From Oceanibaculum nanhaiense (lineage in GTDB: Bacteria > Pseudomonadota > Alphaproteobacteria > Oceanibaculales > Oceanibaculaceae): DNA of 64,000 nucleotides. The notes below the pieces were generated by a model that saw only the letters and a list, made by a program, of their open reading frames with translations, had not been told where the DNA came from and made no database searches. The position numbers and the translations under genes are program-made. The stretch spans positions 239,023-303,022 of the forward strand of contig NZ_MPOB01000005.1 of assembly GCF_002148795.1 (NCBI RefSeq), written 5' to 3'. Positions 1 through 64,000 of the stretch are shown in pieces. Numbering within the stretch: the stretch's first letter is position 1; each line of letters begins with the position of its first letter.

Positions 1-81
1 GGTAAGGAGCGTCCGGCCGTTCTCGGCTCGAACGACGCCGCCTGGGCGCAGAATCGCCGCGGCGTGCTGGTGGTCAACTAA
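1..81 (+). CDS. pal: Peptidoglycan-associated lipoprotein Pal, C-terminal end only
   Basis: The window opens inside a reading frame that ends with TAA at 79-81. The 26 visible residues contain GKERP near the start, then W-A-Q-N-R-R and a hydrophobic end (VLVVN). This is the typical last strand of the OmpA-like peptidoglycan-binding domain of Pal, in which the N-R-R-V/A motif is strongly conserved. Pal anchors the outer membrane to peptidoglycan and works with TolA and TolB in outer-membrane constriction at division. The downstream cpoB gene supports a tol-pal cluster. The 5' part lies outside the window. Confidence 0.9.
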   Translation, partial: GKERPAVLGSNDAAWAQNRRGVLVVN

Positions 82-107
82 CCACCTGCGCCTTCGAGGT
101 TGAATGG

Positions 108-148
108 GGCGTCGATCCGGCAGGAGCTGGATCGGCGCCTTATTTTTG
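108..148 (+). terminator. Rho-independent terminator after pal
   Basis: An 11-bp stem (108-118 pairing with 129-139, with one G-U pair) encloses a 10-nt loop and is followed by TTATTTTTG at 140-148. It lies 26 bases after the pal stop and 70 bases before cpoB, so it would end or attenuate the tol-pal transcript before cpoB. Confidence 0.75.
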
Positions 149-218
149 CCGTTGGCGCCACCGAAGCTGAAAACATCCTGCGGCTAAATCGCAGGGTGAA
201 GACGAAATGGGGAGTGCG

Positions 219-1253
219 ATGATCCAGAACCGCCATTCGCATCCGGCCCGCCCTTTCGGCGTTGCGCTGTCTGACGCTGTATGGGGGACGATGCTCGTTC
301 TGCTCGTGGGCCTGGTGGTATTGCTGCCGGTCGCCGTGCAGGCGCAGGATCGTGACATGCGCTCGCTGATCGACCAGGTCGGCCGGCTGCAGCAGGATCT
401 TTCCGACCTCCAGCGCCATGTCTATCGCGGCGAGCGCCCCAGTGGGGGCGCTGCGGGAAGCGTGCCGCCCGCCGTTGGCGGGGCCGAGGGGCAGGCAATC
501 TCCACGCTGCATTTCCGATTGACCGATCTCGAGGCGCGGATGGCCGAGCTGACCGGCCGGATCGAGGAGGCGAGCTATGCGACCCAGCGCCTCAATGACC
601 GGATGGAGAAGCTGTCCAGCGATATCGATTTCCGGCTGATCCGGCTGGAGGAGAGGACGGCCGCGGGCGAGGGCGCCTCGGCGCCGGCGTCGCAGGCCCC
701 GGGGCAGGCCCCGGAAAAGCCGGGTGCAACGGCAAATCGGGCTCCCGGCGGCGAGGCGGTCGATGACCGTGGTCCGAAGACTCTTGGCACGCTGCCGCAA
801 TCGGCGGTGAATGGCGGTGCCGAGGCGAACCGACCGGCCCAGCAGCAGGCGGCACTGCCGGCCGATGCGTCGCCCCGGGATGTCTATGACCAGGCGTTCC
901 AGACGCTGGTGCGCCAGGATTTCCCGACAGCCGAACAGCAGTTCAAGAGCTTCCTCGACAAGCACAAGAACCATGAGCTTGCCGGCAATGCGCAATATTG
1001 GCTGGCGGAAACCTATTATGTGCGCGGCCAGTTCGAGCAGGCGGCGGTGGCGTTTGCCGAGGGGTTCCAGAAATACCCGAAGAACGCCAAGGCGCCGGAT
1101 AATCTGCTGAAGATGGGCCTGTCGCTGTCCAACCTGAACCGCAAGCAGGATGCCTGCGTCGCCTTCAGCGAGCTGACGAAGCAATATCCCAACGCCGCGC
1201 AGAGTGTTAAGCGCCGCGCCGAGCTGGAGCGCCAGAAGCTGAAATGCCCGTAA
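219..1253 (+). CDS. cpoB: Cell division coordinator CpoB (Tol-Pal system protein YbgF)
   Basis: Periplasmic protein that links peptidoglycan synthesis to Tol-Pal-driven outer-membrane constriction. The order fits: a hydrophobic signal segment ending V-Q-A-Q (about residues 24-43), a coiled-coil-prone region with heptad L/I/M residues (about 45-150), a Pro/Ala-rich linker, and a C-terminal TPR-type domain. That domain starts near D-V-Y-D-Q-A-F-Q-T-L and includes the family motif A-QYWLAETYY. I prefer the ATG at 219 because GGGGAG sits 4 bases upstream; an in-frame ATG at 207 would add four residues. The gene follows pal, as usual, and overlaps tilS by 10 bases. Confidence 0.92.
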   Translation: MIQNRHSHPARPFGVALSDAVWGTMLVLLVGLVVLLPVAVQAQDRDMRSLIDQVGRLQQDLSDLQRHVYRGERPSGGAAGSVPPAVGGAEGQAISTLHFRLTDLEARMAELTGRIEEASYATQRLNDRMEKLSSDIDFRLIRLEERTAAGEGASAPASQAPGQAPEKPGATANRAPGGEAVDDRGPKTLGTLPQSAVNGGAEANRPAQQQAALPADASPRDVYDQAFQTLVRQDFPTAEQQFKSFLDKHKNHELAGNAQYWLAETYYVRGQFEQAAVAFAEGFQKYPKNAKAPDNLLKMGLSLSNLNRKQDACVAFSELTKQYPNAAQSVKRRAELERQKLKCP

Positions 1254-2413
1254 GCGGGCTGGAACAGCTTTTTTCCGATAGTCTCGACCGGCTGGGCGGT
1301 TTCGAACCAGCCCCAAGGCTCGCCGTGGCGCTGTCCGGCGGCGCTGACAGCCTGGCCTTGATGCTGCTGGCGCAGGACTGGGCGCGCCGTCGCGGCGGCA
1401 CCGCCATCGGCCTGACCGTGGATCACCGGCTGCGGTCGGAATCGGCGGATGAGGCCCGGCAGATCGCGGCGTGGCTGGCGGCCCGGGATATTCCCCATCG
1501 CATTCTTGTCTGGCAGGGCGAAAAACCGCAGGCCGGTCTGCAGGCCGCGGCGCGGGCCGAACGCTATCGCTTGCTGGAAGAGTATTGCGCGGCGGCGGGT
1601 GTGCTGCACCTGCTGCTCGCCCATCATGCCGAAGACCAGGCGGAAACGCTGGCCCTGCGACAGGAGGCCGGCAGCGGCCCGTCCGGACTGGCCGGCATGG
1701 CGGCCATTGTGGAGCGGCCCTTCTGCCGGCTGCTGCGGCCGCTGCTGACATTCCCTAGGCAGGAACTGCGCCACTATCTGCGGGAAGCCGGGCAGCCCTG
1801 GATCGAGGACCCCTCCAATCGCGATGCGCGTTTCGCGCGCGTTCGCGTCCGTCAGGCGCTGGCCGGGGATCCGGCGCGTCAGGCGGCGCTGCTGGCCGAT
1901 GCTGCCCGCTATGGACAGCAACGCCGCGAACAGGATCGTGCCGTGGCCAGGCTGCTGGCGCGCGCCGTGCTGGCCCAGGGGGATCATCACGACGACCTCG
2001 ACATCACGCTCGATCGGATTCTCCTGACTGACGCCCCGCCGGAAGTCGGCCGCCAGGCGCTGGTGCGCTGCCTGATGCATGTCGGCGGCCAGCCCTATGC
2101 GCCCCGGCTGGCGCGGCTGGACCGGCTGTGGCGGAAATTGTGCACCGGCCCGCTGGCGCGGCAGGCCACCCTTGGCGGCTGTCTGCTGCGTCCGGTATCG
2201 CGCGGAGGGCAGGACAAAATTCGTCTGGTGCGGGAAACCGCGCGGTCGCGCGTGGAACCGCTTGAAGGCCACGGCATTCTCCCCCATTTGAATAGTTCAA
2301 GATTGCGGCTTGGCCTGCCTGACGCGGGCGCGATTTATCCCTATCCGGCTACCCATCCGTTGGCCGGTGCGGATTTTGCGGTTGCGGAGCCGGCGCTGAG
2401 CGTTATCTCATGA
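1244..2413 (+). CDS. tilS: tRNA(Ile)-lysidine synthetase TilS
   Basis: Adds lysine to C34 of the CAU-anticodon tRNA-Ile, changing its decoding to AUA. The PP-loop motif SGGADS is at residues 31-36 in an N-terminal N-type ATP pyrophosphatase fold. The family features H-H-A-E-D-Q-A-E-T and D-P-S-N-R-D-A-R-F-A-R-V-R are also present. At 389 residues it is slightly shorter than the E. coli protein, which has a fuller C-terminal tRNA-binding region. The start overlaps the end of cpoB, suggesting translational coupling. The order tilS then ftsH is common in Proteobacteria. Confidence 0.95.
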   Translation: MPVSGLEQLFSDSLDRLGGFEPAPRLAVALSGGADSLALMLLAQDWARRRGGTAIGLTVDHRLRSESADEARQIAAWLAARDIPHRILVWQGEKPQAGLQAAARAERYRLLEEYCAAAGVLHLLLAHHAEDQAETLALRQEAGSGPSGLAGMAAIVERPFCRLLRPLLTFPRQELRHYLREAGQPWIEDPSNRDARFARVRVRQALAGDPARQAALLADAARYGQQRREQDRAVARLLARAVLAQGDHHDDLDITLDRILLTDAPPEVGRQALVRCLMHVGGQPYAPRLARLDRLWRKLCTGPLARQATLGGCLLRPVSRGGQDKIRLVRETARSRVEPLEGHGILPHLNSSRLRLGLPDAGAIYPYPATHPLAGADFAVAEPALSVIS

Positions 2414-2490
2414 GGGTGCTGAAAAGCACTATGATGGGGATGGAGCCGGCTGGTACAGCCCGCATGCGCCTATTTGAGGATGGCTAGGTC

Positions 2491-4422
2491 GTGAATAATT
2501 TCGGTAAGAATCTTGCACTCTGGGTCATTATCGGCGTCCTGCTGGTGGCGCTGTTCAACCTGTTCCAGAGTTCGTCCACCCGGACGCCCTATTCCAGCCT
2601 CGCCTTTTCCGACTTCATGAACGAGGTCGAGAACGGTCAGGTGCGTGACGTCACCGTTCAGGGCAACACCCTCAGCGGCCACTTCACCGATGGCCGGGCC
2701 TTCAACACCGTGACGCCGCCGAATGACCCGAACATGGTCACCAGCCTGCGCGAACACGGCGTGCGCATCAATGTGCAGCCGCCGGAAGAAGGCATGTCCG
2801 GCCTGCTCGGTATTCTGATCTCCTGGTTCCCGATGCTGCTGTTCATCGGCGTGTGGATTTTCTTCATGCGCCAGATGCAGGGCGGTGGCGGCCGCGCCAT
2901 GGGCTTCGGCAAGTCCAAGGCGAAGCTGCTGACGGAAAAGACCGGCCGCGTGACCTTCGAGGATGTGGCCGGCATCGACGAAGCCAAGATGGAGCTGGAG
3001 GAGATCGTCGAATTCCTGCGCGATCCGCAGAAGTTCCAGCGCCTCGGCGGCAAGATTCCGAAAGGCTGTCTGCTGGTCGGCCCTCCGGGTACCGGTAAGA
3101 CATTGCTGGCCCGCGCCATTGCCGGCGAGGCCAATGTGCCGTTCTTCACCATCTCCGGCTCGGATTTCGTCGAAATGTTCGTCGGCGTCGGCGCCAGCCG
3201 TGTGCGCGACATGTTCGAGCAGGGCAAGAAGAACGCGCCCTGCATCATCTTCATCGACGAGATCGACGCTGTCGGTCGTCATCGCGGCGCCGGCCTCGGC
3301 GGCGGCAATGACGAGCGCGAGCAGACGCTGAACCAGCTGCTGGTCGAGATGGACGGCTTCGAGGCCAATGAGGGCGTGATCCTGATCGCCGCCACCAACC
3401 GGCCGGACGTGCTGGACCCGGCGCTGCTGCGCCCGGGCCGCTTCGACCGCCAGGTGGTGGTGCCGAACCCGGACGTGCTGGGCCGCGAGAAGATCCTGAA
3501 GGTCCATATGCGCAAGGTGCCGCTGGCTGGCGATGTCGATGCCCGCATCATTGCGCGCGGCACGCCCGGCTTCTCCGGTGCCGATCTCGCCAATCTGGTG
3601 AATGAGGGCGCGCTGATGGCCGCTCGCCGCGGCAAGCGCGTCGTCGGCATGGCCGAATTCGAGGCCGCCAAGGACAAGGTGATGATGGGAGCGGAGCGCC
3701 GTTCCATGATCATGACCGACGAGGAAAAGAAGCTGACTGCCTATCACGAGGGCGGCCATGCCATCGTGGCACTGCATTGCCCGGAGAGTGACCCGATCCA
3801 CAAGGCCACCATCATCCCGCGTGGCCGGGCGCTCGGCATGGTCATGCGCCTGCCGGAAGGCGATCGCATCTCGGTTTCCAAAGCCAAGCTGCTGGACGAC
3901 CTGAAGGTCGCCGCCGGTGGCCGAATCGCCGAGGAGCTGATCTTCGGTGAGGAAAAGATCACCACCGGCGCGTCGTCGGACATCAAGATGGTCTCCGACG
4001 TGGCGCGGCGCATGGTCACCGAATGGGGCATGAGCGAGAAGCTCGGCTTCCTCGCCTATGAAGCGCCGGAGCAGGAAGTGTTCCTGGGCCACTCCGTGGC
4101 GCAGCGCAAGCCGGTGTCGGACGCGACCTCGAAGGTGATCGACGACGAGATCCGCCGCATCGTGGACGATACCTATGCCGATGCCCGCAAGACCCTGACC
4201 GCGCATCTCGACGATCTGCACACGCTGGCCAAGGGGCTGCTGGAGTACGAGACCCTGTCCGGCGAGGAGATCAAGGCGCTGCTGGCCGGACAGCCGATCG
4301 TGCGCGATACCGGCGAGGATGGCGGCAGCAAGCCGGGCGGGCGGCGTACTTCCGTGCCCACCACCGACAGCGGCGGTGCCGCACCCGGCGGGTTGGAGCC
4401 GGAACCCCAGCCCGGCGCCTGA
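2491..4422 (+). CDS. ftsH: ATP-dependent zinc metalloprotease FtsH
   Basis: Membrane-anchored hexameric AAA+ protease that degrades misfolded membrane proteins and regulatory proteins. Two membrane segments (about residues 5-24 and 100-122) flank a periplasmic domain. The AAA domain has Walker A GPPGTGKT at 197-204, a Walker B ending F-I-D-E-I-D-A-V-G, the pore motif M-F-V-G-V-G-A, and the second region of homology ending [10 protein letters not shown]. The zinc site HEGGH is at 419-423. At 643 residues it is full length. The start is GTG, with GAGGA about 10 bases upstream. Confidence 0.98.
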
Positions 4423-4436
4423 CCGACGCTGCGGTG

Positions 4437-5555
4437 ATGACATCGTTTCAACGGGAGGCCTCGCTGCGGCGGGGCCTCGCCGATTCCACCGACCGGCTCT
4501 ATCTGCGCCCGCTTGGCCTGACCGAAGGCGAGGCAGCCGAGGCCGCCATCGCGGCGGGGCATGCCGTGCGGCTTGCCGGGGCGGCGCGCGGCTTCAGCCT
4601 TGCCGATCTCTATCTGCGCAAGGCGGACGGGCGAATCCTCGCCGTTACCGCGACGCCGGCAGGGCTGCGCGACTGGGCGGCGGATGAGGGCCTTACCGAG
4701 AAGATCGAGGCCTGGCTCGCGCGGCTGTCGATGCCGCGCCCGGATTTTGCCGGGCTGGCGATGGACCGGCCGCAGATCATGGGCGTGGTCAATGTGACGC
4801 CCGACAGTTTTTCCGATGGCGGCGATTTCCTCGATTCCGACAGCGCGATCCGGCAGGCAAAGGCGCTGGCCGGGGCCGGCGCTTCGATTCTGGATATCGG
4901 CGGCGAATCGACCCGGCCGGGTTCGGTCGATGTGTCGGCGGCGGAGGAACAGGCCCGCGTGGTCCCGGTGATCCGCGCGCTTGCCGGCGAGGGTGCCAGG
5001 ATCTCCATCGACAGCCGCCGCGCCGCGGTGATGGCGGCGGCGCTGGATGCCGGGGCGGGCATCGTCAATGACGTCACCGCGCTGACCGGCGATCCGGACA
5101 GTCTCGATCTGGTGGCGGCGCGGCAGGCACCGACCATCCTGATGCATATGCGCGGCACGCCGCAGACCATGCAGAACGACCCCGACTACCGGTTCGCGCC
5201 GCTGGATATCTACGATTATCTGGAAGCGCGGGTGGAGGCCTGCCTGGCCGCCGGCCTGCCGCTGTCACACATCGCCATCGATCCCGGCATCGGCTTCGGC
5301 AAGAAAGTGCAGCACAATCTGCAGCTGCTGTCGCATCTGGCGCTGTTCCATGGGCTCAGTTGCCCGGTGCTGCTGGGCGTCTCGCGCAAGGGCTTCATCG
5401 GCAAGCTGTCGCGCGGTGAGGAGCCGAAGCGGCGGGTGCCGGGGTCGCTGGCGGCGGCGCTGGAAGGCGTGCGGCAGGGCGTGCAGATGATCCGCGTGCA
5501 TGATGTGGACGAGACCCGGCAGGCTTTCGCCGTCGCGCAGGCGATGGCGGGCTGA
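4437..5555 (+). CDS. folP: Dihydropteroate synthase FolP with N-terminal extension
   Basis: Condenses p-aminobenzoate with the pterin diphosphate to give dihydropteroate in folate synthesis. The catalytic TIM barrel starts near residue 105 with I-M-G-V-V-N-V-T-P-D-S-F-S-D-G and continues through I-L-D-I-G-G-E-S-T-R-P-G, I-V-N-D-V-T-A, I-L-M-H-M-R-G-T-P and G-V-S-R-K-G-F-I-G. An N-terminal extension of about 105 residues precedes the barrel, as in other alphaproteobacterial forms; its role is unknown. A GTG at 4434 could serve as start instead of the ATG at 4437. The gene follows ftsH by 14 bases and precedes glmM, an arrangement also seen in E. coli. Confidence 0.95.
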   Translation: MTSFQREASLRRGLADSTDRLYLRPLGLTEGEAAEAAIAAGHAVRLAGAARGFSLADLYLRKADGRILAVTATPAGLRDWAADEGLTEKIEAWLARLSMPRPDFAGLAMDRPQIMGVVNVTPDSFSDGGDFLDSDSAIRQAKALAGAGASILDIGGESTRPGSVDVSAAEEQARVVPVIRALAGEGARISIDSRRAAVMAAALDAGAGIVNDVTALTGDPDSLDLVAARQAPTILMHMRGTPQTMQNDPDYRFAPLDIYDYLEARVEACLAAGLPLSHIAIDPGIGFGKKVQHNLQLLSHLALFHGLSCPVLLGVSRKGFIGKLSRGEEPKRRVPGSLAAALEGVRQGVQMIRVHDVDETRQAFAVAQAMAG

Positions 5556-5642
5556 GCGGGCAATCCGTCATCTTTCCTGCATAATGGCGCGCTTTCGGCT
5601 ATTCTCTGGCCTTCATCACCCGTTTTGGATATACCGCGCGCC

Positions 5643-7010
5643 ATGACGAGAAAATTGTTCGGTACCGACGGCATTCGTGGCACCGCCAACACCCATCCGA
5701 TGACACCGGAAGTCGCGCTGAAGGTCGCGATGGCGGCCGGCCGGCAATTCATCGGCCAGCGCGGCGGGCACAGGCCGCTGGCGGTCATCGGCAAGGATAC
5801 GCGGCTGTCGGGCTATATGCTGGAACCGGCGCTGACCGCGGGCTTCATCGCCATCGGCATGGATGTGGTGCTGGTTGGGCCGATGCCGACGCCGGCGGTC
5901 GCCATGCTGACACGCTCGTTCCGCGCCGATCTCGGCGTCGTCATCTCGGCCTCGCACAATCCCTATGAGGACAACGGCATCAAGCTGTTCGGGCCGGACG
6001 GCTTCAAGCTGTCGGACGAGGTCGAGCTGGAGATCGAGCGGCGCATCGAGATCGGGCCGGAGATGTATCTGGCCGACCCCGCCAAGCTGGGACGGGCGCG
6101 CCGGCTGGAAGATGCCGGCGGCCGTTATATCGAATTCGTGAAGAACACCTTCCCCCGGGGCAGCCGGCTGGATGGCCTGCGCATCGTTGTCGATTGCGCG
6201 CAGGGCGCTGCCTACAAGGTGGCGCCGCGCGTGCTGTTCGAGCTGGGCGCCGACGTCATTCCCATCGGGGTGGAGCCGAACGGCTTCAACATCAACGACA
6301 AGTGCGGTGCAACCGCCCCGCAGGCGATGCGGGACGCGGTGCTGCAGCATGGTGCCGACCTGGGCATCGCGCTGGACGGCGACGCCGACCGGCTGATCGT
6401 CTGCGACGAAAAGGGCCAGATCATTGATGGCGACCAGGTGATGGCGCGGATCGCCGGCTTCTGGCATGCCAATGGCCTGCTGAAGGGCGGCGGCGTGGTC
6501 GCCACTGTCATGTCCAATCTGGGGCTGGAACGCTATCTGGGAGGCCTCGGCCTCGCGCTGGTGCGGACGTCCGTGGGCGACCGCTATGTCGTGGAGCGGA
6601 TGCGCGCCGAAGGGTATAACCTTGGCGGCGAGCAATCCGGGCATATAGTCATGAGCGACTATGCGACGACCGGCGACGGTCTGATCGCGGCGTTGCAGGT
6701 TCTGGCGGTGCTGGTGGAATCGGCGCGGCCGCTGTCGGAGGTGGCGCGGGTGTTCACGCCGCTGCCGCAGGTTCTGAAGAATGTGCGCTATGGCAAGGGT
6801 ACGCCACTGGAGGAGAAACCGGTGCGCGACGCCATTGCGGAGGGCGAGGCGCAGCTGGCCGGGCAGGGGCGGCTGCTGATCCGCAAGTCCGGCACGGAAA
6901 GTGTCATTCGGGTCATGGCGGAAGGGGAGGATGCGGCATTGATTAACCGGATCGTGGACGACATCGTCGCGGCCGTGCGGGAAACCGCCGGTCAGAAGGT
7001 TGCGGGGTAG
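5643..7010 (+). CDS. glmM: Phosphoglucosamine mutase GlmM
   Basis: Converts glucosamine-6-phosphate to glucosamine-1-phosphate for UDP-GlcNAc, feeding peptidoglycan and LPS; glmS, which makes its substrate, is at 30344-32167. The start [12 protein letters not shown] and the phosphoserine loop S-A-S-H-N-P (reactive Ser at residue 104) are typical. So are the metal-binding D-G-D-A-D-R and the C-terminal R-K-S-G-T-E-S phosphate loop. The ATG at 5643 gives 455 residues, close to the family norm. A TTG further upstream is in frame but would add an atypical leader. Confidence 0.97.
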
Positions 7011-7014
7011 GCCG

Positions 7015-7839
7015 ATGCGTGGACGCGTGCTGATCGTCGCCGGCTCCGATTCCGGCGGCGGGGCCGGCATTCAGGCCGACATCAAGACGGTGACGGCGCT
7101 GAACGGCTATGCCATGACGGCGATCACGGCACTGACAGCGCAGAATACGCAAGGCGTGTTCGGTATCCACGAGGTGCCGGTCGATTTCGTGCGCCAGCAG
7201 ATGGCCCTGGTGCTGCAGGATATCGGCGCCGATTGCGTGAAGACCGGGATGCTGCACCGGCCGGCGGTGATCGAGGCGGTGTGCGCCGAACTGGATGCCC
7301 ATGCCAAGGACGTGCCGCTGGTTGTCGATCCGGTGATGGTGTCGCAGAGCGGGCACAGGCTGCTCGACACCTCGGCGATGGACGTGTTGAAGCGCGACCT
7401 GATCCTGCGCGCCACGGTGCTGACCCCCAACGTGCCGGAGGCGGAGCTGCTGACCGGCATGACGATCCGCGATACCGACGACATGCACCATGCCGGCCAG
7501 ATGCTGCTGACGCTGGGGCCGCAAGCCGTGCTGATGAAGGGCGGGCATATTCAGGGCGAAACCGTTACCGATCTGCTGGTCATGCAGAATGGGACCCATG
7601 TGCTGACCGGCAGCCGGATCGACACCAACAGCAACCACGGTACCGGCTGCACCCTGGCCTCGGCGCTGGCCTGCGGTCTTGCCCAGGGGCTGGATCTGCA
7701 GCACGCCGTCGAACGCGCGCGGACCTATCTGCGCGAAGCGCTGCGCACGGCGCCAGGCTTCGGCAAGGGCAGCGGCCCGCTGAATCACGCGCATCCTTTC
7801 GCCGGCTCCGGCCAAGACTTCACGGAAATACCGAATTAG
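7015..7839 (+). CDS. thiD: Hydroxymethylpyrimidine/phosphomethylpyrimidine kinase ThiD
   Basis: Phosphorylates HMP and then HMP-P for thiamine synthesis or salvage. The ribokinase-like fold is shown by the N-terminal A-G-S-D-S-G-G-G-A-G-I-Q-A-D motif, V-V-D-P-V-M-V-S, and the C-terminal anion hole and catalytic Asp in N-S-N-H-G-T-G-C-T-L. The protein is 274 residues, standard for the family. The ATG lies 4 bases after the glmM stop, so the two are probably cotranscribed. I see no TPP riboswitch upstream and no other thi gene nearby. Confidence 0.95.
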   Translation: MRGRVLIVAGSDSGGGAGIQADIKTVTALNGYAMTAITALTAQNTQGVFGIHEVPVDFVRQQMALVLQDIGADCVKTGMLHRPAVIEAVCAELDAHAKDVPLVVDPVMVSQSGHRLLDTSAMDVLKRDLILRATVLTPNVPEAELLTGMTIRDTDDMHHAGQMLLTLGPQAVLMKGGHIQGETVTDLLVMQNGTHVLTGSRIDTNSNHGTGCTLASALACGLAQGLDLQHAVERARTYLREALRTAPGFGKGSGPLNHAHPFAGSGQDFTEIPN

Positions 7840-7898
7840 CGTTCGTTATTTTTCATTCAGGGGTTATTTTTATTTTTTGGTAATTTTTTTAATGTAGG

Positions 7899-7935
7899 AA
7901 AGCGATGAGAAGGAATTCTCGTCGCTTTTCTGTTT
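7899..7935 (+). terminator. Rho-independent terminator after thiD
   Basis: A 13-bp stem (7899-7911 with 7916-7928, one G-T wobble) with a 4-base loop is followed by TTTTCTGTTT. It sits 60 bases after the thiD stop in an AT-rich gap and ends just before the diguanylate cyclase start. It probably ends the ftsH-folP-glmM-thiD transcript. Confidence 0.75.
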
Positions 7936-7950
7936 CCAGTCCGGCTCAAG

Positions 7951-9180
7951 ATGATCCTTGATACGCGCACATTGGTCCTGGTGGCCTTCGGAATGGCAAT
8001 CACGGCCGCCGTGACCTTTGCCGCATCCTGGCGATTCAACCGCGATATCACGGCACTGCGCTTCTGGGTCTGGACCTATCTGCTGAATGCGCTGGGGTTG
8101 TTGCTGATTGTCCTGAACCCGAGTGGCCAGGTTTCCTGGCTGCTGCTGGGCAGCAATACGGCCTTCTGCATGGCGGCCTTGCTGCTGCTGTGGGGATCGC
8201 GCAGTTTCCTGGGCCGTCCGCGTCCCTCCGCGCTCTTCATGGCCGCCCCGGCGATGGCGATCCTGGCGATGGCCTATTTCATCTTCGTCGATTTCGACTA
8301 TCGCGCACGCGTGCTGATCTCCGCCCTCTATCTCGGCCTGATGGCCATGGCGGCGGCTTGCGAGCATTTCCGGCCGGGGGCCGCGCGCGGCAGTGCGCCG
8401 GTGAAGGTGATGGGCGTGCTGCAGCTCATCCATGGCACCTCGCAATGGGGGCGCTTTCTGGTCGTCGCCATATGGGGCGGTGGCGATAAACTGCTGGAAG
8501 TGAATGCCGTGCAGACGGTGGTGTTTTTCGAGGCCTGCCTGATGATCGTGGCGGTGCCGATTGCCTGTCTGCTGATGGCAACCGAACGGCTGCACGAGAA
8601 TCTGCGCCGCATGGCGATGACCGATGACCTGACCGGCCTGCTGAACCGCCGTGCCTTCCTGGATGAGGCAAGGCGTCATTTCGCCCGCACGCTGCGCCAG
8701 GGGGCGCCGCTGTCGGTGCTGATGATCGATATCGACCGTTTCAAGAAGATCAACGATGCCAAGGGCCATGACGCGGGCGACGCCGTGCTGGCCGCCTTTG
8801 CCGACGCGTTGCGTGCCGGGTTGCGCAAGAGCGACCTGCCCTGCCGCTATGGCGGGGAGGAGTTCTGCGTCGTGTTGCCGGACACCGACATGGAGGGCGC
8901 CGCGACGCTGGCGGAAACCCTGCGCCGGCGTTTTGCCGCGGTGGAGGTGGATTATGACGGCGAAAAGCTGGGGGCCACCATCAGCATCGGCGTGGCGTCG
9001 GCCCTGCCGTCCATGCACATGATCGAAGAAGCGATCTCGAACGCCGACCGGGCGCTCTATGGGGCAAAGCGCTCCGGCCGGGATTGCGTGATCCGCTTCG
9101 ATGTCGATGCGGACGGTGAAAAACCGTCGCTTACTTACCGAAGCCGCCCTGTGCCAGCCGCTCGACCAGCCGCGTCCTGA
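7951..9180 (+). CDS. Membrane-bound diguanylate cyclase (GGDEF)
   Basis: Predicted to make cyclic di-GMP from two GTP. The first about 205 residues form roughly six hydrophobic segments, a membrane sensor of unknown ligand. The GGDEF domain follows, from M-T-D-D-L-T-G-L-L-N-R-R-A-F to about residue 385. The active-site loop is G-G-E-E-F, and an R-K-S-D inhibitory (I-site) RxxD lies five residues before it, so product inhibition should be intact. No EAL domain is present. No clear Shine-Dalgarno precedes the ATG. The 3' end overlaps the convergent acetyltransferase gene by 50 bases. Confidence 0.92.
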   Translation: MILDTRTLVLVAFGMAITAAVTFAASWRFNRDITALRFWVWTYLLNALGLLLIVLNPSGQVSWLLLGSNTAFCMAALLLLWGSRSFLGRPRPSALFMAAPAMAILAMAYFIFVDFDYRARVLISALYLGLMAMAAACEHFRPGAARGSAPVKVMGVLQLIHGTSQWGRFLVVAIWGGGDKLLEVNAVQTVVFFEACLMIVAVPIACLLMATERLHENLRRMAMTDDLTGLLNRRAFLDEARRHFARTLRQGAPLSVLMIDIDRFKKINDAKGHDAGDAVLAAFADALRAGLRKSDLPCRYGGEEFCVVLPDTDMEGAATLAETLRRRFAAVEVDYDGEKLGATISIGVASALPSMHMIEEAISNADRALYGAKRSGRDCVIRFDVDADGEKPSLTYRSRPVPAARPAAS

Positions 9181-9730
9181 CCGCCGGCCATTCCTCGTCG
9201 AGGATGCTGAAATAGACCGAATGGCGGATCCGGCCGTCGGGCATGATCATGTGCTTGCGGAAGGTGCCTTCCTGAACCGCGCCCAGCCGGCCCAGCGCGG
9301 TCTGCGACTTCACGTTCAGCTGGTCGGTCTTGAACTCGACCCGCATGCAGCCCAGCACTTCGAAGGCGTGCTGCAGCATCAGCATCTTCGCCTCCGTGTT
9401 CACATGGCTGCGCTGGAAGGCAGGATCGATCCAGGTCCAGCCGATCTCCAGCCTTTTGTTCTTGCGGTCGATGGCGGCGAAACGGCTGGAGCCGACGATC
9501 CGGCCGCTGGCCTTGTCCATGGTGGTGAAGGGCAGGGCCGATCCCGCAGACTGCCCGTCCAGCGCTTCCTGTAGATAGGCGCGCATGCCTTCGGTCCCGG
9601 TGGCCGCGGTCGGCGAGTAGAGCCACAGCGCCGGCTCCCTGCCGGCCTCGGCCAGGCCCGGCAGATGATCCATCGATAGCGGCTGCAGCGTTACATGCTG
9701 GCCGGACAGGGTTACGGGCTTTACGTCCAT
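9131..9730 (-). CDS. GNAT-family N-acetyltransferase (RimJ/RimL-like)
   Basis: A 199-residue protein of the acetyltransferase_3 type. Visible features are L-W-L-Y-S-P near residue 34, a central G-S-S-R-F strand, the segment L-E-I-G-W-T-W-I-D-P-A-F-Q-R-S typical of RimJ/RimL-like enzymes, and the late N-V-K-S-Q-T-A-L-G-R-L-G-A motif that binds acetyl-CoA. The substrate is unknown. The start at 9730 (MDVKPVTL) is preferred over longer in-frame starts that run into the MocR gene. It lies 29 bases downstream of that gene, so the two probably share a transcript. Its 3' end overlaps the convergent GGDEF gene. Confidence 0.87.
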   Translation of the reverse strand: MDVKPVTLSGQHVTLQPLSMDHLPGLAEAGREPALWLYSPTAATGTEGMRAYLQEALDGQSAGSALPFTTMDKASGRIVGSSRFAAIDRKNKRLEIGWTWIDPAFQRSHVNTEAKMLMLQHAFEVLGCMRVEFKTDQLNVKSQTALGRLGAVQEGTFRKHMIMPDGRIRHSVYFSILDEEWPAVRTRLVERLAQGGFGK

Positions 9731-9759
9731 GTGCGGGGCTCCGGGAGTTTGGTGTTGGG

Positions 9760-11154
9760 TCAGACGACGGCGAGATAGCGGGTGTCGGCGGCCTGCGGGA
9801 TCAGCTCGCGCAGGATGTTCAGCCCCTGGCGCACCGCCTCCGCGCTGGCCGGCGAGCCGAGGCAGATGCGCACCGCCTCCTCCTCGTGGCGGCGGCCGAC
9901 GGCGAACACGTCGGTCGGCGCGATCAGCACACCGCGCTGGCGGGCTTCGGCGACGAAATCGGTGGCGCGCCACGGTGCCGGCAGCTTCATCCACAGATGA
10001 TAGGCCTGTGGTGAGGCGCTGCCGGCGAGCGGACCCAGCACGGCGCGGGCGATGGCCTGTCGGCGCGCGGTTTCCTGCCGCCGGTTCGTGGCGATGCTGT
10101 CGGCGACACCGCTGTCGATCCAGTCGGCGGCGATCTCGCCCATCAGCGGCGGCACCATCCAGGTGGTGGCGCGCACCGCCGCCATGATGCGCGGCTGGAA
10201 GCGCCGGGGCGCGGCCAGGCAGCCGATGCGCAGGCCGGGCGCCAGGCTCTTCGACAGGCTGGTGAGATAGAGCGTCTGCTCCGGCGCGCGGGTGGCGATG
10301 GGGGCGGGGGCGTCTGGCGCCAGAAAGCCGTAGATATCATCCTCGACGATGGGCACGCCATAGCGTTCGGCGATATGCGCCAGCGCCGCGCGCCGCCCCT
10401 CGCCCATGATCGTGCCGGTCGGGTTCTGCAAGGTCGGGATCAGGTACAGCGCCCGGGGCGACAGCGTGCGGCAGGCAACGTCGAAGGCTTCCGGCAGCAC
10501 GCCCTCGCCATCCATGGCAAGGCCGCGCAGCTGCAGCCGCATCATCTCGGCGATGGCGCGGATTCCGGTCCAGGTCAGCGCGCCGCACAGCACCACATCG
10601 CCCGGCTCGGCGACGGCGGCTATCGCGGCGCTGATCGCATGCTGCCCGCCGGTGGTGAGCACCAGCCGGTCGGCCTCGGTGGGGAAGCGGTGCTGCCGGC
10701 CAAGCCACGCCGCGACCGCCTGGCGCACCTCCTCCGGCCCGTCGAAATTGCCATAGGGCAGCAGATGCGCCAGATCGTTGCGCCGGGCGAGTGTCTCCAG
10801 GCTGCCGCGCAGCGCGGCTTCGGCCAGCGGCTCGGCGGGCGGGTAATTCAGGCTCATATCCACCACGCCGTCGCGCTCCGGCGGCGCGTGATACAGCGCA
10901 TCGGCGGGCGCACGCTGGGCGATGAAGCTGCCGCGCCCGACCTCGCCGACCAGCAGCCCCAGCCGCTGCGCCTCGGCATAGGCGCGCGTCACCGTGCCCA
11001 CCGTCACCCCCAGCAGATAGGCGAGGTCACGGTGCGTCGGCAGCCGGTCGCCGGGCACCAGCCGGCCGGCCTCGATATCGCGGGCGATGGCCTCGGCAAT
11101 GGCGCGGTAGCGCGGGCCGGGGATTGTCGCTATATCGGGGTGCCACTTGCTCAT
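9760..11154 (-). CDS. MocR/PdxR-type regulator (GntR HTH fused to aminotransferase)
   Basis: A 464-residue protein. The N-terminal winged HTH (about residues 12-75) has the GntR signature L-P-T-H-R-D-L-A followed by V-T-V-G-T-V-T-R-A-Y. The rest is a fold-type I PLP aminotransferase domain with L-Q-N-P-T-G-T, I-V-E-D-D-I-Y-G-F and the PLP-lysine region S-L-S-K-S-L-A-P-G-L-R-I-G. MocR proteins usually sense PLP, amino acids or related amines. Those with this layout often control a divergent target, and alaX starts 129 bases away on the other strand. I take ATG 11154; a start at 11169 would add five residues. Confidence 0.9.
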   Translation of the reverse strand: MSKWHPDIATIPGPRYRAIAEAIARDIEAGRLVPGDRLPTHRDLAYLLGVTVGTVTRAYAEAQRLGLLVGEVGRGSFIAQRAPADALYHAPPERDGVVDMSLNYPPAEPLAEAALRGSLETLARRNDLAHLLPYGNFDGPEEVRQAVAAWLGRQHRFPTEADRLVLTTGGQHAISAAIAAVAEPGDVVLCGALTWTGIRAIAEMMRLQLRGLAMDGEGVLPEAFDVACRTLSPRALYLIPTLQNPTGTIMGEGRRAALAHIAERYGVPIVEDDIYGFLAPDAPAPIATRAPEQTLYLTSLSKSLAPGLRIGCLAAPRRFQPRIMAAVRATTWMVPPLMGEIAADWIDSGVADSIATNRRQETARRQAIARAVLGPLAGSASPQAYHLWMKLPAPWRATDFVAEARQRGVLIAPTDVFAVGRRHEEEAVRICLGSPASAEAVRQGLNILRELIPQAADTRYLAVV

Positions 11155-11161
11155 GGCGTAA

Positions 11162-11205
11162 CGGTACAAAGCGCAGGAAATCGCGACAATCGTAAAAATG
11201 TACCG
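11162..11205. promoter_or_regulatory. Putative MocR operator in the mocR-alaX gap
   Basis: CGGTACA at 11162-11168 and its exact complement TGTACCG at 11199-11205 are centred 37 bases apart in the divergent intergenic region, and each contains GTAC. On the minus strand the first copy overlaps a possible -10 (TACCGT) that lies 17 bases from a TTGTCG. The GTAC repeats are seen directly; assigning them to the adjacent MocR protein is inference. Confidence 0.4.
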
Positions 11206-11283
11206 GTGACAATTAAAGTAAGTGCGCCCGCCTGTACCCCTCCGGACAGGGCGCTATAATCGCCCCGGATAAAGGAGGACCGC

Positions 11284-12000
11284 ATGACCGAGGAACTGTT
11301 CCGCACCGATTCCTACCTGAAGGACTGCACCGCCATTGTGGTATCGGCCGGGCCGGAGGGCATCGTGCTGGACCGCACCGTGTTCTACCCGATGGGCGGC
11401 GGCCAGCCGGGCGACAGCGGGGAATTGCGGCTGGCGGACGGGCGGACGCTGCGGATAGCCGATACCCGCAAGGGCGAAACGGGAATCCTGCATGTCCCTG
11501 AAGAGCCGGAGGCGGCATCCGCACTGGCCCCCGGCGATGCGGTGACGGCCGTACTCGACTGGGAGCGCCGGCACCGCCACATGCGCATGCACACGGCGCT
11601 GCATCTGATGTGCGCCAGCGTGCCGGGCGACGTGACCGGCGGGCAGGTCGGGGCCGAGCGCAGCCGGCTGGATTTCGACCTGCCGGAAGTGAGTTTCACC
11701 AAGGAGGAACTGGCGGACAGGCTGAACGCGCTGATCGCCGCCGACCATCCGGTCAGCGCCCGCTGGATCACCGATGCCGAGATGGCGGCCCAGCCGGAGC
11801 TGGTGCGCACGCTGTCGGTGAAGCCGCCGATGGGTGCCGGCACGGTGCGGCTGATCTCTGTGGCGGGCGACACGGTCGATCTGCAGCCCTGCGGCGGCAC
11901 CCATGTCGCGCGCACCGGGGAGATCGGGCCGCTTACCGTGGCGAAGATCGAGAACAAGGGACGGCAGAACCGCCGCATCACCATCGCGTTTGCGGAGTAG
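11284..12000 (+). CDS. Alanyl-tRNA editing protein AlaX
   Basis: Free-standing editing domain related to AlaRS, predicted to deacylate mischarged Ser- or Gly-tRNA-Ala. The N-terminal part has the F-Y-P-M-G-G-G-Q-P-G-D-S-G beta-barrel motif. The zinc-site motifs are H-T-A-L-H (about residues 104-108) and the C-terminal C-G-G-T-H. At 238 residues it matches the AlaX-M/AlaX-II class, which has part of the barrel. GGAGG at 11274-11278 precedes the ATG. It is divergent from the MocR gene, which could regulate it. Confidence 0.92.
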   Translation: MTEELFRTDSYLKDCTAIVVSAGPEGIVLDRTVFYPMGGGQPGDSGELRLADGRTLRIADTRKGETGILHVPEEPEAASALAPGDAVTAVLDWERRHRHMRMHTALHLMCASVPGDVTGGQVGAERSRLDFDLPEVSFTKEELADRLNALIAADHPVSARWITDAEMAAQPELVRTLSVKPPMGAGTVRLISVAGDTVDLQPCGGTHVARTGEIGPLTVAKIENKGRQNRRITIAFAE

Positions 12001-12822
12001 GGCGGGGGCGCGGAGTAGGGGGGACTAATTATGAATCGTCACCCTCGGGCTTGACCCGAGGGTCCAGCCGTCCGTGCCAAACGCTCGGTCAATGGATGGT
12101 CGGATCAAGTCCGACCATGACGACAGAGAAAGCGTTTAGAAGCTGCTTTGCCCCGGATCGAGTGAGAGACTGTAAAAGCGTTCCAGCCCCATTTCCTCCG
12201 TCTTTTCAGGGACAAGCGCCCGATCCCTGCGATAGCGCGGGAAGAAAATGAGCCAACCGCGATAGAGTTGCCGCAAATGCAGTCCCATCAAATAAGGCGA
12301 AGTCGGACAGTCATTTCTGGTTAGAAAGTCACTGTACAAGTAATAAATCAAGCGCGCTGATAATAATCATCTTGTAAAGTTCGATTGTGACAATATGAAT
12401 TCCCGTACGAAACGCCGCTACGTCCGATCAGAAACCGCGATACGCCCGTCAGGCAGCCGGATCATATTGCCCAATACACAAGTCAACCGAATTAAATTCT
12501 GCCAATCCGTGATATATCACGGCTCGTTGCCTGATCTGTTGCGGAAATGCAACGCATCTGCGCTTACCGCTATTTATCGTGGCCGGGTTGGCATTTGCCT
12601 CTTGGCGAACCATTCGACAACGGGTAAAACCGGGGGGCGTTTGAACAAGCGCTGTAACTGCGTCCACCGCCTGGCGAGTTCAGGGATGTCGCCGGCAGCG
12701 GTGTTCACACAGTAAGGTTGGGCGGCGCGAGCCTGCTCGTATGTTGGGGAAGCTGTGGGGCCAAGGACGGGACACCGTCACGCCGCCAGGGGAACCAGGG
12801 AAAACTAAGGGAGCTATTAGTA
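12001..12822. other. 822-base region without a convincing gene; leader of the S-layer-like gene
   Basis: After alaX there is a dyad repeat (12036-12123), then about 600 bases of lower GC than the flanks. The short frames here have no recognisable domain, no good ribosome site and unlike codon use, so I do not call them. A weak sigma-70-like pair, TTGTAA near 12371 and TATGAA near 12393, is present. The last 100 bases are GC-rich and could form a structured 5' leader. The clearest translation signal is AAGGGAG at 12808-12814, just before the ATG at 12823. S-layer transcripts often have long leaders. Confidence 0.5.
12036..12123. repeat. Dyad intergenic repeat element (two perfect palindromes)
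   Basis: Two perfect hairpins lie 33 bases apart. The first has a 9-bp stem, 12041-12049 with 12055-12063, and loop CTTGA. The second has a 9-bp stem, 12096-12104 with 12110-12118, and loop TCAAG, the complement of the first loop. The element is bounded by TCGTCA at the left and TGACGA at the right, so the whole is an imperfect inverted repeat. This matches the general design of palindromic intergenic repeats that occur in many copies in alphaproteobacterial genomes. No second full copy is in this window. Confidence 0.7.
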
Positions 12823-15522
12823 ATGGCAACTATCACTGGTACGGACGCCAGCGATTTCCTCGTCGGCACCGACGATGGCGATCTGGTCAACGGCGGGCTC
12901 GGTAACGACACCATTCGCGGCCTTGGCGGCAACGACACGCTGAACGGCGCCGAAGGCAATGACGACCTCGATGGCGGCGACGGCAATGACTACCTGATCG
13001 GTGGCGCCGGTAACGACACGCTGCAGGGCGGCATGAATGCCGACACGCTGGAAGGCGGCGACGGAAATGACGTGCTGCGCGGCGGCAAGGGCTTCGACTC
13101 CATTGATGGTGGTGACGGCAACGACACCATCTATTCCGGCCTTGGCCAGGACACGCTGACCGGCGGCGCCGGTGCCGACGTGTTCGTGCTGCGCGGCGAT
13201 GATCCGAACTTTCCGGGCGCGCTGAAGGCCCCGACCATCACCGACTTCGTGGCCGGCACCGACACCATTGCCATCCAGGGTGCGACCGCGGACGAGATCA
13301 CCACGGCGCTGACCGCTCAGACCACGGTCGATGGCGGCGTGTCCTTCGAGATCAACGGCGCGACCGTTGTCGTGAAGGGCACCGGCCTGACCTCGCTGAC
13401 CGCGTCCAATGTCACCACCGAGGACGGGATTCCGGAGAATAATCCTGGTCAGAGCTTTACGCTGACGACTGGCACAGATACGCCGGCTGCGACCTCTGGG
13501 AATGACACTATCACTGCTGGCGCTCTTGCGCCGGACGGTACGACCGCGGCCACGACGCTGAATGCTCTTGACGTCATTGATGGTGGTGCCGGAACTGATA
13601 CGCTGATTTTGGACACCACAGGCAACCAAAATCAGAGTGTTCTTGGTACAATTACGAATGTTGAGAATCTCACGTTCGTGGGAACTGGCGCAGCTATTGC
13701 TGACGTTGCAGCTGCTACTTTCTCGGGTACCATCAAGTACCAGCAGACGGCTGATACTGCAGTGGCTGTTACGGGTGTCACTGGTCAGACAATCGCAATT
13801 GATCGTGTTGCCGATGCTACCACTGTGACGGCCGGCTATGCTGCCACCCAGGCGTCGGCAACTCTGACTGCCGCGGCCCCGGTCGGCGATGCTACTTTCA
13901 GTATTTCTGGCACTGGCCTGAAGACGGCAAACCTGACGGTTGACAAGACGGCAACCGGCAAGAGCGTAACTGTCGCAGATACGGGTAACACAACCACCGC
14001 GGTAAATATCACGGCTTCTGGTGCAAGCACTGTTGTTGCCAACTCTACCGCCTTGGCAACGGTCAGTGTTGGTGGTGCTGGCTTGGTTAGCCTTACGCTT
14101 GGCACCGCCGCGGCAACCAGTGTTGATGCCTCTGCGTCTACTGGCGGTTTGAATTTGGCCACTGCTATGGCTACTGGTGCTACTTTCACCGGCGGCGCAG
14201 GTAAGGATACCGTCACGATTGGTGCTAGCACCGTTGCCAGCACCATGGGGGCTGGAGATGACACGGTGAATCTCTCTGTCGCTGCCTTGGGTTCGGGCGG
14301 TTCTGTTGATGGTGGGGATGGCTCCGATACTATTTCGCTGTCTGCAGCCAATGCGGCTACCGCTTCTGCGACTACTACTTTCGCTGCTTCTATCTCAAAC
14401 TTCGAGAAATTCGGTGTTGGTCTGGCGGGTGCGGCTACTACAATTAATGCCGACAACATTGATGGAATCACTCACATTGTGAGTGCGGGTACTTCGAATA
14501 CCTTTACCCTTACTGTCAATAACCTGGCCGCTAACTCGACTTTTGAGCAGACTGCAGCGCTTGGAACAACTGCAGGAGCAACGCTGAACCTGAAGGATGC
14601 AACCGGTACCAGCGATGTGTTGAACTTGAAGTTCTCGGCAACGGACGGTTTCACTAACGGCACAGCAATCACAGCCGCCGGCGTTGAAACTCTGAATATT
14701 GTTACCGACGATACTGACACTACTGCGCCGACCACAGTGTTCACTATTCCGATAACTGCAACCTCGGTTAAGTCGGTTACTGTCAGCGGCGATGTTGGTA
14801 TTGATCTGACTGGTCTGACTGCGACCACCTTGACTTCGCTGGATGCTTCTGGCGTGACGGCTACTGGTGCCGCTGGTGCGGTTACCATTACGACCGGTGC
14901 GCTGGCTGCGGCTGCTACTCTTACTGGTGGCGCGGGTAACGATACCATCAACGCTTCTGCCGCAACTAAGGCTGTGACGCTGACCGGTGGCGCTGGTGGT
15001 GATACGCTGACCGGCTCGTCGACAGTTGCCAGCACTATCAATGGTGGTGATGGCAACGATATCCTAACCGGCGGTGCTGGCGCGGATACGATCAACGGTG
15101 GTGCCGGTAATGACCAGATCACCTCTGGTGCTGGCCTTGACATTGTTGACGTCGGGACGGGTACCGATACTTTTATTGTGACAGCCAATTCGAACGGCAA
15201 CATCTATGCTACTATCAGTGGTATGGGGTCGGGCGACAAAGTTGACTTCCTTGCTGGTGGTGCTGCTGCGACCTTTACGACGGCTGCGATCACTCTGGCT
15301 TCGACAGCAGCTTTCGCTGATTTCCTGCAGGCATCCGCTGCAGGTGGTGCTGATCGTGTGGTTTGGTTCCAGTTTGGTGGAGACACCTATCTTGTTCAGG
15401 ACGTAACGGCTGGTGCGACCTTCACGAACGGTGCCGACCAAGTAGTTAAGTTGTCCGGTCTGATCGATCTCAGCACTGCGACCATCGATGGTGCTGGTAC
15501 TAATGTCCTTACCCTCGGGTAA
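12823..15522 (+). CDS. S-layer-like RTX surface protein, predicted type I secretion substrate
   Basis: An 899-residue acidic protein with no Sec signal. Residues about 5-125 hold around ten glycine-rich GGxGxDxxx calcium-binding nonapeptides. A module ending near residue 202 is closely similar to the C-terminus of the RTX protein at 18172-19236. From about residue 205 (S-F-T-L-T-T-G-T-D) the protein becomes Thr/Ala/Gly/Ser-rich beta-strand repeats like those of many S-layer proteins. A second RTX block (about 705-785) and a C-terminal tail (V-V-W-F-Q-F-G-G-D-T-Y-L-V-Q-D) follow, of the kind seen at the secretion end of RsaA-type proteins. Codons from about 13430 on are richer in T-ending GGT, GCT and ACT than the first 600 bases. 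A terminator follows directly. Confidence 0.85.
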   Translation: MATITGTDASDFLVGTDDGDLVNGGLGNDTIRGLGGNDTLNGAEGNDDLDGGDGNDYLIGGAGNDTLQGGMNADTLEGGDGNDVLRGGKGFDSIDGGDGNDTIYSGLGQDTLTGGAGADVFVLRGDDPNFPGALKAPTITDFVAGTDTIAIQGATADEITTALTAQTTVDGGVSFEINGATVVVKGTGLTSLTASNVTTEDGIPENNPGQSFTLTTGTDTPAATSGNDTITAGALAPDGTTAATTLNALDVIDGGAGTDTLILDTTGNQNQSVLGTITNVENLTFVGTGAAIADVAAATFSGTIKYQQTADTAVAVTGVTGQTIAIDRVADATTVTAGYAATQASATLTAAAPVGDATFSISGTGLKTANLTVDKTATGKSVTVADTGNTTTAVNITASGASTVVANSTALATVSVGGAGLVSLTLGTAAATSVDASASTGGLNLATAMATGATFTGGAGKDTVTIGASTVASTMGAGDDTVNLSVAALGSGGSVDGGDGSDTISLSAANAATASATTTFAASISNFEKFGVGLAGAATTINADNIDGITHIVSAGTSNTFTLTVNNLAANSTFEQTAALGTTAGATLNLKDATGTSDVLNLKFSATDGFTNGTAITAAGVETLNIVTDDTDTTAPTTVFTIPITATSVKSVTVSGDVGIDLTGLTATTLTSLDASGVTATGAAGAVTITTGALAAAATLTGGAGNDTINASAATKAVTLTGGAGGDTLTGSSTVASTINGGDGNDILTGGAGADTINGGAGNDQITSGAGLDIVDVGTGTDTFIVTANSNGNIYATISGMGSGDKVDFLAGGAAATFTTAAITLASTAAFADFLQASAAGGADRVVWFQFGGDTYLVQDVTAGATFTNGADQVVKLSGLIDLSTATIDGAGTNVLTLG

Positions 15523-15575
15523 GGGTCGAAAAAGTCAGGTTCTTTCTTTTTAATAAAAAGTAGAACTAGGCTATG

Positions 15576-15610
15576 AACCCCACTGCCTTTTAGGCAGTGG
15601 GGTTTTCTTT
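15576..15610 (+). terminator. Strong Rho-independent terminator after the S-layer-like gene
   Basis: CCCCACTGCC at 15578-15587 pairs perfectly with GGCAGTGGGG at 15593-15602 across a 5-base loop. Flanking AA and TT extend the stem to 12 bp, and TTTTCTTT follows. It lies about 55 bases after the stop codon. It is the strongest terminator in the window and marks the S-layer-like gene as a separate, probably highly expressed, unit. Confidence 0.93.
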
Positions 15611-15662
15611 ACGAAAGAGCCAAACTAGCTGCACGCAAAAAGTAATTGCTGGGAGAGCCGAA

Positions 15663-17207
15663 ATGACATCATGGACGTCGGGCTATGTGGCGGAGCTGGA
15701 ATATTCGCAGGGCGTCTATCGCGAGATGGCACCGGCGCTGCTGCGCCTGAATTTGCTGCTGAAGCAGGCGGACGCCTCCGCGCTCACCGGCCAGCCCCCC
15801 AGTACGCCCCTGCGCTATGCCGAGCTGGGCTGTGGCCACGGTCTGACAGCCACGATGATCGCGGCATCGCATCCGGGTGCCGAGGTGCATGCCACCGACT
15901 TCAACCCCGCCCATGTCGCCGGGGCACGCAAGCTCGCCGCCCAGGCCAATCTGAAGAACATCCAGTTTTACGAGCATAGTTTCGCCGAGTTTCTGTCGGC
16001 CGATCTGCCGATGTTCGACGTGGTGGCGCTGCATGGCGTCTATAGCTGGATCAGCGAGGAGAACCGCGCGCTGATCCGCGATTTCCTCTATGCCAGGCTG
16101 AAGCCGGGCGGGGTCTGCTACATCTCCTACAATGTGCTGCCCGGCTGGGCGCCCGCAATGCCGATGCGCAAGCTGATGATCGAGCTGGGCGAGGGCAACA
16201 AGGCGCAGCCGATGGCTACGCGCATCGATGACGCGCTGGACTTCATCGGCCAGATGCAGAAGACCAATGCCGGCTATTTCAAGGCCAACCCGCTGGCGGC
16301 GACGCGGCTGGAGGGCATGGCCAAGCACAGCCGCAACTACCTTGCCCACGAGTACATGAACCGCGACTGGAACATCTTCTACCATAGCGATGTGGCGCGG
16401 GAACTCAGCCAGGCGAAGCTCACTTTCGCGGCTTCCGCCCATACCGGCGACCATGTCGATATCGTCAATCTGACGGTGGACCAGCAGCAGCTTCTGGCCA
16501 CGCTCACCGATCCGGCGGTGCGCGAGACGGTGCGCGATTTCTGCGTAAACCAGCAGTTCCGCCGAGACATCTTCGCCAAAGGGCTGCTGCGCCTGTCGTC
16601 GCAAGAGCAGGGGGTGGCGCTCAGCGCCACCCGTTTCGCACTGACTGTGCCGCGATCCTCCCTGGCGCTGAAGGCGGCCTTCCCGGTCGGTGAGGTCAAT
16701 CTGCAGGCGGAAGTCTATGAGCCTGTCGCAGACGCGCTGGCGGAAAAGCCGAAGAGCATCGCCGAAATGCTGGCCGTCGAGCCGCTGAAGGCGATGGGCT
16801 ACCAGAAGCTGCTGCAGGCGCTGGTAATTCTCACCTCCAGCGGGCAGGCCGCCCCGGCGCTGGAGGACAAGGCGGCGCGCGAGGCGAAGCCGCATTGCGA
16901 CCGGCTGAACGCGGCGCTGATCGAGCGCGCGCGCACCGCCGCCGACATCGCCTATCTGGTCAGCCCGGTCATCGGCTCCGGCGTGCAGGTGGATCGCTTC
17001 AGCCAGCTGATGCTGCTGGGGCGGAAACAGGGCCAGAAGGATCTGGCGGGTTTCGTCTGGTCCGTGCTGTCGGCGCAGAACCAGCGCATCCTGAAGGACG
17101 GCAAGACGCTGGAAACGCCGGAGGAGAATCTGGCGGAGCTGAAGACCCGCGAGGCCGACTTCACCGCCAAGACCCTGCCGCTGCTGGCCTATCTCGGCAT
17201 CGCCTGA
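15663..17207 (+). CDS. Class I SAM methyltransferase with methyltransferase regulatory domain
   Basis: A 514-residue protein. The N-terminal Rossmann methyltransferase has motif I E-L-G-C-G-H-G (about residues 56-62), then H-A-T-D-F-N-P and D-V-V-A-L-H-G-V-Y-S-W. From about residue 215 it matches the predicted methyltransferase regulatory domain (PF10119 type): Y-L-A-H-E-Y-M-N, I-F-Y-H-S-D-V-A and L-T-V-D-Q-Q-Q. The substrate is unknown; a secreted RTX protein or a surface glycan is possible from context. The start at 15663 has GGGAGAG upstream. Longer in-frame starts would run into the terminator. It lies between an RTX gene and sapC. Confidence 0.85.
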   Translation: MTSWTSGYVAELEYSQGVYREMAPALLRLNLLLKQADASALTGQPPSTPLRYAELGCGHGLTATMIAASHPGAEVHATDFNPAHVAGARKLAAQANLKNIQFYEHSFAEFLSADLPMFDVVALHGVYSWISEENRALIRDFLYARLKPGGVCYISYNVLPGWAPAMPMRKLMIELGEGNKAQPMATRIDDALDFIGQMQKTNAGYFKANPLAATRLEGMAKHSRNYLAHEYMNRDWNIFYHSDVARELSQAKLTFAASAHTGDHVDIVNLTVDQQQLLATLTDPAVRETVRDFCVNQQFRRDIFAKGLLRLSSQEQGVALSATRFALTVPRSSLALKAAFPVGEVNLQAEVYEPVADALAEKPKSIAEMLAVEPLKAMGYQKLLQALVILTSSGQAAPALEDKAAREAKPHCDRLNAALIERARTAADIAYLVSPVIGSGVQVDRFSQLMLLGRKQGQKDLAGFVWSVLSAQNQRILKDGKTLETPEENLAELKTREADFTAKTLPLLAYLGIA

Positions 17208-17256
17208 CGGTGGCGGTGCCGCCTCGACGCCTGTTCCGAAACCCGAGTAAGCAACC

Positions 17257-18045
17257 ATGTACAAATCCCTCGTACCCGTCTCCCCCGAACGCCACGGCGG
17301 TAAGGCCTGGCGCGGCTTCTCCAGCTATCTCTATGCTGCGGGCGAGGCCGTGCTGCCGCTCTGCGCCGCCGAACTGCCGCGTGCCGCAGCCGATATGCCG
17401 GTCGGCTTTCTGCGCCAGAATGATGTCGTGTCTCCCGTCGCCATCTGCTCGCTGGTGCCGGGCCGGAATTTCTACATCGCGCCTGAGGGGCGTTGGCTGG
17501 GGAGCTATGCGCCCGCGATCCTGCGCGCCTACCCTTTCGCTCTTGTGGCGGGCGAAGGCGGTAAGCGACTGGTTTGCGTGGATGAGGAAAGCGGTTTGCT
17601 GCTGGAAGCGCCGGACGCAGAAGGGGCGGACCCCTTCTTCGACGACAAAAACCAGCCCGCCGGCAAATTCGCACAGGTCGTGGACTTCCTGACGCATCTG
17701 GAGCGCGACCGGCAGGCTACGGCAATGCTTTGCGCGCTGCTGGACAGCCATGGGCTGTTCGCCGACTGGCCGCTGAAGGTGGATGCGGGGCAGGGCGCAC
17801 AGGACGTGACTGGTATCCTGCGCATCGACGAGGCGAAGCTGAACCAGCTTTCCGACGCGGCCTTCCTGGAATTGCGCAAGGCAGGCGCGCTGCCCTTCAT
17901 CTACACGCATTTGCTCTCGACCCAGCGATTGCCGGTGCTCTCGCGTCTCGCACAGCTGCAGACCCAGCTCCAGCAGCGCCAGCCGACCCTGGATGATGCT
18001 TTCGAGATGCCGCTCGACGATGATTTCGAGTTCAATTTCGATTAG
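17257..18045 (+). CDS. SapC-family protein
   Basis: A 262-residue cytoplasmic-looking protein of the SapC family (PF07277). It shows the family start (Y-K-S-L-V-P-V-S-P-E-R-H), P-V-G-F-L-R-Q-N-D, the W-L-G-S-Y-A-P-A-I-L-R-A-Y-P-F block, and F-F-D-D-K-N-Q-P-A-G. In Campylobacter fetus, sapC lies beside the sapDEF type I secretion genes of the S-layer locus, but its biochemical role is not established. Its position here between two RTX genes and upstream of an ABC/MFP pair fits a link to surface-protein production. It follows the methyltransferase by 49 bases. Confidence 0.85.
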   Translation: MYKSLVPVSPERHGGKAWRGFSSYLYAAGEAVLPLCAAELPRAAADMPVGFLRQNDVVSPVAICSLVPGRNFYIAPEGRWLGSYAPAILRAYPFALVAGEGGKRLVCVDEESGLLLEAPDAEGADPFFDDKNQPAGKFAQVVDFLTHLERDRQATAMLCALLDSHGLFADWPLKVDAGQGAQDVTGILRIDEAKLNQLSDAAFLELRKAGALPFIYTHLLSTQRLPVLSRLAQLQTQLQQRQPTLDDAFEMPLDDDFEFNFD

Positions 18046-18053
18046 GGGTCTGT

Positions 18054-18083
18054 GGGTGCGTCAATCTGTCGCATGACGCACCC
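18054..18083 (+). other. Strong intercistronic hairpin after sapC
   Basis: GGGTGCGTCA at 18054-18063 pairs perfectly with TGACGCACCC at 18074-18083, with a 10-base loop, starting 9 bases after the sapC stop. No T-run follows on either strand, so it is more likely a transcript 3'-end stabiliser or processing site than an intrinsic terminator. Confidence 0.55.
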
Positions 18084-18171
18084 GCCGGAAAAATACCTCC
18101 AAAGGTGGAAATTCGGGCCGCCCTTTCCTTACAATTAATCGCAGCGAAAATAAGGGGGTAAGGAGGGAGTC

Positions 18172-19236
18172 GTGGCGAAGATCGTGATCGAGTGTCTGCC
18201 GGTGAGCGAAGCGCCGGTCGCCTTGCCGCCGGGGGCGGACCCGCAGCATCTCTACCTCGTGTTCATCGACGACGACGGCAATGAGCAGGTGATCCGCGGC
18301 GACGGCCCGACCGGCATCATCGAGACCCAGGCCGGTATCCCGCTCTCCGAGAGCAAGGACGCGCGCGGCACCGCCACGCCGGAGGAGCGCAACCAGGCGG
18401 ATGTTGAGCTGATGGGGCGCGACCCGGGCGAGGTCTGGGCCACCATGGTGGAGCACGCCAAGGCCATCGCCGCGGCGGAGGTTCCCTATCGCTTCTACGA
18501 GAACGCGCAGAACAGCAATTCGGTCGTGTCCTCCTCGCTGAATTCGGTCGGCATCGACATCGATTTGAACATGCCGGCGGGAAAGAACAATGATCAGGGC
18601 CACTTCACCGGCATCGAGAACAAGATCGACGCGGTCACGCCGCCTGCCGTGAACTGGACGTTCCAGATGACCGACGATATCCGCCTGCTGCGGGCCGGGG
18701 CCGGCAACGACACCATCACCGGCACGGAGGGCAACGACTCGATCTATGGCGGCGAGGGCAGCGATTCGGTCTTTGCCGGACTGGGGCATGATCTGCTGGA
18801 TCTGACAGGAACCACGGCAGCCAACATCCTGAACGGCGGCAACAATGCCGACACCATCCTGGGCGGCGCTGGCGGCGACGAGCTGCGCGGCGGCAAGGGG
18901 CTGGACAGCATCGTCGGCGGCGCCGGCGACGACACCATCTTCTCCGGCCTCGGCAAGGACACGCTGACCGGCGGCGACGGCGCCGACATCTTCGTGCTGC
19001 GCGGCTTCGATGCCCGTTATCCGGGGGCGGTCCTGGAACCGACCGTGACCGACTTCGAGACCGGCGTTGACCAGATCGCGATCCAGGGCGTCAGCGAAGC
19101 CGAGATCGCCGCAGCCCTGCTGGAGCAGGAGACCGTGGACGGGAACGTGCAGTTCACCATCGTTGGCGCGACGGTCACCGTGATGGGGGTTTCCAGCCTG
19201 ACCACGGACAATGTCATCGTGGCGGATTTCGTATAG
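18172..19236 (+). CDS. RTX calcium-binding protein, predicted type I secretion substrate
   Basis: A 354-residue protein starting at GTG with AAGGAGGGAG just upstream. Residues 1-165 are a non-repeat domain that I do not recognise; it contains N-S-N-S-V-V-S-S-S-L-N-S-V-G near residue 120. Residues about 176-280 hold glycine-rich RTX nonapeptides (A-G-N-D-T-I-T-G, Y-G-G-E-G-S-D-S and similar). The last 115 residues, from G-G-K-G-L-D-S-I to the end, align closely with residues 87-202 of the S-layer-like protein at 12823. The exporter genes start 148 bases downstream. No Sec signal is present. Its function outside the cell is unknown. Confidence 0.85.
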   Translation: MAKIVIECLPVSEAPVALPPGADPQHLYLVFIDDDGNEQVIRGDGPTGIIETQAGIPLSESKDARGTATPEERNQADVELMGRDPGEVWATMVEHAKAIAAAEVPYRFYENAQNSNSVVSSSLNSVGIDIDLNMPAGKNNDQGHFTGIENKIDAVTPPAVNWTFQMTDDIRLLRAGAGNDTITGTEGNDSIYGGEGSDSVFAGLGHDLLDLTGTTAANILNGGNNADTILGGAGGDELRGGKGLDSIVGGAGDDTIFSGLGKDTLTGGDGADIFVLRGFDARYPGAVLEPTVTDFETGVDQIAIQGVSEAEIAAALLEQETVDGNVQFTIVGATVTVMGVSSLTTDNVIVADFV

Positions 19237-19384
19237 CGGGGGCCGTATTCCCCGCGTCTGCGACCTGACGCCGCGCATCGCTTTACGCCTACCGGCTGCT
19301 CGGTTATAAACTCACTGTACTTCCGCGGGGCAGCCGGCCTTAATGCGCGGCGCGCGGCCACAGCAACGAAGCGAATCACTCAGA

Positions 19385-21196
19385 ATGCAGACAGCGAGAT
19401 CCGAAGCGGGCGCGGCGATCCAGCAATGCCGCGGCATGCTCTTGGCCACGGCGGTTTTCAGCTTTTTCGTGAACCTACTGCAGCTCGTTGCGCCGCTGTT
19501 CATGCTCCAGGTCTATGACCGTGTGCTGCAGAGCCGCAGCGGCGAGACGCTGGTGGCGCTGGTTGTCATCGCGGTCGTGCTGCTGATCGTCATGGGCCTG
19601 CTGGAGGCGATCCGCAGCCGGGTGCTGGTGCGCATGGGCGCGCGCATCGATCAATTGATGGGCGGCCGGCTGTTGCAGGCGTTGCTGGAGATCACCAACC
19701 GCAGCGGCCGCGGCCAGGAAAGCCAGGTGCTGCGCGACCTCGACACGCTGCGCAATTTCATGACGACCAGCGGTATCTTCGCGCTGTTCGACGCGCCCTG
19801 GGTGCCGGTCTTCATCTTCGTCATGTTCCTGTTCCACCCGATGATCGGCGCGGTCGGCGTGGCTGGCGCGGTCATCCTGTTCGCGCTGGCGCTGGCGACG
19901 GAGCTGCGCACCCGCGACCCGCTGCGCCTGGCCAGCATGTATGCCTCGCGCGCGAATGATTTCGCCGAAACCAGCCGGCGCAATGCCGAAGTGGTGCAGT
20001 CGCTGGGCATGATCGGCGGCGTGCGGCGCAAATGGCAGGGCATGCACGATGCGGCGCTGTCGTTGCAGTCGATCGCCAGCGACCGGGCCGGCTCCATCAC
20101 GGGCGCCAGCCGAGCCTTCCGTTTCACGCTGCAGGTCGCCATCCTGGCGGTCGGTGCCTATTACGTTCTGCAGCACGAGATTACGCCAGGCGTGATGATC
20201 GCCGGCTCGATCATCATGGGCCGGGCATTGGCTCCGGTCGAGCAGGCGATCGGCGTGTGGCGCCAGTTCATCCAGTCGCGTTCCGCCTATGACAGGATCA
20301 AGACGCTGCTTGCCAAGGCGCCGCCGAAGCAGCCCTCGATGCCACTGCCGGCCCCCAAGGGCAAGCTGCTGGTGGACAAGGTTGTGTTCGGTCATCCCGG
20401 TGGCAAACCGGTGCTGAAGGGCGTGTCCTTCTCGCTGGAGCCGGGCGAGAGTGTCGGCATTATCGGACCGTCCGCTGCCGGCAAATCGACGCTGGCGCGC
20501 ATCCTGGCCGGGGCCTGGCTGCCGGCTGCCGGCAGCGTGCGGCTCGACGGTGTCGATCTCGCCACCTGGGACCGCGAGGATGCCGGCCAGTATGTCGGCT
20601 ACCTGCCGCAGGATGTGGAGCTGTTCGGCGGCACGGTGAAGGAGAATATCGCCCGCTTCCAGGACGCCGAGCCGGAGCAGATCATCGAGGCCGCGCGCAA
20701 GGCCGATGTGCACGAGATGGTGCTTCAGCTTCCCAAGGGCTATGAGACGGAGATCGGCGAAAGCGGCTCCTCGCTCTCGGGCGGCCAGCGCCAGCGCCTG
20801 GGTCTCGCCCGCGCGCTGTTCGGCAACCCGCGCTTTCTGGTGCTGGACGAGCCCAACTCCAATCTCGACAGCGATGGCGAGGAGGCGCTGCGTCAGACCA
20901 TCCTGCAGCTGAAGGCGGAAGGTGTGACGGTCGTGGTCATCGCCCATCGCCCCAGCATCCTGTCGGTGGTCGATAAGGTGCTGTTCCTGCGTGACGGCCT
21001 GCCGGAAATGTTCGGTCCGCGTGCCGATGTGCTGGCGCGCCTGACCCGCCCGGTGGCCGGTGGCGGGCAACCCGCCATGTCCACGGCAGGCGGGCGTCCG
21101 TCCGCACGGCCGCGCATCGCGTCCACCGACAAGAAGGGCGACGATGTCGCCCCGTCCGACGACGCGGCAAAGCCCGCCAGCGGCGACGGCAACTAG
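19385..21196 (+). CDS. Type I secretion ABC transporter, permease-ATPase (PrtD/RsaD type)
   Basis: Inner-membrane exporter of the PrtD group, which lacks the C39-like domain of HlyB. Several membrane segments lie in residues 15-290, beginning F-S-F-F-V-N-L-L-Q-L-V-A-P and including D-A-P-W-V-P-V-F. The nucleotide-binding domain has Walker A G-P-S-A-A-G-K-S-T, signature L-S-G-G-Q-R-Q-R and Walker B F-L-V-L-D-E-P-N-S-N-L-D. A charged tail of about 50 residues follows. I chose ATG 19385 (603 residues); ATG 19343 is in frame and would add 14. Neither has a good ribosome site. The RTX proteins on both sides are its likely substrates. Confidence 0.93.
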   Translation: MQTARSEAGAAIQQCRGMLLATAVFSFFVNLLQLVAPLFMLQVYDRVLQSRSGETLVALVVIAVVLLIVMGLLEAIRSRVLVRMGARIDQLMGGRLLQALLEITNRSGRGQESQVLRDLDTLRNFMTTSGIFALFDAPWVPVFIFVMFLFHPMIGAVGVAGAVILFALALATELRTRDPLRLASMYASRANDFAETSRRNAEVVQSLGMIGGVRRKWQGMHDAALSLQSIASDRAGSITGASRAFRFTLQVAILAVGAYYVLQHEITPGVMIAGSIIMGRALAPVEQAIGVWRQFIQSRSAYDRIKTLLAKAPPKQPSMPLPAPKGKLLVDKVVFGHPGGKPVLKGVSFSLEPGESVGIIGPSAAGKSTLARILAGAWLPAAGSVRLDGVDLATWDREDAGQYVGYLPQDVELFGGTVKENIARFQDAEPEQIIEAARKADVHEMVLQLPKGYETEIGESGSSLSGGQRQRLGLARALFGNPRFLVLDEPNSNLDSDGEEALRQTILQLKAEGVTVVVIAHRPSILSVVDKVLFLRDGLPEMFGPRADVLARLTRPVAGGGQPAMSTAGGRPSARPRIASTDKKGDDVAPSDDAAKPASGDGN

Positions 21197-21217
21197 CGCA
21201 ACCGGAAAGTTCTGAAC

Positions 21218-22579
21218 ATGTCTTTGCCCCAAATCGCTTCCGGTAAGGCTCTCAACGCAAAGAGCAAGACAGCCGCGCAGCCCTTCCCCGAGCTACAGAC
21301 CCATGCGCGCGGCCCGATCATGGCCGGCATGATCATCATCGCCGTGATGTTCGGTGGCTTTGGTATCTGGTCCGGGGTTGCCCAGCTTGACAGCGCCGTG
21401 GTCGCTGGCGGCGTGGTGTCCGTCGACGGGCAGCGCAAGGCGATCCAGCATCTTGAAGGCGGCATTGTCGCCGATATTCTGGTGGCCGATGGCGACAAGG
21501 TGGAGAAGGATCAGGTGCTGGTGCGCCTCGATCCGGTCAGGCCGCGCGCCAATTTGCAGATCGTGCGCGGCCAGCTTGACGCGGCCATGGCGCTGGAAGC
21601 GCGGCTGACGGCGGAGCGGACGGGCGCCGAGGGGATCGATTTCCCGCCAATGCTGCTCGACCGTTTGACCGAATCCGAGGTGGCGGACGCGGTGCAGGGG
21701 CAGATCATCCTGTTCGAGGCCCGCCGGGAAGCCCTGAAAGGGCAGACCGAAGTTCTGGAAAGCCGGATTCTCCAGCTTCAGGAGGAAATCAGAGGGCTGA
21801 CCGCGGAACGCGCGGCGAACGGCCGTCAGATGGCGATCCTGAAGGACGAAATCTCAGGCATCCAGGATCTGGTGGGGCGCGGTCTCGTCGCGCGCCCGCG
21901 TCTGCTTGCCCTGCAGCGTGCGGTCGCCGATCTGGAGGGCGAGAATGCCCGCCTGAGCGGCAATATCGCCCGCCAGCAGCAGGCGATTGGCGAGTCCCGG
22001 CTGCAGATCATCTCGATTCAGAATCAGTTCCGCGAGGATGTGGCGAACCGGCACCGTGAGGTCCAGTCGCAGATTTTCGACCTGCGCGAACGCTACACGG
22101 CAGCCCGTGACATTGTGGACCGGATCGAGCTGCGTGCCCCGCACGCCGGGTATGTCGTTAGTCTGAAGGTGCACACCATCGGCGGTATCGTCCGGCCGGG
22201 TGAGACCATGATGGAAATCGTTCCGAGCGGCGAGGAACTGGTGCTGGAAGCCCAGGTGCGGCCGGAGGATATCGACAATGTCACGGTCGGCCAGGAAGCC
22301 GATGTCATGCTGACCGCCTTCAAGATGCGCAACACGCCGAATGTTCCGGGCGAGGTGGTAACGGTGTCTGCCGACCGGCTGGTGGATGAACGCTCGGGCG
22401 CGCCCTATTATCTGGCGAAAGTCCGCATCAACAAGGCGGAGCTGGACAAGCTGGAGCATGTCGAACTGCAGCCCGGCATGCCGGCCGAGATTTTCATCAA
22501 GACCGGACTGCGCAGCCCGCTCAACTACATGCTGGAACCGCTGATCGAAAGCGTTAACCGGGCCTTCCGGGAGCCGTAA
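21218..22579 (+). CDS. HlyD-family type I secretion membrane-fusion protein (PrtE/RsaE type)
   Basis: Periplasmic adaptor linking the ABC exporter to an outer-membrane channel. A short cytoplasmic N-terminus is followed by one membrane segment (about residues 31-52). A lipoyl half-motif Q-H-L-E-G-G-I-V-A-D-I-L-V comes next. A long helical hairpin (about 105-300) is broken by G-L-V-A-R-P-R-L-L-A-L. The C-terminal beta domain has L-R-A-P-H-A-G-Y-V and G-E-T-M-M-E-I-V-P, and a hydrophobic P-G-M-P-A-E-I-F-I-K-T-G-L-R. At 453 residues it is typical. It follows the ABC gene by 21 bases. No TolC homologue is next to it, so the outer-membrane channel must be encoded elsewhere. Confidence 0.93.
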   Translation: MSLPQIASGKALNAKSKTAAQPFPELQTHARGPIMAGMIIIAVMFGGFGIWSGVAQLDSAVVAGGVVSVDGQRKAIQHLEGGIVADILVADGDKVEKDQVLVRLDPVRPRANLQIVRGQLDAAMALEARLTAERTGAEGIDFPPMLLDRLTESEVADAVQGQIILFEARREALKGQTEVLESRILQLQEEIRGLTAERAANGRQMAILKDEISGIQDLVGRGLVARPRLLALQRAVADLEGENARLSGNIARQQQAIGESRLQIISIQNQFREDVANRHREVQSQIFDLRERYTAARDIVDRIELRAPHAGYVVSLKVHTIGGIVRPGETMMEIVPSGEELVLEAQVRPEDIDNVTVGQEADVMLTAFKMRNTPNVPGEVVTVSADRLVDERSGAPYYLAKVRINKAELDKLEHVELQPGMPAEIFIKTGLRSPLNYMLEPLIESVNRAFREP

Positions 22580-22586
22580 GCCCTGC

Positions 22587-23855
22587 TCAGGACGTCGTGA
22601 GCGCCGGAGACTTTCCGGCCGCCAGATCGAGGTCCGGTTTCCTGCCGGCGATCAGCGTCTCGATCAGGCCAAGCTGTGCCGGCAGGCAGATGCTGTGCAG
22701 GTCGTAGCGATCGATGATGCTCTGGCGCGCGGCCCGGCGCAGATCGGCCATCCTGTCGGGATGGTCCAGCACCCGGTCCACCGCGTCGGCGATGCCGGTG
22801 GCCGAGAAGAAATCCACCAGCAGCCCGTTCCGGCCATCCTCAATCGCTTCCATCACCGGACGGGTGGAGGAGCCGATCACCAGGCAACCGGCCGACATCG
22901 CCTCCAGCATCGACCAGGACAGCACGAACGGGTAGGTCAGATAGACATGCGCCGAGGATAGCTGCAGCACCTTCACGAAGCTGGAATAGGGGATGCGCCC
23001 CAGGAAATGGACCCGGTCCGGGTCGATCTTCACTTCCTTCAGCAGTTCCTCGCGATAGGTCTTGCCGTCGGGCAGCCGGCGCCCGTAGGACACGTCATCG
23101 CCGCCGACCATGAGGAAATGCGCCTTGGGCCGGCGCCGGCACATTTCCTCCAGCGCCTTCATATAGACGTGGAAGCCGCGATAGGGCTCCAGATTGCGCG
23201 ACACATAGGTGATCACCTCGTCATCGCGGCCGAGCGTCACGCCATTGGGCAGGGTGACCCGGATATCAGGCTTCGGCGTCAGCAGCGCGGTGTCCACGCC
23301 GTCATGGGTGACGGATATCTTCGGCTGATAGACGGCCGGATGCACCTCGCGCTGCCAGAATGTCGGGCTCATGCCCCAGTCGCAGGAGTCCAGGCTAAGC
23401 AGGTTGACGGTGTTCTTCATCCGCAGCCGGAAATAATCGTCCATCGTGTTGGGGTACATCGGATCGAAGCCGCAATCCGCCCCTTCGGCATGATAGAAGA
23501 ACTCGAAGAAGGCCAGCAGCGGCACATCGGGAAACACATCCTTCACGAACAGCGCCTCGCCCCAGCCCGGATGGGCGCAGATGATGTCCGGCTTCCAGCC
23601 CTTCTCCTTCAGCGCGATCAGCGCCCGTGCCACGGCCTGGCCGTGCAGCACGCCGCTCTCGGTGCCGGTCAGGTAATGATGGATATGCGGATTTGGCTCC
23701 CGGTGCAGCTTGTAGTCGATGCGGCGGATGCCGCTGACGGTATTGCCGTTCGGCTTGGAGATGAAGACGATGTCGTTTTTCGGATCCGCCTTCAGATGCG
23801 TCACCAGATGCTTGTACTGACCTGGGCAATTCTGGTGGATGAACAGGATGCGCAC
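22587..23855 (-). CDS. Glycosyltransferase family 4-like protein
   Basis: A 422-residue GT-B glycosyltransferase. It begins M-R-I-L-F-I-H-Q-N-C-P-G-Q-Y-K-H. It has a Glycos_transf_4-like N-terminal domain with H-P-G-W-G-E and a C-terminal GT1 domain with Y-V-S-R-N-L-E-P-Y-R-G-F, V-H-F-L-G-R-I-P-Y and S-W-S-M-L-E-A-M-S-A-G-C-L-V-I-G. The donor and acceptor are unknown. It is convergent with the secretion operon (7-base gap) and divergent from the XRE regulator. Glycosylation of a secreted surface protein or of the polysaccharide that anchors it is plausible from context only. Confidence 0.88.
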   Translation of the reverse strand: MRILFIHQNCPGQYKHLVTHLKADPKNDIVFISKPNGNTVSGIRRIDYKLHREPNPHIHHYLTGTESGVLHGQAVARALIALKEKGWKPDIICAHPGWGEALFVKDVFPDVPLLAFFEFFYHAEGADCGFDPMYPNTMDDYFRLRMKNTVNLLSLDSCDWGMSPTFWQREVHPAVYQPKISVTHDGVDTALLTPKPDIRVTLPNGVTLGRDDEVITYVSRNLEPYRGFHVYMKALEEMCRRRPKAHFLMVGGDDVSYGRRLPDGKTYREELLKEVKIDPDRVHFLGRIPYSSFVKVLQLSSAHVYLTYPFVLSWSMLEAMSAGCLVIGSSTRPVMEAIEDGRNGLLVDFFSATGIADAVDRVLDHPDRMADLRRAARQSIIDRYDLHSICLPAQLGLIETLIAGRKPDLDLAAGKSPALTTS

Positions 23856-24017
23856 CGCTATCTCTCCTCTTGTGCCGGCCCATCATGCAGGCTGGCGGAA
23901 CTGGCGTGCGCCCTTTGTAGGGTGCCTGTGCCGGTCTGCCAATATGTCTGCGGTTGCCGGTGTAGTGATTTTCTGATAATCGATAGTCTGATTTGTCGTT
24001 ACTTGAGAGCGTGTGCC

Positions 24018-24386
24018 ATGTTAGCGCCGAACCATGCCGGGGGCTCGACCGATTCCAAACTGCTGCGGCAGGAGGCGGGCCAGTGGCTGAAACAACTTCG
24101 CGAATCCCGTAAATTGACCCAGCGTGAGCTGGCCGAGCGGGTCAATATCAACTATTACACCTTCATTTCCCAGATCGAGGCCGGCAAGGGCCGGGTTCCG
24201 CCGGAAAGCTACCAGCTCTGGGCGGATGCGCTGGGCGTGGACCGGGTGGAATTCGTAAAATGCCTGCTGGGCTATTACGATCCCTATACCTATCGCGCCC
24301 TGTTTGGCGATCTCTCGGCTGCGGAAGGCGACATCGTCCCGACGGGCGATTCCGATACCGCGGCGGACGCTGCCCGAGAGGCGTAA
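24018..24386 (+). CDS. XRE-family helix-turn-helix regulator
   Basis: A 122-residue DNA-binding protein. The HTH covers about residues 18-75: W-L-K-Q-L-R-E-S-R-K-L-T-Q-R-E-L-A-E-R, a turn, then Y-T-F-I-S-Q-I-E-A-G-K-G-R-V-P. Next come Y-Q-L-W-A-D-A-L-G-V-D and an acidic tail. The start at ATG 24018 gives a normal domain at the N-terminus; the much longer open frame upstream is the antisense of the glycosyltransferase and is not coding. It lies 146 bases before the third RTX gene and may regulate it or the secretion locus. Confidence 0.88.
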   Translation: MLAPNHAGGSTDSKLLRQEAGQWLKQLRESRKLTQRELAERVNINYYTFISQIEAGKGRVPPESYQLWADALGVDRVEFVKCLLGYYDPYTYRALFGDLSAAEGDIVPTGDSDTAADAAREA

Positions 24387-24532
24387 AGCACAACGCGACC
24401 AGCATGTTCGCGCTGGACGTGACGCGCATATCAGGGTAAGCGTTGGAACCAAGAACGGTGGCCAAGCGTTTGTCCTGATGGGGTTTTGTAAGGCGCTTGA
24501 CCGGAAACGGGATTGAAATCGGCAATCGACCC

Positions 24533-25960
24533 ATGACCGCACAGATCATACCTTTTTCGGCGATCACCCGCCCGGCCCTGGGATGGACCGAGCAGGAAAA
24601 GGCCGATCTGTATCGCTGCATGGAAATGCTGGCGAAAGCCGGCGTGCCGTATGAGGCGACCCTCGGCGTGAGCGACGAGGGCGACCCCTGGCTGGTTTTC
24701 GAAAATCCGGAGACTGACGAGGTTGCCGTCCATATCGCGCGCATCGGCAATGATTTCATCGCCTACAGCGAGCCCACCGACGAATTGCTCCGGGGCAGCG
24801 ATTTCCGCGACCTGCTGAACCAGATGGTGGCGGTGCGGCGCCAGGAAGCCGCGATGTCCACCAGCAATGTCTATCACCTGGTGGCCAACGCGGTCACCGG
24901 TTTCGCGATCTTCGTGGCCACCGCGCTTATGGCCACGGATGAGGCGCGCGCCGATCAGATCGCGATGCTGATCGTGAACATGCTTGGCAGCGGCGCAGCG
25001 CCTTCCGAGGAGGATAATGACGATGCCCGCCCGGCGGGTGACCCCTCGGCGCTGATTGGCAGCCACGGCAAAGAGGATATGGCTGCGTCTGATGCCGCAG
25101 GCCCCGATGACGCGGACTCCGACCAGGACGCGGCGGCACGCCAGAAGCCGCCCAGCGTCGAGAATGACGACGCCGATGGCCCGACCATCGCTGACGGGGC
25201 AAATGATCCGGAATCGGCCGATCTGGGCGCGGCGGCACTGGCCCTGCTCAATGCTGCGACGACCGGCGAGGAGACGGTGACCGGGATCATCGTTTCCGGA
25301 ACGGCGGGCGACGATACGCTGCGGGGCGGGGACGGCGACGATCTGCTGACCGGCGGTGCCGGCAAGGATGTGCTGTATGGCGGTGCCGGTAATGACACGA
25401 TCTTTGGCGGCAGCGGTAATGACACCCTGTTCGGCGAGGACGGGGATGACCGGCTGTATGGTGGCGATGGCGACGACTGGCTCGATGGCGGCACCGGGAA
25501 TGACACGCTCGCCGGCGGGGCCGGTAACGACACGCTGTCGGGCGGGGATGGTGACGATCTGTTGCAGGGCGGCGCTGGCAATGATCTGCTGATCGGCGGT
25601 GCCGGGAACGATACGCTGGAAGGCGGTGCCGGCAATGACACGCTGACCGGCGGGTCGGGGAACAATATCCTCAACGGTGGCGGTGGCGACGATGTGCTGA
25701 TCCATATCGGCTATGGCGATCTTGCCGGCAATGACACGCTGATCGGCGGCAGCGGCTCCAACCAGTTCGTGCTGCTGGGCGCGCATAACGTGGTTATCGT
25801 CGATTACGAGATGGGCGTCGATGCGCTGGTGATCAGCGGCTACACGATCGAAAGCGCCCAGAATCTCGGAGAGGGACTGAAAAATCTGTTCGCCAGCGAG
25901 GAGATCGCCGAACTCGTGCTGGCCGGGCTTCCGCCGGAAGTGGTGGAAGGCCTGTTCTGA
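24533..25960 (+). CDS. RTX protein with novel N-terminal domain and predicted membrane segment
   Basis: A 475-residue protein. Residues 1-75 form a compact domain I cannot assign ([10 protein letters not shown], then [10 protein letters not shown]). Residues about 112-140 are hydrophobic ([15 protein letters not shown]), a possible transmembrane helix, unusual for an RTX exoprotein. An acidic linker of about 110 residues follows. Then come roughly sixteen GGxGxDxxx nonapeptides (about 258-405) and a hydrophobic tail. The long repeat array implies calcium-dependent folding outside the cell, but the membrane segment raises the chance that it stays attached to the cell. The in-frame start at 24497 would add only 12 atypical residues. 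Confidence 0.82.
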
Positions 25961-26004
25961 CCGACCGCTGCCGCCACGCGGCTGACGTCCTTGCGTTTAC
26001 AGAC

Positions 26005-26033
26005 GGCCCGGAGAAATCCGGGCCTTTTCTTTT
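26005..26033 (+). terminator. Rho-independent terminator after the third RTX gene
   Basis: GGCCCGG at 26005-26011 pairs with CCGGGCC at 26018-26024 across AGAAAT, followed by TTTTCTTTT. It lies about 45 bases after the RTX stop codon and closes the surface/secretion locus on the right. Confidence 0.9.
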
Positions 26034-26167
26034 CTGGCGATCACTTGCCGCCTGCAATTTTTTCGAAATTGATATGGGTCAATTCGGTTGATTTCCAAAT
26101 CGCCTAACTGTAACCCAGTTGGTGAGGCCTCACTAATTAAACTCTGTTTTCGTAGATAAAGTGAAAA

Positions 26168-26689
26168 ATGTCTGCAAAAATCACTCCAACGGGCCGGGCT
26201 GTAAGCTTCGACGAGAACGAGTTTATAGTCTCCAAGACCGATATGCGTGGACGGATTACTTACTGTAACGATGTATTCGTCAGGGTATCCGGCTATTCCG
26301 AAGCAGAGCTGCTGGATGCCCCCCACAGTCTGATCCGTCATCCCGACATGCCGCGCTGCGTTTTCAAATTCCTGTGGGATCGCATTTCGGCCGGCCATGA
26401 AGTGTTCGCCTATGTGGTGAACCTGGCCAAGACCGGCGACCATTACTGGGTACTGGCGCATGTGACGCCGACCCGGGACGCCACCGGCAAGATCGTTGCC
26501 TACCATTCCAATCGCCGGGTGCCGGATGCGGCGGCTGTCGCGGCCATCGAACCGATCTATCGCGAATTGCGGCAGGTCGAGGAACAGGCTGCCGATCGCA
26601 AGCAGGGCATGAACCAGGCTTATGAAGCGCTGACGGAAAAGTTGCGGAGCATCGGTAAGAGCTATGACGAATTCGTTCTCTCCCTCTAG
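26168..26689 (+). CDS. Aer-like PAS sensor protein
   Basis: A 173-residue protein with one PAS domain (about residues 12-120). It matches the FAD-binding PAS of the E. coli aerotaxis receptor Aer in several blocks: I-T-Y-C-N-D-V-F-V-R-V-S-G-Y, L-I-R-H-P-D-M-P and K-T-G-D-H-Y-W-V. The rest is a helical tail (about 125-173). It has no membrane segment. Its last 26 bases overlap the start of the chemoreceptor gene, so the two are translated together. The likely role is redox or oxygen sensing for the partner receptor. Confidence 0.9.
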   Translation: MSAKITPTGRAVSFDENEFIVSKTDMRGRITYCNDVFVRVSGYSEAELLDAPHSLIRHPDMPRCVFKFLWDRISAGHEVFAYVVNLAKTGDHYWVLAHVTPTRDATGKIVAYHSNRRVPDAAAVAAIEPIYRELRQVEEQAADRKQGMNQAYEALTEKLRSIGKSYDEFVLSL

Positions 26690-27968
26690 CGCGTCGCTGA
26701 TCGCGCTTCTGGCTGTTCCGCTTGCGGGCGCTGCCGCCATTATGGCCGGCCTCGCTGGTGCATGGCCGCAGGCCGCCCTGTCGGCTGTCGCCGCCCTGCT
26801 GGCCCTGTTGTCGGCTGTTGCCATTCGCCTGTCGACCCGTCGGCTGGGCGAGATGATCGAGGTCTGCCGGCGGGTACGTGACGGCGATTTCGAGGCGCGC
26901 CTGCTGCATGTGCCGGCGCGCGGCGAGATCGGCCGGCTGATGCATGCGATCAACAATCTGATCGATGTGACCGATGCCTTTGTGCGCGAGGCTGGCGCGT
27001 CGATGGAGCATGTCCGCGACAATAAATATTACCGCAAGATCGCGGTGCGCGGCCTGAAGGGCCAGTTTCGGCAGCAGGCGGAGACCATCAACGCGGCGAC
27101 CGAATCGATCCGCACGCGGATCGGCGCCTTTACCAAGGTGGCCGCCGCTTTCGAGAGCAAGCTGCGCAGCGTGGTCGATACGGTGGCCGATACGGCGACG
27201 GGGCTCAGCGGCACCTCGGCTCAGCTTGCCTCGGCGGCAGGTGACACCAGCGAGCGCGCGACCGCGGTTGCCGCAGCGGCCGAGGAAGCCAGCGTGAACG
27301 TGCAGACCATCGCTTCGGCGGCGGAAGAGCTGGCCTCCTCCAGCGCGGAGATTGGCCGCAGTGCCAGGGAGACTGCGGAGATTTCCGGTCGCGCGGCCGG
27401 CGAGGCGGAGCGTGCCGGCAGCACGGTTTCCAGCCTGGCCAGGGCCGCCGAGGAGGTGGGGGAGGTTTCCGCGCTGATCGGCGACATCGCGGCGCAGACC
27501 AACCTGCTGGCGCTGAATGCGACCATTGAGGCGGCGCGCGCCGGTGAGGTGGGCAAGGGCTTTGCCGTTGTCGCGTCGGAGGTGAAGAACCTGGCGACCC
27601 AGACCGCCAAGGCAACCGAGGACATCGCGCGCCGGATCGAGGAAATCCAGTCCACCAGCGGCCAGGCGGTGACCGGCATGCAGGCGGTCGCTACGATCAT
27701 CGAGGAGCTGAGCCAGATGGCCGGCGTGGTGTTGAGTGCGGTCGAGCAGCAGGATCAGGCGACAGCGGAAATCGCCCGCAGCGTGCAGGAGGCATCCAGC
27801 GGCACGCACGAGGTTTCGGAGAATGTGGTGATGGTCAGCGCCGCCGCGAGCGAGGCTGGCGATGTGGCCCGGCACAGCCGCGATTCCGCGACCCTGCTGA
27901 GCGAGCAGTCCGCCGGGCTGAAGCGCGAGATCGACGGGTTCTTCGACGAACTGCGGCGCGTCGTGTAA
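26664..27968 (+). CDS. Methyl-accepting chemotaxis protein, partner of the PAS protein
   Basis: A 434-residue receptor with a short cytoplasmic start, a hydrophobic hairpin (about residues 10-53) and no periplasmic ligand domain. A HAMP-like segment (R-L-S-T-R-R-L-G-E-M-I-E-V-C) is followed by a long coiled coil. The signalling tip is I-G-D-I-A-A-Q-T-N-L-L-A-L-N-A-T-I-E-A-A-R-A-G-E near residue 275. No CheR/CheB-tethering pentapeptide is visible at the C-terminus (E-L-R-R-V-V). The layout equals Aer without its PAS domain, which is encoded by the overlapping upstream gene. Confidence 0.93.
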   Translation: MTNSFSPSSASLIALLAVPLAGAAAIMAGLAGAWPQAALSAVAALLALLSAVAIRLSTRRLGEMIEVCRRVRDGDFEARLLHVPARGEIGRLMHAINNLIDVTDAFVREAGASMEHVRDNKYYRKIAVRGLKGQFRQQAETINAATESIRTRIGAFTKVAAAFESKLRSVVDTVADTATGLSGTSAQLASAAGDTSERATAVAAAAEEASVNVQTIASAAEELASSSAEIGRSARETAEISGRAAGEAERAGSTVSSLARAAEEVGEVSALIGDIAAQTNLLALNATIEAARAGEVGKGFAVVASEVKNLATQTAKATEDIARRIEEIQSTSGQAVTGMQAVATIIEELSQMAGVVLSAVEQQDQATAEIARSVQEASSGTHEVSENVVMVSAAASEAGDVARHSRDSATLLSEQSAGLKREIDGFFDELRRVV

Positions 27969-28055
27969 GGCTCCTCCGCCGGCTGTCGATTGCGCTTGCT
28001 GTGCAGCGTGGCAGTGTTGAGAATGGCTTGCATTTAGCCGTTCCGAAGACCTGCC

Positions 28056-28937
28056 ATGCCCGCACCATCGAGTCCCGTCATCGCCCTCGCGCTCTGTACT
28101 GACTGGCCGGATCCGACAATCAGCGAAATCCGCTATGTCGAGGCCCTGCGCGATCAGGGCGCGACCGTGCGATGGGCGCCCTGGACGGCGGATGACCAGT
28201 CGGTTTTCCGCACCGCCGATCTGGTGGTGCTGCGCGGCACCTGGGATTACCACCGGCGGCTTGATGCCTATTGCGGCTGGCTGCGCGATCTGGCGGTGGC
28301 GGGTGTGCGGGTCGCGAATCCGGTCGGGCTGGTCGAATGGAATCTCGACAAGGCCTATCTGGACGAGTTGGCCACCGGCGGTATCCGCACGCCGGGCCAG
28401 GCGGTGCTGCCGCTCGACCCGCTGGCGCTGGCGGCGCTGATGGACGAACGCGGCTGGCAGGAAGCGGTGGTGAAGCCGACAGCGGGCGCCAGCGGCCATG
28501 GCGTCAGGCTGGTCGCGCGCGGCGATATTGATGCGCTGTGGCCGGAAATCGCTGAAAGCGTGGCGCCGCACCGGCTGCTGGTGCAGGAATTCATCGGCGC
28601 GGTGCGCACCAGCGGCCAGATATCCTTCATCTTCTTCGACGGTATCTTTTCGCACGCTGCACAGCTTATCCCGCGCGCGGGGGAGTTCCGCATCAACTCC
28701 GCCTTCCAGCCGGAAAAGCGCGCCTATATACCGGCGTCCGGCGAACTGGCGCAGGCATCAAGCGTGCTGGAAAAGCTGCCGGAGCGCCCGCTTTATGCGC
28801 GGATCGACGGAATCTTCGACGGGCCGGATTTCGTACTGCTGGAAGCCGAGGTGAACGAGCCCGGACTGTTTCTCGACCTCGATCCGCAGGCGGCGATGCG
28901 CTTCGCCGCGGCGAGCCTTGCGTGGCTAGCACGGTAA
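28056..28937 (+). CDS. ATP-grasp domain protein (RimK/glutathione-synthetase-like)
   Basis: A 293-residue predicted carboxylate-amine or related ligase. N-terminal strands (I-A-L-A-L-C-T-D-W-P) form the pre-ATP-grasp domain, with V-V-L-R-G-T-W-D-Y near residue 50. The ATP-grasp part has V-V-K-P-T-A-G-A-S-G-H-G-V (about 147-159), the hinge L-V-Q-E-F-I, F-I-F-F-D-G and the metal-binding E-A-E-V-N-E-P-G-L-F. The substrate is unknown. Neighbours give no pathway clue, and it appears to be a single-gene unit. Confidence 0.82.
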   Translation: MPAPSSPVIALALCTDWPDPTISEIRYVEALRDQGATVRWAPWTADDQSVFRTADLVVLRGTWDYHRRLDAYCGWLRDLAVAGVRVANPVGLVEWNLDKAYLDELATGGIRTPGQAVLPLDPLALAALMDERGWQEAVVKPTAGASGHGVRLVARGDIDALWPEIAESVAPHRLLVQEFIGAVRTSGQISFIFFDGIFSHAAQLIPRAGEFRINSAFQPEKRAYIPASGELAQASSVLEKLPERPLYARIDGIFDGPDFVLLEAEVNEPGLFLDLDPQAAMRFAAASLAWLAR

Positions 28938-29031
28938 GCAGTCTATAATATTCCTTGCATTTTATTTATTTTAACAGACTATTTTACGCAAAGTGATTTT
29001 GCTTTAGCCCAAGAATTGGACAAGCCCCGTC

Positions 29032-30249
29032 ATGTCGGTAAGTGAGCATAGAAGCATGCAGCGAGGAAATGCTGGCAGGTCGCCGCTTCTCAACGTCATT
29101 CTGAGCGGCGATTCCAGTCTTGCCCTCAATATCCCGAAGATGATGCTGCGCGGCGAGCCGCCAGTCTTTAAGAACCGCTTTCTGAACAATTGCGTAATCT
29201 TCAAATATCCGAATTTCGAGGTGCCGACGAACGAAACCGGTCTCGAGGGCATGTACGATTCGGACACGGAAGAGGCGGAATTCTACAAGCCGGTGGAAAC
29301 CGCGATCTACATCCCGAACGACCATCGTGACCTTGCCGCCGGCGGGTCCGCGATCTATCTGCGGCAGCGCGATTTCGATGCGCTGATGAACGAGATTTTC
29401 GGCATCAAGGTCGATGCCGATCTCGACGAGCTGTACAACGACATCCAAATGCTGCGCATCATCGATGAGGTGCCGTCCCTCGATCCCTATCTGCTGCGGA
29501 CCGAATTGTCGGACTCCGGCTACAAGATGCCGGAAACGGCGTTCCAGACCACGGAACAGGAAGACCGCAAGATCCGCCGGCGCATCGAATCGAAGATCGA
29601 GCCCATTCTGAACCGGGCGATTCAGGATGCCGGCGGTGACGCCAATATCAGCCTCGCGCAGAAGCAGCGCTTCCTGAAGGTGCTGTGGAACCCCGATCTG
29701 CCGGAAGCGGAAATCTTCATCAAATCCTTCGGCATCGAACGGTCGCAGACCGGTGCCATCTTTACGGCCTGGAAGGGAATCACCTTCTACCAGATCCAGT
29801 TCGAGGGCATTGCCGGCTCCCTGCGCAAGGTCTTCAACTATCTGAAGGGCCGCAATCTGGTGCCGCTGGATCAGCGGCTGTACAGCGGCACCGATATCGA
29901 ACTGCTGAACGCGAAGGTGGCGAAACTCTACTCGCGGCTGCGTGACGCGGTGGATAAGTGCCGCAATATTTTCGCTGCCTATGACGAGGCCTATACATGC
30001 TTTGTCGAAAAGAACGATGCACGGCAGTTCAAGCACTTCCTGATGAGCGCTCATCAGAATTACTGGGTGCTCGGCTTCTCGATCATCGCCTGCAAGAACG
30101 CCTTCGAGCGGATCCGGAAATACACCCCCCTCGATAAGCCGCTGTCGCTGCGTTTCGACACGATCCTGAAAATGCTGGACGAGGTCAGCATCATCTTTGG
30201 CCGCGGCGACGGCAAGCAGGGCATCGATAATCATCTGGAATGGACCTAG
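29032..30249 (+). CDS. Conserved-looking protein of unknown function
   Basis: A 405-residue soluble protein without signal peptide or membrane segment that I do not recognise. It reads as a real gene: GC-rich third positions, balanced composition and a full-length frame preceded by an AT-rich gap (28938-29031). Visible features are the early L-N-V-I-L-S-G-D-S-S-L-A-L-N, Y-I-P-N-D-H-R-D-L-A, a charged central region (about 165-215), and a mostly helical second half with several aromatic-rich helices such as Y-W-V-L-G-F-S-I-I-A-C-K-N-A-F. The ATG at 29032 lacks a strong Shine-Dalgarno. Confidence 0.75.
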   Translation: MSVSEHRSMQRGNAGRSPLLNVILSGDSSLALNIPKMMLRGEPPVFKNRFLNNCVIFKYPNFEVPTNETGLEGMYDSDTEEAEFYKPVETAIYIPNDHRDLAAGGSAIYLRQRDFDALMNEIFGIKVDADLDELYNDIQMLRIIDEVPSLDPYLLRTELSDSGYKMPETAFQTTEQEDRKIRRRIESKIEPILNRAIQDAGGDANISLAQKQRFLKVLWNPDLPEAEIFIKSFGIERSQTGAIFTAWKGITFYQIQFEGIAGSLRKVFNYLKGRNLVPLDQRLYSGTDIELLNAKVAKLYSRLRDAVDKCRNIFAAYDEAYTCFVEKNDARQFKHFLMSAHQNYWVLGFSIIACKNAFERIRKYTPLDKPLSLRFDTILKMLDEVSIIFGRGDGKQGIDNHLEWT

Positions 30250-30343
30250 CCCAGGGATCTAACCCAGCAGGCCACGCATTGCCGCGGCGGTTTCCGTGTC
30301 GGCGAGGATCACAAGGCGACGGATATCCTCGCCGGATAGCCGG

Positions 30344-32167
30344 TTACTCCACCGTCACGGATTTGGCGAGGTTGCGCGGCTGGTCCACGTCGGTGCCCTT
30401 GATGACGGCGACATGGTAGGCCAGCAGCTGCACCGGGATGGCATAGAGGATCGGCGCCACGAAGGGGTGGACATGCGGCAGTTCGATGGTGGCGAAGGCC
30501 TCCTTGCCGATATGGGCGCAGCCCTTGGCGTCGCTCATGAAGATCACCTTGCCGCCGCGCGCCATCACCTCCTGCATGTTGGAGAAGGTCTTCTCGAACA
30601 GCGCGTCGCTGGGGGCGATGACGATGACCGGCACCGTATCGTCGATCAGCGCGATGGGGCCGTGCTTCAGCTCGCCCGCCGCATAGCCCTCGGCATGGAT
30701 GTAGGAGATTTCCTTCAGCTTCAGCGCCCCTTCCAGCGCGATGGGGTAGCCGGTGTTGCGGCCGATATAGAGCACGTCGCGCGCTTCCGCGACTTCGGCC
30801 GCCAGCGCCTGGATCGCCTCGTCGCCGTTCAGTACCTCGGCGGCACGCGAGGGCACCTCGGCGATGGCGTTGGACAGCCGCGCTTCCTCCGCCCCGGAGA
30901 TCGCGCCGCGTGCCCGCGCCGTGGCGATCACCAGGCAGGCCAGCAGCACCAGCTGGCAGGTGAAGGCCTTGGTCGAGGCGACGCCGATCTCCGGCCCGGC
31001 CAGCGTCGGCAGCACGGCGTCCGCCTCGCGCGCCATGGTGCTTTCCGGCACGTTCACGATGGCGATGGTCTTCTGCCCCGCCGCCTTGGCGTGGCGCAAG
31101 GCGGCCAGCGTGTCGATGGTCTCGCCCGATTGCGAGATGAAGATGGCCAGGCCGCCTTCCTCCAGCGGTGTGTCGCGGTAGCGGAATTCCGAGGCGATAT
31201 CGATGTCGGCGGCGATGCGCGCCACCTTCTCGAACCAGTATTTCGCGACCATGGCCCCCAGATAGGAGGTGCCGCAGGCAACCAGCGTGATGCGGCTGAT
31301 GGCGGCAAGGTCGATATCGAGCGGCGGCAGGTCGATGGCGCCGCTGGCCGGGTTCCACATGCTGCGCAGCGTGTCGCCGATGACGCCCGGTTGCTCGTAG
31401 ATCTCCTTCAGCATGAAGTGCGGGTAGTTGCCCTTGCCGATCATCGCGCCGGACTGTGCGGTCGGTTTGGCCGGACGATCCACCACGCGGTCCTGCTCGT
31501 CATGGAAAATGGCGCCGGCGCGTGACAGCTCGACCCAGTCGCCCTCCTCCAGATAGGAGATGCGGCGCGCGAAGGGGGAAAGCGCCAGCGCGTCGGAGCC
31601 GAGGAACATCTCGCCCTCGCCCCAGCCGACGGCCAGCGGGCTGCCCTTGCGGGCGCCGACGATCAGGTCATGCTCGCCCCTGAACAAGATCGCCAGCGCA
31701 TAGGCGCCGTCCATGCGCTTGATCGCCGTGGATACCGCCTGCTGCGGCGTCATGCCCTCGTTCAGATAGCGGGTGATGAGGTGGGCGGCGATTTCCGAAT
31801 CGGTTTCGCTGGCGAAGACATGGCCCAGCGCCGACAGCTCCGCCGCCAGCTCGCGGTAATTCTCGATGATGCCATTATGCACCAGCGCCACCTTGTCGGT
31901 GGCGTGCGGGTGGGCGTTGCGCTCGTTCGGCACGCCATGCGTGGCCCAGCGCGTGTGGCCGATACCGATATCGCCATGGATGCCGTTCCCGGCGACGCGC
32001 TCCTCCAGCCGGGCGATCTTGCCCTCGCTACGGCGGCGCTCGATGCTGTCATTCACCAGCGTGGCGATACCGGCGGAATCATAGCCGCGATATTCCAGCC
32101 GCTTCAGCCCCTCGATCAGAGAGGGGACCACATCGGTCTTGCCGACCACGCCGATGATTCCGCACAT
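30344..32167 (-). CDS. glmS: Glutamine-fructose-6-phosphate aminotransferase GlmS
   Basis: Makes glucosamine-6-phosphate from fructose-6-phosphate and glutamine, the first step to UDP-GlcNAc; the product is used by GlmM (5643-7010). The N-terminal glutaminase domain starts M-C-G-I-I-G-V-V-G with the catalytic Cys2 and has G-H-T-R-W-A-T-H-G and H-N-G-I-I-E-N. Two SIS domains follow: A-C-G-T-S-Y, S-Q-S-G-E-T, G-R-N-T-G-Y and E-L-K-H-G-P. It ends with the typical L-A-K-S-V-T-V-E. At 607 residues it is full length. No glmS ribozyme is evident in the 5' region. Confidence 0.98.
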   Translation of the reverse strand: MCGIIGVVGKTDVVPSLIEGLKRLEYRGYDSAGIATLVNDSIERRRSEGKIARLEERVAGNGIHGDIGIGHTRWATHGVPNERNAHPHATDKVALVHNGIIENYRELAAELSALGHVFASETDSEIAAHLITRYLNEGMTPQQAVSTAIKRMDGAYALAILFRGEHDLIVGARKGSPLAVGWGEGEMFLGSDALALSPFARRISYLEEGDWVELSRAGAIFHDEQDRVVDRPAKPTAQSGAMIGKGNYPHFMLKEIYEQPGVIGDTLRSMWNPASGAIDLPPLDIDLAAISRITLVACGTSYLGAMVAKYWFEKVARIAADIDIASEFRYRDTPLEEGGLAIFISQSGETIDTLAALRHAKAAGQKTIAIVNVPESTMAREADAVLPTLAGPEIGVASTKAFTCQLVLLACLVIATARARGAISGAEEARLSNAIAEVPSRAAEVLNGDEAIQALAAEVAEARDVLYIGRNTGYPIALEGALKLKEISYIHAEGYAAGELKHGPIALIDDTVPVIVIAPSDALFEKTFSNMQEVMARGGKVIFMSDAKGCAHIGKEAFATIELPHVHPFVAPILYAIPVQLLAYHVAVIKGTDVDQPRNLAKSVTVE

Positions 32168-32327
32168 GCCTGAAACCGCTCCTGGAAACTATGAAAACAG
32201 GCCGCCGGGTGAGGGGGCGGCGTCAGGCTAGGACCATGCACGAGAACGCAGCGGGAGACGAATCACAAATTGTATCAAGCTGTTGCAGGCTGCCTGTTGG
32301 CTAAAAACATGATTAATAAAAAATGAA

Positions 32328-32356
32328 TTGCCTATAAAATACATTTTATCTAAAGT
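32328..32356 (+). promoter_or_regulatory. Sigma-70-like promoter with operator-like palindrome
   Basis: TTGCCT (32328-32333) and TAAAGT (32351-32356) are separated by exactly 17 bases. The spacer contains the perfect inverted repeat ATAAAAT-AC-ATTTTAT at 32334-32349, which could bind a repressor. It lies in a strongly AT-rich island about 50 bases before a small gene. The pattern is seen directly; activity is inference. Confidence 0.55.
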
Positions 32357-32366
32357 TACATTAGAG

Positions 32367-32385
32367 CGTGCGAGAAAACCGCACG
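32367..32385 (+). other. Leader hairpin before the 65-residue protein gene
   Basis: CGTGCG at 32367-32372 pairs with CGCACG at 32380-32385 with a 7-base A-rich loop, inside the predicted 5' leader and about 10 bases before the Shine-Dalgarno. It may affect transcript stability or translation. Confidence 0.4.
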
Positions 32386-32406
32386 ATATAGGATATGGAG
32401 AAAGCC

Positions 32407-32604
32407 ATGTCTCAGATCGGCTTCGTTTATCAATCTATGGCAACGGTGGCGCAGGCCAGCGTTACTAGCATGTACGCCAATCTCGATAATATCAATCAGC
32501 TGCGCCAGCAGCTCAGCGAGACTGTGTCCCCCCAGGCTGCAGAGGCGCCGGCGCCTGTCGCGGCGTCGTCTGGCACGGAAGGCCGTGTGGATATCACTGT
32601 CTGA
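32407..32604 (+). CDS. Small uncharacterised protein (65 residues)
   Basis: The sequence runs M-S-Q-I-G-F-V-Y-Q-S-M-A-T-V-A-Q-A, then a predicted amphipathic helix (residues 10-42), then an Ala/Pro-rich stretch and a short strand-like end (G-R-V-D-I-T-V). There is no signal peptide, membrane segment or cysteine. GGAG at 32397-32400 is well placed for the ATG at 32407, so the upstream in-frame ATG at 32395 is probably not used. A promoter-like sequence lies 50 bases upstream and a terminator 70 bases downstream, so it looks like a true single-gene unit. The function is unknown. Confidence 0.72.
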   Translation: MSQIGFVYQSMATVAQASVTSMYANLDNINQLRQQLSETVSPQAAEAPAPVAASSGTEGRVDITV

Positions 32605-32671
32605 TTACGGCCCCCCGGATACAGCGCCCGTAATTCTCCGTTCTTCTGGCCCTCTCCTTCGAACGCAATAA

Positions 32672-32707
32672 CGCCGCAGGGTTTTTCAACCGCTGCGGCG
32701 CTTTTTT
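32672..32707 (+). terminator. Rho-independent terminator after the small-protein gene
   Basis: CGCCGCAG at 32672-32679 pairs with CTGCGGCG at 32693-32700 across a 13-base loop, followed by CTTTTTT. It lies between the small gene and the convergent prpB, and mainly serves the plus-strand transcript. Confidence 0.85.
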
Positions 32708-32737
32708 GTGCGAAACGGCCAGCCTGAAATGGCCGGA

Positions 32738-33643
32738 TCAGGATGGCAGGACCGTCGCAACGATGGAGGCGTCCAGCGCTTCGTACTTGGCAAGGTCGAT
32801 GGTGTCGTACAGTTCGGCGCGGGTCTGCATCTCGCCGGCCATCGCCTCGGTCGAGCCGTTCTGCTTCAGCGTGGCGTACAGCTTTTCCTGCGCCTTGTTG
32901 GCGACGCGCAGGCTGCTGACCGGCCAGATCACCATGCGGTAGCCCATCTCCTCGAATTCCTGCGCGGTGAAGAAGGGCGTGCGGCCGAACTCCGTCATGT
33001 TGGCCAGCAGCGGCACGCCGGGCATGCGCTGGGCGAATTCGCGGAACATCTCGGCACTGTTCAGCGCCTCCGGGAAGATCGCGTCGGCGCCGGCTTCCAT
33101 GTAGAGCTTGGCGCGGGCGACCGCCCCGTCCATGCCCTCGCTGGCCGCCGCATCGGTGCGGGCGATGATGTAGAGGTTGCGCCGGGCCTTCGCGGCGGCG
33201 GCGACCTTGGCCGCCATGTCGTGGGCATTGGCCAGCTTCTTGTCGTTCAGATGGCCGCATTTCTTCGGCAGCAGCTGGTCCTCGATATGCACGGCACCGG
33301 CGCCGGCATCCTCGAAGCTGCGCACCATATGCATGACGTTCAGCGCCTCGCCATAGCCGGTGTCGCCGTCCACCAGCACCGGCCGGCCGCTGGCGCGGGC
33401 GACCTGGCGGATGAAGAAGCACACCTCGTCCACGGTGATGATGCCGAGATCGGGGATGCCCATCGAGGCGGTCATCGCCGCCCCCGACAGGTACAGCGCC
33501 TCGAAACCGGCCTTGCTGGCCTGCAGCGCCGCCATGCCGTTATGGGTGCCGGGAATGCCGAGGATGCCAGGGCTCTCGACCAGCTTGCGAAAGCGCTGGC
33601 CGGCCGGTTCGGCCGGCAGATCGTCGGCGATCAGATAGGGCAT
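32738..33643 (-). CDS. prpB: 2-methylisocitrate lyase PrpB
   Basis: Cleaves 2-methylisocitrate to succinate and pyruvate, the last methylcitrate-cycle step. It is a member of the isocitrate lyase/PEP mutase superfamily. Visible are V-D-G-D-T-G-Y-G-E-A near residue 93, H-I-E-D-Q-L-L, the catalytic-loop motif P-K-K-C-G-H (about 125-130), I-I-A-R-T-D-A-A, and N-M-T-E-F-G-R-T-P-F. The 301-residue length fits PrpB. It follows prpC by 10 bases. Confidence 0.93.
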   Translation of the reverse strand: MPYLIADDLPAEPAGQRFRKLVESPGILGIPGTHNGMAALQASKAGFEALYLSGAAMTASMGIPDLGIITVDEVCFFIRQVARASGRPVLVDGDTGYGEALNVMHMVRSFEDAGAGAVHIEDQLLPKKCGHLNDKKLANAHDMAAKVAAAAKARRNLYIIARTDAAASEGMDGAVARAKLYMEAGADAIFPEALNSAEMFREFAQRMPGVPLLANMTEFGRTPFFTAQEFEEMGYRMVIWPVSSLRVANKAQEKLYATLKQNGSTEAMAGEMQTRAELYDTIDLAKYEALDASIVATVLPS

Positions 33644-33653
33644 ACTGTTCTCC

Positions 33654-34838
33654 TCAGGCTTTCTTTCCGGCGGCCTTCTTCGCGGCCTTCTTGCCGCGCT
33701 GGCCGATCGGCACGAAGGTCAGATTCTCCGGCCCGACATAATTGGCCGACGGGCGGATGATCTTGTTGTCGGTGCGCTGCTCGATGATGTGCGCCGCCCA
33801 GCCGGAGGTGCGGGAGATCACGAACAGCGGCGTGAACATCGCTGTCGGCACACCCATCAGGTGATAGGAGACGGCGCTGAACCAGTCGAGGTTCGGGAAC
33901 ATCTTCTTCACATCCGCCATCACCGTCTCGATGCGCGCGGCGATGTCGAACATCTGCATCGACCCGGCTTCCTTCGACAGCTTGTGGGCGACGCGCTTGA
34001 TCACCTCGTTACGCGGGTCCGACACGGTATAGACCGGATGGCCGAAGCCGATGATGACCTCCTTCGCCGCGACACGGGCCCGGATGTCGGCCTCCGCCTC
34101 GTCGGCATCGGCATAGCGCTGCTGAATCTCGAAGGCGGCCTCGTTGGCGCCGCCATGCTTCGGCCCGCGCAAGGCGCCGATGGCACCGGCGACGGCTGAA
34201 TACATGTCCGACCCGGTGCCGGCGATGGAGCGTGCGGTGAAGGTCGAGGCGTTGAACTCGTGCTCGGCATAGAGGATCAGCGAGGTCTGCATCGCCCGGA
34301 TATGCGAGGCCGAGGCCGGCTTGCCGTGCAGCAGGTGCAGGAAGTGCGCGGCGATGCTGTCATCGTCGGTCTCCAGATCGATGATCTGGCCGCGATGGGC
34401 GTAGTGGTACCAGTAGAGCAGCATGGACCCCAGCGAGGCCATCAGCCGGTCGGCGATGTCGCGCGCCGCCGGATGGTTGTGGTCATGCGCTTCCGGCAGG
34501 ACGCAGCCCAGCGCGGAGACGCCGGTACGCATCACGTCCATCGGATGCGCCGAGGCGGGGATCGCCTCCAGCACGTCCTTCACCGCCGCCGGCAGGGCGC
34601 GCATGGCCTTCAGCTTGGTCTTGTAGGCATCGAGCTGGGCCTGCGTCGGCAGGCTGCCATGCACCAGCAGATGGGCGATTTCCTCGAACTCGCAGCTCTC
34701 CGCGATGTCCAGGATGTCGTAGCCGCGATAATGCAGGTCGTTGCCGGTGCGGCCCACGGTGCACAGCGCGGTGTTGCCGGCGGTGACGCCGGACAGCGCC
34801 ACCGATTTCTTCGGCTTGAAGGTCGGATTTTCCGCCAT
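33654..34838 (-). CDS. prpC: 2-methylcitrate synthase PrpC
   Basis: Condenses propionyl-CoA with oxaloacetate. It is a citrate-synthase-fold protein of 394 residues, short like other PrpC. Visible are [10 protein letters not shown], the first active-site His region [34 protein letters not shown] and the late R-T-S-G-W-A-A-H. A lysine-rich tail ([12 protein letters not shown]) is an extra not needed for catalysis. GGGAGA precedes the ATG at 34838. Longer in-frame starts run into prpD. It lies between prpD and prpB. Confidence 0.95.
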
Positions 34839-34858
34839 GGTTGTGTCTCCCTTTTCCG

Positions 34859-36364
34859 TTATTTCCAGTCGAAGATGCCGGTCGGCCGGGGCGCGCCCAG
34901 CTTGCCGGCTTCGACGGTCACGTTGAGGGCGCTGAGGTCGCTGAGGGTGGCGAGCTTCTCGACCGCCTCCAGGAAGCGGTCCTGCTCGGCCGGGGCGACA
35001 ATACCTTCCGCCAGCGTGCGGAACTTGGCGATATATTGCGGCCGGGCGAAGGGCCGGGCGCCCAGCGGATGGGCGTCGGCCACGGCCAGCTCGTCGGTGA
35101 TGGTGGAGCCGTCCTCCATGGTCACCACGACGCGCCCGCCGAACGCCTTCTCCTTGGGATCGCGGGAATGGTAGCGCCGGGTCCATTCCGGGTCTTCCAG
35201 GGTGCTGATCTTGTGCCACAGCGCCACCGTGTCCGGGCGCTGCGCGCGCTCCGGAGCGTAGGAGCGCTCATGGTGCCAGCCGCCGTCCTGCAGCGCGACC
35301 GCGAAGATGTACATGATCGAATGGTCCAGCGTCTCGCGGCTGGCCTTCGGGTCCATCTTCTGCGGGTCGTTGGCGCCGGTGCCGATCACGTAATGGGTGT
35401 GATGGCTGGTGTGGATGACGATGCTCTTCACCTTGGCGAAGTCGCCGACCTTCGGGCCCATGCGGCGGGCCAGGTCGATCAGCGCCTGGCTCTGGTACTC
35501 CGCCGAATGCTCCTTGGTGTAGGTATCCATGATGGCGCGCTTCGGCTCGCCCTTCTCCGGCAGCGGCACCTGGTATTCCGCCTTCGGGCCGCTCAGCAGC
35601 CAGGCGATGAAGCCGTCCTCGCCCTCATAGGCCGGCGACGGGGCGCCCTCGCCACGCATCACCCGGTCCACCGCCTCGATCGCCATCTTGCCGGCGAAGG
35701 CCGGGGCATAGGCCTTCCAGCTGGAAATCTCGCCCTTGCGCGACTGCCGCGTGGTGGTGGTGACGTGCAGCGCCTGCTGGATCGCCTGATAGATGGTCTC
35801 GGCGGGCAGGTTCAGCAGCGCGCCAATGCCGCCGGCGGCGGACGGCCCGAGATGGGCGATATGGTCGATCTTGTGCTCGTGCAGGCAGATGCCCTTCACC
35901 AGATCGACCTGGATCTCGTAGGACGCCGCCAGCGCGCGGATCAGATCCTGGCCGTTGCGGCCGACATGCTGGGCGACGGCCAGCACCGGCGGGATATTGT
36001 CGCCGGGATGCGAATAATCGGCGGCGAGGAAGGTGTCGTGATAATCCAGCTCGCGCACTGCAACGCCGTTCGCCCAGGCTGCCCATTCCGGCGAGAAACG
36101 CTTGTCGGACGGCAGGCCGAACACGGTGGCGCCGGGGCTGTAGGGGTGCGCCATGGTCTGGGCGCGGGCACTTGCCACCGGACGGCGCGCCACCGAGGCA
36201 ACGGCGACCGAGGCATTGTCGATGATGCGGTTGCCGATCATCTCGGCGACATCGGCCTCTACCGGTACGGTCTCGGCGGCCATGGCGGCCATCTTCCAGG
36301 CCAGCTGGTCCTCGCGCGCGAGCTTCTCGGCGGATTTGTAGGTGCGAACGCTATGCGTCTTCAC
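34859..36364 (-). CDS. prpD: 2-methylcitrate dehydratase PrpD (MmgE/PrpD family)
   Basis: Dehydrates 2-methylcitrate to 2-methyl-cis-aconitate. At 501 residues it fits the family. Visible are [13 protein letters not shown] near residue 38, [16 protein letters not shown], and the [11 protein letters not shown] region. It is the second gene of the minus-strand group thioesterase-prpD-prpC-prpB, and its ATG overlaps the thioesterase end by 14 bases. No PrpR regulator is nearby. An aconitase-type hydratase (AcnD/AcnB) must be elsewhere. Confidence 0.93.
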
Positions 36365-36782
36365 GGGGCAGTTCCTCGATCTTTTCTGGGGTTGTCGTGT
36401 CTGGTTTGTTGGTCGGTATGGCGGTGGGGCGGCCTTCCTTGTCGACCGCGACCATCTCGAAGGTGCCGCTCATGGTCATCGTCCGTTCGCCGGTGGCCAG
36501 AGTCTCGGCATGGACCTCGACGGAGACCGTCATGGAGGTGCGGCCCCGGCGCGTCACGCGGGCGATCAGCTCGATCAGCTGGCCGACCCGGGCCGGGCGG
36601 TGGAAGGCGATCTTGTCGCTGGACGCCATGACGATGTCGCAGCGCGCCGCGCGGCTGGCGGCTATATAGGCGGCCTTGCCCATCAGGCTGAGCGCGTTGC
36701 CGCCATAGAGCGTGCCATAGTGATTGGCCAGCTCCGGGAAGACCATTTCCGCGAAGCGGGTTTCGTCTGGTGCCGACTGCAT
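36351..36782 (-). CDS. Acyl-CoA thioesterase, hotdog fold (YciA/BACH-like)
   Basis: A 143-residue hotdog-fold protein predicted to hydrolyse acyl-CoA. The hotdog helix carries [16 protein letters not shown]. Then come strands with [14 protein letters not shown] and T-S-M-T-V-S-V-E-V. It is first in the methylcitrate group and overlaps prpD by 14 bases, so it is likely cotranscribed. A role in relieving propionyl- or other acyl-CoA build-up is plausible, but the chain-length preference cannot be read from the sequence. Confidence 0.87.
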
Positions 36783-36970
36783 GGGCTTGTTTCCGCCTGC
36801 TTTAGCTAGTGCGCGTCACAATATCCGCATCGCGCGCATCGGGGAAACAGTAAAAAAGCCGATTGCCGGGCAGGGGGTTAGGACAATCCGGCTGGTATTA
36901 CCGGTTGTGCGGCACGGCGGGGATGCATGCTCCCGGCCCTGCGCGGGGAGGCGCGTTCGCACATGCGAGT

Positions 36971-37066
36971 TTTCATTTGAATGTAACCTAACTGTCGCGA
37001 GGGGGTCATTCGCCGGGTATACTCCTGAAAAAAGATCGAACCGGGGGGAATTTCGTTCAAATGAAC
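36971..37066 (+). promoter_or_regulatory. Paired palindromic operators flanking the deoR-type gene promoter
   Basis: TTCATTTGAA at 36972-36981 and its exact complement TTCAAATGAA at 37056-37065 are each 4-2-4 palindromes. Their centres lie 84 bases apart, eight helical turns. The second is extended to GTTCA-AA-TGAAC and covers the ATG at 37061. TATACT at 37018-37023, a good -10 element, lies between them. The arrangement suggests autorepression, perhaps by looping, by the DeoR-family protein. Binding is inference. Confidence 0.55.
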
Positions 37067-37837
37067 CTGTCGTCAAGGCAGTCGGACATCATTGCGCTGA
37101 TCCGGCGCGAGGGCTTCCAGTCCATCGAGGCGCTGGCGAATCATTTCGCGGTCACGCCGCAGACCATCCGGCGCGATGTGAACAGCCTGTGCGATGCCAA
37201 CATCCTGCGCCGCCGTCATGGCGGGGCGGAGCTGCTGGGCAGCACGCTGAATGCGCCCTACGAATCGCGCCGCGTGACCAATCTGGAGGCGAAGCGCCGC
37301 ATCGGCGCCGCCGTTGCCGGGCTGATCCCCAGCCGCGCCTCGGTGCTGTTCGGCATCGGTACGACGCCGGAGCAGGTGGCGCTGGCCATGGCTGGGCATG
37401 AGGATCTTACCGTCGTCACCAACAATCTGAACGTCGCGGTAGCGCTGTCGGCGGCGCGGTCGAACCGCATTGTTCTGCCGGGCGGCGTGCTGCGCCTGCC
37501 GGATCGCGACTTTCTGGGGCATGAGGTGGAGACGATGTTCCGCAGTTACCGCGCCGATTACGGCGTCTATGGCGTCGGCGGCATCGACCGCGACGGCACG
37601 CTGCTGGATTTCGAGCGGGACGAGGTGTCGGCGCGCGAGGCGATCCGCGAGAGCTGCCGCACCGCCATCCTGGTCGCCGATATTTCCAAGATCGGCCGGC
37701 TGGCCGCCGCGCAGGGCGGCATGATCTGGGATGCCGACATCGTGGTCACGGATGCGGCCCCGCCGGAGGAGATCGCGGCGGCGATCCGCAAATCCAGCGC
37801 CCGGCTGATCGTCGCCGGGCAGGAGGTGACGGCATGA
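37061..37837 (+). CDS. DeoR/GlpR-family transcriptional regulator
   Basis: A 258-residue repressor-type protein. The N-terminal DeoR HTH has Q-S-I-E-A-L-A-N-H-F-A-V-T-P-Q-T-I-R-R-D (about residues 21-40). The C-terminal sugar-phosphate-sensing domain has L-F-G-I-G-T-T-P-E near residue 97, L-T-V-V-T-N-N-L-N, D-Y-G-V-Y-G-V-G-G-I and a late D-I-S-K-I-G-R. The ligand is probably a phosphorylated sugar or glycerol-3-phosphate, given the ugp-like transporter that overlaps it by 4 bases. An operator-like palindrome overlaps its start codon. Confidence 0.92.
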   Translation: MNLSSRQSDIIALIRREGFQSIEALANHFAVTPQTIRRDVNSLCDANILRRRHGGAELLGSTLNAPYESRRVTNLEAKRRIGAAVAGLIPSRASVLFGIGTTPEQVALAMAGHEDLTVVTNNLNVAVALSAARSNRIVLPGGVLRLPDRDFLGHEVETMFRSYRADYGVYGVGGIDRDGTLLDFERDEVSAREAIRESCRTAILVADISKIGRLAAAQGGMIWDADIVVTDAAPPEEIAAAIRKSSARLIVAGQEVTA

Positions 37838-38985
37838 GCGCAGCTCCCTTCATCGCCCTCGAGTCGGTCGCGAAGAGCTGGGGCGAGAGCCGCGGCGTTG
37901 CCGGCGTCGATCTCGTCATCGACCATGGCGAGTTCGTCGTGCTGCTGGGACCGTCCGGCTGCGGCAAGTCCACCACGCTGCGGCTGATTGCCGGGCTGGA
38001 GGCGCCGACGGCGGGCCGCATCCTGATCGACGGCCAGGATGTGACGGCGCTGCCGCCGGCAAAGCGCGGCCTGTCCATGGTGTTCCAGTCTTATGCCCTG
38101 TTCCCGCATCTGAATGTCGCCGAGAACATCGTGTTCGGGCTGAAGGTGCGCAGGCTGCCGCGCGCCGAACGGCAGGCGCGCCTCGATCAGGCGCTGCGGC
38201 TGACCGGTCTTGCCGGCTATGAGGATCGCAGGCCGGCGGCATTGTCCGGCGGCCAGCGGCAGCGCGTGGCGCTGGCCCGCGCCATCGTCGCCGGCCATCC
38301 GCTGTGCCTGATGGACGAGCCGCTGTCCAACCTGGACGCCAAGCTGCGCCATGAGGTGCGGCAGGAAATCCGCCAGTTGCAGCAGGATCTCGGCATGACG
38401 GTCGTTTATGTGACGCACGACCAGACCGAGGCGATGGGCATGGCCGACCGCATCGTGCTGATGAAGGAAGGGCGGATCGAGCAGCAGGGCATGCCGGAGC
38501 AGCTCTATGAGCGCCCGGTCAGCGCCTTCGCCGCCGGGTTTGTCGGCAGCCCGCCGATGGCGCTGCTGCCGGCGGAGCGGTTGCCGGTGGGCCTGCGCGA
38601 GGGCGTGGCTTCGGGCGGCGCCGGTGTGCTGGTCGGCGTGCGGCCGGAGGAGCTGCGCCTTGCCGCCGCGGACGAACCGTCGCTGCCGGTACAGGTGACG
38701 GGCATCGAATTCCTGGGCGGCGAAACACTGGTCTATTGCGCGGCCGAGGCCGGCGCGCTGATCGCCAAGCTGCCTGGCCGCCCGGCGCTGGTGCGCGGCG
38801 GCACCGCCGAAATTACCTGGAATGCGGCCAGCCGGCATCTGTTCGATGCTGTCGATGGCCGCCGACTTTCCGATCCGCTGGCCCCCGAATCACGGGTATT
38901 GGGCGGGCGGGCGGAGCAAGGGGCCAGCGGAACGGGCAAGGTCCCGCTGGCCCATCGGTCCCTTGCGGGGGCCGATCACCCGTAG
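37834..38985 (+). CDS. ugpC: ABC transporter ATP-binding protein, UgpC/MalK type
   Basis: ATPase of a carbohydrate (CUT1) importer. Walker A is G-P-S-G-C-G-K-S-T (about residues 38-46), the Q-loop F-Q-S-Y-A-L-F-P-H, the signature L-S-G-G-Q-R-Q-R-V-A-L-A-R-A and Walker B L-C-L-M-D-E-P-L-S-N-L-D-A. A C-terminal TOBE regulatory domain follows, with V-G-V-R-P-E-E-L. The start overlaps the regulator stop (ATGA). The substrate is inferred from neighbours as glycerol-3-phosphate or a related phosphodiester. Confidence 0.9.
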   Translation: MSAAPFIALESVAKSWGESRGVAGVDLVIDHGEFVVLLGPSGCGKSTTLRLIAGLEAPTAGRILIDGQDVTALPPAKRGLSMVFQSYALFPHLNVAENIVFGLKVRRLPRAERQARLDQALRLTGLAGYEDRRPAALSGGQRQRVALARAIVAGHPLCLMDEPLSNLDAKLRHEVRQEIRQLQQDLGMTVVYVTHDQTEAMGMADRIVLMKEGRIEQQGMPEQLYERPVSAFAAGFVGSPPMALLPAERLPVGLREGVASGGAGVLVGVRPEELRLAAADEPSLPVQVTGIEFLGGETLVYCAAEAGALIAKLPGRPALVRGGTAEITWNAASRHLFDAVDGRRLSDPLAPESRVLGGRAEQGASGTGKVPLAHRSLAGADHP

Positions 38986-39011
38986 CCTGGATGATGAAAG
39001 GATTGTGACAC

Positions 39012-40277
39012 ATGACGATGCAGCGCGTAAGGGCGGCGGCATTTGCCGCCGCGCTCGCCGGGATGGCCTCACCCGCCATGGCCGATGTCGAGCTTTCCAT
39101 GTACTACCCGATCGCGGTCGGCGGCCCGCTGACCCAGGTGGTCGATGGGATGGTGAGTGATTTCCGGAAAGAACATCCGGACATCAAGGTCAATGCCATC
39201 TATGCCGGCAATTATGACGACACCCGCGTCCGTGCCCTGTCGGCGCTGAAGAGCGGCGAACCGGCGCAGCTTTCCGTGATGTTCTCCATCGACGTCTATG
39301 ACCTGATGGAGCAGGACGTCATCGTGCCGTTCAGCGACGTCGTCTCGACGGCGGAGGAGAAGGCCTGGCTCGACAGCTTCTATCCGGGGCTGATGGCCAA
39401 TGGCACCATCGATGGCAAGGTCTGGGGCGTGCCGTTCCAGCGCTCGACCATCGTCATGTACTACAACAAGGACGCCTTCCGGGAAGTCGGTCTCGACCCG
39501 AACCAGCCGCCGAAGACCTGGGACGAGATGGCGTCCGCCGCCAAGAAGCTGACCAAGGACGGCCGCTGGGGCGTGATGATCCCCTCCACCGGCTATCCCT
39601 ACTGGATGTATCAGGCGCTGGCGATCCAGAACGGCCTGGAGCTGATGTCGGGCGACGGCACCAAGACCTTCTTTGACGATCCCGCCGCCATCGAGGCGCT
39701 GCAGTACTGGCGCGACCTTGGCACCAAGCACAAGGTGATGCCGGAAGGCACTGTCGAGTGGGGCACGCTGCGCCAGGCCTTCGTGCAGGGCCAGACCGCG
39801 ATGATGTGGCACAGCACCGGCAATCTGACGGCGGTGAAGAAGGAGGCCAAGTTCGATTTCGGCGTCGCCATGCTGCCGGCCAAGAAGCGGCCCGGCTCGC
39901 CGACCGGCGGCGGTAACTTCTACCTGTTCAAGAAGGCGACCGACGCCGAGCGCAAGGCCGCGCTGACCTTCATCCGCTGGATGACCGCACCGGAGCGTGC
40001 GGCCGAATGGTCGAAGGCCACCGGCTATGTCGGCATCAGCCCGGCCTCCTACGAGACCGAGTCGCTGAAGAAGTATGCCGCCGAGTTCCCGCCGGCGCTG
40101 GTTGCCCGCGACCAGCTGCAGCATGCGGTCGCCGAGTTCTCGACCTACGAGACCGGCCGTGTCCGTGAAGGCCTGAACAATGCCATCCAGGCGGCGCTGA
40201 CCGGCCGTCAGACGCCGGAAGCGGCGCTGAAGGACGCGCAGGCCAATGCCGAGCGGCTGCTGAAGCCGTTCCGGTAA
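39012..40277 (+). CDS. ugpB: ABC transporter solute-binding protein, UgpB-like
   Basis: A 421-residue periplasmic binding protein of the extracellular solute-binding family 1. The signal peptide ends A-S-P-A-M-A-D (about residue 25). Blocks similar to E. coli UgpB include the early F-R-K-E-H-P-D-I-K-V and Y-A-G-N-Y-D. Others are V-P-F-Q-R-S-T-I-V-M-Y-Y-N-K-D-A-F, L-D-P-N-Q-P-P-K-T-W and the late T-G-Y-V-G-I-S-P-A. These favour glycerol-3-phosphate over maltose-type sugars. A stem-loop follows the gene. Confidence 0.85.
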   Translation: MTMQRVRAAAFAAALAGMASPAMADVELSMYYPIAVGGPLTQVVDGMVSDFRKEHPDIKVNAIYAGNYDDTRVRALSALKSGEPAQLSVMFSIDVYDLMEQDVIVPFSDVVSTAEEKAWLDSFYPGLMANGTIDGKVWGVPFQRSTIVMYYNKDAFREVGLDPNQPPKTWDEMASAAKKLTKDGRWGVMIPSTGYPYWMYQALAIQNGLELMSGDGTKTFFDDPAAIEALQYWRDLGTKHKVMPEGTVEWGTLRQAFVQGQTAMMWHSTGNLTAVKKEAKFDFGVAMLPAKKRPGSPTGGGNFYLFKKATDAERKAALTFIRWMTAPERAAEWSKATGYVGISPASYETESLKKYAAEFPPALVARDQLQHAVAEFSTYETGRVREGLNNAIQAALTGRQTPEAALKDAQANAERLLKPFR

Positions 40278-40290
40278 GTATCGCTAACCG

Positions 40291-40328
40291 TCACCCCCGG
40301 CTCCAGCTTCACTGGGCGCCGGGGGTGA
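40291..40328 (+). promoter_or_regulatory. Intercistronic stem-loop between ugpB and ugpA
   Basis: TCACCCCCGGC at 40291-40301 pairs perfectly with GCCGGGGGTGA at 40318-40328 across a 16-base loop, 13 bases after the ugpB stop. A weak TTCTTT follows. Such structures between a binding-protein gene and its permease genes usually raise the abundance of the binding-protein message by blocking 3' decay or partly terminating transcription. Confidence 0.65.
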
Positions 40329-40349
40329 TTCTTTCCGAAGGCTGCGACG

Positions 40350-41252
40350 ATGACCGACGCCCCGCTTCTCGACCGCATCGAAAGCCGCAAGCTGGCGATT
40401 TATGGCTCGCTGCTGGTGCTGCCGTCGGTCTTCATGCTGTCGCTGTTTGCCTTCTGGCCGACGGTTGCGACGCTCTGGGCCAGCCTGTTCTCCAAGGGCA
40501 CGGTGCGCCGCCCCTCGCAGTTCGTCGGCCTCGACAATTACGATTTCCTGTTTTCCGACCCCAGCTTCTGGCAGGTGGTCGGCAATAATCTGATCTATGC
40601 CGGGGTTACCATTCCGGTTTCCATCGGGCTGGCGATGGGCATGGCGCTGTGGGCCAATGCGCGGATTCCGGCGCGGGCGCTGGTGCGCATCGCCTATTTC
40701 ACCCCGACCATGCTGCCGATGGTGGCGGCGGCCAATCTGTGGCTGTTCTTCTATACGCCCGATATCGGCGTGCTGAGCCGGCTGTTCGGCCTGTTCGGAA
40801 TCAGCGGCATCAACTGGCTGGGCCAGCCGGAAACCGCACTGGCCAGTATCATCATGGTGACGATCTGGAAGGAGGCCGGCTTCTTCATGATCTTCTACCT
40901 GGCGGCCCTGCAGACCATCCCGCCCGACCTGAAGGAGGCGGCGCTGATCGAGGGCGCCGGGCGCTGGACCTATTTCCGGCGCATCCTGCTGCCGCTGCTG
41001 ATGCCGACGACCTTGTTCGTCATGGTGAATGCGCTGATCAACTCGGTGAAGCTGATCGACCATCTGTTCATCCTGACCAAGGGCGGGCCGGACAATGCCT
41101 CGAAGCTGATCCTGTACTGGATCTGGGAGATGGCCTTCAGCTATTTCGACCGGCCCTCGGCGGCGGCGATGACCGTGCTGGTGCTGATCGTCCTGGGCGT
41201 GCTGGCCGTGCTGCAGTTCGCCGTGCTGGAACGGCGCATCCATTACCGGTGA
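40350..41252 (+). CDS. ugpA: ABC transporter permease, UgpA-like
   Basis: A 300-residue inner-membrane permease with about six hydrophobic segments. The EAA loop contacting the ATPase reads D-L-K-E-A-A-L-I-E-G-A-G (about residues 196-207). It starts with L-L-V-L-P-S-V-F-M-L-S-L-F-A-F-W-P near residue 20, as in UgpA. It follows ugpB after a stem-loop and precedes ugpE by 13 bases. Confidence 0.88.
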   Translation: MTDAPLLDRIESRKLAIYGSLLVLPSVFMLSLFAFWPTVATLWASLFSKGTVRRPSQFVGLDNYDFLFSDPSFWQVVGNNLIYAGVTIPVSIGLAMGMALWANARIPARALVRIAYFTPTMLPMVAAANLWLFFYTPDIGVLSRLFGLFGISGINWLGQPETALASIIMVTIWKEAGFFMIFYLAALQTIPPDLKEAALIEGAGRWTYFRRILLPLLMPTTLFVMVNALINSVKLIDHLFILTKGGPDNASKLILYWIWEMAFSYFDRPSAAAMTVLVLIVLGVLAVLQFAVLERRIHYR

Positions 41253-41265
41253 GGAAGAGCAGCCC

Positions 41266-42132
41266 ATGACCGATATCGTCGCGGTACGTCCCGCTGGCCG
41301 CACGCCCGCCCGGCGTACTCCCATCTGGCGCACGCTCGGCACGCTGGATGCTGTGGGCGCCATCCTGCTGGCGCTGATCTGGATCGCCCCGCTGGTCTTC
41401 GCCGTCTGGGCCGCCTTCCACACGCCGCAGGGCGCGCTGTCCTTCGACCTGTCCGCCCCGGTGACGCTGGAGAATTTCCGCACCGCCTGGGCCGGCGCGC
41501 CCTGGCCGCGCTATTTCCTGAACACCACGCTGCTGGTGACGGTGATCCTGGCCGGGCAGCTGTTCTTCTGCACCCTGGCGGGCTACGCCTTCGCGCGCTT
41601 CCGCTTTCCCGGCAGCGACGCGCTGTTCATGCTGGTGCTGCTGCAGCTGTTCATCCTGCCGGAAGTGCTGATCGTGGAGAATTACGCCATGATCTCCCGC
41701 CTCGGCCTGTTCGACACGATCCTCGGTATCGGCGCGCCCTATATGGCCAGCGCCTTCGGCATCTTCCTGCTGCGCCAGGCCTTCAAGGGCGTGCCGCGCG
41801 AGCTGGAGGAAGCCGCCCGCGTCGAGGGCTGCGGCTGGACCGGTGTGCTGTGGCGGGTCTATATCCCCGCCGCGAAGCCGGTCTATCTGGCCTATGCGCT
41901 GGTCTCCATCGCCACCCACTGGAACAATTTCCTGTGGCCGCTGGTGGTCACCAACTCCAACGAGACGCGGCCGCTGACCGTGGGCCTGTCGCTGTTCGCG
42001 GCACCGGAGAGCGGGGTGAACATCGCGGTCATCAGCGCCGCCACCCTGTTTACCATCGCGCCGCTGATGGTGGCCTTCCTGCTGTTCCAGCGCCAGTTCA
42101 TCCAGGCCTTCCTGCGCGCCGGTATCCGCTAG
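41266..42132 (+). CDS. ugpE: ABC transporter permease, UgpE-like
   Basis: Second permease of the importer, 288 residues, about six membrane segments. The EAA loop is E-L-E-E-A-A-R-V-E-G-C-G. The N-terminal cytoplasmic stretch (about 28 residues with many Arg/Pro) precedes the first segment A-I-L-L-A-L-I-W-I-A-P. It is the last gene of the operon deoR-ugpC-ugpB-ugpA-ugpE. No ugpQ phosphodiesterase follows. Convergent with the lipoprotein gene, 8 bases apart. Confidence 0.88.
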   Translation: MTDIVAVRPAGRTPARRTPIWRTLGTLDAVGAILLALIWIAPLVFAVWAAFHTPQGALSFDLSAPVTLENFRTAWAGAPWPRYFLNTTLLVTVILAGQLFFCTLAGYAFARFRFPGSDALFMLVLLQLFILPEVLIVENYAMISRLGLFDTILGIGAPYMASAFGIFLLRQAFKGVPRELEEAARVEGCGWTGVLWRVYIPAAKPVYLAYALVSIATHWNNFLWPLVVTNSNETRPLTVGLSLFAAPESGVNIAVISAATLFTIAPLMVAFLLFQRQFIQAFLRAGIR

Positions 42133-42140
42133 GGCATCCG

Positions 42141-43502
42141 CTAGAGCTGGATGCCGTATCTGACGAAGCCTTGCCTGGCACCGGCGCAGGGCTGGACCGT
42201 GGCGAGCGTCTGCGCGGAAACTGCTGCCGGGCCTTTCAGTGTGGACAACACCGCCCACAGCCCGACATGGGTATCGACGTCGTTCAGCCCCAGCGCGGCG
42301 AGGTCGGCCAGGACATTGCCGCAGAGCGAGCCGATCCCGGCCTTCCAGTCCGCCGCAGCGGTGTCCGTCGCTCCCGCGACCTGCACGATGGCTTCGTTGT
42401 ACCAGCTCTTGGCGCGCAGATATTCCCGGATGGTGGTGTTCTCCCCGACCAGCGTGTTCAGGGCCTTGTCCGGGGTCACGTCCTTCACCGCCAGTTTCGC
42501 CGCCGTAATCTGGGCCGCTTCTATCGCCGTGAAACGGGCCGGCGTGCGCTGGTCACATTCGGTGGCGGGCAATTGATCGGTATCGACGGTGCGGTCGGAG
42601 AAGATGGAGGGCTTCGGCGGTGCGAGGCGCAGCGCCCAGTCACCTGCAGGGATCAATGTTTCGCCGTCCTCGTCCAGCGCGAGGGCGAAGACGGACAGGC
42701 CGGTCCCATGCGTCACCGTGGCCACCGCCAGGTCGTGATGCATGGTTTCCGTATCGGTCGAGGAGAAAGCCTTGCCCACCGCGGCATCGATGATACGCGC
42801 TTCCTTTTCGATCTGCGGCCGGGTGAGGGAGGTCAGCAATTCTGATCCGGGCGCCGTCACCTTGATGGTTTCCTGCACGACATTGGCCAGCATCCGGGTT
42901 GCCGAGGAGGTCATTGCCTTCTGGTATTTCACCTGGAAGGAGATCGCCATGCGCGCGCCTTCCTCGACCCGGAAATAGGGGGTGTGGACCGAGGAGACGA
43001 TCACGTCGGTCGTCCATTCCCGGCCATTGCCGCCATCGTCGTTCTTCGCGATGGTCAGCAGGGGGCGGGTAACGGCCGGCAGGCCGCCATCGGCGACCGT
43101 GGCGAACACCACGCTGTAGGTACTCTCACGCTGTATGACGAGGCGTGCGATCCGGCGTCCTAAGCTGTCGGGGTTGTCTGTTTTGTCGTTTGCCTGGGCT
43201 AGCCGGACGTTGCCCGTCAGTTCCATGCGGCTGTACATGCGCTTGTAGGAATCAAAGCACAGGGGCTTCGCCGTACTGGTAGTATCTTTCGGTAGCACCT
43301 CGGTGCGGATGAAGCGCGTCACCGGCAGGCGGTTGTCCCCGGCACCCCCGTCTCTGGCTCCTGGTTGCGGATCGCTTTTCTCAAATAAGGGCGGCTGGTC
43401 CGGAGCGCCGGCCGATTTCTGCCCTTGCGGGGCAGTGCAGGCGCTGAGGATCGTGCCGACCGCCAACAGCATTGTAAACCTGCGGACTTTCGCGTGTGCC
43501 AT
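42141..43502 (-). CDS. Uncharacterised lipoprotein
   Basis: A 453-residue protein with a lipoprotein signal: M-A-H-A-K-V-R-R, a hydrophobic stretch, then the lipobox I-L-S-A-C with Cys about residue 22. The mature protein is not recognised. It has an Asp/Gly/Pro-rich linker, a mixed alpha/beta body, and several Cys in the second half (T-E-C-D-Q, S-L-C-G-N, Q-P-C-A-G). Envelope location is likely. An AT-rich gap lies upstream (43503-43720). Confidence 0.75.
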   Translation of the reverse strand: MAHAKVRRFTMLLAVGTILSACTAPQGQKSAGAPDQPPLFEKSDPQPGARDGGAGDNRLPVTRFIRTEVLPKDTTSTAKPLCFDSYKRMYSRMELTGNVRLAQANDKTDNPDSLGRRIARLVIQRESTYSVVFATVADGGLPAVTRPLLTIAKNDDGGNGREWTTDVIVSSVHTPYFRVEEGARMAISFQVKYQKAMTSSATRMLANVVQETIKVTAPGSELLTSLTRPQIEKEARIIDAAVGKAFSSTDTETMHHDLAVATVTHGTGLSVFALALDEDGETLIPAGDWALRLAPPKPSIFSDRTVDTDQLPATECDQRTPARFTAIEAAQITAAKLAVKDVTPDKALNTLVGENTTIREYLRAKSWYNEAIVQVAGATDTAAADWKAGIGSLCGNVLADLAALGLNDVDTHVGLWAVLSTLKGPAAVSAQTLATVQPCAGARQGFVRYGIQL

Positions 43503-43720
43503 GCGCCCCTCCCCCCGAACGGACCGGCCTTTCGGACCGGCTTATTCAATTGTATTGTTATAAATTATAAAACCATTGGTACATTAGCAATAACGATTTA
43601 AAGAATGAAGACCCATGCGTCTGCTCCGTGGCGGCCTGCCGGTGATGGCCGTTGACGCTTGTGGAACCCGGCCCCTAGGCTTGCCGCCAAATTGCACAGG
43701 CTTCAGGGAAGGAAACGGAT

Positions 43721-44653
43721 ATGGGCGCGGAAACCAAAATCGGCCTGGTCGGCATCGGCATGATGGGCTGGCCGATGGGGGCCTGCCTCGCGAAGGCTGG
43801 ATTTACGGTCGTCGCCTATGATGCACGGCCCGAACAGAGTGCCGCCTTCGCCAAGGAGGTCGGCGGCGAGACGGTTTCCTCCCTCGCCGAGCTGGGCCGG
43901 ACCTGTTCCATCGTCGTCACCATGCTGCCGACCAGCAAGATCGTATCCGATGTGCTGCTGGGTGACGGAGACGTTGGGGGTGGCGGAATTGCCGAGGGCA
44001 TGGCAAAGGGCGGCCTGGTCATCGACATGACCTCGGGCGTGCCGGATGTGACGATCTCGCTGGAGCCGGCGCTGAATGCGCGCGGAATCGCGATCATCGA
44101 TGCGCCGGTTTCCGGCGGCGTGGCGCGGGCACGCACCGGCGAGCTGGCGATCATGGCCGGCGGCGCCGAGGCGGATATCGAGCGCGCCCGCCCGGTACTG
44201 GAGGCGATGGGCAAGGTGCAGCGCGCCGGGTCGCTGGGCTGCGGCCAGGCGATGAAGGCGCTGAACAATCTGGTCTCGGCTGGCGGCTTCCTGATCGGCG
44301 TGGAAGCCATGCTGGTCGGCAAGAAATTCGGCCTCGATCCCGAGGTGATGGTCGATATCCTGAACGCCTCCACCGGCATGAACAACAGCACCCAGAAGAA
44401 GTTCAAGCAGTTCGTGCTGTCCGGCGCCTTCAATTCCGGCTTCGCGCTGGACCTGATGGTGAAGGACCTCTCCATCGCCCTCGACGTCGCCAAGGCGCGC
44501 GGCGTGCCCACGCCCTTCGCCGCGCTGTGCCGGGAAATGTGGGCCTCGGCCGACGCCATGCTCGGCAAGGGGGCGGACCATACCGCGCTCGCCCTGCTGA
44601 GCGAGAGGCTGGCCAATCTGTCGCTGCGCGAGGATGAGGGAGCTCGGAATTAG
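43721..44653 (+). CDS. NAD(P)-dependent beta-hydroxyacid dehydrogenase
   Basis: A 310-residue member of the 3-hydroxyisobutyrate/tartronate-semialdehyde dehydrogenase family. The Rossmann motif is G-L-V-G-I-G-M-M-G-W-P-M-G at the start. The substrate motif is D-A-P-V-S-G-G-V (about residues 127-134), and the catalytic Lys lies in Q-A-M-K-A-L-N-N. A C-terminal helical domain follows. GGAAGG at 43707-43712 precedes the ATG. The substrate cannot be set from sequence, and it is a single-gene unit between two AT-rich gaps. Confidence 0.9.
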   Translation: MGAETKIGLVGIGMMGWPMGACLAKAGFTVVAYDARPEQSAAFAKEVGGETVSSLAELGRTCSIVVTMLPTSKIVSDVLLGDGDVGGGGIAEGMAKGGLVIDMTSGVPDVTISLEPALNARGIAIIDAPVSGGVARARTGELAIMAGGAEADIERARPVLEAMGKVQRAGSLGCGQAMKALNNLVSAGGFLIGVEAMLVGKKFGLDPEVMVDILNASTGMNNSTQKKFKQFVLSGAFNSGFALDLMVKDLSIALDVAKARGVPTPFAALCREMWASADAMLGKGADHTALALLSERLANLSLREDEGARN

Positions 44654-44791
44654 CATAGTCTAAATTTTAGACAGCTTAATTCCGGCTTGCTTAAAAATTG
44701 TGCGGCGCACCCTTGTTCGCGCCTGGGGCGAAACCCCGCAGTTGAGGAAAATACTTAACGCTTCCCGCCGTTAATGAAGATGGCGTCTCCG

Positions 44792-44807
44792 TGGCACGCG
44801 CCTTGCG
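44792..44807 (+). promoter_or_regulatory. Sigma-54 (RpoN) promoter of the urt operon
   Basis: TGGCACG at 44792-44798, four bases, then TTGCG from 44803 match the -24/-12 consensus TGGCACG-N4-TTGC exactly, 49 bases before the urtA ATG. Nitrogen-stress control through NtrC is known for urea transporters and is the likely meaning. A GTGC-GGC-GCAC palindrome near 44700 lies upstream, but its spacing does not fit the usual NtrC site. Confidence 0.85.
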
Positions 44808-44855
44808 TTCTTGCTGCAATGCGGCATGGAACCGCGAATAACTGGGAGACGAGAA

Positions 44856-46154
44856 ATGGCTGGGAAAAAAGGGGCAAAGCTCCTGACGGGGCTGATGGTC
44901 GGTGCATCGCTGCTGTTCGGCGCGATGACCGGCAAGGCGGAGGCACAGGACACCATCAAGGTCGGCATCCTGCATTCGCTGTCGGGCACGATGGCGATCA
45001 GCGAGACGACCCTGAAGGACGTCATGCTGATGCTGATCGATGAGCAGAACAAGAAGGGCGGTCTGCTGGGCAAGAAGCTGGAGGCGGTGGTCGTCGATCC
45101 GGCTTCCGACTGGCCGCTGTTTGCCGAGAAGGCGCGCGAACTGCTGACCGTGAACAAGGTGGCTGCTGTGTTCGGCTGCTGGACCAGCGTGTCGCGCAAA
45201 TCCGTGCTGCCGGTGTTCGAGGAGCTGAACGGCATCCTGTTCTATCCGGTGCAGTATGAGGGCGAGGAATCCTCGCGCAACGTGTTCTACACCGGCGCCG
45301 CGCCGAACCAGCAGGCGATCCCCGCGGTCGATTATCTGGCCGCGCAGGAAGGCGTGCAGCGCTGGGTGCTGGCCGGTACCGACTATGTCTATCCGCGTAC
45401 CACGAACAAGATCCTGGAGACCTACCTCAAGGACAAGGGCGTGGCCGCTTCCGACATCATGATCAACTACACGCCGTTCGGCCATGCAGACTGGCAGTCG
45501 ATCGTCGCCGAGATCAAGAAGTTCGGCTCGGCCGGCAAGAAGACCGCCGTGGTCTCGACCATCAATGGCGATGCCAATGTGCCGTTCTACAAGGAGCTGG
45601 CGAACCAGGGCATCAAGGCCGAGGACATCCCGGTCGTCGCCTTCTCGGTCGGCGAGGAGGAGCTGGCAGGCATCGATACTGGCCCGCTGGTCGGCCATCT
45701 GGCAGCGTGGAACTACTTCATGTCTGTCGATACGCCGGAGAACAAGGATTTCATCAAGAAGTGGCAGGCCTTCATCAAGAATGACAAGCGCGTCACCAAC
45801 GACCCGATGGAGGCGCATTACATCGGCTTCAACATGTGGGTGAAGGCGGTCGAGAAGGCCGGGACCATCGACGTCGATCCGGTGATCGATTCGCTGATCG
45901 GCGTGGCCGTGCCGAACCTGACCGGCGGCCTCTCGGCGATGATGCCGAACCACCACATCACCAAGCCGGTGCTGATCGGCGAGGTGCAGGGCGACGGCCA
46001 GTTCGATACGGTCTGGTCGACGCCCGGCCTGGTGGTTGGCGATGAATGGTCGGACTTCCTGCCGGACAGCAAGGATCTGATCTCCGATTGGCGCGCGCCG
46101 ATGTCGTGCGGCAATTTCAACGTCAAGACCGGCAAATGCGGCGGCGCGAGCTGA
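44856..46154 (+). CDS. urtA: Urea ABC transporter substrate-binding protein UrtA
   Basis: A 432-residue periplasmic protein of the branched-chain amino acid/amide-binding type. The signal peptide ends G-K-A-E-A-Q-D (about residue 30). Typical UrtA blocks follow: I-K-V-G-I-L-H-S-L-S-G-T-M-A, G-C-W-T-S-V-S-R-K-S, F-Y-P-V-Q-Y-E-G-E-E, and a C-terminal W-R-A-P. It binds urea for high-affinity uptake. GGGAGACGAG precedes the ATG at 44856; in-frame starts upstream overlap the sigma-54 promoter. It heads the urtABCDE operon. Confidence 0.96.
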   Translation: MAGKKGAKLLTGLMVGASLLFGAMTGKAEAQDTIKVGILHSLSGTMAISETTLKDVMLMLIDEQNKKGGLLGKKLEAVVVDPASDWPLFAEKARELLTVNKVAAVFGCWTSVSRKSVLPVFEELNGILFYPVQYEGEESSRNVFYTGAAPNQQAIPAVDYLAAQEGVQRWVLAGTDYVYPRTTNKILETYLKDKGVAASDIMINYTPFGHADWQSIVAEIKKFGSAGKKTAVVSTINGDANVPFYKELANQGIKAEDIPVVAFSVGEEELAGIDTGPLVGHLAAWNYFMSVDTPENKDFIKKWQAFIKNDKRVTNDPMEAHYIGFNMWVKAVEKAGTIDVDPVIDSLIGVAVPNLTGGLSAMMPNHHITKPVLIGEVQGDGQFDTVWSTPGLVVGDEWSDFLPDSKDLISDWRAPMSCGNFNVKTGKCGGAS

Positions 46155-46216
46155 CGCCATAAGTTTGTGGAGTGGCCGGCGGCCCCGCCGCCGGCCGTCT
46201 CTCCCGGACAAGCAAA

Positions 46217-46244
46217 AAGAACCCACGGCAAGAAGAACCCACGG
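46217..46244 (+). repeat. Short direct repeat upstream of urtB
   Basis: AAGAACCCACGG occurs at 46217-46228 and again at 46233-46244, a 16-base period, just before the urtB ribosome site in the 99-base urtA-urtB gap. The second copy merges with the GGGAGG Shine-Dalgarno. It may be a slippage duplication. Confidence 0.6.
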
Positions 46245-46253
46245 GAGGCGTTG

Positions 46254-47918
46254 GTGCTGCGTCATTTTCTGTACGCAATGGCCGTGCTGTGCGCGTTTGC
46301 CGCGACGCCGGCCCCGGTTTTTGCCCAGAATCTTTCCGGCCAGAATCTTTCCGGCCAGAATCTTTCCGCCCAGAACACAGACCTGCCCGCCCTGATCCAG
46401 GCGCTCGGCGATGCCAAAGGCTATGGCGAGTTGGAAAAGGCCGTCGATGCGCTGGCCGCCAGCGGCGCCAGCGAGGCGGTGCCGGCCCTGACCGCGCTGG
46501 GCGATGGCGCCCTTTATACACGCAAGCTTGGCGGCACCGTGGTGATCGCCACGGAGAGTGGCAGCAGCCTTGCCCTGACCGATCCGCTGACCGGCGAGAG
46601 CCTGGGCACCGAGCCCGCCGGCGGCTATGAACGCATTCGCGTGAACAACCGTCTGCGCCGGGCGCTGCGCAGCGCCATCGGCGCCCTGACCCTGCTCAGC
46701 CCGAAGCCGGAAATCCGCCAGGCCGCCGCCGAGGCGGTCTATAAGGGCCGCGACGCCGGGGCGCTGGAGGTGCTGGAAGAAGCCCTCGCCAAGGAAAGTG
46801 TGCCGCGCGTGCGCGCCACGATGGAGCTGGCCCGCGCCGCGATCCAGCTGTCCGGCGCTGCCGACGATGCCACCAAGCTGGCCGCGCTGGACATCATCAC
46901 CGAGCGCGGCGGCCGCGAATCTCTGGCGCTGCTGGGCCAGGTCTCGGCCAATGCCAGCCCGGCCGTGGCCGAGGCGGCGCAGGTCGCGGTGAAGAAAATC
47001 CAGGCCAATCTGCGCTGGTGGGGCGTGCTGCAGAACGCGATCTATGGCATCTCGCTGGGCTCCGTGCTGCTGCTGGCAGCCATCGGGCTCGCCATTACCT
47101 TCGGGGTCATGGGCGTCATCAATATGGCGCATGGCGAGATGGTGATGATCGGCGCCTACACGACCTATGTGGTGCAGGAGGTGATCCGCACCTCCTTTCC
47201 CTATCTCTTCGACGTCTCGGTGCTGATCGCCCTGCCGCTGGCCTTCCTGGTGGCGGGCGCCATCGGCGTCGCCATCGAGCGCGGCATCATCCGCTTCCTC
47301 TATGGCCGGCCGCTGGAGACGCTGCTGGCGACCTGGGGGCTGTCGCTGGTGCTGCAGCAGGCGGTGCGCAGCATCTTCGGGCCGACCAACCGCGAGGTCG
47401 GCAACCCGTCCTGGATGTCCGGGGCGTTCGATATCGGCCAGATTTCGCTGACCTATGGAAGGCTCTGGATCATCGTCTTCGCGCTGATCGTCTTCGCCGC
47501 CCTGATGCTGATGCTGCGCAAAACGCCGCTGGGCCTGCAGATGCGCGCGGTGACGCAGAACAGGCGCATGGCGGCTTCGATGGGCATCCGCACGCCCTGG
47601 GTCGATGCGATGACCTTCGGGCTTGGCTCCGGCGTCGCCGGGCTGGCCGGGGTGGCGCTGTCGCAGATCGACAATGTCAGCCCCAATCTGGGGCAGGGCT
47701 ACATCATCGACAGCTTCATGATCGTGATCTTCGGCGGGGTCGGCAATCTGTGGGGCACACTGGTCGGTGCCTTCACGCTGGGCGTGGTGAACAAGTTCCT
47801 GGAACCCTATGCCGGCGCGGTGCTGGGCAAGATCCTGGTGCTGGTCTTCATCATCCTGTTCATCCAGGTGCGCCCGCGCGGGCTGTTCGCGCTCAAGGGC
47901 AGGGCGGTGGAGCAATGA
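46254..47918 (+). CDS. urtB: Urea ABC transporter permease UrtB
   Basis: A 554-residue permease with the long periplasmic N-terminal domain typical of UrtB. A signal-like segment ends P-V-F-A-Q (about residue 24). A short tandem repeat of Q-N-L-S-G follows, then an alpha-helical HEAT-like region to about residue 255. The rest is a LivH-type membrane domain (I-T-F-G-V-M-G-V-I-N-M-A-H-G-E, G-G-V-G-N-L-W-G-T). I chose GTG 46254, or TTG 46251 one codon earlier, because GGGAGG lies just upstream. Longer in-frame starts lack a signal at the N-terminus. The stop overlaps urtC (ATGA). Confidence 0.93.
   Translation: MLRHFLYAMAVLCAFAATPAPVFAQNLSGQNLSGQNLSAQNTDLPALIQALGDAKGYGELEKAVDALAASGASEAVPALTALGDGALYTRKLGGTVVIATESGSSLALTDPLTGESLGTEPAGGYERIRVNNRLRRALRSAIGALTLLSPKPEIRQAAAEAVYKGRDAGALEVLEEALAKESVPRVRATMELARAAIQLSGAADDATKLAALDIITERGGRESLALLGQVSANASPAVAEAAQVAVKKIQANLRWWGVLQNAIYGISLGSVLLLAAIGLAITFGVMGVINMAHGEMVMIGAYTTYVVQEVIRTSFPYLFDVSVLIALPLAFLVAGAIGVAIERGIIRFLYGRPLETLLATWGLSLVLQQAVRSIFGPTNREVGNPSWMSGAFDIGQISLTYGRLWIIVFALIVFAALMLMLRKTPLGLQMRAVTQNRRMAASMGIRTPWVDAMTFGLGSGVAGLAGVALSQIDNVSPNLGQGYIIDSFMIVIFGGVGNLWGTLVGAFTLGVVNKFLEPYAGAVLGKILVLVFIILFIQVRPRGLFALKGRAVEQ
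46326..46370 (+). repeat. Three tandem 15-base repeats in urtB
   Basis: CAGAATCTTTCCGGC is repeated at 46326-46340, 46341-46355 and 46356-46370 (the last ends CGCC). It encodes Q-N-L-S-G, Q-N-L-S-G, Q-N-L-S-A right after the signal peptide. The third-position T/T codons differ from the surrounding GC-rich codons. Slippage-prone repeats of 15 bases keep the frame, so copy number could vary between strains. Confidence 0.9.
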
Positions 47919-49063
47919 CCGGGAGGGCGTTAAAGGGCGGTTTCCTGCTGCGCGGGCTGGACCGCGGCGGCCTGATCTTCCTGGCCATCATCCTGGCGGT
48001 TGGCATCCTGGTGCCGGCGCTGAACCTGCTGCTGCCGGCGGATCATCCGCTGCATGTGCCGAACTATGCCGTGTCGCTGGTTGGCAAATATCTCTGCTTC
48101 GCGCTGCTGGCACTCTCCATCGATCTGGTCTGGGGCTATTGCGGCATCCTCTCGCTGGGCCATGGCGCGTTCTTCGCGCTGGGCGGTTACGCGATGGGCA
48201 TGTATCTGATGCGCCAGATCGGCACGCGCGGCGTCTATGCCAATCCGGAGCTGCCGGACTTCATGGTGTTCCTGAACTGGAAGGAGCTGCCCTGGTACTG
48301 GTACGGCTTCGACCAGTTCTGGTTCGCTGCCATCATGGTGGTGCTGGTGCCCGGTGCGCTGGCCTTCGCGCTCGGCTGGTTCGCCTTCCGCTCGCGTGTC
48401 ACCGGCGTCTATCTCTCGATCATCACCCAGGCGATGACCTTCGCCCTGCTGCTGGCCTTCTTCCGCAACGATATGGGCTTTGGCGGTAATAACGGGTTGA
48501 CCGATTTCAAGGATATCCTGGGATATCCGGTACAGGCGGCCGGCACGCGGGCGACGCTGTTCTTCGCCTCGGCACTGGCGCTGGCGCTGGGATTCCTGCT
48601 GTGCCGGGCGATCATCCGCTCCAAGCTGGGCAAGGTGCTGGTCGCCATCCGCGATGCCGAGAGCCGCACCCGGTTCCTTGGCTACCGGGTGGAATATTAC
48701 AAGCTGTTCGTCTTCACCCTGTCGGCCTGCATGGCCGGGGTGGCCGGCGCGCTCTACGTGCCGCAGGTCGGCATCATCAACCCCAGCGAATTCAGCCCGG
48801 CCAACTCCATCGAGATGGTGATCTGGGTCGCGGTCGGCGGGCGCGGCACGCTGATCGGGCCGGTGGTCGGCGCGATCCTGGTGAATTTCGGCAAGACCTA
48901 TTTCACCGCCGCCATCCCGGAATTCTGGCTGTTCGCGCTGGGCGGGCTGTTCATCGCCGTCACGCTTTTCCTGCCGAAGGGGATCGTCGGCACGGCGTCC
49001 GACCTGATGAAGAAGAACGGCAAACCCGCGCGCCGCGACCCGGCGCCGGAACCGGCGGAGTAG
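47915..49063 (+). CDS. urtC: Urea ABC transporter permease UrtC
   Basis: A 382-residue LivM-type permease with about ten membrane segments. Visible are the early V-P-N-Y-A-V-S-L-V-G-K-Y-L-C-F-A-L-L-A, D-L-V-W-G-Y-C-G-I-L-S-L-G-H-G-A-F-F, and the late W-V-A-V-G-G-R-G-T-L-I-G-P. The ATG overlaps the urtB stop by 4 bases. A longer open frame runs upstream but is an out-of-frame shadow of urtB. The tail is K-K-N-G-K-P-A-R-R-D-P. Confidence 0.95.
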   Translation: MTGRALKGGFLLRGLDRGGLIFLAIILAVGILVPALNLLLPADHPLHVPNYAVSLVGKYLCFALLALSIDLVWGYCGILSLGHGAFFALGGYAMGMYLMRQIGTRGVYANPELPDFMVFLNWKELPWYWYGFDQFWFAAIMVVLVPGALAFALGWFAFRSRVTGVYLSIITQAMTFALLLAFFRNDMGFGGNNGLTDFKDILGYPVQAAGTRATLFFASALALALGFLLCRAIIRSKLGKVLVAIRDAESRTRFLGYRVEYYKLFVFTLSACMAGVAGALYVPQVGIINPSEFSPANSIEMVIWVAVGGRGTLIGPVVGAILVNFGKTYFTAAIPEFWLFALGGLFIAVTLFLPKGIVGTASDLMKKNGKPARRDPAPEPAE

Positions 49064-49067
49064 CACC

Positions 49068-49820
<753 letters not shown>

Positions 49821-49822
49821 GC

Positions 49823-50518
49823 ATGCTGGATGTCCGCGATGTCGATCTGCATTACGGGGCGGCGCAGGCGCTGCGCAAGGTCTCGCTAAAGGCCGAGATC
49901 GGCCGCATCACCTGCCTGATGGGCCGCAACGGCGTTGGCAAGACCAGCCTGCTGCGCGCGATTGTTGGCCATCATCCGGTCAGCCGCGGCGAGATCGGCT
50001 GGAACGGCCAGTCGGTCACCGGCCTGCGGCCGTTCGACCGGGCGCGACGCGGCATCGCCTATGTGCCGCAGGGCCGCGAAATCTTCCCGCTGCTGACGGT
50101 GAAGGAGAATCTGGAGACCGGCTACGCCCCGCTGCCGCGCAAGGACCAGACTATCCCCGATTATATCTACGAGCTGTTCCCGGTGCTGAAGGACATGCTG
50201 GGCCGGCGCGGCGGCGATTTGTCGGGCGGTCAGCAGCAGCAGCTCGCCATCGGCCGGGCGCTGGTGATGCGGCCCTCGCTGCTGGTGCTGGACGAGCCGA
50301 CCGAGGGTATCCAGCCCTCGATCATCAAGGATATCGGCCGCGCCATCCTGTTCCTGCGCGACCGCGGCGACATGGCGATCCTGCTGGTCGAGCAGTATTT
50401 CGACTTCGCCCGTGACCTGGCCGATGATTTCGCCGTGATGGACCGCGGCGAGATCGTGCTGTCGGGCACCAGGGCCGAGCTGGTGGAGAGCGAGGTCCGG
50501 CGCTACCTCACGGTCTGA
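49823..50518 (+). CDS. urtE: Urea ABC transporter ATP-binding protein UrtE
   Basis: A 231-residue LivF-type ATPase. Walker A is G-R-N-G-V-G-K-T-S (about residues 34-42), the signature is L-S-G-G-Q-Q-Q-Q-L-A-I-G-R-A, and Walker B is L-L-V-L-D-E-P-T-E-G-I-Q-P. It completes urtABCDE. No urease (ureABC) or urea carboxylase gene follows within the window, so urea breakdown is encoded elsewhere. Confidence 0.96.
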   Translation: MLDVRDVDLHYGAAQALRKVSLKAEIGRITCLMGRNGVGKTSLLRAIVGHHPVSRGEIGWNGQSVTGLRPFDRARRGIAYVPQGREIFPLLTVKENLETGYAPLPRKDQTIPDYIYELFPVLKDMLGRRGGDLSGGQQQQLAIGRALVMRPSLLVLDEPTEGIQPSIIKDIGRAILFLRDRGDMAILLVEQYFDFARDLADDFAVMDRGEIVLSGTRAELVESEVRRYLTV

Positions 50519-50635
50519 TCTGGGCTTCGTACCGATGGGACGCGGCCAGGCATCGTCGGATAGCGCTTGACCGGGGCGGCAAGGGTCGGTTTGCTGCGGG
50601 ACGTTTTTACGTCTTCCGTAAAGGAAACCGGTACC

Positions 50636-51031
50636 GTGTTGCAGATCACCCCGTTGCGCCGCCGTGCCCTGCTCTGGGCGGCGCTTGGTATCGGTTTCGG
50701 CCTTGCCTATCGCTATCTGGTGGTGCAGCAGCACTGGATCGGCCATCTGTGCGACCCCGGCGACGGGCCCTGGTGGTGCGGTCCGCGCACCGGCCTGATC
50801 CTGTTTTTCCAGTATAGCGGCTTCGGCATCCTGGCCGTGCTGACCGGAGTCCTGGCCTTATGGCGCAGGCCGGTCTGGGCCATTCATACGGCGCTGGCCG
50901 CCGGCGGCGCGGGGCTGGTGCTGTATAATGCCGAAACCGCCGGCATCGGCTTCGTCATGGGGCTGGTTGCGGCGCTGCGCCAGCCGGCAGCGGCAGACGA
51001 TAAATCCATAACAGGGGAGGAACGGGCATGA
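50636..51031 (+). CDS. Small membrane protein, unknown function
   Basis: A 131-residue protein with about three predicted membrane segments (residues 10-27, 48-69 and 76-110). A short loop holds two Cys (L-C-D-P-G-D-G-P-W-W-C-G-P), spaced as a possible disulfide pair on the periplasmic side. GTG 50636 follows AAGGAAAC at a good distance; a longer frame starting at 50567 is less likely. The stop overlaps the next ATG (ATGA), so it is coupled to the DUF442 protein. I do not recognise the family. Confidence 0.75.
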   Translation: MLQITPLRRRALLWAALGIGFGLAYRYLVVQQHWIGHLCDPGDGPWWCGPRTGLILFFQYSGFGILAVLTGVLALWRRPVWAIHTALAAGGAGLVLYNAETAGIGFVMGLVAALRQPAAADDKSITGEERA

Positions 51032-51465
51032 GCTTCAAGACGACCGAGATGGCACCGGGCATCGATACCGGCGCGCAGGTGGACAGCATGTCACTGCAGG
51101 AGATTGCGGCGATGGGCTATCGCGCGGTCATCAACAACCGGCCGGACGGCGAGGAGCCGGGGCAGATGGCGATGGCCGACGCCAAGGCGCAGGCCGAGGC
51201 GCTGGGCCTCGAATATCACTTTCTGCCGGTCACCAGCTCGACCATTGGCAAGGCCGATGTGGAAGCGTTCGACGCGATGCTGGCGACGGTGGGCAAGCCG
51301 GTGCTGGCGCATTGCCGTACCGGCACGCGGGTCTATCTGCTCTATGGTGCGACACAGGTGCTGAAGCATGGCGCCGATGCCGACGCGCTGGTCGCCGAGG
51401 CGGCAGGCAAGGGCTTCGACATCAAGTCGCTGCCTGTGCTAGTGGAAAAGCTCCGGTCCGCTTAG
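51028..51465 (+). CDS. TIGR01244/DUF442 family phosphatase-like protein
   Basis: A 145-residue protein with a protein-tyrosine-phosphatase-like P-loop H-C-R-T-G-T-R (about residues 95-101). It also has family features I-N-N-R-P-D-G-E-E-P-G-Q and Y-H-F-L-P-V-T. This is the BLH (beta-lactamase hydrolase-like) domain found alone or fused to sulfur dioxygenase-type proteins in sulfide metabolism. It is coupled to the membrane protein upstream and converges, with a 4-base overlap, on the PAS_5 gene. Confidence 0.87.
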   Translation: MSFKTTEMAPGIDTGAQVDSMSLQEIAAMGYRAVINNRPDGEEPGQMAMADAKAQAEALGLEYHFLPVTSSTIGKADVEAFDAMLATVGKPVLAHCRTGTRVYLLYGATQVLKHGADADALVAEAAGKGFDIKSLPVLVEKLRSA

Positions 51466-52037
51466 CCGAAATCCACCAGCTGGGTGAGCGGCTGCACGGT
51501 GCGCCAGTCGCCTTCCCAGCGGCTTTTGTCGCCGCGCCGCACCCAGAACTGGCAGACCATGATGCGGTCGGTGGCCTCGTGGTCGCTGGCCAGTGGCAGC
51601 ACCAGCCGGTAGGTGATGCCGTTCACGAAGTTTCCCTGATCGTGATAGAGCGTCTCGGAATAGACCGGGCAGCGCCGGTCCGCCGCTGTCGCATGGGTGA
51701 AGCTGACATAGGACAGGTAGGGTTCCGGCAGCGCCTCGTCGATATGCAGGCTGGTCAGTTCGCGGCCGACATGGGTGTAGATGGCGGTGCCGACCAGCCG
51801 GAAGCGGAACCGGCGATAACGCTCTGAGCCGACGATATCCAGGAGGATCATGTTCGCCAGAACGCCGTTCGGCAGGTCGAGCGGGTCCACGTCATCGCGG
51901 CTCGGCAAGGTGCGCCCCGCGCGCTGGCTGCACCAGTAGCTGGCGAGCTTGCGCAGCCTTTCGTCCGGAATGTCGGTCAAGGCGACACGCCCCAGACTGT
52001 AGGTGATTTCCGTACGGCTTGTGTCGAAGACCGTCAT
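51462..52037 (-). CDS. PAS domain-containing protein (PAS_5, PF07310 type)
   Basis: A 191-residue soluble protein with the features of the alphaproteobacterial PAS_5 family: an early L-R-K-L-A-S-Y-W, L-P-S-R-D-D-V-D-P, the F-R-F-R-L-V-G-T core strand followed by G-R-E-L-T, and a late R-L-V-L-P-L-A-S-D. No output domain is present. Its partner and ligand are unknown. It is a single minus-strand gene with little space to its neighbours. Confidence 0.85.
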   Translation of the reverse strand: MTVFDTSRTEITYSLGRVALTDIPDERLRKLASYWCSQRAGRTLPSRDDVDPLDLPNGVLANMILLDIVGSERYRRFRFRLVGTAIYTHVGRELTSLHIDEALPEPYLSYVSFTHATAADRRCPVYSETLYHDQGNFVNGITYRLVLPLASDHEATDRIMVCQFWVRRGDKSRWEGDWRTVQPLTQLVDFG

Positions 52038-52113
52038 GGGCTGCCTTGTTCTTGCGTTCTCCTAATATATGGGCGCGGGGAAATAGATTCAAAGCCGCGA
52101 AAATTATCCCGGT

Positions 52114-53028
52114 CTATTCGTGGGGTTGGTCGTGGCGCTGGTCGTGGCGCCGGGCGACAGCTTCGCGGTGCGCGATATAGCTGACGGCGGCGACCACGAT
52201 GGCCGCGCCGATCCAGGTCCAGACTGTCGGGAATTCGCCGAACAGCAGGAAGCCGATCAGCGTCGCCCAGATCAGCTGCAGGAACTTGGCCGGTTGTGTC
52301 ACCGAAACCTCGGCCAGCTTGAAGCCCTGCACCATGGCGAGATGGCCCAGCGTGGCGATGAAGGCGGTCAGCGCCATCAGCGCCCATTCCTCCGGCGTTG
52401 GTGCGCGCCAGACATAAAGTGCCGGCACCATGGTCACCAGTGTGACGAAGATCGACAGGTAGCCAACAACCGCCGGCCCGCTCTCCTTGCGCATGAGCAG
52501 TTTCGCCATGACGTCGGAAAAGGCGAAGATCGGCGCCGCCACCAGCATGGCCATCGCGCCGGGGTCGATGATCGCCGCCCCCGGCCGGAGGATGATCAGG
52601 GCGCCAAGCAGCCCGCCCAGCACCGCGACCATCCGGCGCAGCCGGATGCGCTCGCCCAGCAGCAGCACCGCGGCGATGGTGGCAAAGATCGGCGAGGTGA
52701 AGCCCAGCGCCGTCACCTCGGCGATGGGGATGCGGCTCATCGCGTAGAACCACATCATCACTGCCAGCCCGTGCAGGATGCCGCGTGTGGCGTGCAGCTT
52801 GATGTTGGCGGCGCGGAAATCCGACAGCTGCATGCGCATGAAGAAGGGCAGCATGAACAGCATGCCGAAGGCATAGCGGATGAACGACATCTGGATCGGA
52901 TTCATGGTCGTGCCGACATGGCGCACGATGGCCATGAAGCTGGCGAACAGCAGGCCGGACAGCACGACCCACAGGATGCCGCGTACATTCGGCGGCAAAT
53001 CCGCCCACTGGCTCTTGATCGCGTCCAT
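52114..53028 (-). CDS. DMT-superfamily transporter (EamA domains)
   Basis: A 304-residue membrane protein with about ten hydrophobic helices in two EamA repeats (first near residues 18-145, second near 155-290). It shows V-V-L-S-G-L-L-F-A-S, I-A-E-V-T-A-L-G-F-T-S-P-I-F-A and the late F-L-L-F-G-E-F-P-T-V-W-T-W-I-G-A-A. The substrate is unknown; relatives export metabolites or amino acids. I chose ATG 53028 because GGAG lies 4 bases upstream; ATG 53070 would add 14 mostly basic residues. Confidence 0.87.
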   Translation of the reverse strand: MDAIKSQWADLPPNVRGILWVVLSGLLFASFMAIVRHVGTTMNPIQMSFIRYAFGMLFMLPFFMRMQLSDFRAANIKLHATRGILHGLAVMMWFYAMSRIPIAEVTALGFTSPIFATIAAVLLLGERIRLRRMVAVLGGLLGALIILRPGAAIIDPGAMAMLVAAPIFAFSDVMAKLLMRKESGPAVVGYLSIFVTLVTMVPALYVWRAPTPEEWALMALTAFIATLGHLAMVQGFKLAEVSVTQPAKFLQLIWATLIGFLLFGEFPTVWTWIGAAIVVAAVSYIAHREAVARRHDQRHDQPHE

Positions 53029-53177
53029 CCGTCTCCGGCGCTTGCGGCTGGGGCGTTGACGGAAAGCCAACCCAATCCTGCTTAGGGGTTCCGGCGGTAC
53101 TTGTCCATGCCGCGCGGCCGGATTGCATGGCTGGCACGCGGTGCGGCCATGTGTCCTGACCGGTATTGGTTGAGATT

Positions 53178-53196
53178 ATAAATCACTCTCATTATC
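53178..53196 (+). promoter_or_regulatory. Fur box upstream of the imelysin cluster
   Basis: Read on the minus strand, 53178-53196 is GATAATGAGAGTGATTTAT, a close match to the 19-bp Fur consensus (GATAATGATAATCATTATC). It lies 86 bases before the imelysin ATG in an AT-rich gap. It implies iron repression of the downstream cluster. A Rhodospirillales Fur or Irr binding preference has not been tested. Confidence 0.7.
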
Positions 53197-53282
53197 ATCT
53201 GGCTCCATCATATTATTGCAAGCCACGCTGGCCAGGGGGTTGGCCGGCTTGCGTGCGACAGGTTTTAGGAAGGGGCAAGGGT

Positions 53283-54566
<1,284 letters not shown>

Positions 54567-54637
54567 GCCGACAGGGTGCCCAATAGCTGACGGAGCGTTC
54601 TGCGGGACGCTTCGTCTTTCATTCCGTAATTCTTGTG

Positions 54638-56185
54638 ATGAAAATGTTTCGATCGGGTTGGCAGGGTACCGTTTCGCTGGGCTTTATCGCCGGGGCGCTC
54701 GCAGCTTTTCTGGGTTTGGCGGTGAACGCGGCTGGCGCCGCCTCCACTGGCCCCGATTCCACTGGCAGCAAGGCGGAAAAGGCGCGCATCGCCGCCGTCA
54801 CCAAACCGGCGTCCGATTTCTCCGAGGCGGAGAAGTTCGAGCAGAACCAGGGCGGTGCGGCGACGGTCTATAAGCCGCTGAACACCAGCATCTTCTCGCA
54901 CCCGTCCGGCAATATGGCTTTCGAGAAGCAGCTGGATTTCAAGGTCGGCGACGGCATCTTCCGCAAGATCTGGGTGTCCGCGCCAAGCTCAACCGAATCC
55001 TCGGACGGGCTGGGTCCGCTGTTCAACTCGCGCTCCTGCCAGGGCTGCCATCTGAAGGACGGGCGCGGCGGACCGCCGGCCGCGGGCGAGCAGGCGGTTT
55101 CACTGTTCCTGCGCCTGTCGGTCCCGCCGCAGGACGAGGCGCAGCGCACCCTGCTGGCGAAGGGCGAGGCGGCGCTGATCGGCGACCCGACCTACGGCAC
55201 GCAGCTGCAGAATTTCGCGATCCAGGGACATCAGCCGGAAGGCGAGATGGTCGTCGAGTATGAAGAAGTGCCGGTCACGCTGGCCGATGGCGAGGTGGTC
55301 AATCTGCGCCGGCCGACCTACAGCGTCGCCAACCTGAAGTACGGGCCGATGCATCCGGAGATCATGCTGTCGCCGCGCGTCGCCTCGCCGATGATCGGGC
55401 TGGGCCTGCTGGAAGCCATCCCGGAGGAGGACATCCTCGCCTGGGCCGACCCCGACGACAAGGATGGCGATGGCATCTCCGGCCGGCCCAACCGCGTGTG
55501 GGACAGTGTGAAGGGTGGGCTGTCGCTCGGCCGGTTCGGCTGGAAGGCTGGCCAGCCGACGGTGCATCAGCAATCCGCGAATGCCTTCGTCGGCGATATC
55601 GGTATCTCAACGCCGCTGGTGCCGGCCTCCTCGGGCGATTGCACGCCGGCGCAGAAGGCCTGCCGCGAGGCGCCCACCGGGGACGATGCGCTGGAAGGCA
55701 CCGAGGTCACGAAGCAGATGATGGACCTCGTCACCTTCTATGCCCGCAATCTCGGCGTGCCGGCCCGGCGCGATGTGGACGATCCGAAGGTGCTGCGCGG
55801 CAAGCAGATGTTCTACGAGAGCGGCTGCACGTCCTGCCATCGCCCGAAATTCGTGACCGCGCGCGATTTCGACGGCGAGGAACAGGCCTTCCAGCTGATC
55901 TGGCCCTATACCGACCTGCTGCTGCACGATATGGGCGAGGGGCTGGCCGACAACCGGCCGGAAGCGCAGGCAGATGGTCAGGAATGGCGCACGCCGCCGC
56001 TCTGGGGCATCGGCCTGACCGAGACGGTCAGCGGCCACACCTATTTCCTGCACGATGCCCGCGCCCGCAACCTGCTGGAGGCGATCCTGTGGCATGGCGG
56101 CGAGGCCGAGGCGGCGAAGCAGAAGGTGGTGGAGATGAGCAAGGCCGACCGCGAGGCGCTGTTGGCTTTTCTTAACTCCCTTTAG
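54638..56185 (+). CDS. Di-haem oxidoreductase family protein (DUF1111)
   Basis: A secreted c-type cytochrome-like protein of about 515 residues. After a hydrophobic signal segment it has two haem-binding CXXCH motifs, S-C-Q-G-C-H and S-G-C-T-S-C-H. It also carries the family blocks L-G-P-L-F-N and the late T-P-P-L-W-G-I-G-L-T. The start could be ATG 54638 or ATG 54644; neither has a good Shine-Dalgarno. It lies between two imelysin genes, an arrangement also known from Pseudomonas, and may support iron or haem redox chemistry in the periplasm. Confidence 0.92.
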   Translation: MKMFRSGWQGTVSLGFIAGALAAFLGLAVNAAGAASTGPDSTGSKAEKARIAAVTKPASDFSEAEKFEQNQGGAATVYKPLNTSIFSHPSGNMAFEKQLDFKVGDGIFRKIWVSAPSSTESSDGLGPLFNSRSCQGCHLKDGRGGPPAAGEQAVSLFLRLSVPPQDEAQRTLLAKGEAALIGDPTYGTQLQNFAIQGHQPEGEMVVEYEEVPVTLADGEVVNLRRPTYSVANLKYGPMHPEIMLSPRVASPMIGLGLLEAIPEEDILAWADPDDKDGDGISGRPNRVWDSVKGGLSLGRFGWKAGQPTVHQQSANAFVGDIGISTPLVPASSGDCTPAQKACREAPTGDDALEGTEVTKQMMDLVTFYARNLGVPARRDVDDPKVLRGKQMFYESGCTSCHRPKFVTARDFDGEEQAFQLIWPYTDLLLHDMGEGLADNRPEAQADGQEWRTPPLWGIGLTETVSGHTYFLHDARARNLLEAILWHGGEAEAAKQKVVEMSKADREALLAFLNSL

Positions 56186-56212
56186 GCCTGAACCCCCTGT
56201 AGGAGAAGCGCG

Positions 56213-57286
56213 ATGCGATTCCGGTTCCTTGCCATTCTTGCCGTGCTGCTGGCCGTTTCGCCGGTGGCGCTGGCCGCTGATCCTGCTTCCTACCGGCAGC
56301 TCAACAGCGATCTGGTCACGCATCATGTGATCCCGCGCTATGCGGCGCTGGAGACGGCGTTGGCCGGTTTCGACCGGGCCGCCGGCGCCTATTGCGCCGC
56401 CCCGTCCGATGCCGGCTTCGCGGCGCTGCGGACGGCCTATGGCGCGGCGTCCGATGCCTGGCAGGGCGTGCAGCATATCCGGTTCGGCCCGGTCGATCTG
56501 TTCATGCGCCAGCAGCGCTTTGCCATGTGGCCCGATCCGCGCAACACGGTGGGAAGGCAGCTGGCCGAGATGCTGAAATCGGGGGAGCGCGACCGTATCA
56601 GCCAGAAATCCTTCGAGACCGGCAGCGTCGCCGTGCAGGGGCTGCCGGCGCTGGAACGGCTGCTGTATGACGATGCGCCGCCTGCCGGTTTTGCTTGCGA
56701 GGCAGTGACCGCGATATCCGGTAATCTGGCCGGCATGGCAACCGATGTGCTGCGCGCCTGGCGCGAGGATTATGCGCAGACCGTGGCGAAGGCGGGCGAG
56801 GCCGGCACCCATTACCAGAGCGCCAGCGAGGCGACGCTGGATCTGTTCAAGAGCCTGCACACGGCGGTCGAGCTGGTGGCCGACCACAAGCTGGCGCGCC
56901 CGCTGGGCGGCAGCGCGAAGGAGGCGAAGCCGCAGCTCGGCGAATCCTGGCGCAGCGGCCGCTCGATGGAGAATATCCGCCTGAATTTGCGCGCCGCCGA
57001 GGCGCTGTATCTCGGCGAGGGCGGCGGCCAGGGCTTCGGTCATTTCGTGCGCGACGTGGCCGGCGACAAGAAGCTGGACGATCTGTTCCGCCGCGCCTTC
57101 AAGCAGACCATCGCCACCGCCGACTCCGTGTCCCTGCCGCTGAAGGAGGCGGTGAAGGACAAGGAGGAGCGGGTGAAGCTGGTGCAGCTGGCCAAGGAAA
57201 CAGCGGCGCTGAAGCAGCTTCTGGCGACGCGGCTGACCGGGGCGCTGGACATTCCACTCGGCTTCAACGCCCTCGACGGTGACTGA
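56213..57286 (+). CDS. Second imelysin-family periplasmic protein
   Basis: A 357-residue protein with a clear signal peptide (V-S-P-V-A-L-A-A-D, about residue 23). It carries the imelysin pattern of helices: R-Y-A-A-L-E-T-A-L-A-G-F, W-Q-G-V-Q-H-I-R-F-G-P and V-Q-G-L-P-A-L-E-R-L-L-Y-D (about 141-153). The GxHxxE motif of the first imelysin is replaced by G-L-P-A-L-E, a frequent variant in the second protein of such clusters. It starts 27 bases after the di-haem gene, with AGGAGAAG in front of the ATG. Confidence 0.9.
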   Translation: MRFRFLAILAVLLAVSPVALAADPASYRQLNSDLVTHHVIPRYAALETALAGFDRAAGAYCAAPSDAGFAALRTAYGAASDAWQGVQHIRFGPVDLFMRQQRFAMWPDPRNTVGRQLAEMLKSGERDRISQKSFETGSVAVQGLPALERLLYDDAPPAGFACEAVTAISGNLAGMATDVLRAWREDYAQTVAKAGEAGTHYQSASEATLDLFKSLHTAVELVADHKLARPLGGSAKEAKPQLGESWRSGRSMENIRLNLRAAEALYLGEGGGQGFGHFVRDVAGDKKLDDLFRRAFKQTIATADSVSLPLKEAVKDKEERVKLVQLAKETAALKQLLATRLTGALDIPLGFNALDGD

Positions 57287-57296
57287 GGAGAGTGTG

Positions 57297-58433
57297 ATGC
57301 CGATTTCCCGCCGCCATTTGCTGACCCGGTCCGCGCTGGCCGGCCTCGCCGCCGCCGGCGCGCTGACGGGTCTCGATGCACGGGTGCTGGCGCGCGAGGC
57401 GAAGGGGCTCTATCTCAGCGCCCGCGCCGACCGCGAGGGGAAATTCTTCGCCAGCGGCTTCGACGCGGATGGGGCGAAGCTGTTCGACCTGCCGATGCCA
57501 GCACGCGGCCATGGCTCCGCAGTCAGCCCGGACGGGCGGCCCAGTGGGAGGCAGGCCGTGTTCTTCGGGCGGCGGCCCGGCCGGTTCGCGCTGGTGATCG
57601 ATAGTGCCAGCGGCAGAGTCGCCCACACCATCCCCGCCATCGAGGACCGCGCCTTCGCCGGGCATGGGCTGTTCGTGAAGGGCGGCCGGCTGCTGCTGGC
57701 GACCGAGATCGACTATGCGGGCAAGCGCGGGCTGATCGGCCTGTACGACGCCGCCGACTCGTTCCGCCGCATTGGCGAATGGCAGACCGGCGGTCTGGAC
57801 CCGCACGATCTGCGGCTGCTGCCGGACGGACGCACGCTGATCGTCGCCAATGGCGGCATCCTGACCCATCCCGAGGTGCAGCGCATGAAGCTGAACCTCG
57901 ATTCGATGGACTCCTCCGTCGCCTTCATCGATATCCGCGACGGCAGCCTGATCGAGCAGCGCCGCCTGCCGGGCGAGTTCTTCCAGCTCAGCCTGCGCCA
58001 CATGGCGGTGACGGCGGAGGGCGAGACGGTCATCGCCATGCAGTATGAAGGGCCGTCGAACGATCTGGTGCCGCTGGTCGGGCTGGCGCGTCCGGGCCGG
58101 GATATCGAGATGCTGGATATGCCGGATGCTGCCTGGTCGCGCCTGCGCAATTATTGCGGCAGTGCGGCCGTCGATGCCGGCGGCACCATCCTGGGTGTCA
58201 CTTCGCCGCGCGGCGGGCGGGCACTGTTCTGGGAGGCGGCGACGCGCCGGCCCTTGCCGCCGCTCGATCTGGCGGATGGCTGCGGGCTGGCCGCAGCACC
58301 CGTGCCGGGCCGCTTCATCGTCAGCAACGGGCTGGGCGCGCTGGTCGAATACGATCCCCTCAATGGGCGGACCCGCGCGCTCGACAGCGGCTTCGCCGGT
58401 GCGCGCTGGGACAATCACATCTTCACGGGCTAG
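57297..58433 (+). CDS. DUF1513 protein, predicted Tat-exported beta-propeller
   Basis: A 378-residue protein with a twin-arginine-type signal (S-R-R-H-L-L-T-R, then a hydrophobic run to about residue 34). The mature part has repeated strand blocks, such as G-H-G-S-A-V-S-P-D-G-R, F-A-G-H-G-L-F, G-G-L-D-P-H-D-L-R-L-L-P-D-G-R-T-L and A-N-G-G-I. This is typical of DUF1513, whose members are likely beta-propellers. GAGGAGAG precedes ATG 57297; a GTG at 57279 also opens the frame. It is the last gene of the iron-linked cluster. Confidence 0.9.
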   Translation: MPISRRHLLTRSALAGLAAAGALTGLDARVLAREAKGLYLSARADREGKFFASGFDADGAKLFDLPMPARGHGSAVSPDGRPSGRQAVFFGRRPGRFALVIDSASGRVAHTIPAIEDRAFAGHGLFVKGGRLLLATEIDYAGKRGLIGLYDAADSFRRIGEWQTGGLDPHDLRLLPDGRTLIVANGGILTHPEVQRMKLNLDSMDSSVAFIDIRDGSLIEQRRLPGEFFQLSLRHMAVTAEGETVIAMQYEGPSNDLVPLVGLARPGRDIEMLDMPDAAWSRLRNYCGSAAVDAGGTILGVTSPRGGRALFWEAATRRPLPPLDLADGCGLAAAPVPGRFIVSNGLGALVEYDPLNGRTRALDSGFAGARWDNHIFTG

Positions 58434-58442
58434 CGGATCTTC

Positions 58443-58613
58443 CTAGATCAGCTCGGGGTCGATGGCCATGGCGCAGGCATCGGTCGGCTGCGCCGCCGCG
58501 TGCCCGACATAGGGGATCATCTTCAGCACCAGCGAGACGCCCCGACAGGGAGCGGCGGCCACGCCGCAGCCGGACAGGCTGAGCAGTATGGCCATCAGGG
58601 CAATAAGGCGCAT
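58443..58613 (-). CDS. Small lipoprotein, DUF6726-like
   Basis: A 56-residue protein with a lipoprotein signal: M-R-L-I-A-L-M-A-I-L-L-S-L-S-G-C-G (Cys at residue 16). It is followed by C-R-G-V-S-L-V-L-K-M-I-P-Y-V-G-H and P-T-D-A-C-A-M-A-I-D. Two further Cys may form a disulfide. It matches the small DUF6726-type lipoproteins of alphaproteobacteria; the function is unknown. An ATG at 58628 would add five residues. It is convergent with the DUF1513 gene. Confidence 0.75.
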   Translation of the reverse strand: MRLIALMAILLSLSGCGVAAAPCRGVSLVLKMIPYVGHAAAQPTDACAMAIDPELI

Positions 58614-58719
58614 AATCCCTCGGAACAAGGCAATGGCGAGGCATTTACCCTAGCATCCCTTGCAATCGCGGCGCATCGCCAAACATCAGGACCATCACGA
58701 CAAAACGGGAGAATGGCCG

Positions 58720-59679
58720 ATGGGCATGCTGGTGGATGGCGAGTGGAAGGATGTCTGGTACGACACGAAATCGACCGGCGGCGCCTTCAAGCGCGAGGAC
58801 TCCGCTTTCCGTGGCCGGGTGACAGCCGATGGTTCCTCCGGCTTTCCCGCCGAGGCCGGGCGTTATCACCTGTTCGTCTCGCTGGCCTGCCCCTGGGCGC
58901 ACCGCACGCTGATCTTTCGCGCCCTGAAGGGGCTGGAAAAGGCGATCAGCGTCTCCGTCGTCGATCCGCTGATGCTGAAGGAAGGCTGGGAATTCCCGGA
59001 GCCTGACGAGCTGACCGCGGCGACGCGGCTTTACGAGGTCTATCTGAAGGCGAAGCCCGGCTATACCGGCCGCGTGACCGTGCCGGTGCTGTGGGACAAG
59101 CAGAAGCAGACCATCGTGAACAATGAATCCGCCGAGATCATCCGCATGCTGAACAGCGACTTCGATGAAGTGGCGGAAAATCCCGGCCTCGATCTCTATC
59201 CCGAACCGCTGCGTGCCGAGATCGATGCGATCAACGAGATGGTCTATGACCGGGTGAATAACGGCGTGTACAAGGCCGGTTTCGCCACCGAGCAGGACAA
59301 GTACGAGAAGGCCGTCACCAGCCTGTTCGGCGCACTCGACATTCTGGAGGAGCGGCTGGCGCGCCAGCGCTACATCGCCGGCAACCGCATCACCGAGGCG
59401 GACTGGCGGCTGTTCACCACGCTGATCCGCTTCGATCCGGTCTATGTCGGCCATTTCAAATGCAATCTGCGCACGCTGGCCAGCTATCCCAATTTGTGGG
59501 GCTATACGCGGGAGCTGTATCAGGTGCCGGGTGTGGCCGGGACGGTGAACTTCACCCACATCAAGCGGCACTATTACGAAAGCCACCGGCAGATCAACGG
59601 CAGCGGCATCGTGCCGCTGGGGCCGGTGCTGGATCATGATGCGCCGCACGGACGGGACCGGCTGCCGAAGGTGGCCTGA
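58720..59679 (+). CDS. Glutathionyl-hydroquinone reductase (GST family, YqjG-like)
   Basis: A 319-residue Xi-class glutathione transferase. The thioredoxin-like domain carries the catalytic A-C-P-W-A-H-R (about residues 53-59). It has D-P-L-M-L-K-E-G-W-E, the V-P-V-L-W-D-K segment and N-N-E-S-A-E-I, then a helical C-terminal domain with R-F-D-P-V-Y-V-G-H-F-K-C-N. These reduce glutathionyl-hydroquinones. ATG 58720 is preferred; the frame runs upstream without a plausible start signal. Confidence 0.93.
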   Translation: MGMLVDGEWKDVWYDTKSTGGAFKREDSAFRGRVTADGSSGFPAEAGRYHLFVSLACPWAHRTLIFRALKGLEKAISVSVVDPLMLKEGWEFPEPDELTAATRLYEVYLKAKPGYTGRVTVPVLWDKQKQTIVNNESAEIIRMLNSDFDEVAENPGLDLYPEPLRAEIDAINEMVYDRVNNGVYKAGFATEQDKYEKAVTSLFGALDILEERLARQRYIAGNRITEADWRLFTTLIRFDPVYVGHFKCNLRTLASYPNLWGYTRELYQVPGVAGTVNFTHIKRHYYESHRQINGSGIVPLGPVLDHDAPHGRDRLPKVA

Positions 59680-59761
59680 GTGCGGTATTCGGATAGATTG
59701 CCGGCGCGGCCGGGGCTATCCTGAAAGTCAAAGACCCAACCGCTCAAAAGGAACCAGCCTG

Positions 59762-59953
59762 ATGCGTCTCATCCTCGCGATCTTCCTGCCCTTCCTGCTG
59801 TTCTTCACGATCGGGCGGCCGATCGCCGGCATCATCTGCCTGATCCTGCAGATCACGCTGATCGGCTGGATTCCGGCGGCACTCTGGGCGATCTACGCAC
59901 TGTCGCAGCATAACACCGACCAGAAGATCAGGGCGGCGCGGCTAGGCGACTGA
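59762..59953 (+). CDS. YqaE/Pmp3-family small membrane protein
   Basis: A 63-residue protein with two hydrophobic segments (about residues 3-17 and 20-47). It shows I-F-L-P-F-L-L-F-F and L-I-G-W-I-P-A-A-L-W-A-I-Y-A, typical of the stress-induced Pmp3/YqaE family, where members affect membrane potential. The ATG at 59762 sits after AAGGAACC. A longer in-frame reading overlaps the GST gene and is unlikely. It overlaps the convergent aminotransferase end by 12 bases. Confidence 0.87.
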   Translation: MRLILAIFLPFLLFFTIGRPIAGIICLILQITLIGWIPAALWAIYALSQHNTDQKIRAARLGD

Positions 59954-61264
59954 CGCCTCGATCAGCCCGGCGCGGGATTCCAGCACTTCCGCGAAGGCGG
60001 CAGCCAGACCATCGATATCCGGCGCTTCCATCGGCAGCGACAGATTGATCATGCCGCGCCGGGCGAGGTACTGGCCCTTTTCCAGCAGATCAAGATGCAG
60101 CAGGTCGCGCAGCGCCTTCGGCATACCGGCCACATCGGCGGGGCGGCGCACCGGGCCGCTGACGGCATGCAGGCACATCATGGAGCCACGCCCGGTCGCG
60201 CGGATCGGCAGGCCCATCGCCTCAGCAATGCCGTTCAGCCGGGCGCGCAACGCATCGCCGCGCCGGTTCAGCGCGATGGCGGTGTCCGGCGTGTAGATCT
60301 GCGTCAGGCCGGCCAGCCCCGCCGCCATGGTCAGCACATTGTTGTTGAAGGTGCCGGCATGCGGCCAGGCGCCGGGCCGGCGCGGGTCGAACCGGTCCAT
60401 GATCTCGGTGCGCCCGCCGAAGGCGCCGAAGGTCAGGCCGCCGCCCAGATATTTGCCCAGCGTCACCAGGTCGGGGGTGATGCCCAGCTCATCATGCAGC
60501 CCGCCGGGGGCGAGTCGGGAGGTCATCACCTCGTCGAAGATCAGCAGCGCGCCGGTCTTCGCCGTGGCGTCGCGCAGCGCCTTGAGGAATTCCGGTTCCG
60601 CCGGGATGCAACCGCCCGAACCCAGCATCGGCTCGACGATGACGGCGGCGAGGCGCTCGCCCTCCGCCGCGATCTGACGGGCGGCTCCCTCCGCGTCATT
60701 ATAGTCGGCCATGACCATGGGGAAGGGCGCGTTCAGCGGATTCGCCCCGGCGAAATAGAGCACGCCGCCATGATAGCCGCCGCGGAACGCCATCACCTTG
60801 TCGCGGCCGGTCGCGGCGCGCGCCGCTGACAGGGCGAACATGTTGGATTCGGTGCCGGAATTGCAGAAGCGGATGCGCTCCACCGCCGGGAAGCGGTCGC
60901 ACAAGGCGGCGGCGAAGCGGGCCTCCAGCAGGTTCGGCCCGCCCAGCACGATGCCGTCCGACAGCGCGGCCTCGATGGCACCCCGGATCACCGGATGCGA
61001 ATGGCCGTACAGGCCCGCCGTATATTCCACCAGGAAGTCGGTATAGAGGTGCCCGTCCGCATCGCGCACATGGCAGCCCTCGCCGCTGGCCAGCGTCAGC
61101 GGGAAGGGCTCGTAGAACAGCACAGTGCGGGTATTGCCGCCGGGCATCGCCTTCGCTGCCTCGGCGTGCAGGCGCAGGCTTTCCGGATTGGATGCCACGA
61201 AGCGTTCCTCGGCCTCGCGCAGGGCGGCGTCGAGGGTGATGTTGCTGCCGGCCGCGAGCGCCAT
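59942..61264 (-). CDS. Class III PLP aminotransferase (glutamate-1-semialdehyde aminomutase-like)
   Basis: A 440-residue enzyme. It shows P-G-G-N-T-R-T near residue 41, the C-N-S-G-T-E-S-N-M-F PLP-binding loop, F-R-G-G-Y-H-G-G, and L-L-I-F-D-E-V-M-T-S. The PLP-lysine site is T-L-G-K-Y-L-G-G-G. The family includes GSA aminomutase, but sequence and context (downstream of mtnA and an aldolase) do not support haem synthesis. The real substrate is unknown. AGGGAG precedes the ATG at 61264. A longer frame continues into the aldolase and is not used. Confidence 0.9.
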   Translation of the reverse strand: MALAAGSNITLDAALREAEERFVASNPESLRLHAEAAKAMPGGNTRTVLFYEPFPLTLASGEGCHVRDADGHLYTDFLVEYTAGLYGHSHPVIRGAIEAALSDGIVLGGPNLLEARFAAALCDRFPAVERIRFCNSGTESNMFALSAARAATGRDKVMAFRGGYHGGVLYFAGANPLNAPFPMVMADYNDAEGAARQIAAEGERLAAVIVEPMLGSGGCIPAEPEFLKALRDATAKTGALLIFDEVMTSRLAPGGLHDELGITPDLVTLGKYLGGGLTFGAFGGRTEIMDRFDPRRPGAWPHAGTFNNNVLTMAAGLAGLTQIYTPDTAIALNRRGDALRARLNGIAEAMGLPIRATGRGSMMCLHAVSGPVRRPADVAGMPKALRDLLHLDLLEKGQYLARRGMINLSLPMEAPDIDGLAAAFAEVLESRAGLIEASVA

Positions 61265-61281
61265 GATCGTCTCCCTGATCT

Positions 61282-61935
61282 CTAGTCTGGTGACTGACCG
61301 TAGCGCATGCGGCTGAAGCGTTCCAGCACCCGCGCCATCTCTTCCTCCGGCAGCAGGAGGGGCTCGCCGATCTGCAGCGCGCGCCAATATTGCGCGGCCA
61401 GCGTCTCCACCTCGACGGCGAGCGCCAGCGCCTTCTCGATGGTCACCTCCAGGCAGATCATACCGTGATTGCCCAGCAGGCAGGCCTTGCGATCTTCCAG
61501 TGCGGCCACCGCATGGGCCGACAGTTCCTGCGTGCCGAATGTGGCATAGGGCGAACAGCGGATATCCGCCCCGCCGGCGACCGCCACCATGTAGTGAAAA
61601 GCTGGGATGCTCTTGCCGAGACAGGCCAGGGTGGTGGCGAACATGGAATGGGTGTGCAGCACCGCCCCGGCATCGGGCCGTGCCTTCAATATGTCCAGAT
61701 GAAAGCGCCATTCGCTGGACGGGCGTCTTGGCCCAGTGGGCATGCCGTCCCAGTCCAGCGCCACGATATCGGCAGGCTGCATCGCTTCATAGGGTAGGCT
61801 GGAGGGGGTGACCAGCAGGCCGGACCCGTCGGGCAGGCGGATGCTGGCATTGCCGGAACTGCCCTGATTGATGCCGAGATCGTTCATCCGGCGGCAGGCC
61901 GCGATCAGCGCCTGCCGCAACTCCAGGTCGCTCAT
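61282..61935 (-). CDS. Class II aldolase/adducin protein, FucA-like (possible 5-methylthioribulose-1-phosphate aldolase)
   Basis: A 217-residue zinc aldolase. It matches E. coli L-fuculose-1-phosphate aldolase in several blocks: S-S-E-W-R-F-H (catalytic Glu), the zinc His pair in [26 protein letters not shown] and L-L-G-N-H-G-M. It is coupled to mtnA by a 4-base overlap. In the DHAP shunt a FucA-like aldolase (Ald2) splits methylthioribulose-1-phosphate, so that is a good candidate. It could instead be an MtnB-type dehydratase, which is less similar. Confidence 0.87.
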
Positions 61936-63041
61936 TCGCCGGCCGCCCGCGCGCGATATTCCGGGAACAGCGCGAGCAGCCCCTCGCGGCTGGCCCCGGC
62001 GACGCCGCGCTCGGTGATCAGGCCGGTGACCAGCCGGGCCGGCGTGACGTCGAAGCCGTAATTGGCGACGCTGCTCTCCTCCGGCGTCACCCGTACCGGC
62101 AGTACCTCGCCATCCGCCGTGCGGCCCCAGACATGGGTGACCTCGGCGGCGTCGCGCTCCTCGATGGGGATGGCGCGCCCGTCGGACAGCGACCAGTCGA
62201 TGGTTGGCGAGGGCAGCGCCACATAGAAGGGCACGCCATTGTCGCGCGCCGCCAGCGCCTTCAGATAGGTGCCGATCTTGTTGCAGACATCGCCGGTGGC
62301 GGTGGTGCGGTCGGTGCCGACGATCACCATGTCCACCATGCCGTTCTGCATCAGATGGCCGCCGGCATTATCGACGATCACCTTGTGCGGCACGCCGTGA
62401 TTGGCCAGCTCCCACGCCGTCAGCCCGGCGCCCTGGTTGCGCGGCCTTGTCTCGTCCACCCAGACCTGCACCGGGATGCCGCCGTCATGTGCCTGATAGA
62501 TCGGCGAGGTCGCGGTGCCCCAATCCACCGTCGCCAGCCAGCCGGCATTGCAGTGGGTCAGGATATTGACCGGCTCGCCGGGATTCTTGCCGGCGGCGAT
62601 GTCACGGATGATCGCCAGCCCGTGCCGGCCGATGGCGTGGTTGATCGCCACATCCTCGTCCGCGATCGCCCCGGCGCGGGCGAAGGCGGCGGCGGCACGC
62701 CCGGCGGACGGCAGCGGCGCCAGCGTGCCGCGCATATCCTCCAGCGCCCAGCGCAGATTGATCGCGGTCGGCCTTGTGGCGGCCAGCGTGTCGATGGCGC
62801 CTTCCAGCGCGGCGTCGGACGCGTCGGCGCGCATCGCCAGCCAGACGCCATAGGCCGCCGTGGCGCCGATCAGCGGCGCGCCGCGCACCAGCATGGCGCG
62901 GATCGCCTCCGCCGCGTCGGCCAGCGTCTCCAGCCGCGCCAGCACGAACGCGTGCGGCAGCCGGGTCTGGTCGATGATCGAGACGGCCTGTCCGTCCGCG
63001 CTCGGCTGGATCGGCCGCATCGGGGTGCCCTTCACCTTCAT
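61932..63041 (-). CDS. mtnA: S-methyl-5-thioribose-1-phosphate isomerase MtnA
   Basis: A 369-residue eIF2B-like isomerase that converts methylthioribose-1-phosphate to methylthioribulose-1-phosphate. Visible are [22 protein letters not shown] with the catalytic Cys region, [30 protein letters not shown] with the catalytic Asp, and the late N-Y-G-F-D-V-T-P. It is the first gene of the minus-strand operon mtnA-aldolase-aminotransferase. It is divergent from purB. Confidence 0.96.
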
Positions 63042-63152
63042 GCGATGCCTCCTTTCTTTTGCGTGGGCGTTACATGGCCCAATTCAGTATAGCCCCGGCG
63101 GCAGGATTGCTATACTCCGGCCCCGATATTCCGTAACGATGAAGACGAGCCC

Positions 63153-64000
63153 ATGATTCCGCGCTATTCCCGTCCGGCCATGACCGCCATCTGGGCGCCC
63201 GAGAACCGATTCCGCATCTGGTTCGAGATTGAGGCGCACGCCACCGACGCGCTGGCCGAGCTGGGCGTGGTGCCGAAGGAGGCCGCCAAGGCGATCTGGG
63301 AGCGTGGCCAGGGCAAGGTCGATCCGGCGCGCATCGACGAGATCGAGCGCGAGGTGAAGCACGACGTCATCGCCTTCCTGACCAACCTTGCCGAGCATGT
63401 CGGTGAGGAAGCCCGCTTCGTCCATCAGGGCATGACCTCGTCGGACGTGCTGGATACCTGCCTGTCGGTGCAGCTGGCCGAGGCGACGGACATCCTGCTG
63501 GAGGATATCGACCAGCTGCTGGCCGCGCTGAAGCGCCGCGCCTATGAGTACAAGGATGTGGTCTGCATGGGCCGCAGCCACGGCATCCATGCCGAGCCGG
63601 TGACCTTCGGGCTGAAGCTGGCCACCTTCTATGCCGAGTTCAAGCGCAACCGCGACCGGCTGGCCGCCGCGCGCGAGGAGATCGCCACCTGTGCGATTTC
63701 CGGCGCCGTCGGCACCTTCGCCAACATCGACCCGCGCGTCGAGGCGCATGTCGCGAAAAAGCTGGGGCTGAATGTCGAGCCGATTTCCACCCAGGTGATC
63801 CCGCGCGACCGGCATGCGATGTATTTCGCGACGCTGGGTGTGATCGCCAGCTCCATCGAGCATCTGGCCATCGAGATCCGCCATCTGCAGCGCACCGAGG
63901 TACGCGAGGCGGAAGAGTATTTCTCGCCCGGCCAGAAGGGCAGCTCGGCGATGCCGCACAAGCGCAACCCGGTGCTGACCGAGAATCTGACCGGCCTCGC
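63153..64000 (+). CDS. purB: Adenylosuccinate lyase PurB, 5' part
   Basis: The first 282 residues of a fumarase/aspartase-superfamily enzyme that splits SAICAR and adenylosuccinate in purine synthesis. Visible are the early I-P-R-Y-S-R-P-A-M, G-M-T-S-S-D-V-L-D-T, G-R-S-H-G-I-H-A-E-P and the signature S-S-A-M-P-H-K-R-N-P near residue 270. The frame starts at ATG 63153 and has no stop before the window ends. The 111-base gap to mtnA carries no clear promoter. Confidence 0.97.
   Translation, partial: MIPRYSRPAMTAIWAPENRFRIWFEIEAHATDALAELGVVPKEAAKAIWERGQGKVDPARIDEIEREVKHDVIAFLTNLAEHVGEEARFVHQGMTSSDVLDTCLSVQLAEATDILLEDIDQLLAALKRRAYEYKDVVCMGRSHGIHAEPVTFGLKLATFYAEFKRNRDRLAAAREEIATCAISGAVGTFANIDPRVEAHVAKKLGLNVEPISTQVIPRDRHAMYFATLGVIASSIEHLAIEIRHLQRTEVREAEEYFSPGQKGSSAMPHKRNPVLTENLTGL

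Follow-up and report, generated by a model that had tools for sequence, protein, structure and literature searches.

The frame for 65 residues at 32407-32604 of the window (the whole 64-kb stretch of DNA that was analysed) is very probably a true gene that stands alone, is restricted to its lineage and encodes a small soluble protein. Judged on its sequence, it behaves as a coding gene, with an orthologue in a second species of the genus (G003; the genome of the window itself is G000) and substitutions of the coding type between the two. This two-species comparison is strong evidence, and because of it we read the frame as a conserved small-protein gene and not as a random one. The initial annotation had arrived at a true regulated gene by another route, from the full packaging of the frame with a promoter, a palindrome, a leader hairpin and a terminator. 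That the gene is true was borne out by the orthologue and the coding-type changes, whereas the packaging argument taken alone is weak, because the promoter and the palindrome by themselves are near chance; the package exceeds chance because it is conserved in the second species. That the gene is regulated is plausible, given the palindrome and the leader.

Comparison within the genus and distribution

The small gene and its surroundings comprise the following features (positions are those of the window):

30344-32167, minus strand: glmS, divergent, on the upstream side (SIS and glutamine amidotransferase domains)
32303-32362, no strand: AT-rich island of 16.7% GC containing the putative promoter (from composition; the G003 copy is nearly identical)
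32328-32333, plus strand: putative -35 element TTGCCT, from the sequence (43/43 bases of 32320-32362 are identical in G003)
32334-32349, no strand: perfect palindrome ATAAAAT-AC-ATTTTAT, a candidate operator inside the promoter spacer
32351-32356, plus strand: putative -10 element TAAAGT, from the sequence (unchanged in G003)
32367-32385, plus strand: leader hairpin H1, CGTGCG-N7-CGCACG (-9.3 kcal/mol, z -4.3)
32391-32412, plus strand: second hairpin H2, from folding, with the start codon and some of the Shine-Dalgarno sequence within its stem
32397-32400, plus strand: Shine-Dalgarno sequence GGAG, six bases 5' of the ATG
32407-32604, plus strand: small-protein gene, 65 aa (open reading frame, G003 orthologue, substitution pattern)
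32672-32707, plus strand: intrinsic terminator, stem 32672-32700 and T-run (from folding; stem kept in G003)
32738-33643, minus strand: prpB-like gene (PEP mutase/ICL family), convergent, on the downstream side, at the end of a prp-type cluster

As it is flanked by the divergent glmS and the convergent prpB-like gene, the small gene is a separate plus-strand unit. Both neighbours lie on the opposite strand and are therefore uninformative on its function. The downstream neighbour we take to be prpB from its family and its own neighbours; the prp-type cluster also holds citrate-synthase-family and MmgE/PrpD-family genes. The organism would seem, by its gene content, to be an alphaproteobacterium. 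Close to glmS on its other side, a 405-aa frame on the plus strand (29032-30249) had no Pfam match at E 0.001. On the minus strand, 5' of glmS, sequence matching TTGATRCAA....TGATTCG (32258-32285) is kept in 4/4 genomes of the genus while the rest of the spacer has largely diverged, and it is probably a glmS promoter or control site.

The G003 orthologue has 77% amino acid identity and occupies the equivalent place between divergent glmS and prpB. The non-coding core at 32303-32406, which contains the island, the palindrome, the hairpin and the Shine-Dalgarno sequence, is identical to G003 at 101/104 positions, compared to 107/135 (28 differences) in the spacer adjoining glmS at 32168-32302 (Fisher p 2.5e-5). 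In the spacer toward prpB, 59/133 positions are identical when gaps are scored as differences. Identity to G003 is 93.8% for glmS and 93.3% for prpB, and the core is therefore more conserved than its surroundings are on average; 104-base windows within glmS reach 103 identities (3.4-kb alignment). Within the frame, codons 1-36 (102/108 bases identical) carry five synonymous changes and one amino-acid change, with dN 0.012 and dS 0.26 (p 0.002, or p 0.016 when every change is treated as a transition). Codons 37-58, the linker, carry 5 synonymous and 12 amino-acid changes and one in-frame 3-bp gap (dN 0.52, dS 0.85), and two synonymous changes and one amino-acid change fall in the last seven codons (59-65). 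A conserved control region, a constrained helix and tail, a free linker and a kept terminator together make up the pattern of a working protein gene. As only two sequences exist, the conservation rests on one pairwise comparison.

When 59 genomes including G000 were searched, matches were obtained in two, G000 and G003. No orthologue was found in G001 and G002, which belong to the same genus, and a DNA search of both gave only short chance-level matches. In these two genomes glmS and prpB are on separate contigs and the frames adjoining them are different. As the genomes are 93% (G001) and 91% (G002) complete, the gene is probably, though not certainly, absent from the rest of them. The search for orthologues in close relatives that the initial annotation had suggested thus gave a divided answer, with a syntenic orthologue in one of the three same-genus genomes and no match in G001 and G002. 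By eye, glmS is divergent to two frames that resemble response regulators in both G001 and G002 (L025, L026), and the glmS-prpB junction is therefore a point of rearrangement in the genus.

A two-row profile searched against 385 genomes of the class at E 0.01 matched four, G000, G003, G289 and G295. We regard the matches in the last two as chance (E 0.0015-0.008 per genome, at three places): one place lies within a longer 183-aa frame, which we take to be another protein, one lies within a 168-aa frame that presumably resembles a respiratory-chain subunit, and one lies in an 85-aa frame on the strand opposite to a frame of 278 aa. Among 398 genomes of the phylum, only G000 matched at E 0.001; the class and phylum samples overlap and, being samples, cannot prove absence. 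Collections of genome contigs, viral contigs, phages and plasmids, in which records near the own genome were possibly left out, gave no match. So far, then, the gene appears to be restricted to the genus, with nothing convincing outside it in the sampled genomes and in the contig, phage and plasmid collections.

Promoter, leader and terminator

The sequence elements on which the initial annotation had built are present in the DNA. TTGCCT and TAAAGT stand at 32328-32333 and 32351-32356 with a spacer of 17, and the inverted repeat at 32334-32349 within this spacer is perfect. Around them lies the only place in the 64 kb (32303-32362) where 60-bp windows contain 10 or fewer G/C. The putative promoter agrees with the consensus at 8/12 positions; sites that score equally or better number 117 in the 64 kb on both strands, and shuffles of 32303-32406 contain a mean of 1.38 of them on one strand. 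Shuffling 32303-32406 gave a palindrome of this kind (arms of 7, spacer of up to 4) 88 times in 2000, and shuffling 32328-32707 gave one 208 times in 2000. A consensus scanner run over 30000-35000 did not call TTGCCT-N17-TAAAGT; its single promoter-like call was TTAATA-N16-TAAAAT at 32313-32340. Neither the promoter nor the palindrome, taken alone, rises much above chance.

Exact copies of the palindrome occur in G000 only at the small gene and in G003 at the equivalent place. When up to two mismatches were allowed, one extra site of differing sequence appeared in each of G000, G003 and G001, about as often as with a reversed control pattern, and a regulon of the palindrome was dropped. A promoter of the sigma-28 type (TAAAGTTA and then GCGAGAAA, like that of the flagellar sigma factor) was also dropped, as its second half fits poorly and two of the three flagellin genes of the own genome bear sigma-54-like sites instead (by eye). 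A further reason for dropping it is that TAAAGTTANNTTAG has a single occurrence in G000 and another in G003, each at the small gene, and is absent from G001 and G002.

The leader hairpin described in the initial annotation was recovered at 32367-32385, and its -9.3 kcal/mol was equalled by none of 200 shuffles. In G003 the stem letters of H1 are the same and one loop base is changed; this stretch has other pairing partners in the best 78-nt fold for G003, which does not retain H1. In its longer context the 78-nt leader fold is unremarkable (z -1.6). H2 (-9.5 kcal/mol, z -3.3) was matched in stability by 2/200 shuffles and is identical in sequence in G003. The mean unpaired probability of the start codon is 0.35 in G000 versus 0.02 in G003. 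An equal or lower value than that of G000 was found for 15 of 59 long frames, a set that includes antisense frames that are probably not genes; the pairing is thus not unusual, and the start-codon hairpin as a special switch was dropped. An alternative ATG at 32395 would give a protein of 69 aa, with the Shine-Dalgarno sequence placed worse.

The terminator was likewise found as annotated, with a stem at 32672-32700 and a run of six T at 32702-32707 (-20.6 kcal/mol, 0/200 shuffles as stable). The longer fold of 32600-32720 is unremarkable (z -1.7). The consensus scanner did not call this terminator, whose stem carries a bulge, and its single terminator-like call in 30000-35000 was at 32498-32513 on the minus strand. 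In G003 the terminator sequence is different, yet a 12-bp stem and a T-rich tail are found on the same strand.

Could the unit be something other than a protein gene? It is quite unlikely that it serves mainly as a regulatory RNA of ~345 nt with a promoter of its own, a 5' hairpin and a terminator, the frame being secondary or the RNA having a dual function. The promoter and leader are indeed the best conserved part of the unit, the terminator is kept and the linker half of the protein is poorly conserved. On the other hand, synonymous changes outnumber amino-acid changes 5:1 in codons 1-36, the one gap is in frame, the Shine-Dalgarno sequence is well spaced and the tail is conserved beyond the diverged linker; moreover, Rfam covariance models matched no structured leader RNA in 32150-32750 up to E 1. 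That the frame arose by chance in the spacer and seems conserved merely through the closeness of the two species is extremely unlikely: the lack of a match in G001 and G002 and the near-chance promoter and palindrome would agree with it, but the adjacent spacer differs at 28/135 positions versus 3/104 in 32303-32406, and the substitutions are of the coding type. We therefore keep to the reading as a small-protein gene.

Predicted shape and possible action of the protein

From the two sequences, AlphaFold predicted a single helix at residues 3-39 and an unstructured remainder (mean pLDDT 71.7, pTM 0.41; block means 77, 86, 92 and 84 across residues 1-40, then 48, 47 and 64). The helix is thus predicted to lead into a disordered Ala/Pro linker, after which comes a conserved tail ending in DITV. 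The helix is amphipathic, its moment being matched by 55/5000 shuffles, and D27, R33 and E38 are its only charged residues. The highest mean hydropathy over 19 residues is 0.87, which is too low for a membrane span. That the protein has no known domain, as first annotated, was confirmed for the 65-, 69- and 64-aa forms, for which Pfam was empty up to E 10. PADLOC matched no defence family up to E 1, PHROGs gave two matches at E 0.14, too weak to make it a phage protein, and the best hit among solved structures had E 0.78.

As regards function, the best reading that we can infer is that of a small orphan protein, expressed from its own promoter, that acts as an adaptor or inhibitor. Beyond the existence of the gene, the mechanism is a tentative guess. 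RNA polymerase with the housekeeping sigma factor would start near 32363, and a repressor on the spacer palindrome may hold the promoter off in some conditions. H1 would shield the 5' end of a monocistronic mRNA of ~345 nt. The amphipathic, almost uncharged helix (~3-39) might self-associate or bind a partner protein, and the disordered Ala/Pro linker would tether it to the conserved DITV tail as a second contact, so that the small protein could act as an adaptor or inhibitor of a larger one. Doubtful, though conceivable, is a further proposal, in which the protein would be the founding member of a family confined to the genus, with helix and DITV contacts, a freely evolving linker, a regulator at the palindrome and possibly a restraint by the start-codon hairpin, and would control an envelope or motility protein.

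The wider importance of the gene is modest. In this well-marked orphan the control region has diverged less than one half of the protein. Annotation that relies on known families would pass over such a gene, which is convenient material for asking how regulation is gained or retained by new small proteins.

Comparison with known small proteins

We considered whether the protein belongs, in diverged form, to the YjfB-type small motility proteins (PF14070) or is a helix related to flagellin or other flagellar axial proteins. In its available part, one paper (PMC11607428) counts YjfB as a small protein yet to be characterized and places it in a sub-module together with the flagellar sigma-28 gene. 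Alphaproteobacterial YjfB-like proteins are alike in length and layout, with an N-terminal helix (by eye in the members), a Pro/Ala-rich linker and a short conserved C-terminal tail with D; in several the tail reads G..(V/I)D(I/V)(S/T)V, and several members end in DISV or DISI. Unlike them, the 65-aa protein has no Pfam match, and a profile comparison with YjfB aligned 18 tail residues only, with a probability of 5.8%. On a ten-member YjfB-like profile it scored 6.6 bits, a value reached by 30/3000 full and 73/3000 segment shuffles, and the G003 orthologue scored 1.0 bit. In this test, which used ten alphaproteobacterial members only, 1744/3000 helix-only shuffles were equal or better, so the helix contributes nothing to the score and carries no common signal. 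PF14070 matched 12 of 289 genomes of the class at E 0.01, three of them above the cut-off, and gave no match in G000 at E 0.01; A4, searched against G000 in the kinship tests, also gave none, which by itself is uninformative.

As for flagellin, flagellar genes are present in the genome, and the NCBIfam model NF006489 (PRK08913) weakly matched both orthologues (E 0.002 and 0.003), aligning residues 8-45, or 8-46 in the orthologue, to profile positions 64-101. However, the 17.5 and 17 bits are far below the cut-off of 217. On a profile built from FlgL and the flagellins of the genome itself, the protein scored 5.4 bits, which 47, 45 and 22 of 3000 shuffles matched or exceeded; the alignment covers positions 225-262, a stretch other than that matched in NCBIfam. 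Scores on this profile and on the YjfB-like one were thus reached by only ~1-2% of full or segment shuffles. The three flagellin genes of the own genome lie at 11072-16182 of L055 (contig C3); the third has no obvious sigma-54-like site (by eye). The motif upstream of the other two, TGGCAC-N5-TTGC, which we assume to be sigma-54-like, is not visible at the small gene (by eye). The small gene stands beside glmS and the prp-type cluster, a neighbourhood without a link to flagellar genes. With its tests failed or marginal, a kinship with YjfB or flagellin is unsupported; it remains unproven from sequence and, in our view, is unlikely.

GlmS supplies amino sugars, and its gene is divergent to the small gene; together with its near size, the absence of a known domain and the promoter of its own, this could suggest that the small protein inhibits an enzyme of the cell envelope in the way of Caulobacter HfiA. 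Such a role is very unlikely, because the 35-residue central hydrophobic stretch of HfiA, as given in the available part of its description, has no counterpart in the 65-aa protein. HfiA of Caulobacter crescentus has 68 residues, is free of domains and is controlled in expression at its promoter, according to that part of the source (PMC3900383). The two proteins are thus alike in being domain-free, in their length of about 65-68 residues and in control at a promoter of their own; they are unlike in the hydrophobic centre, and the likeness is one of description only. By analogy with what that part of the source reports, HfiA may serve as a fair model of action for the orphan small adaptor or inhibitor that we prefer, rather than as a demonstrated relative.
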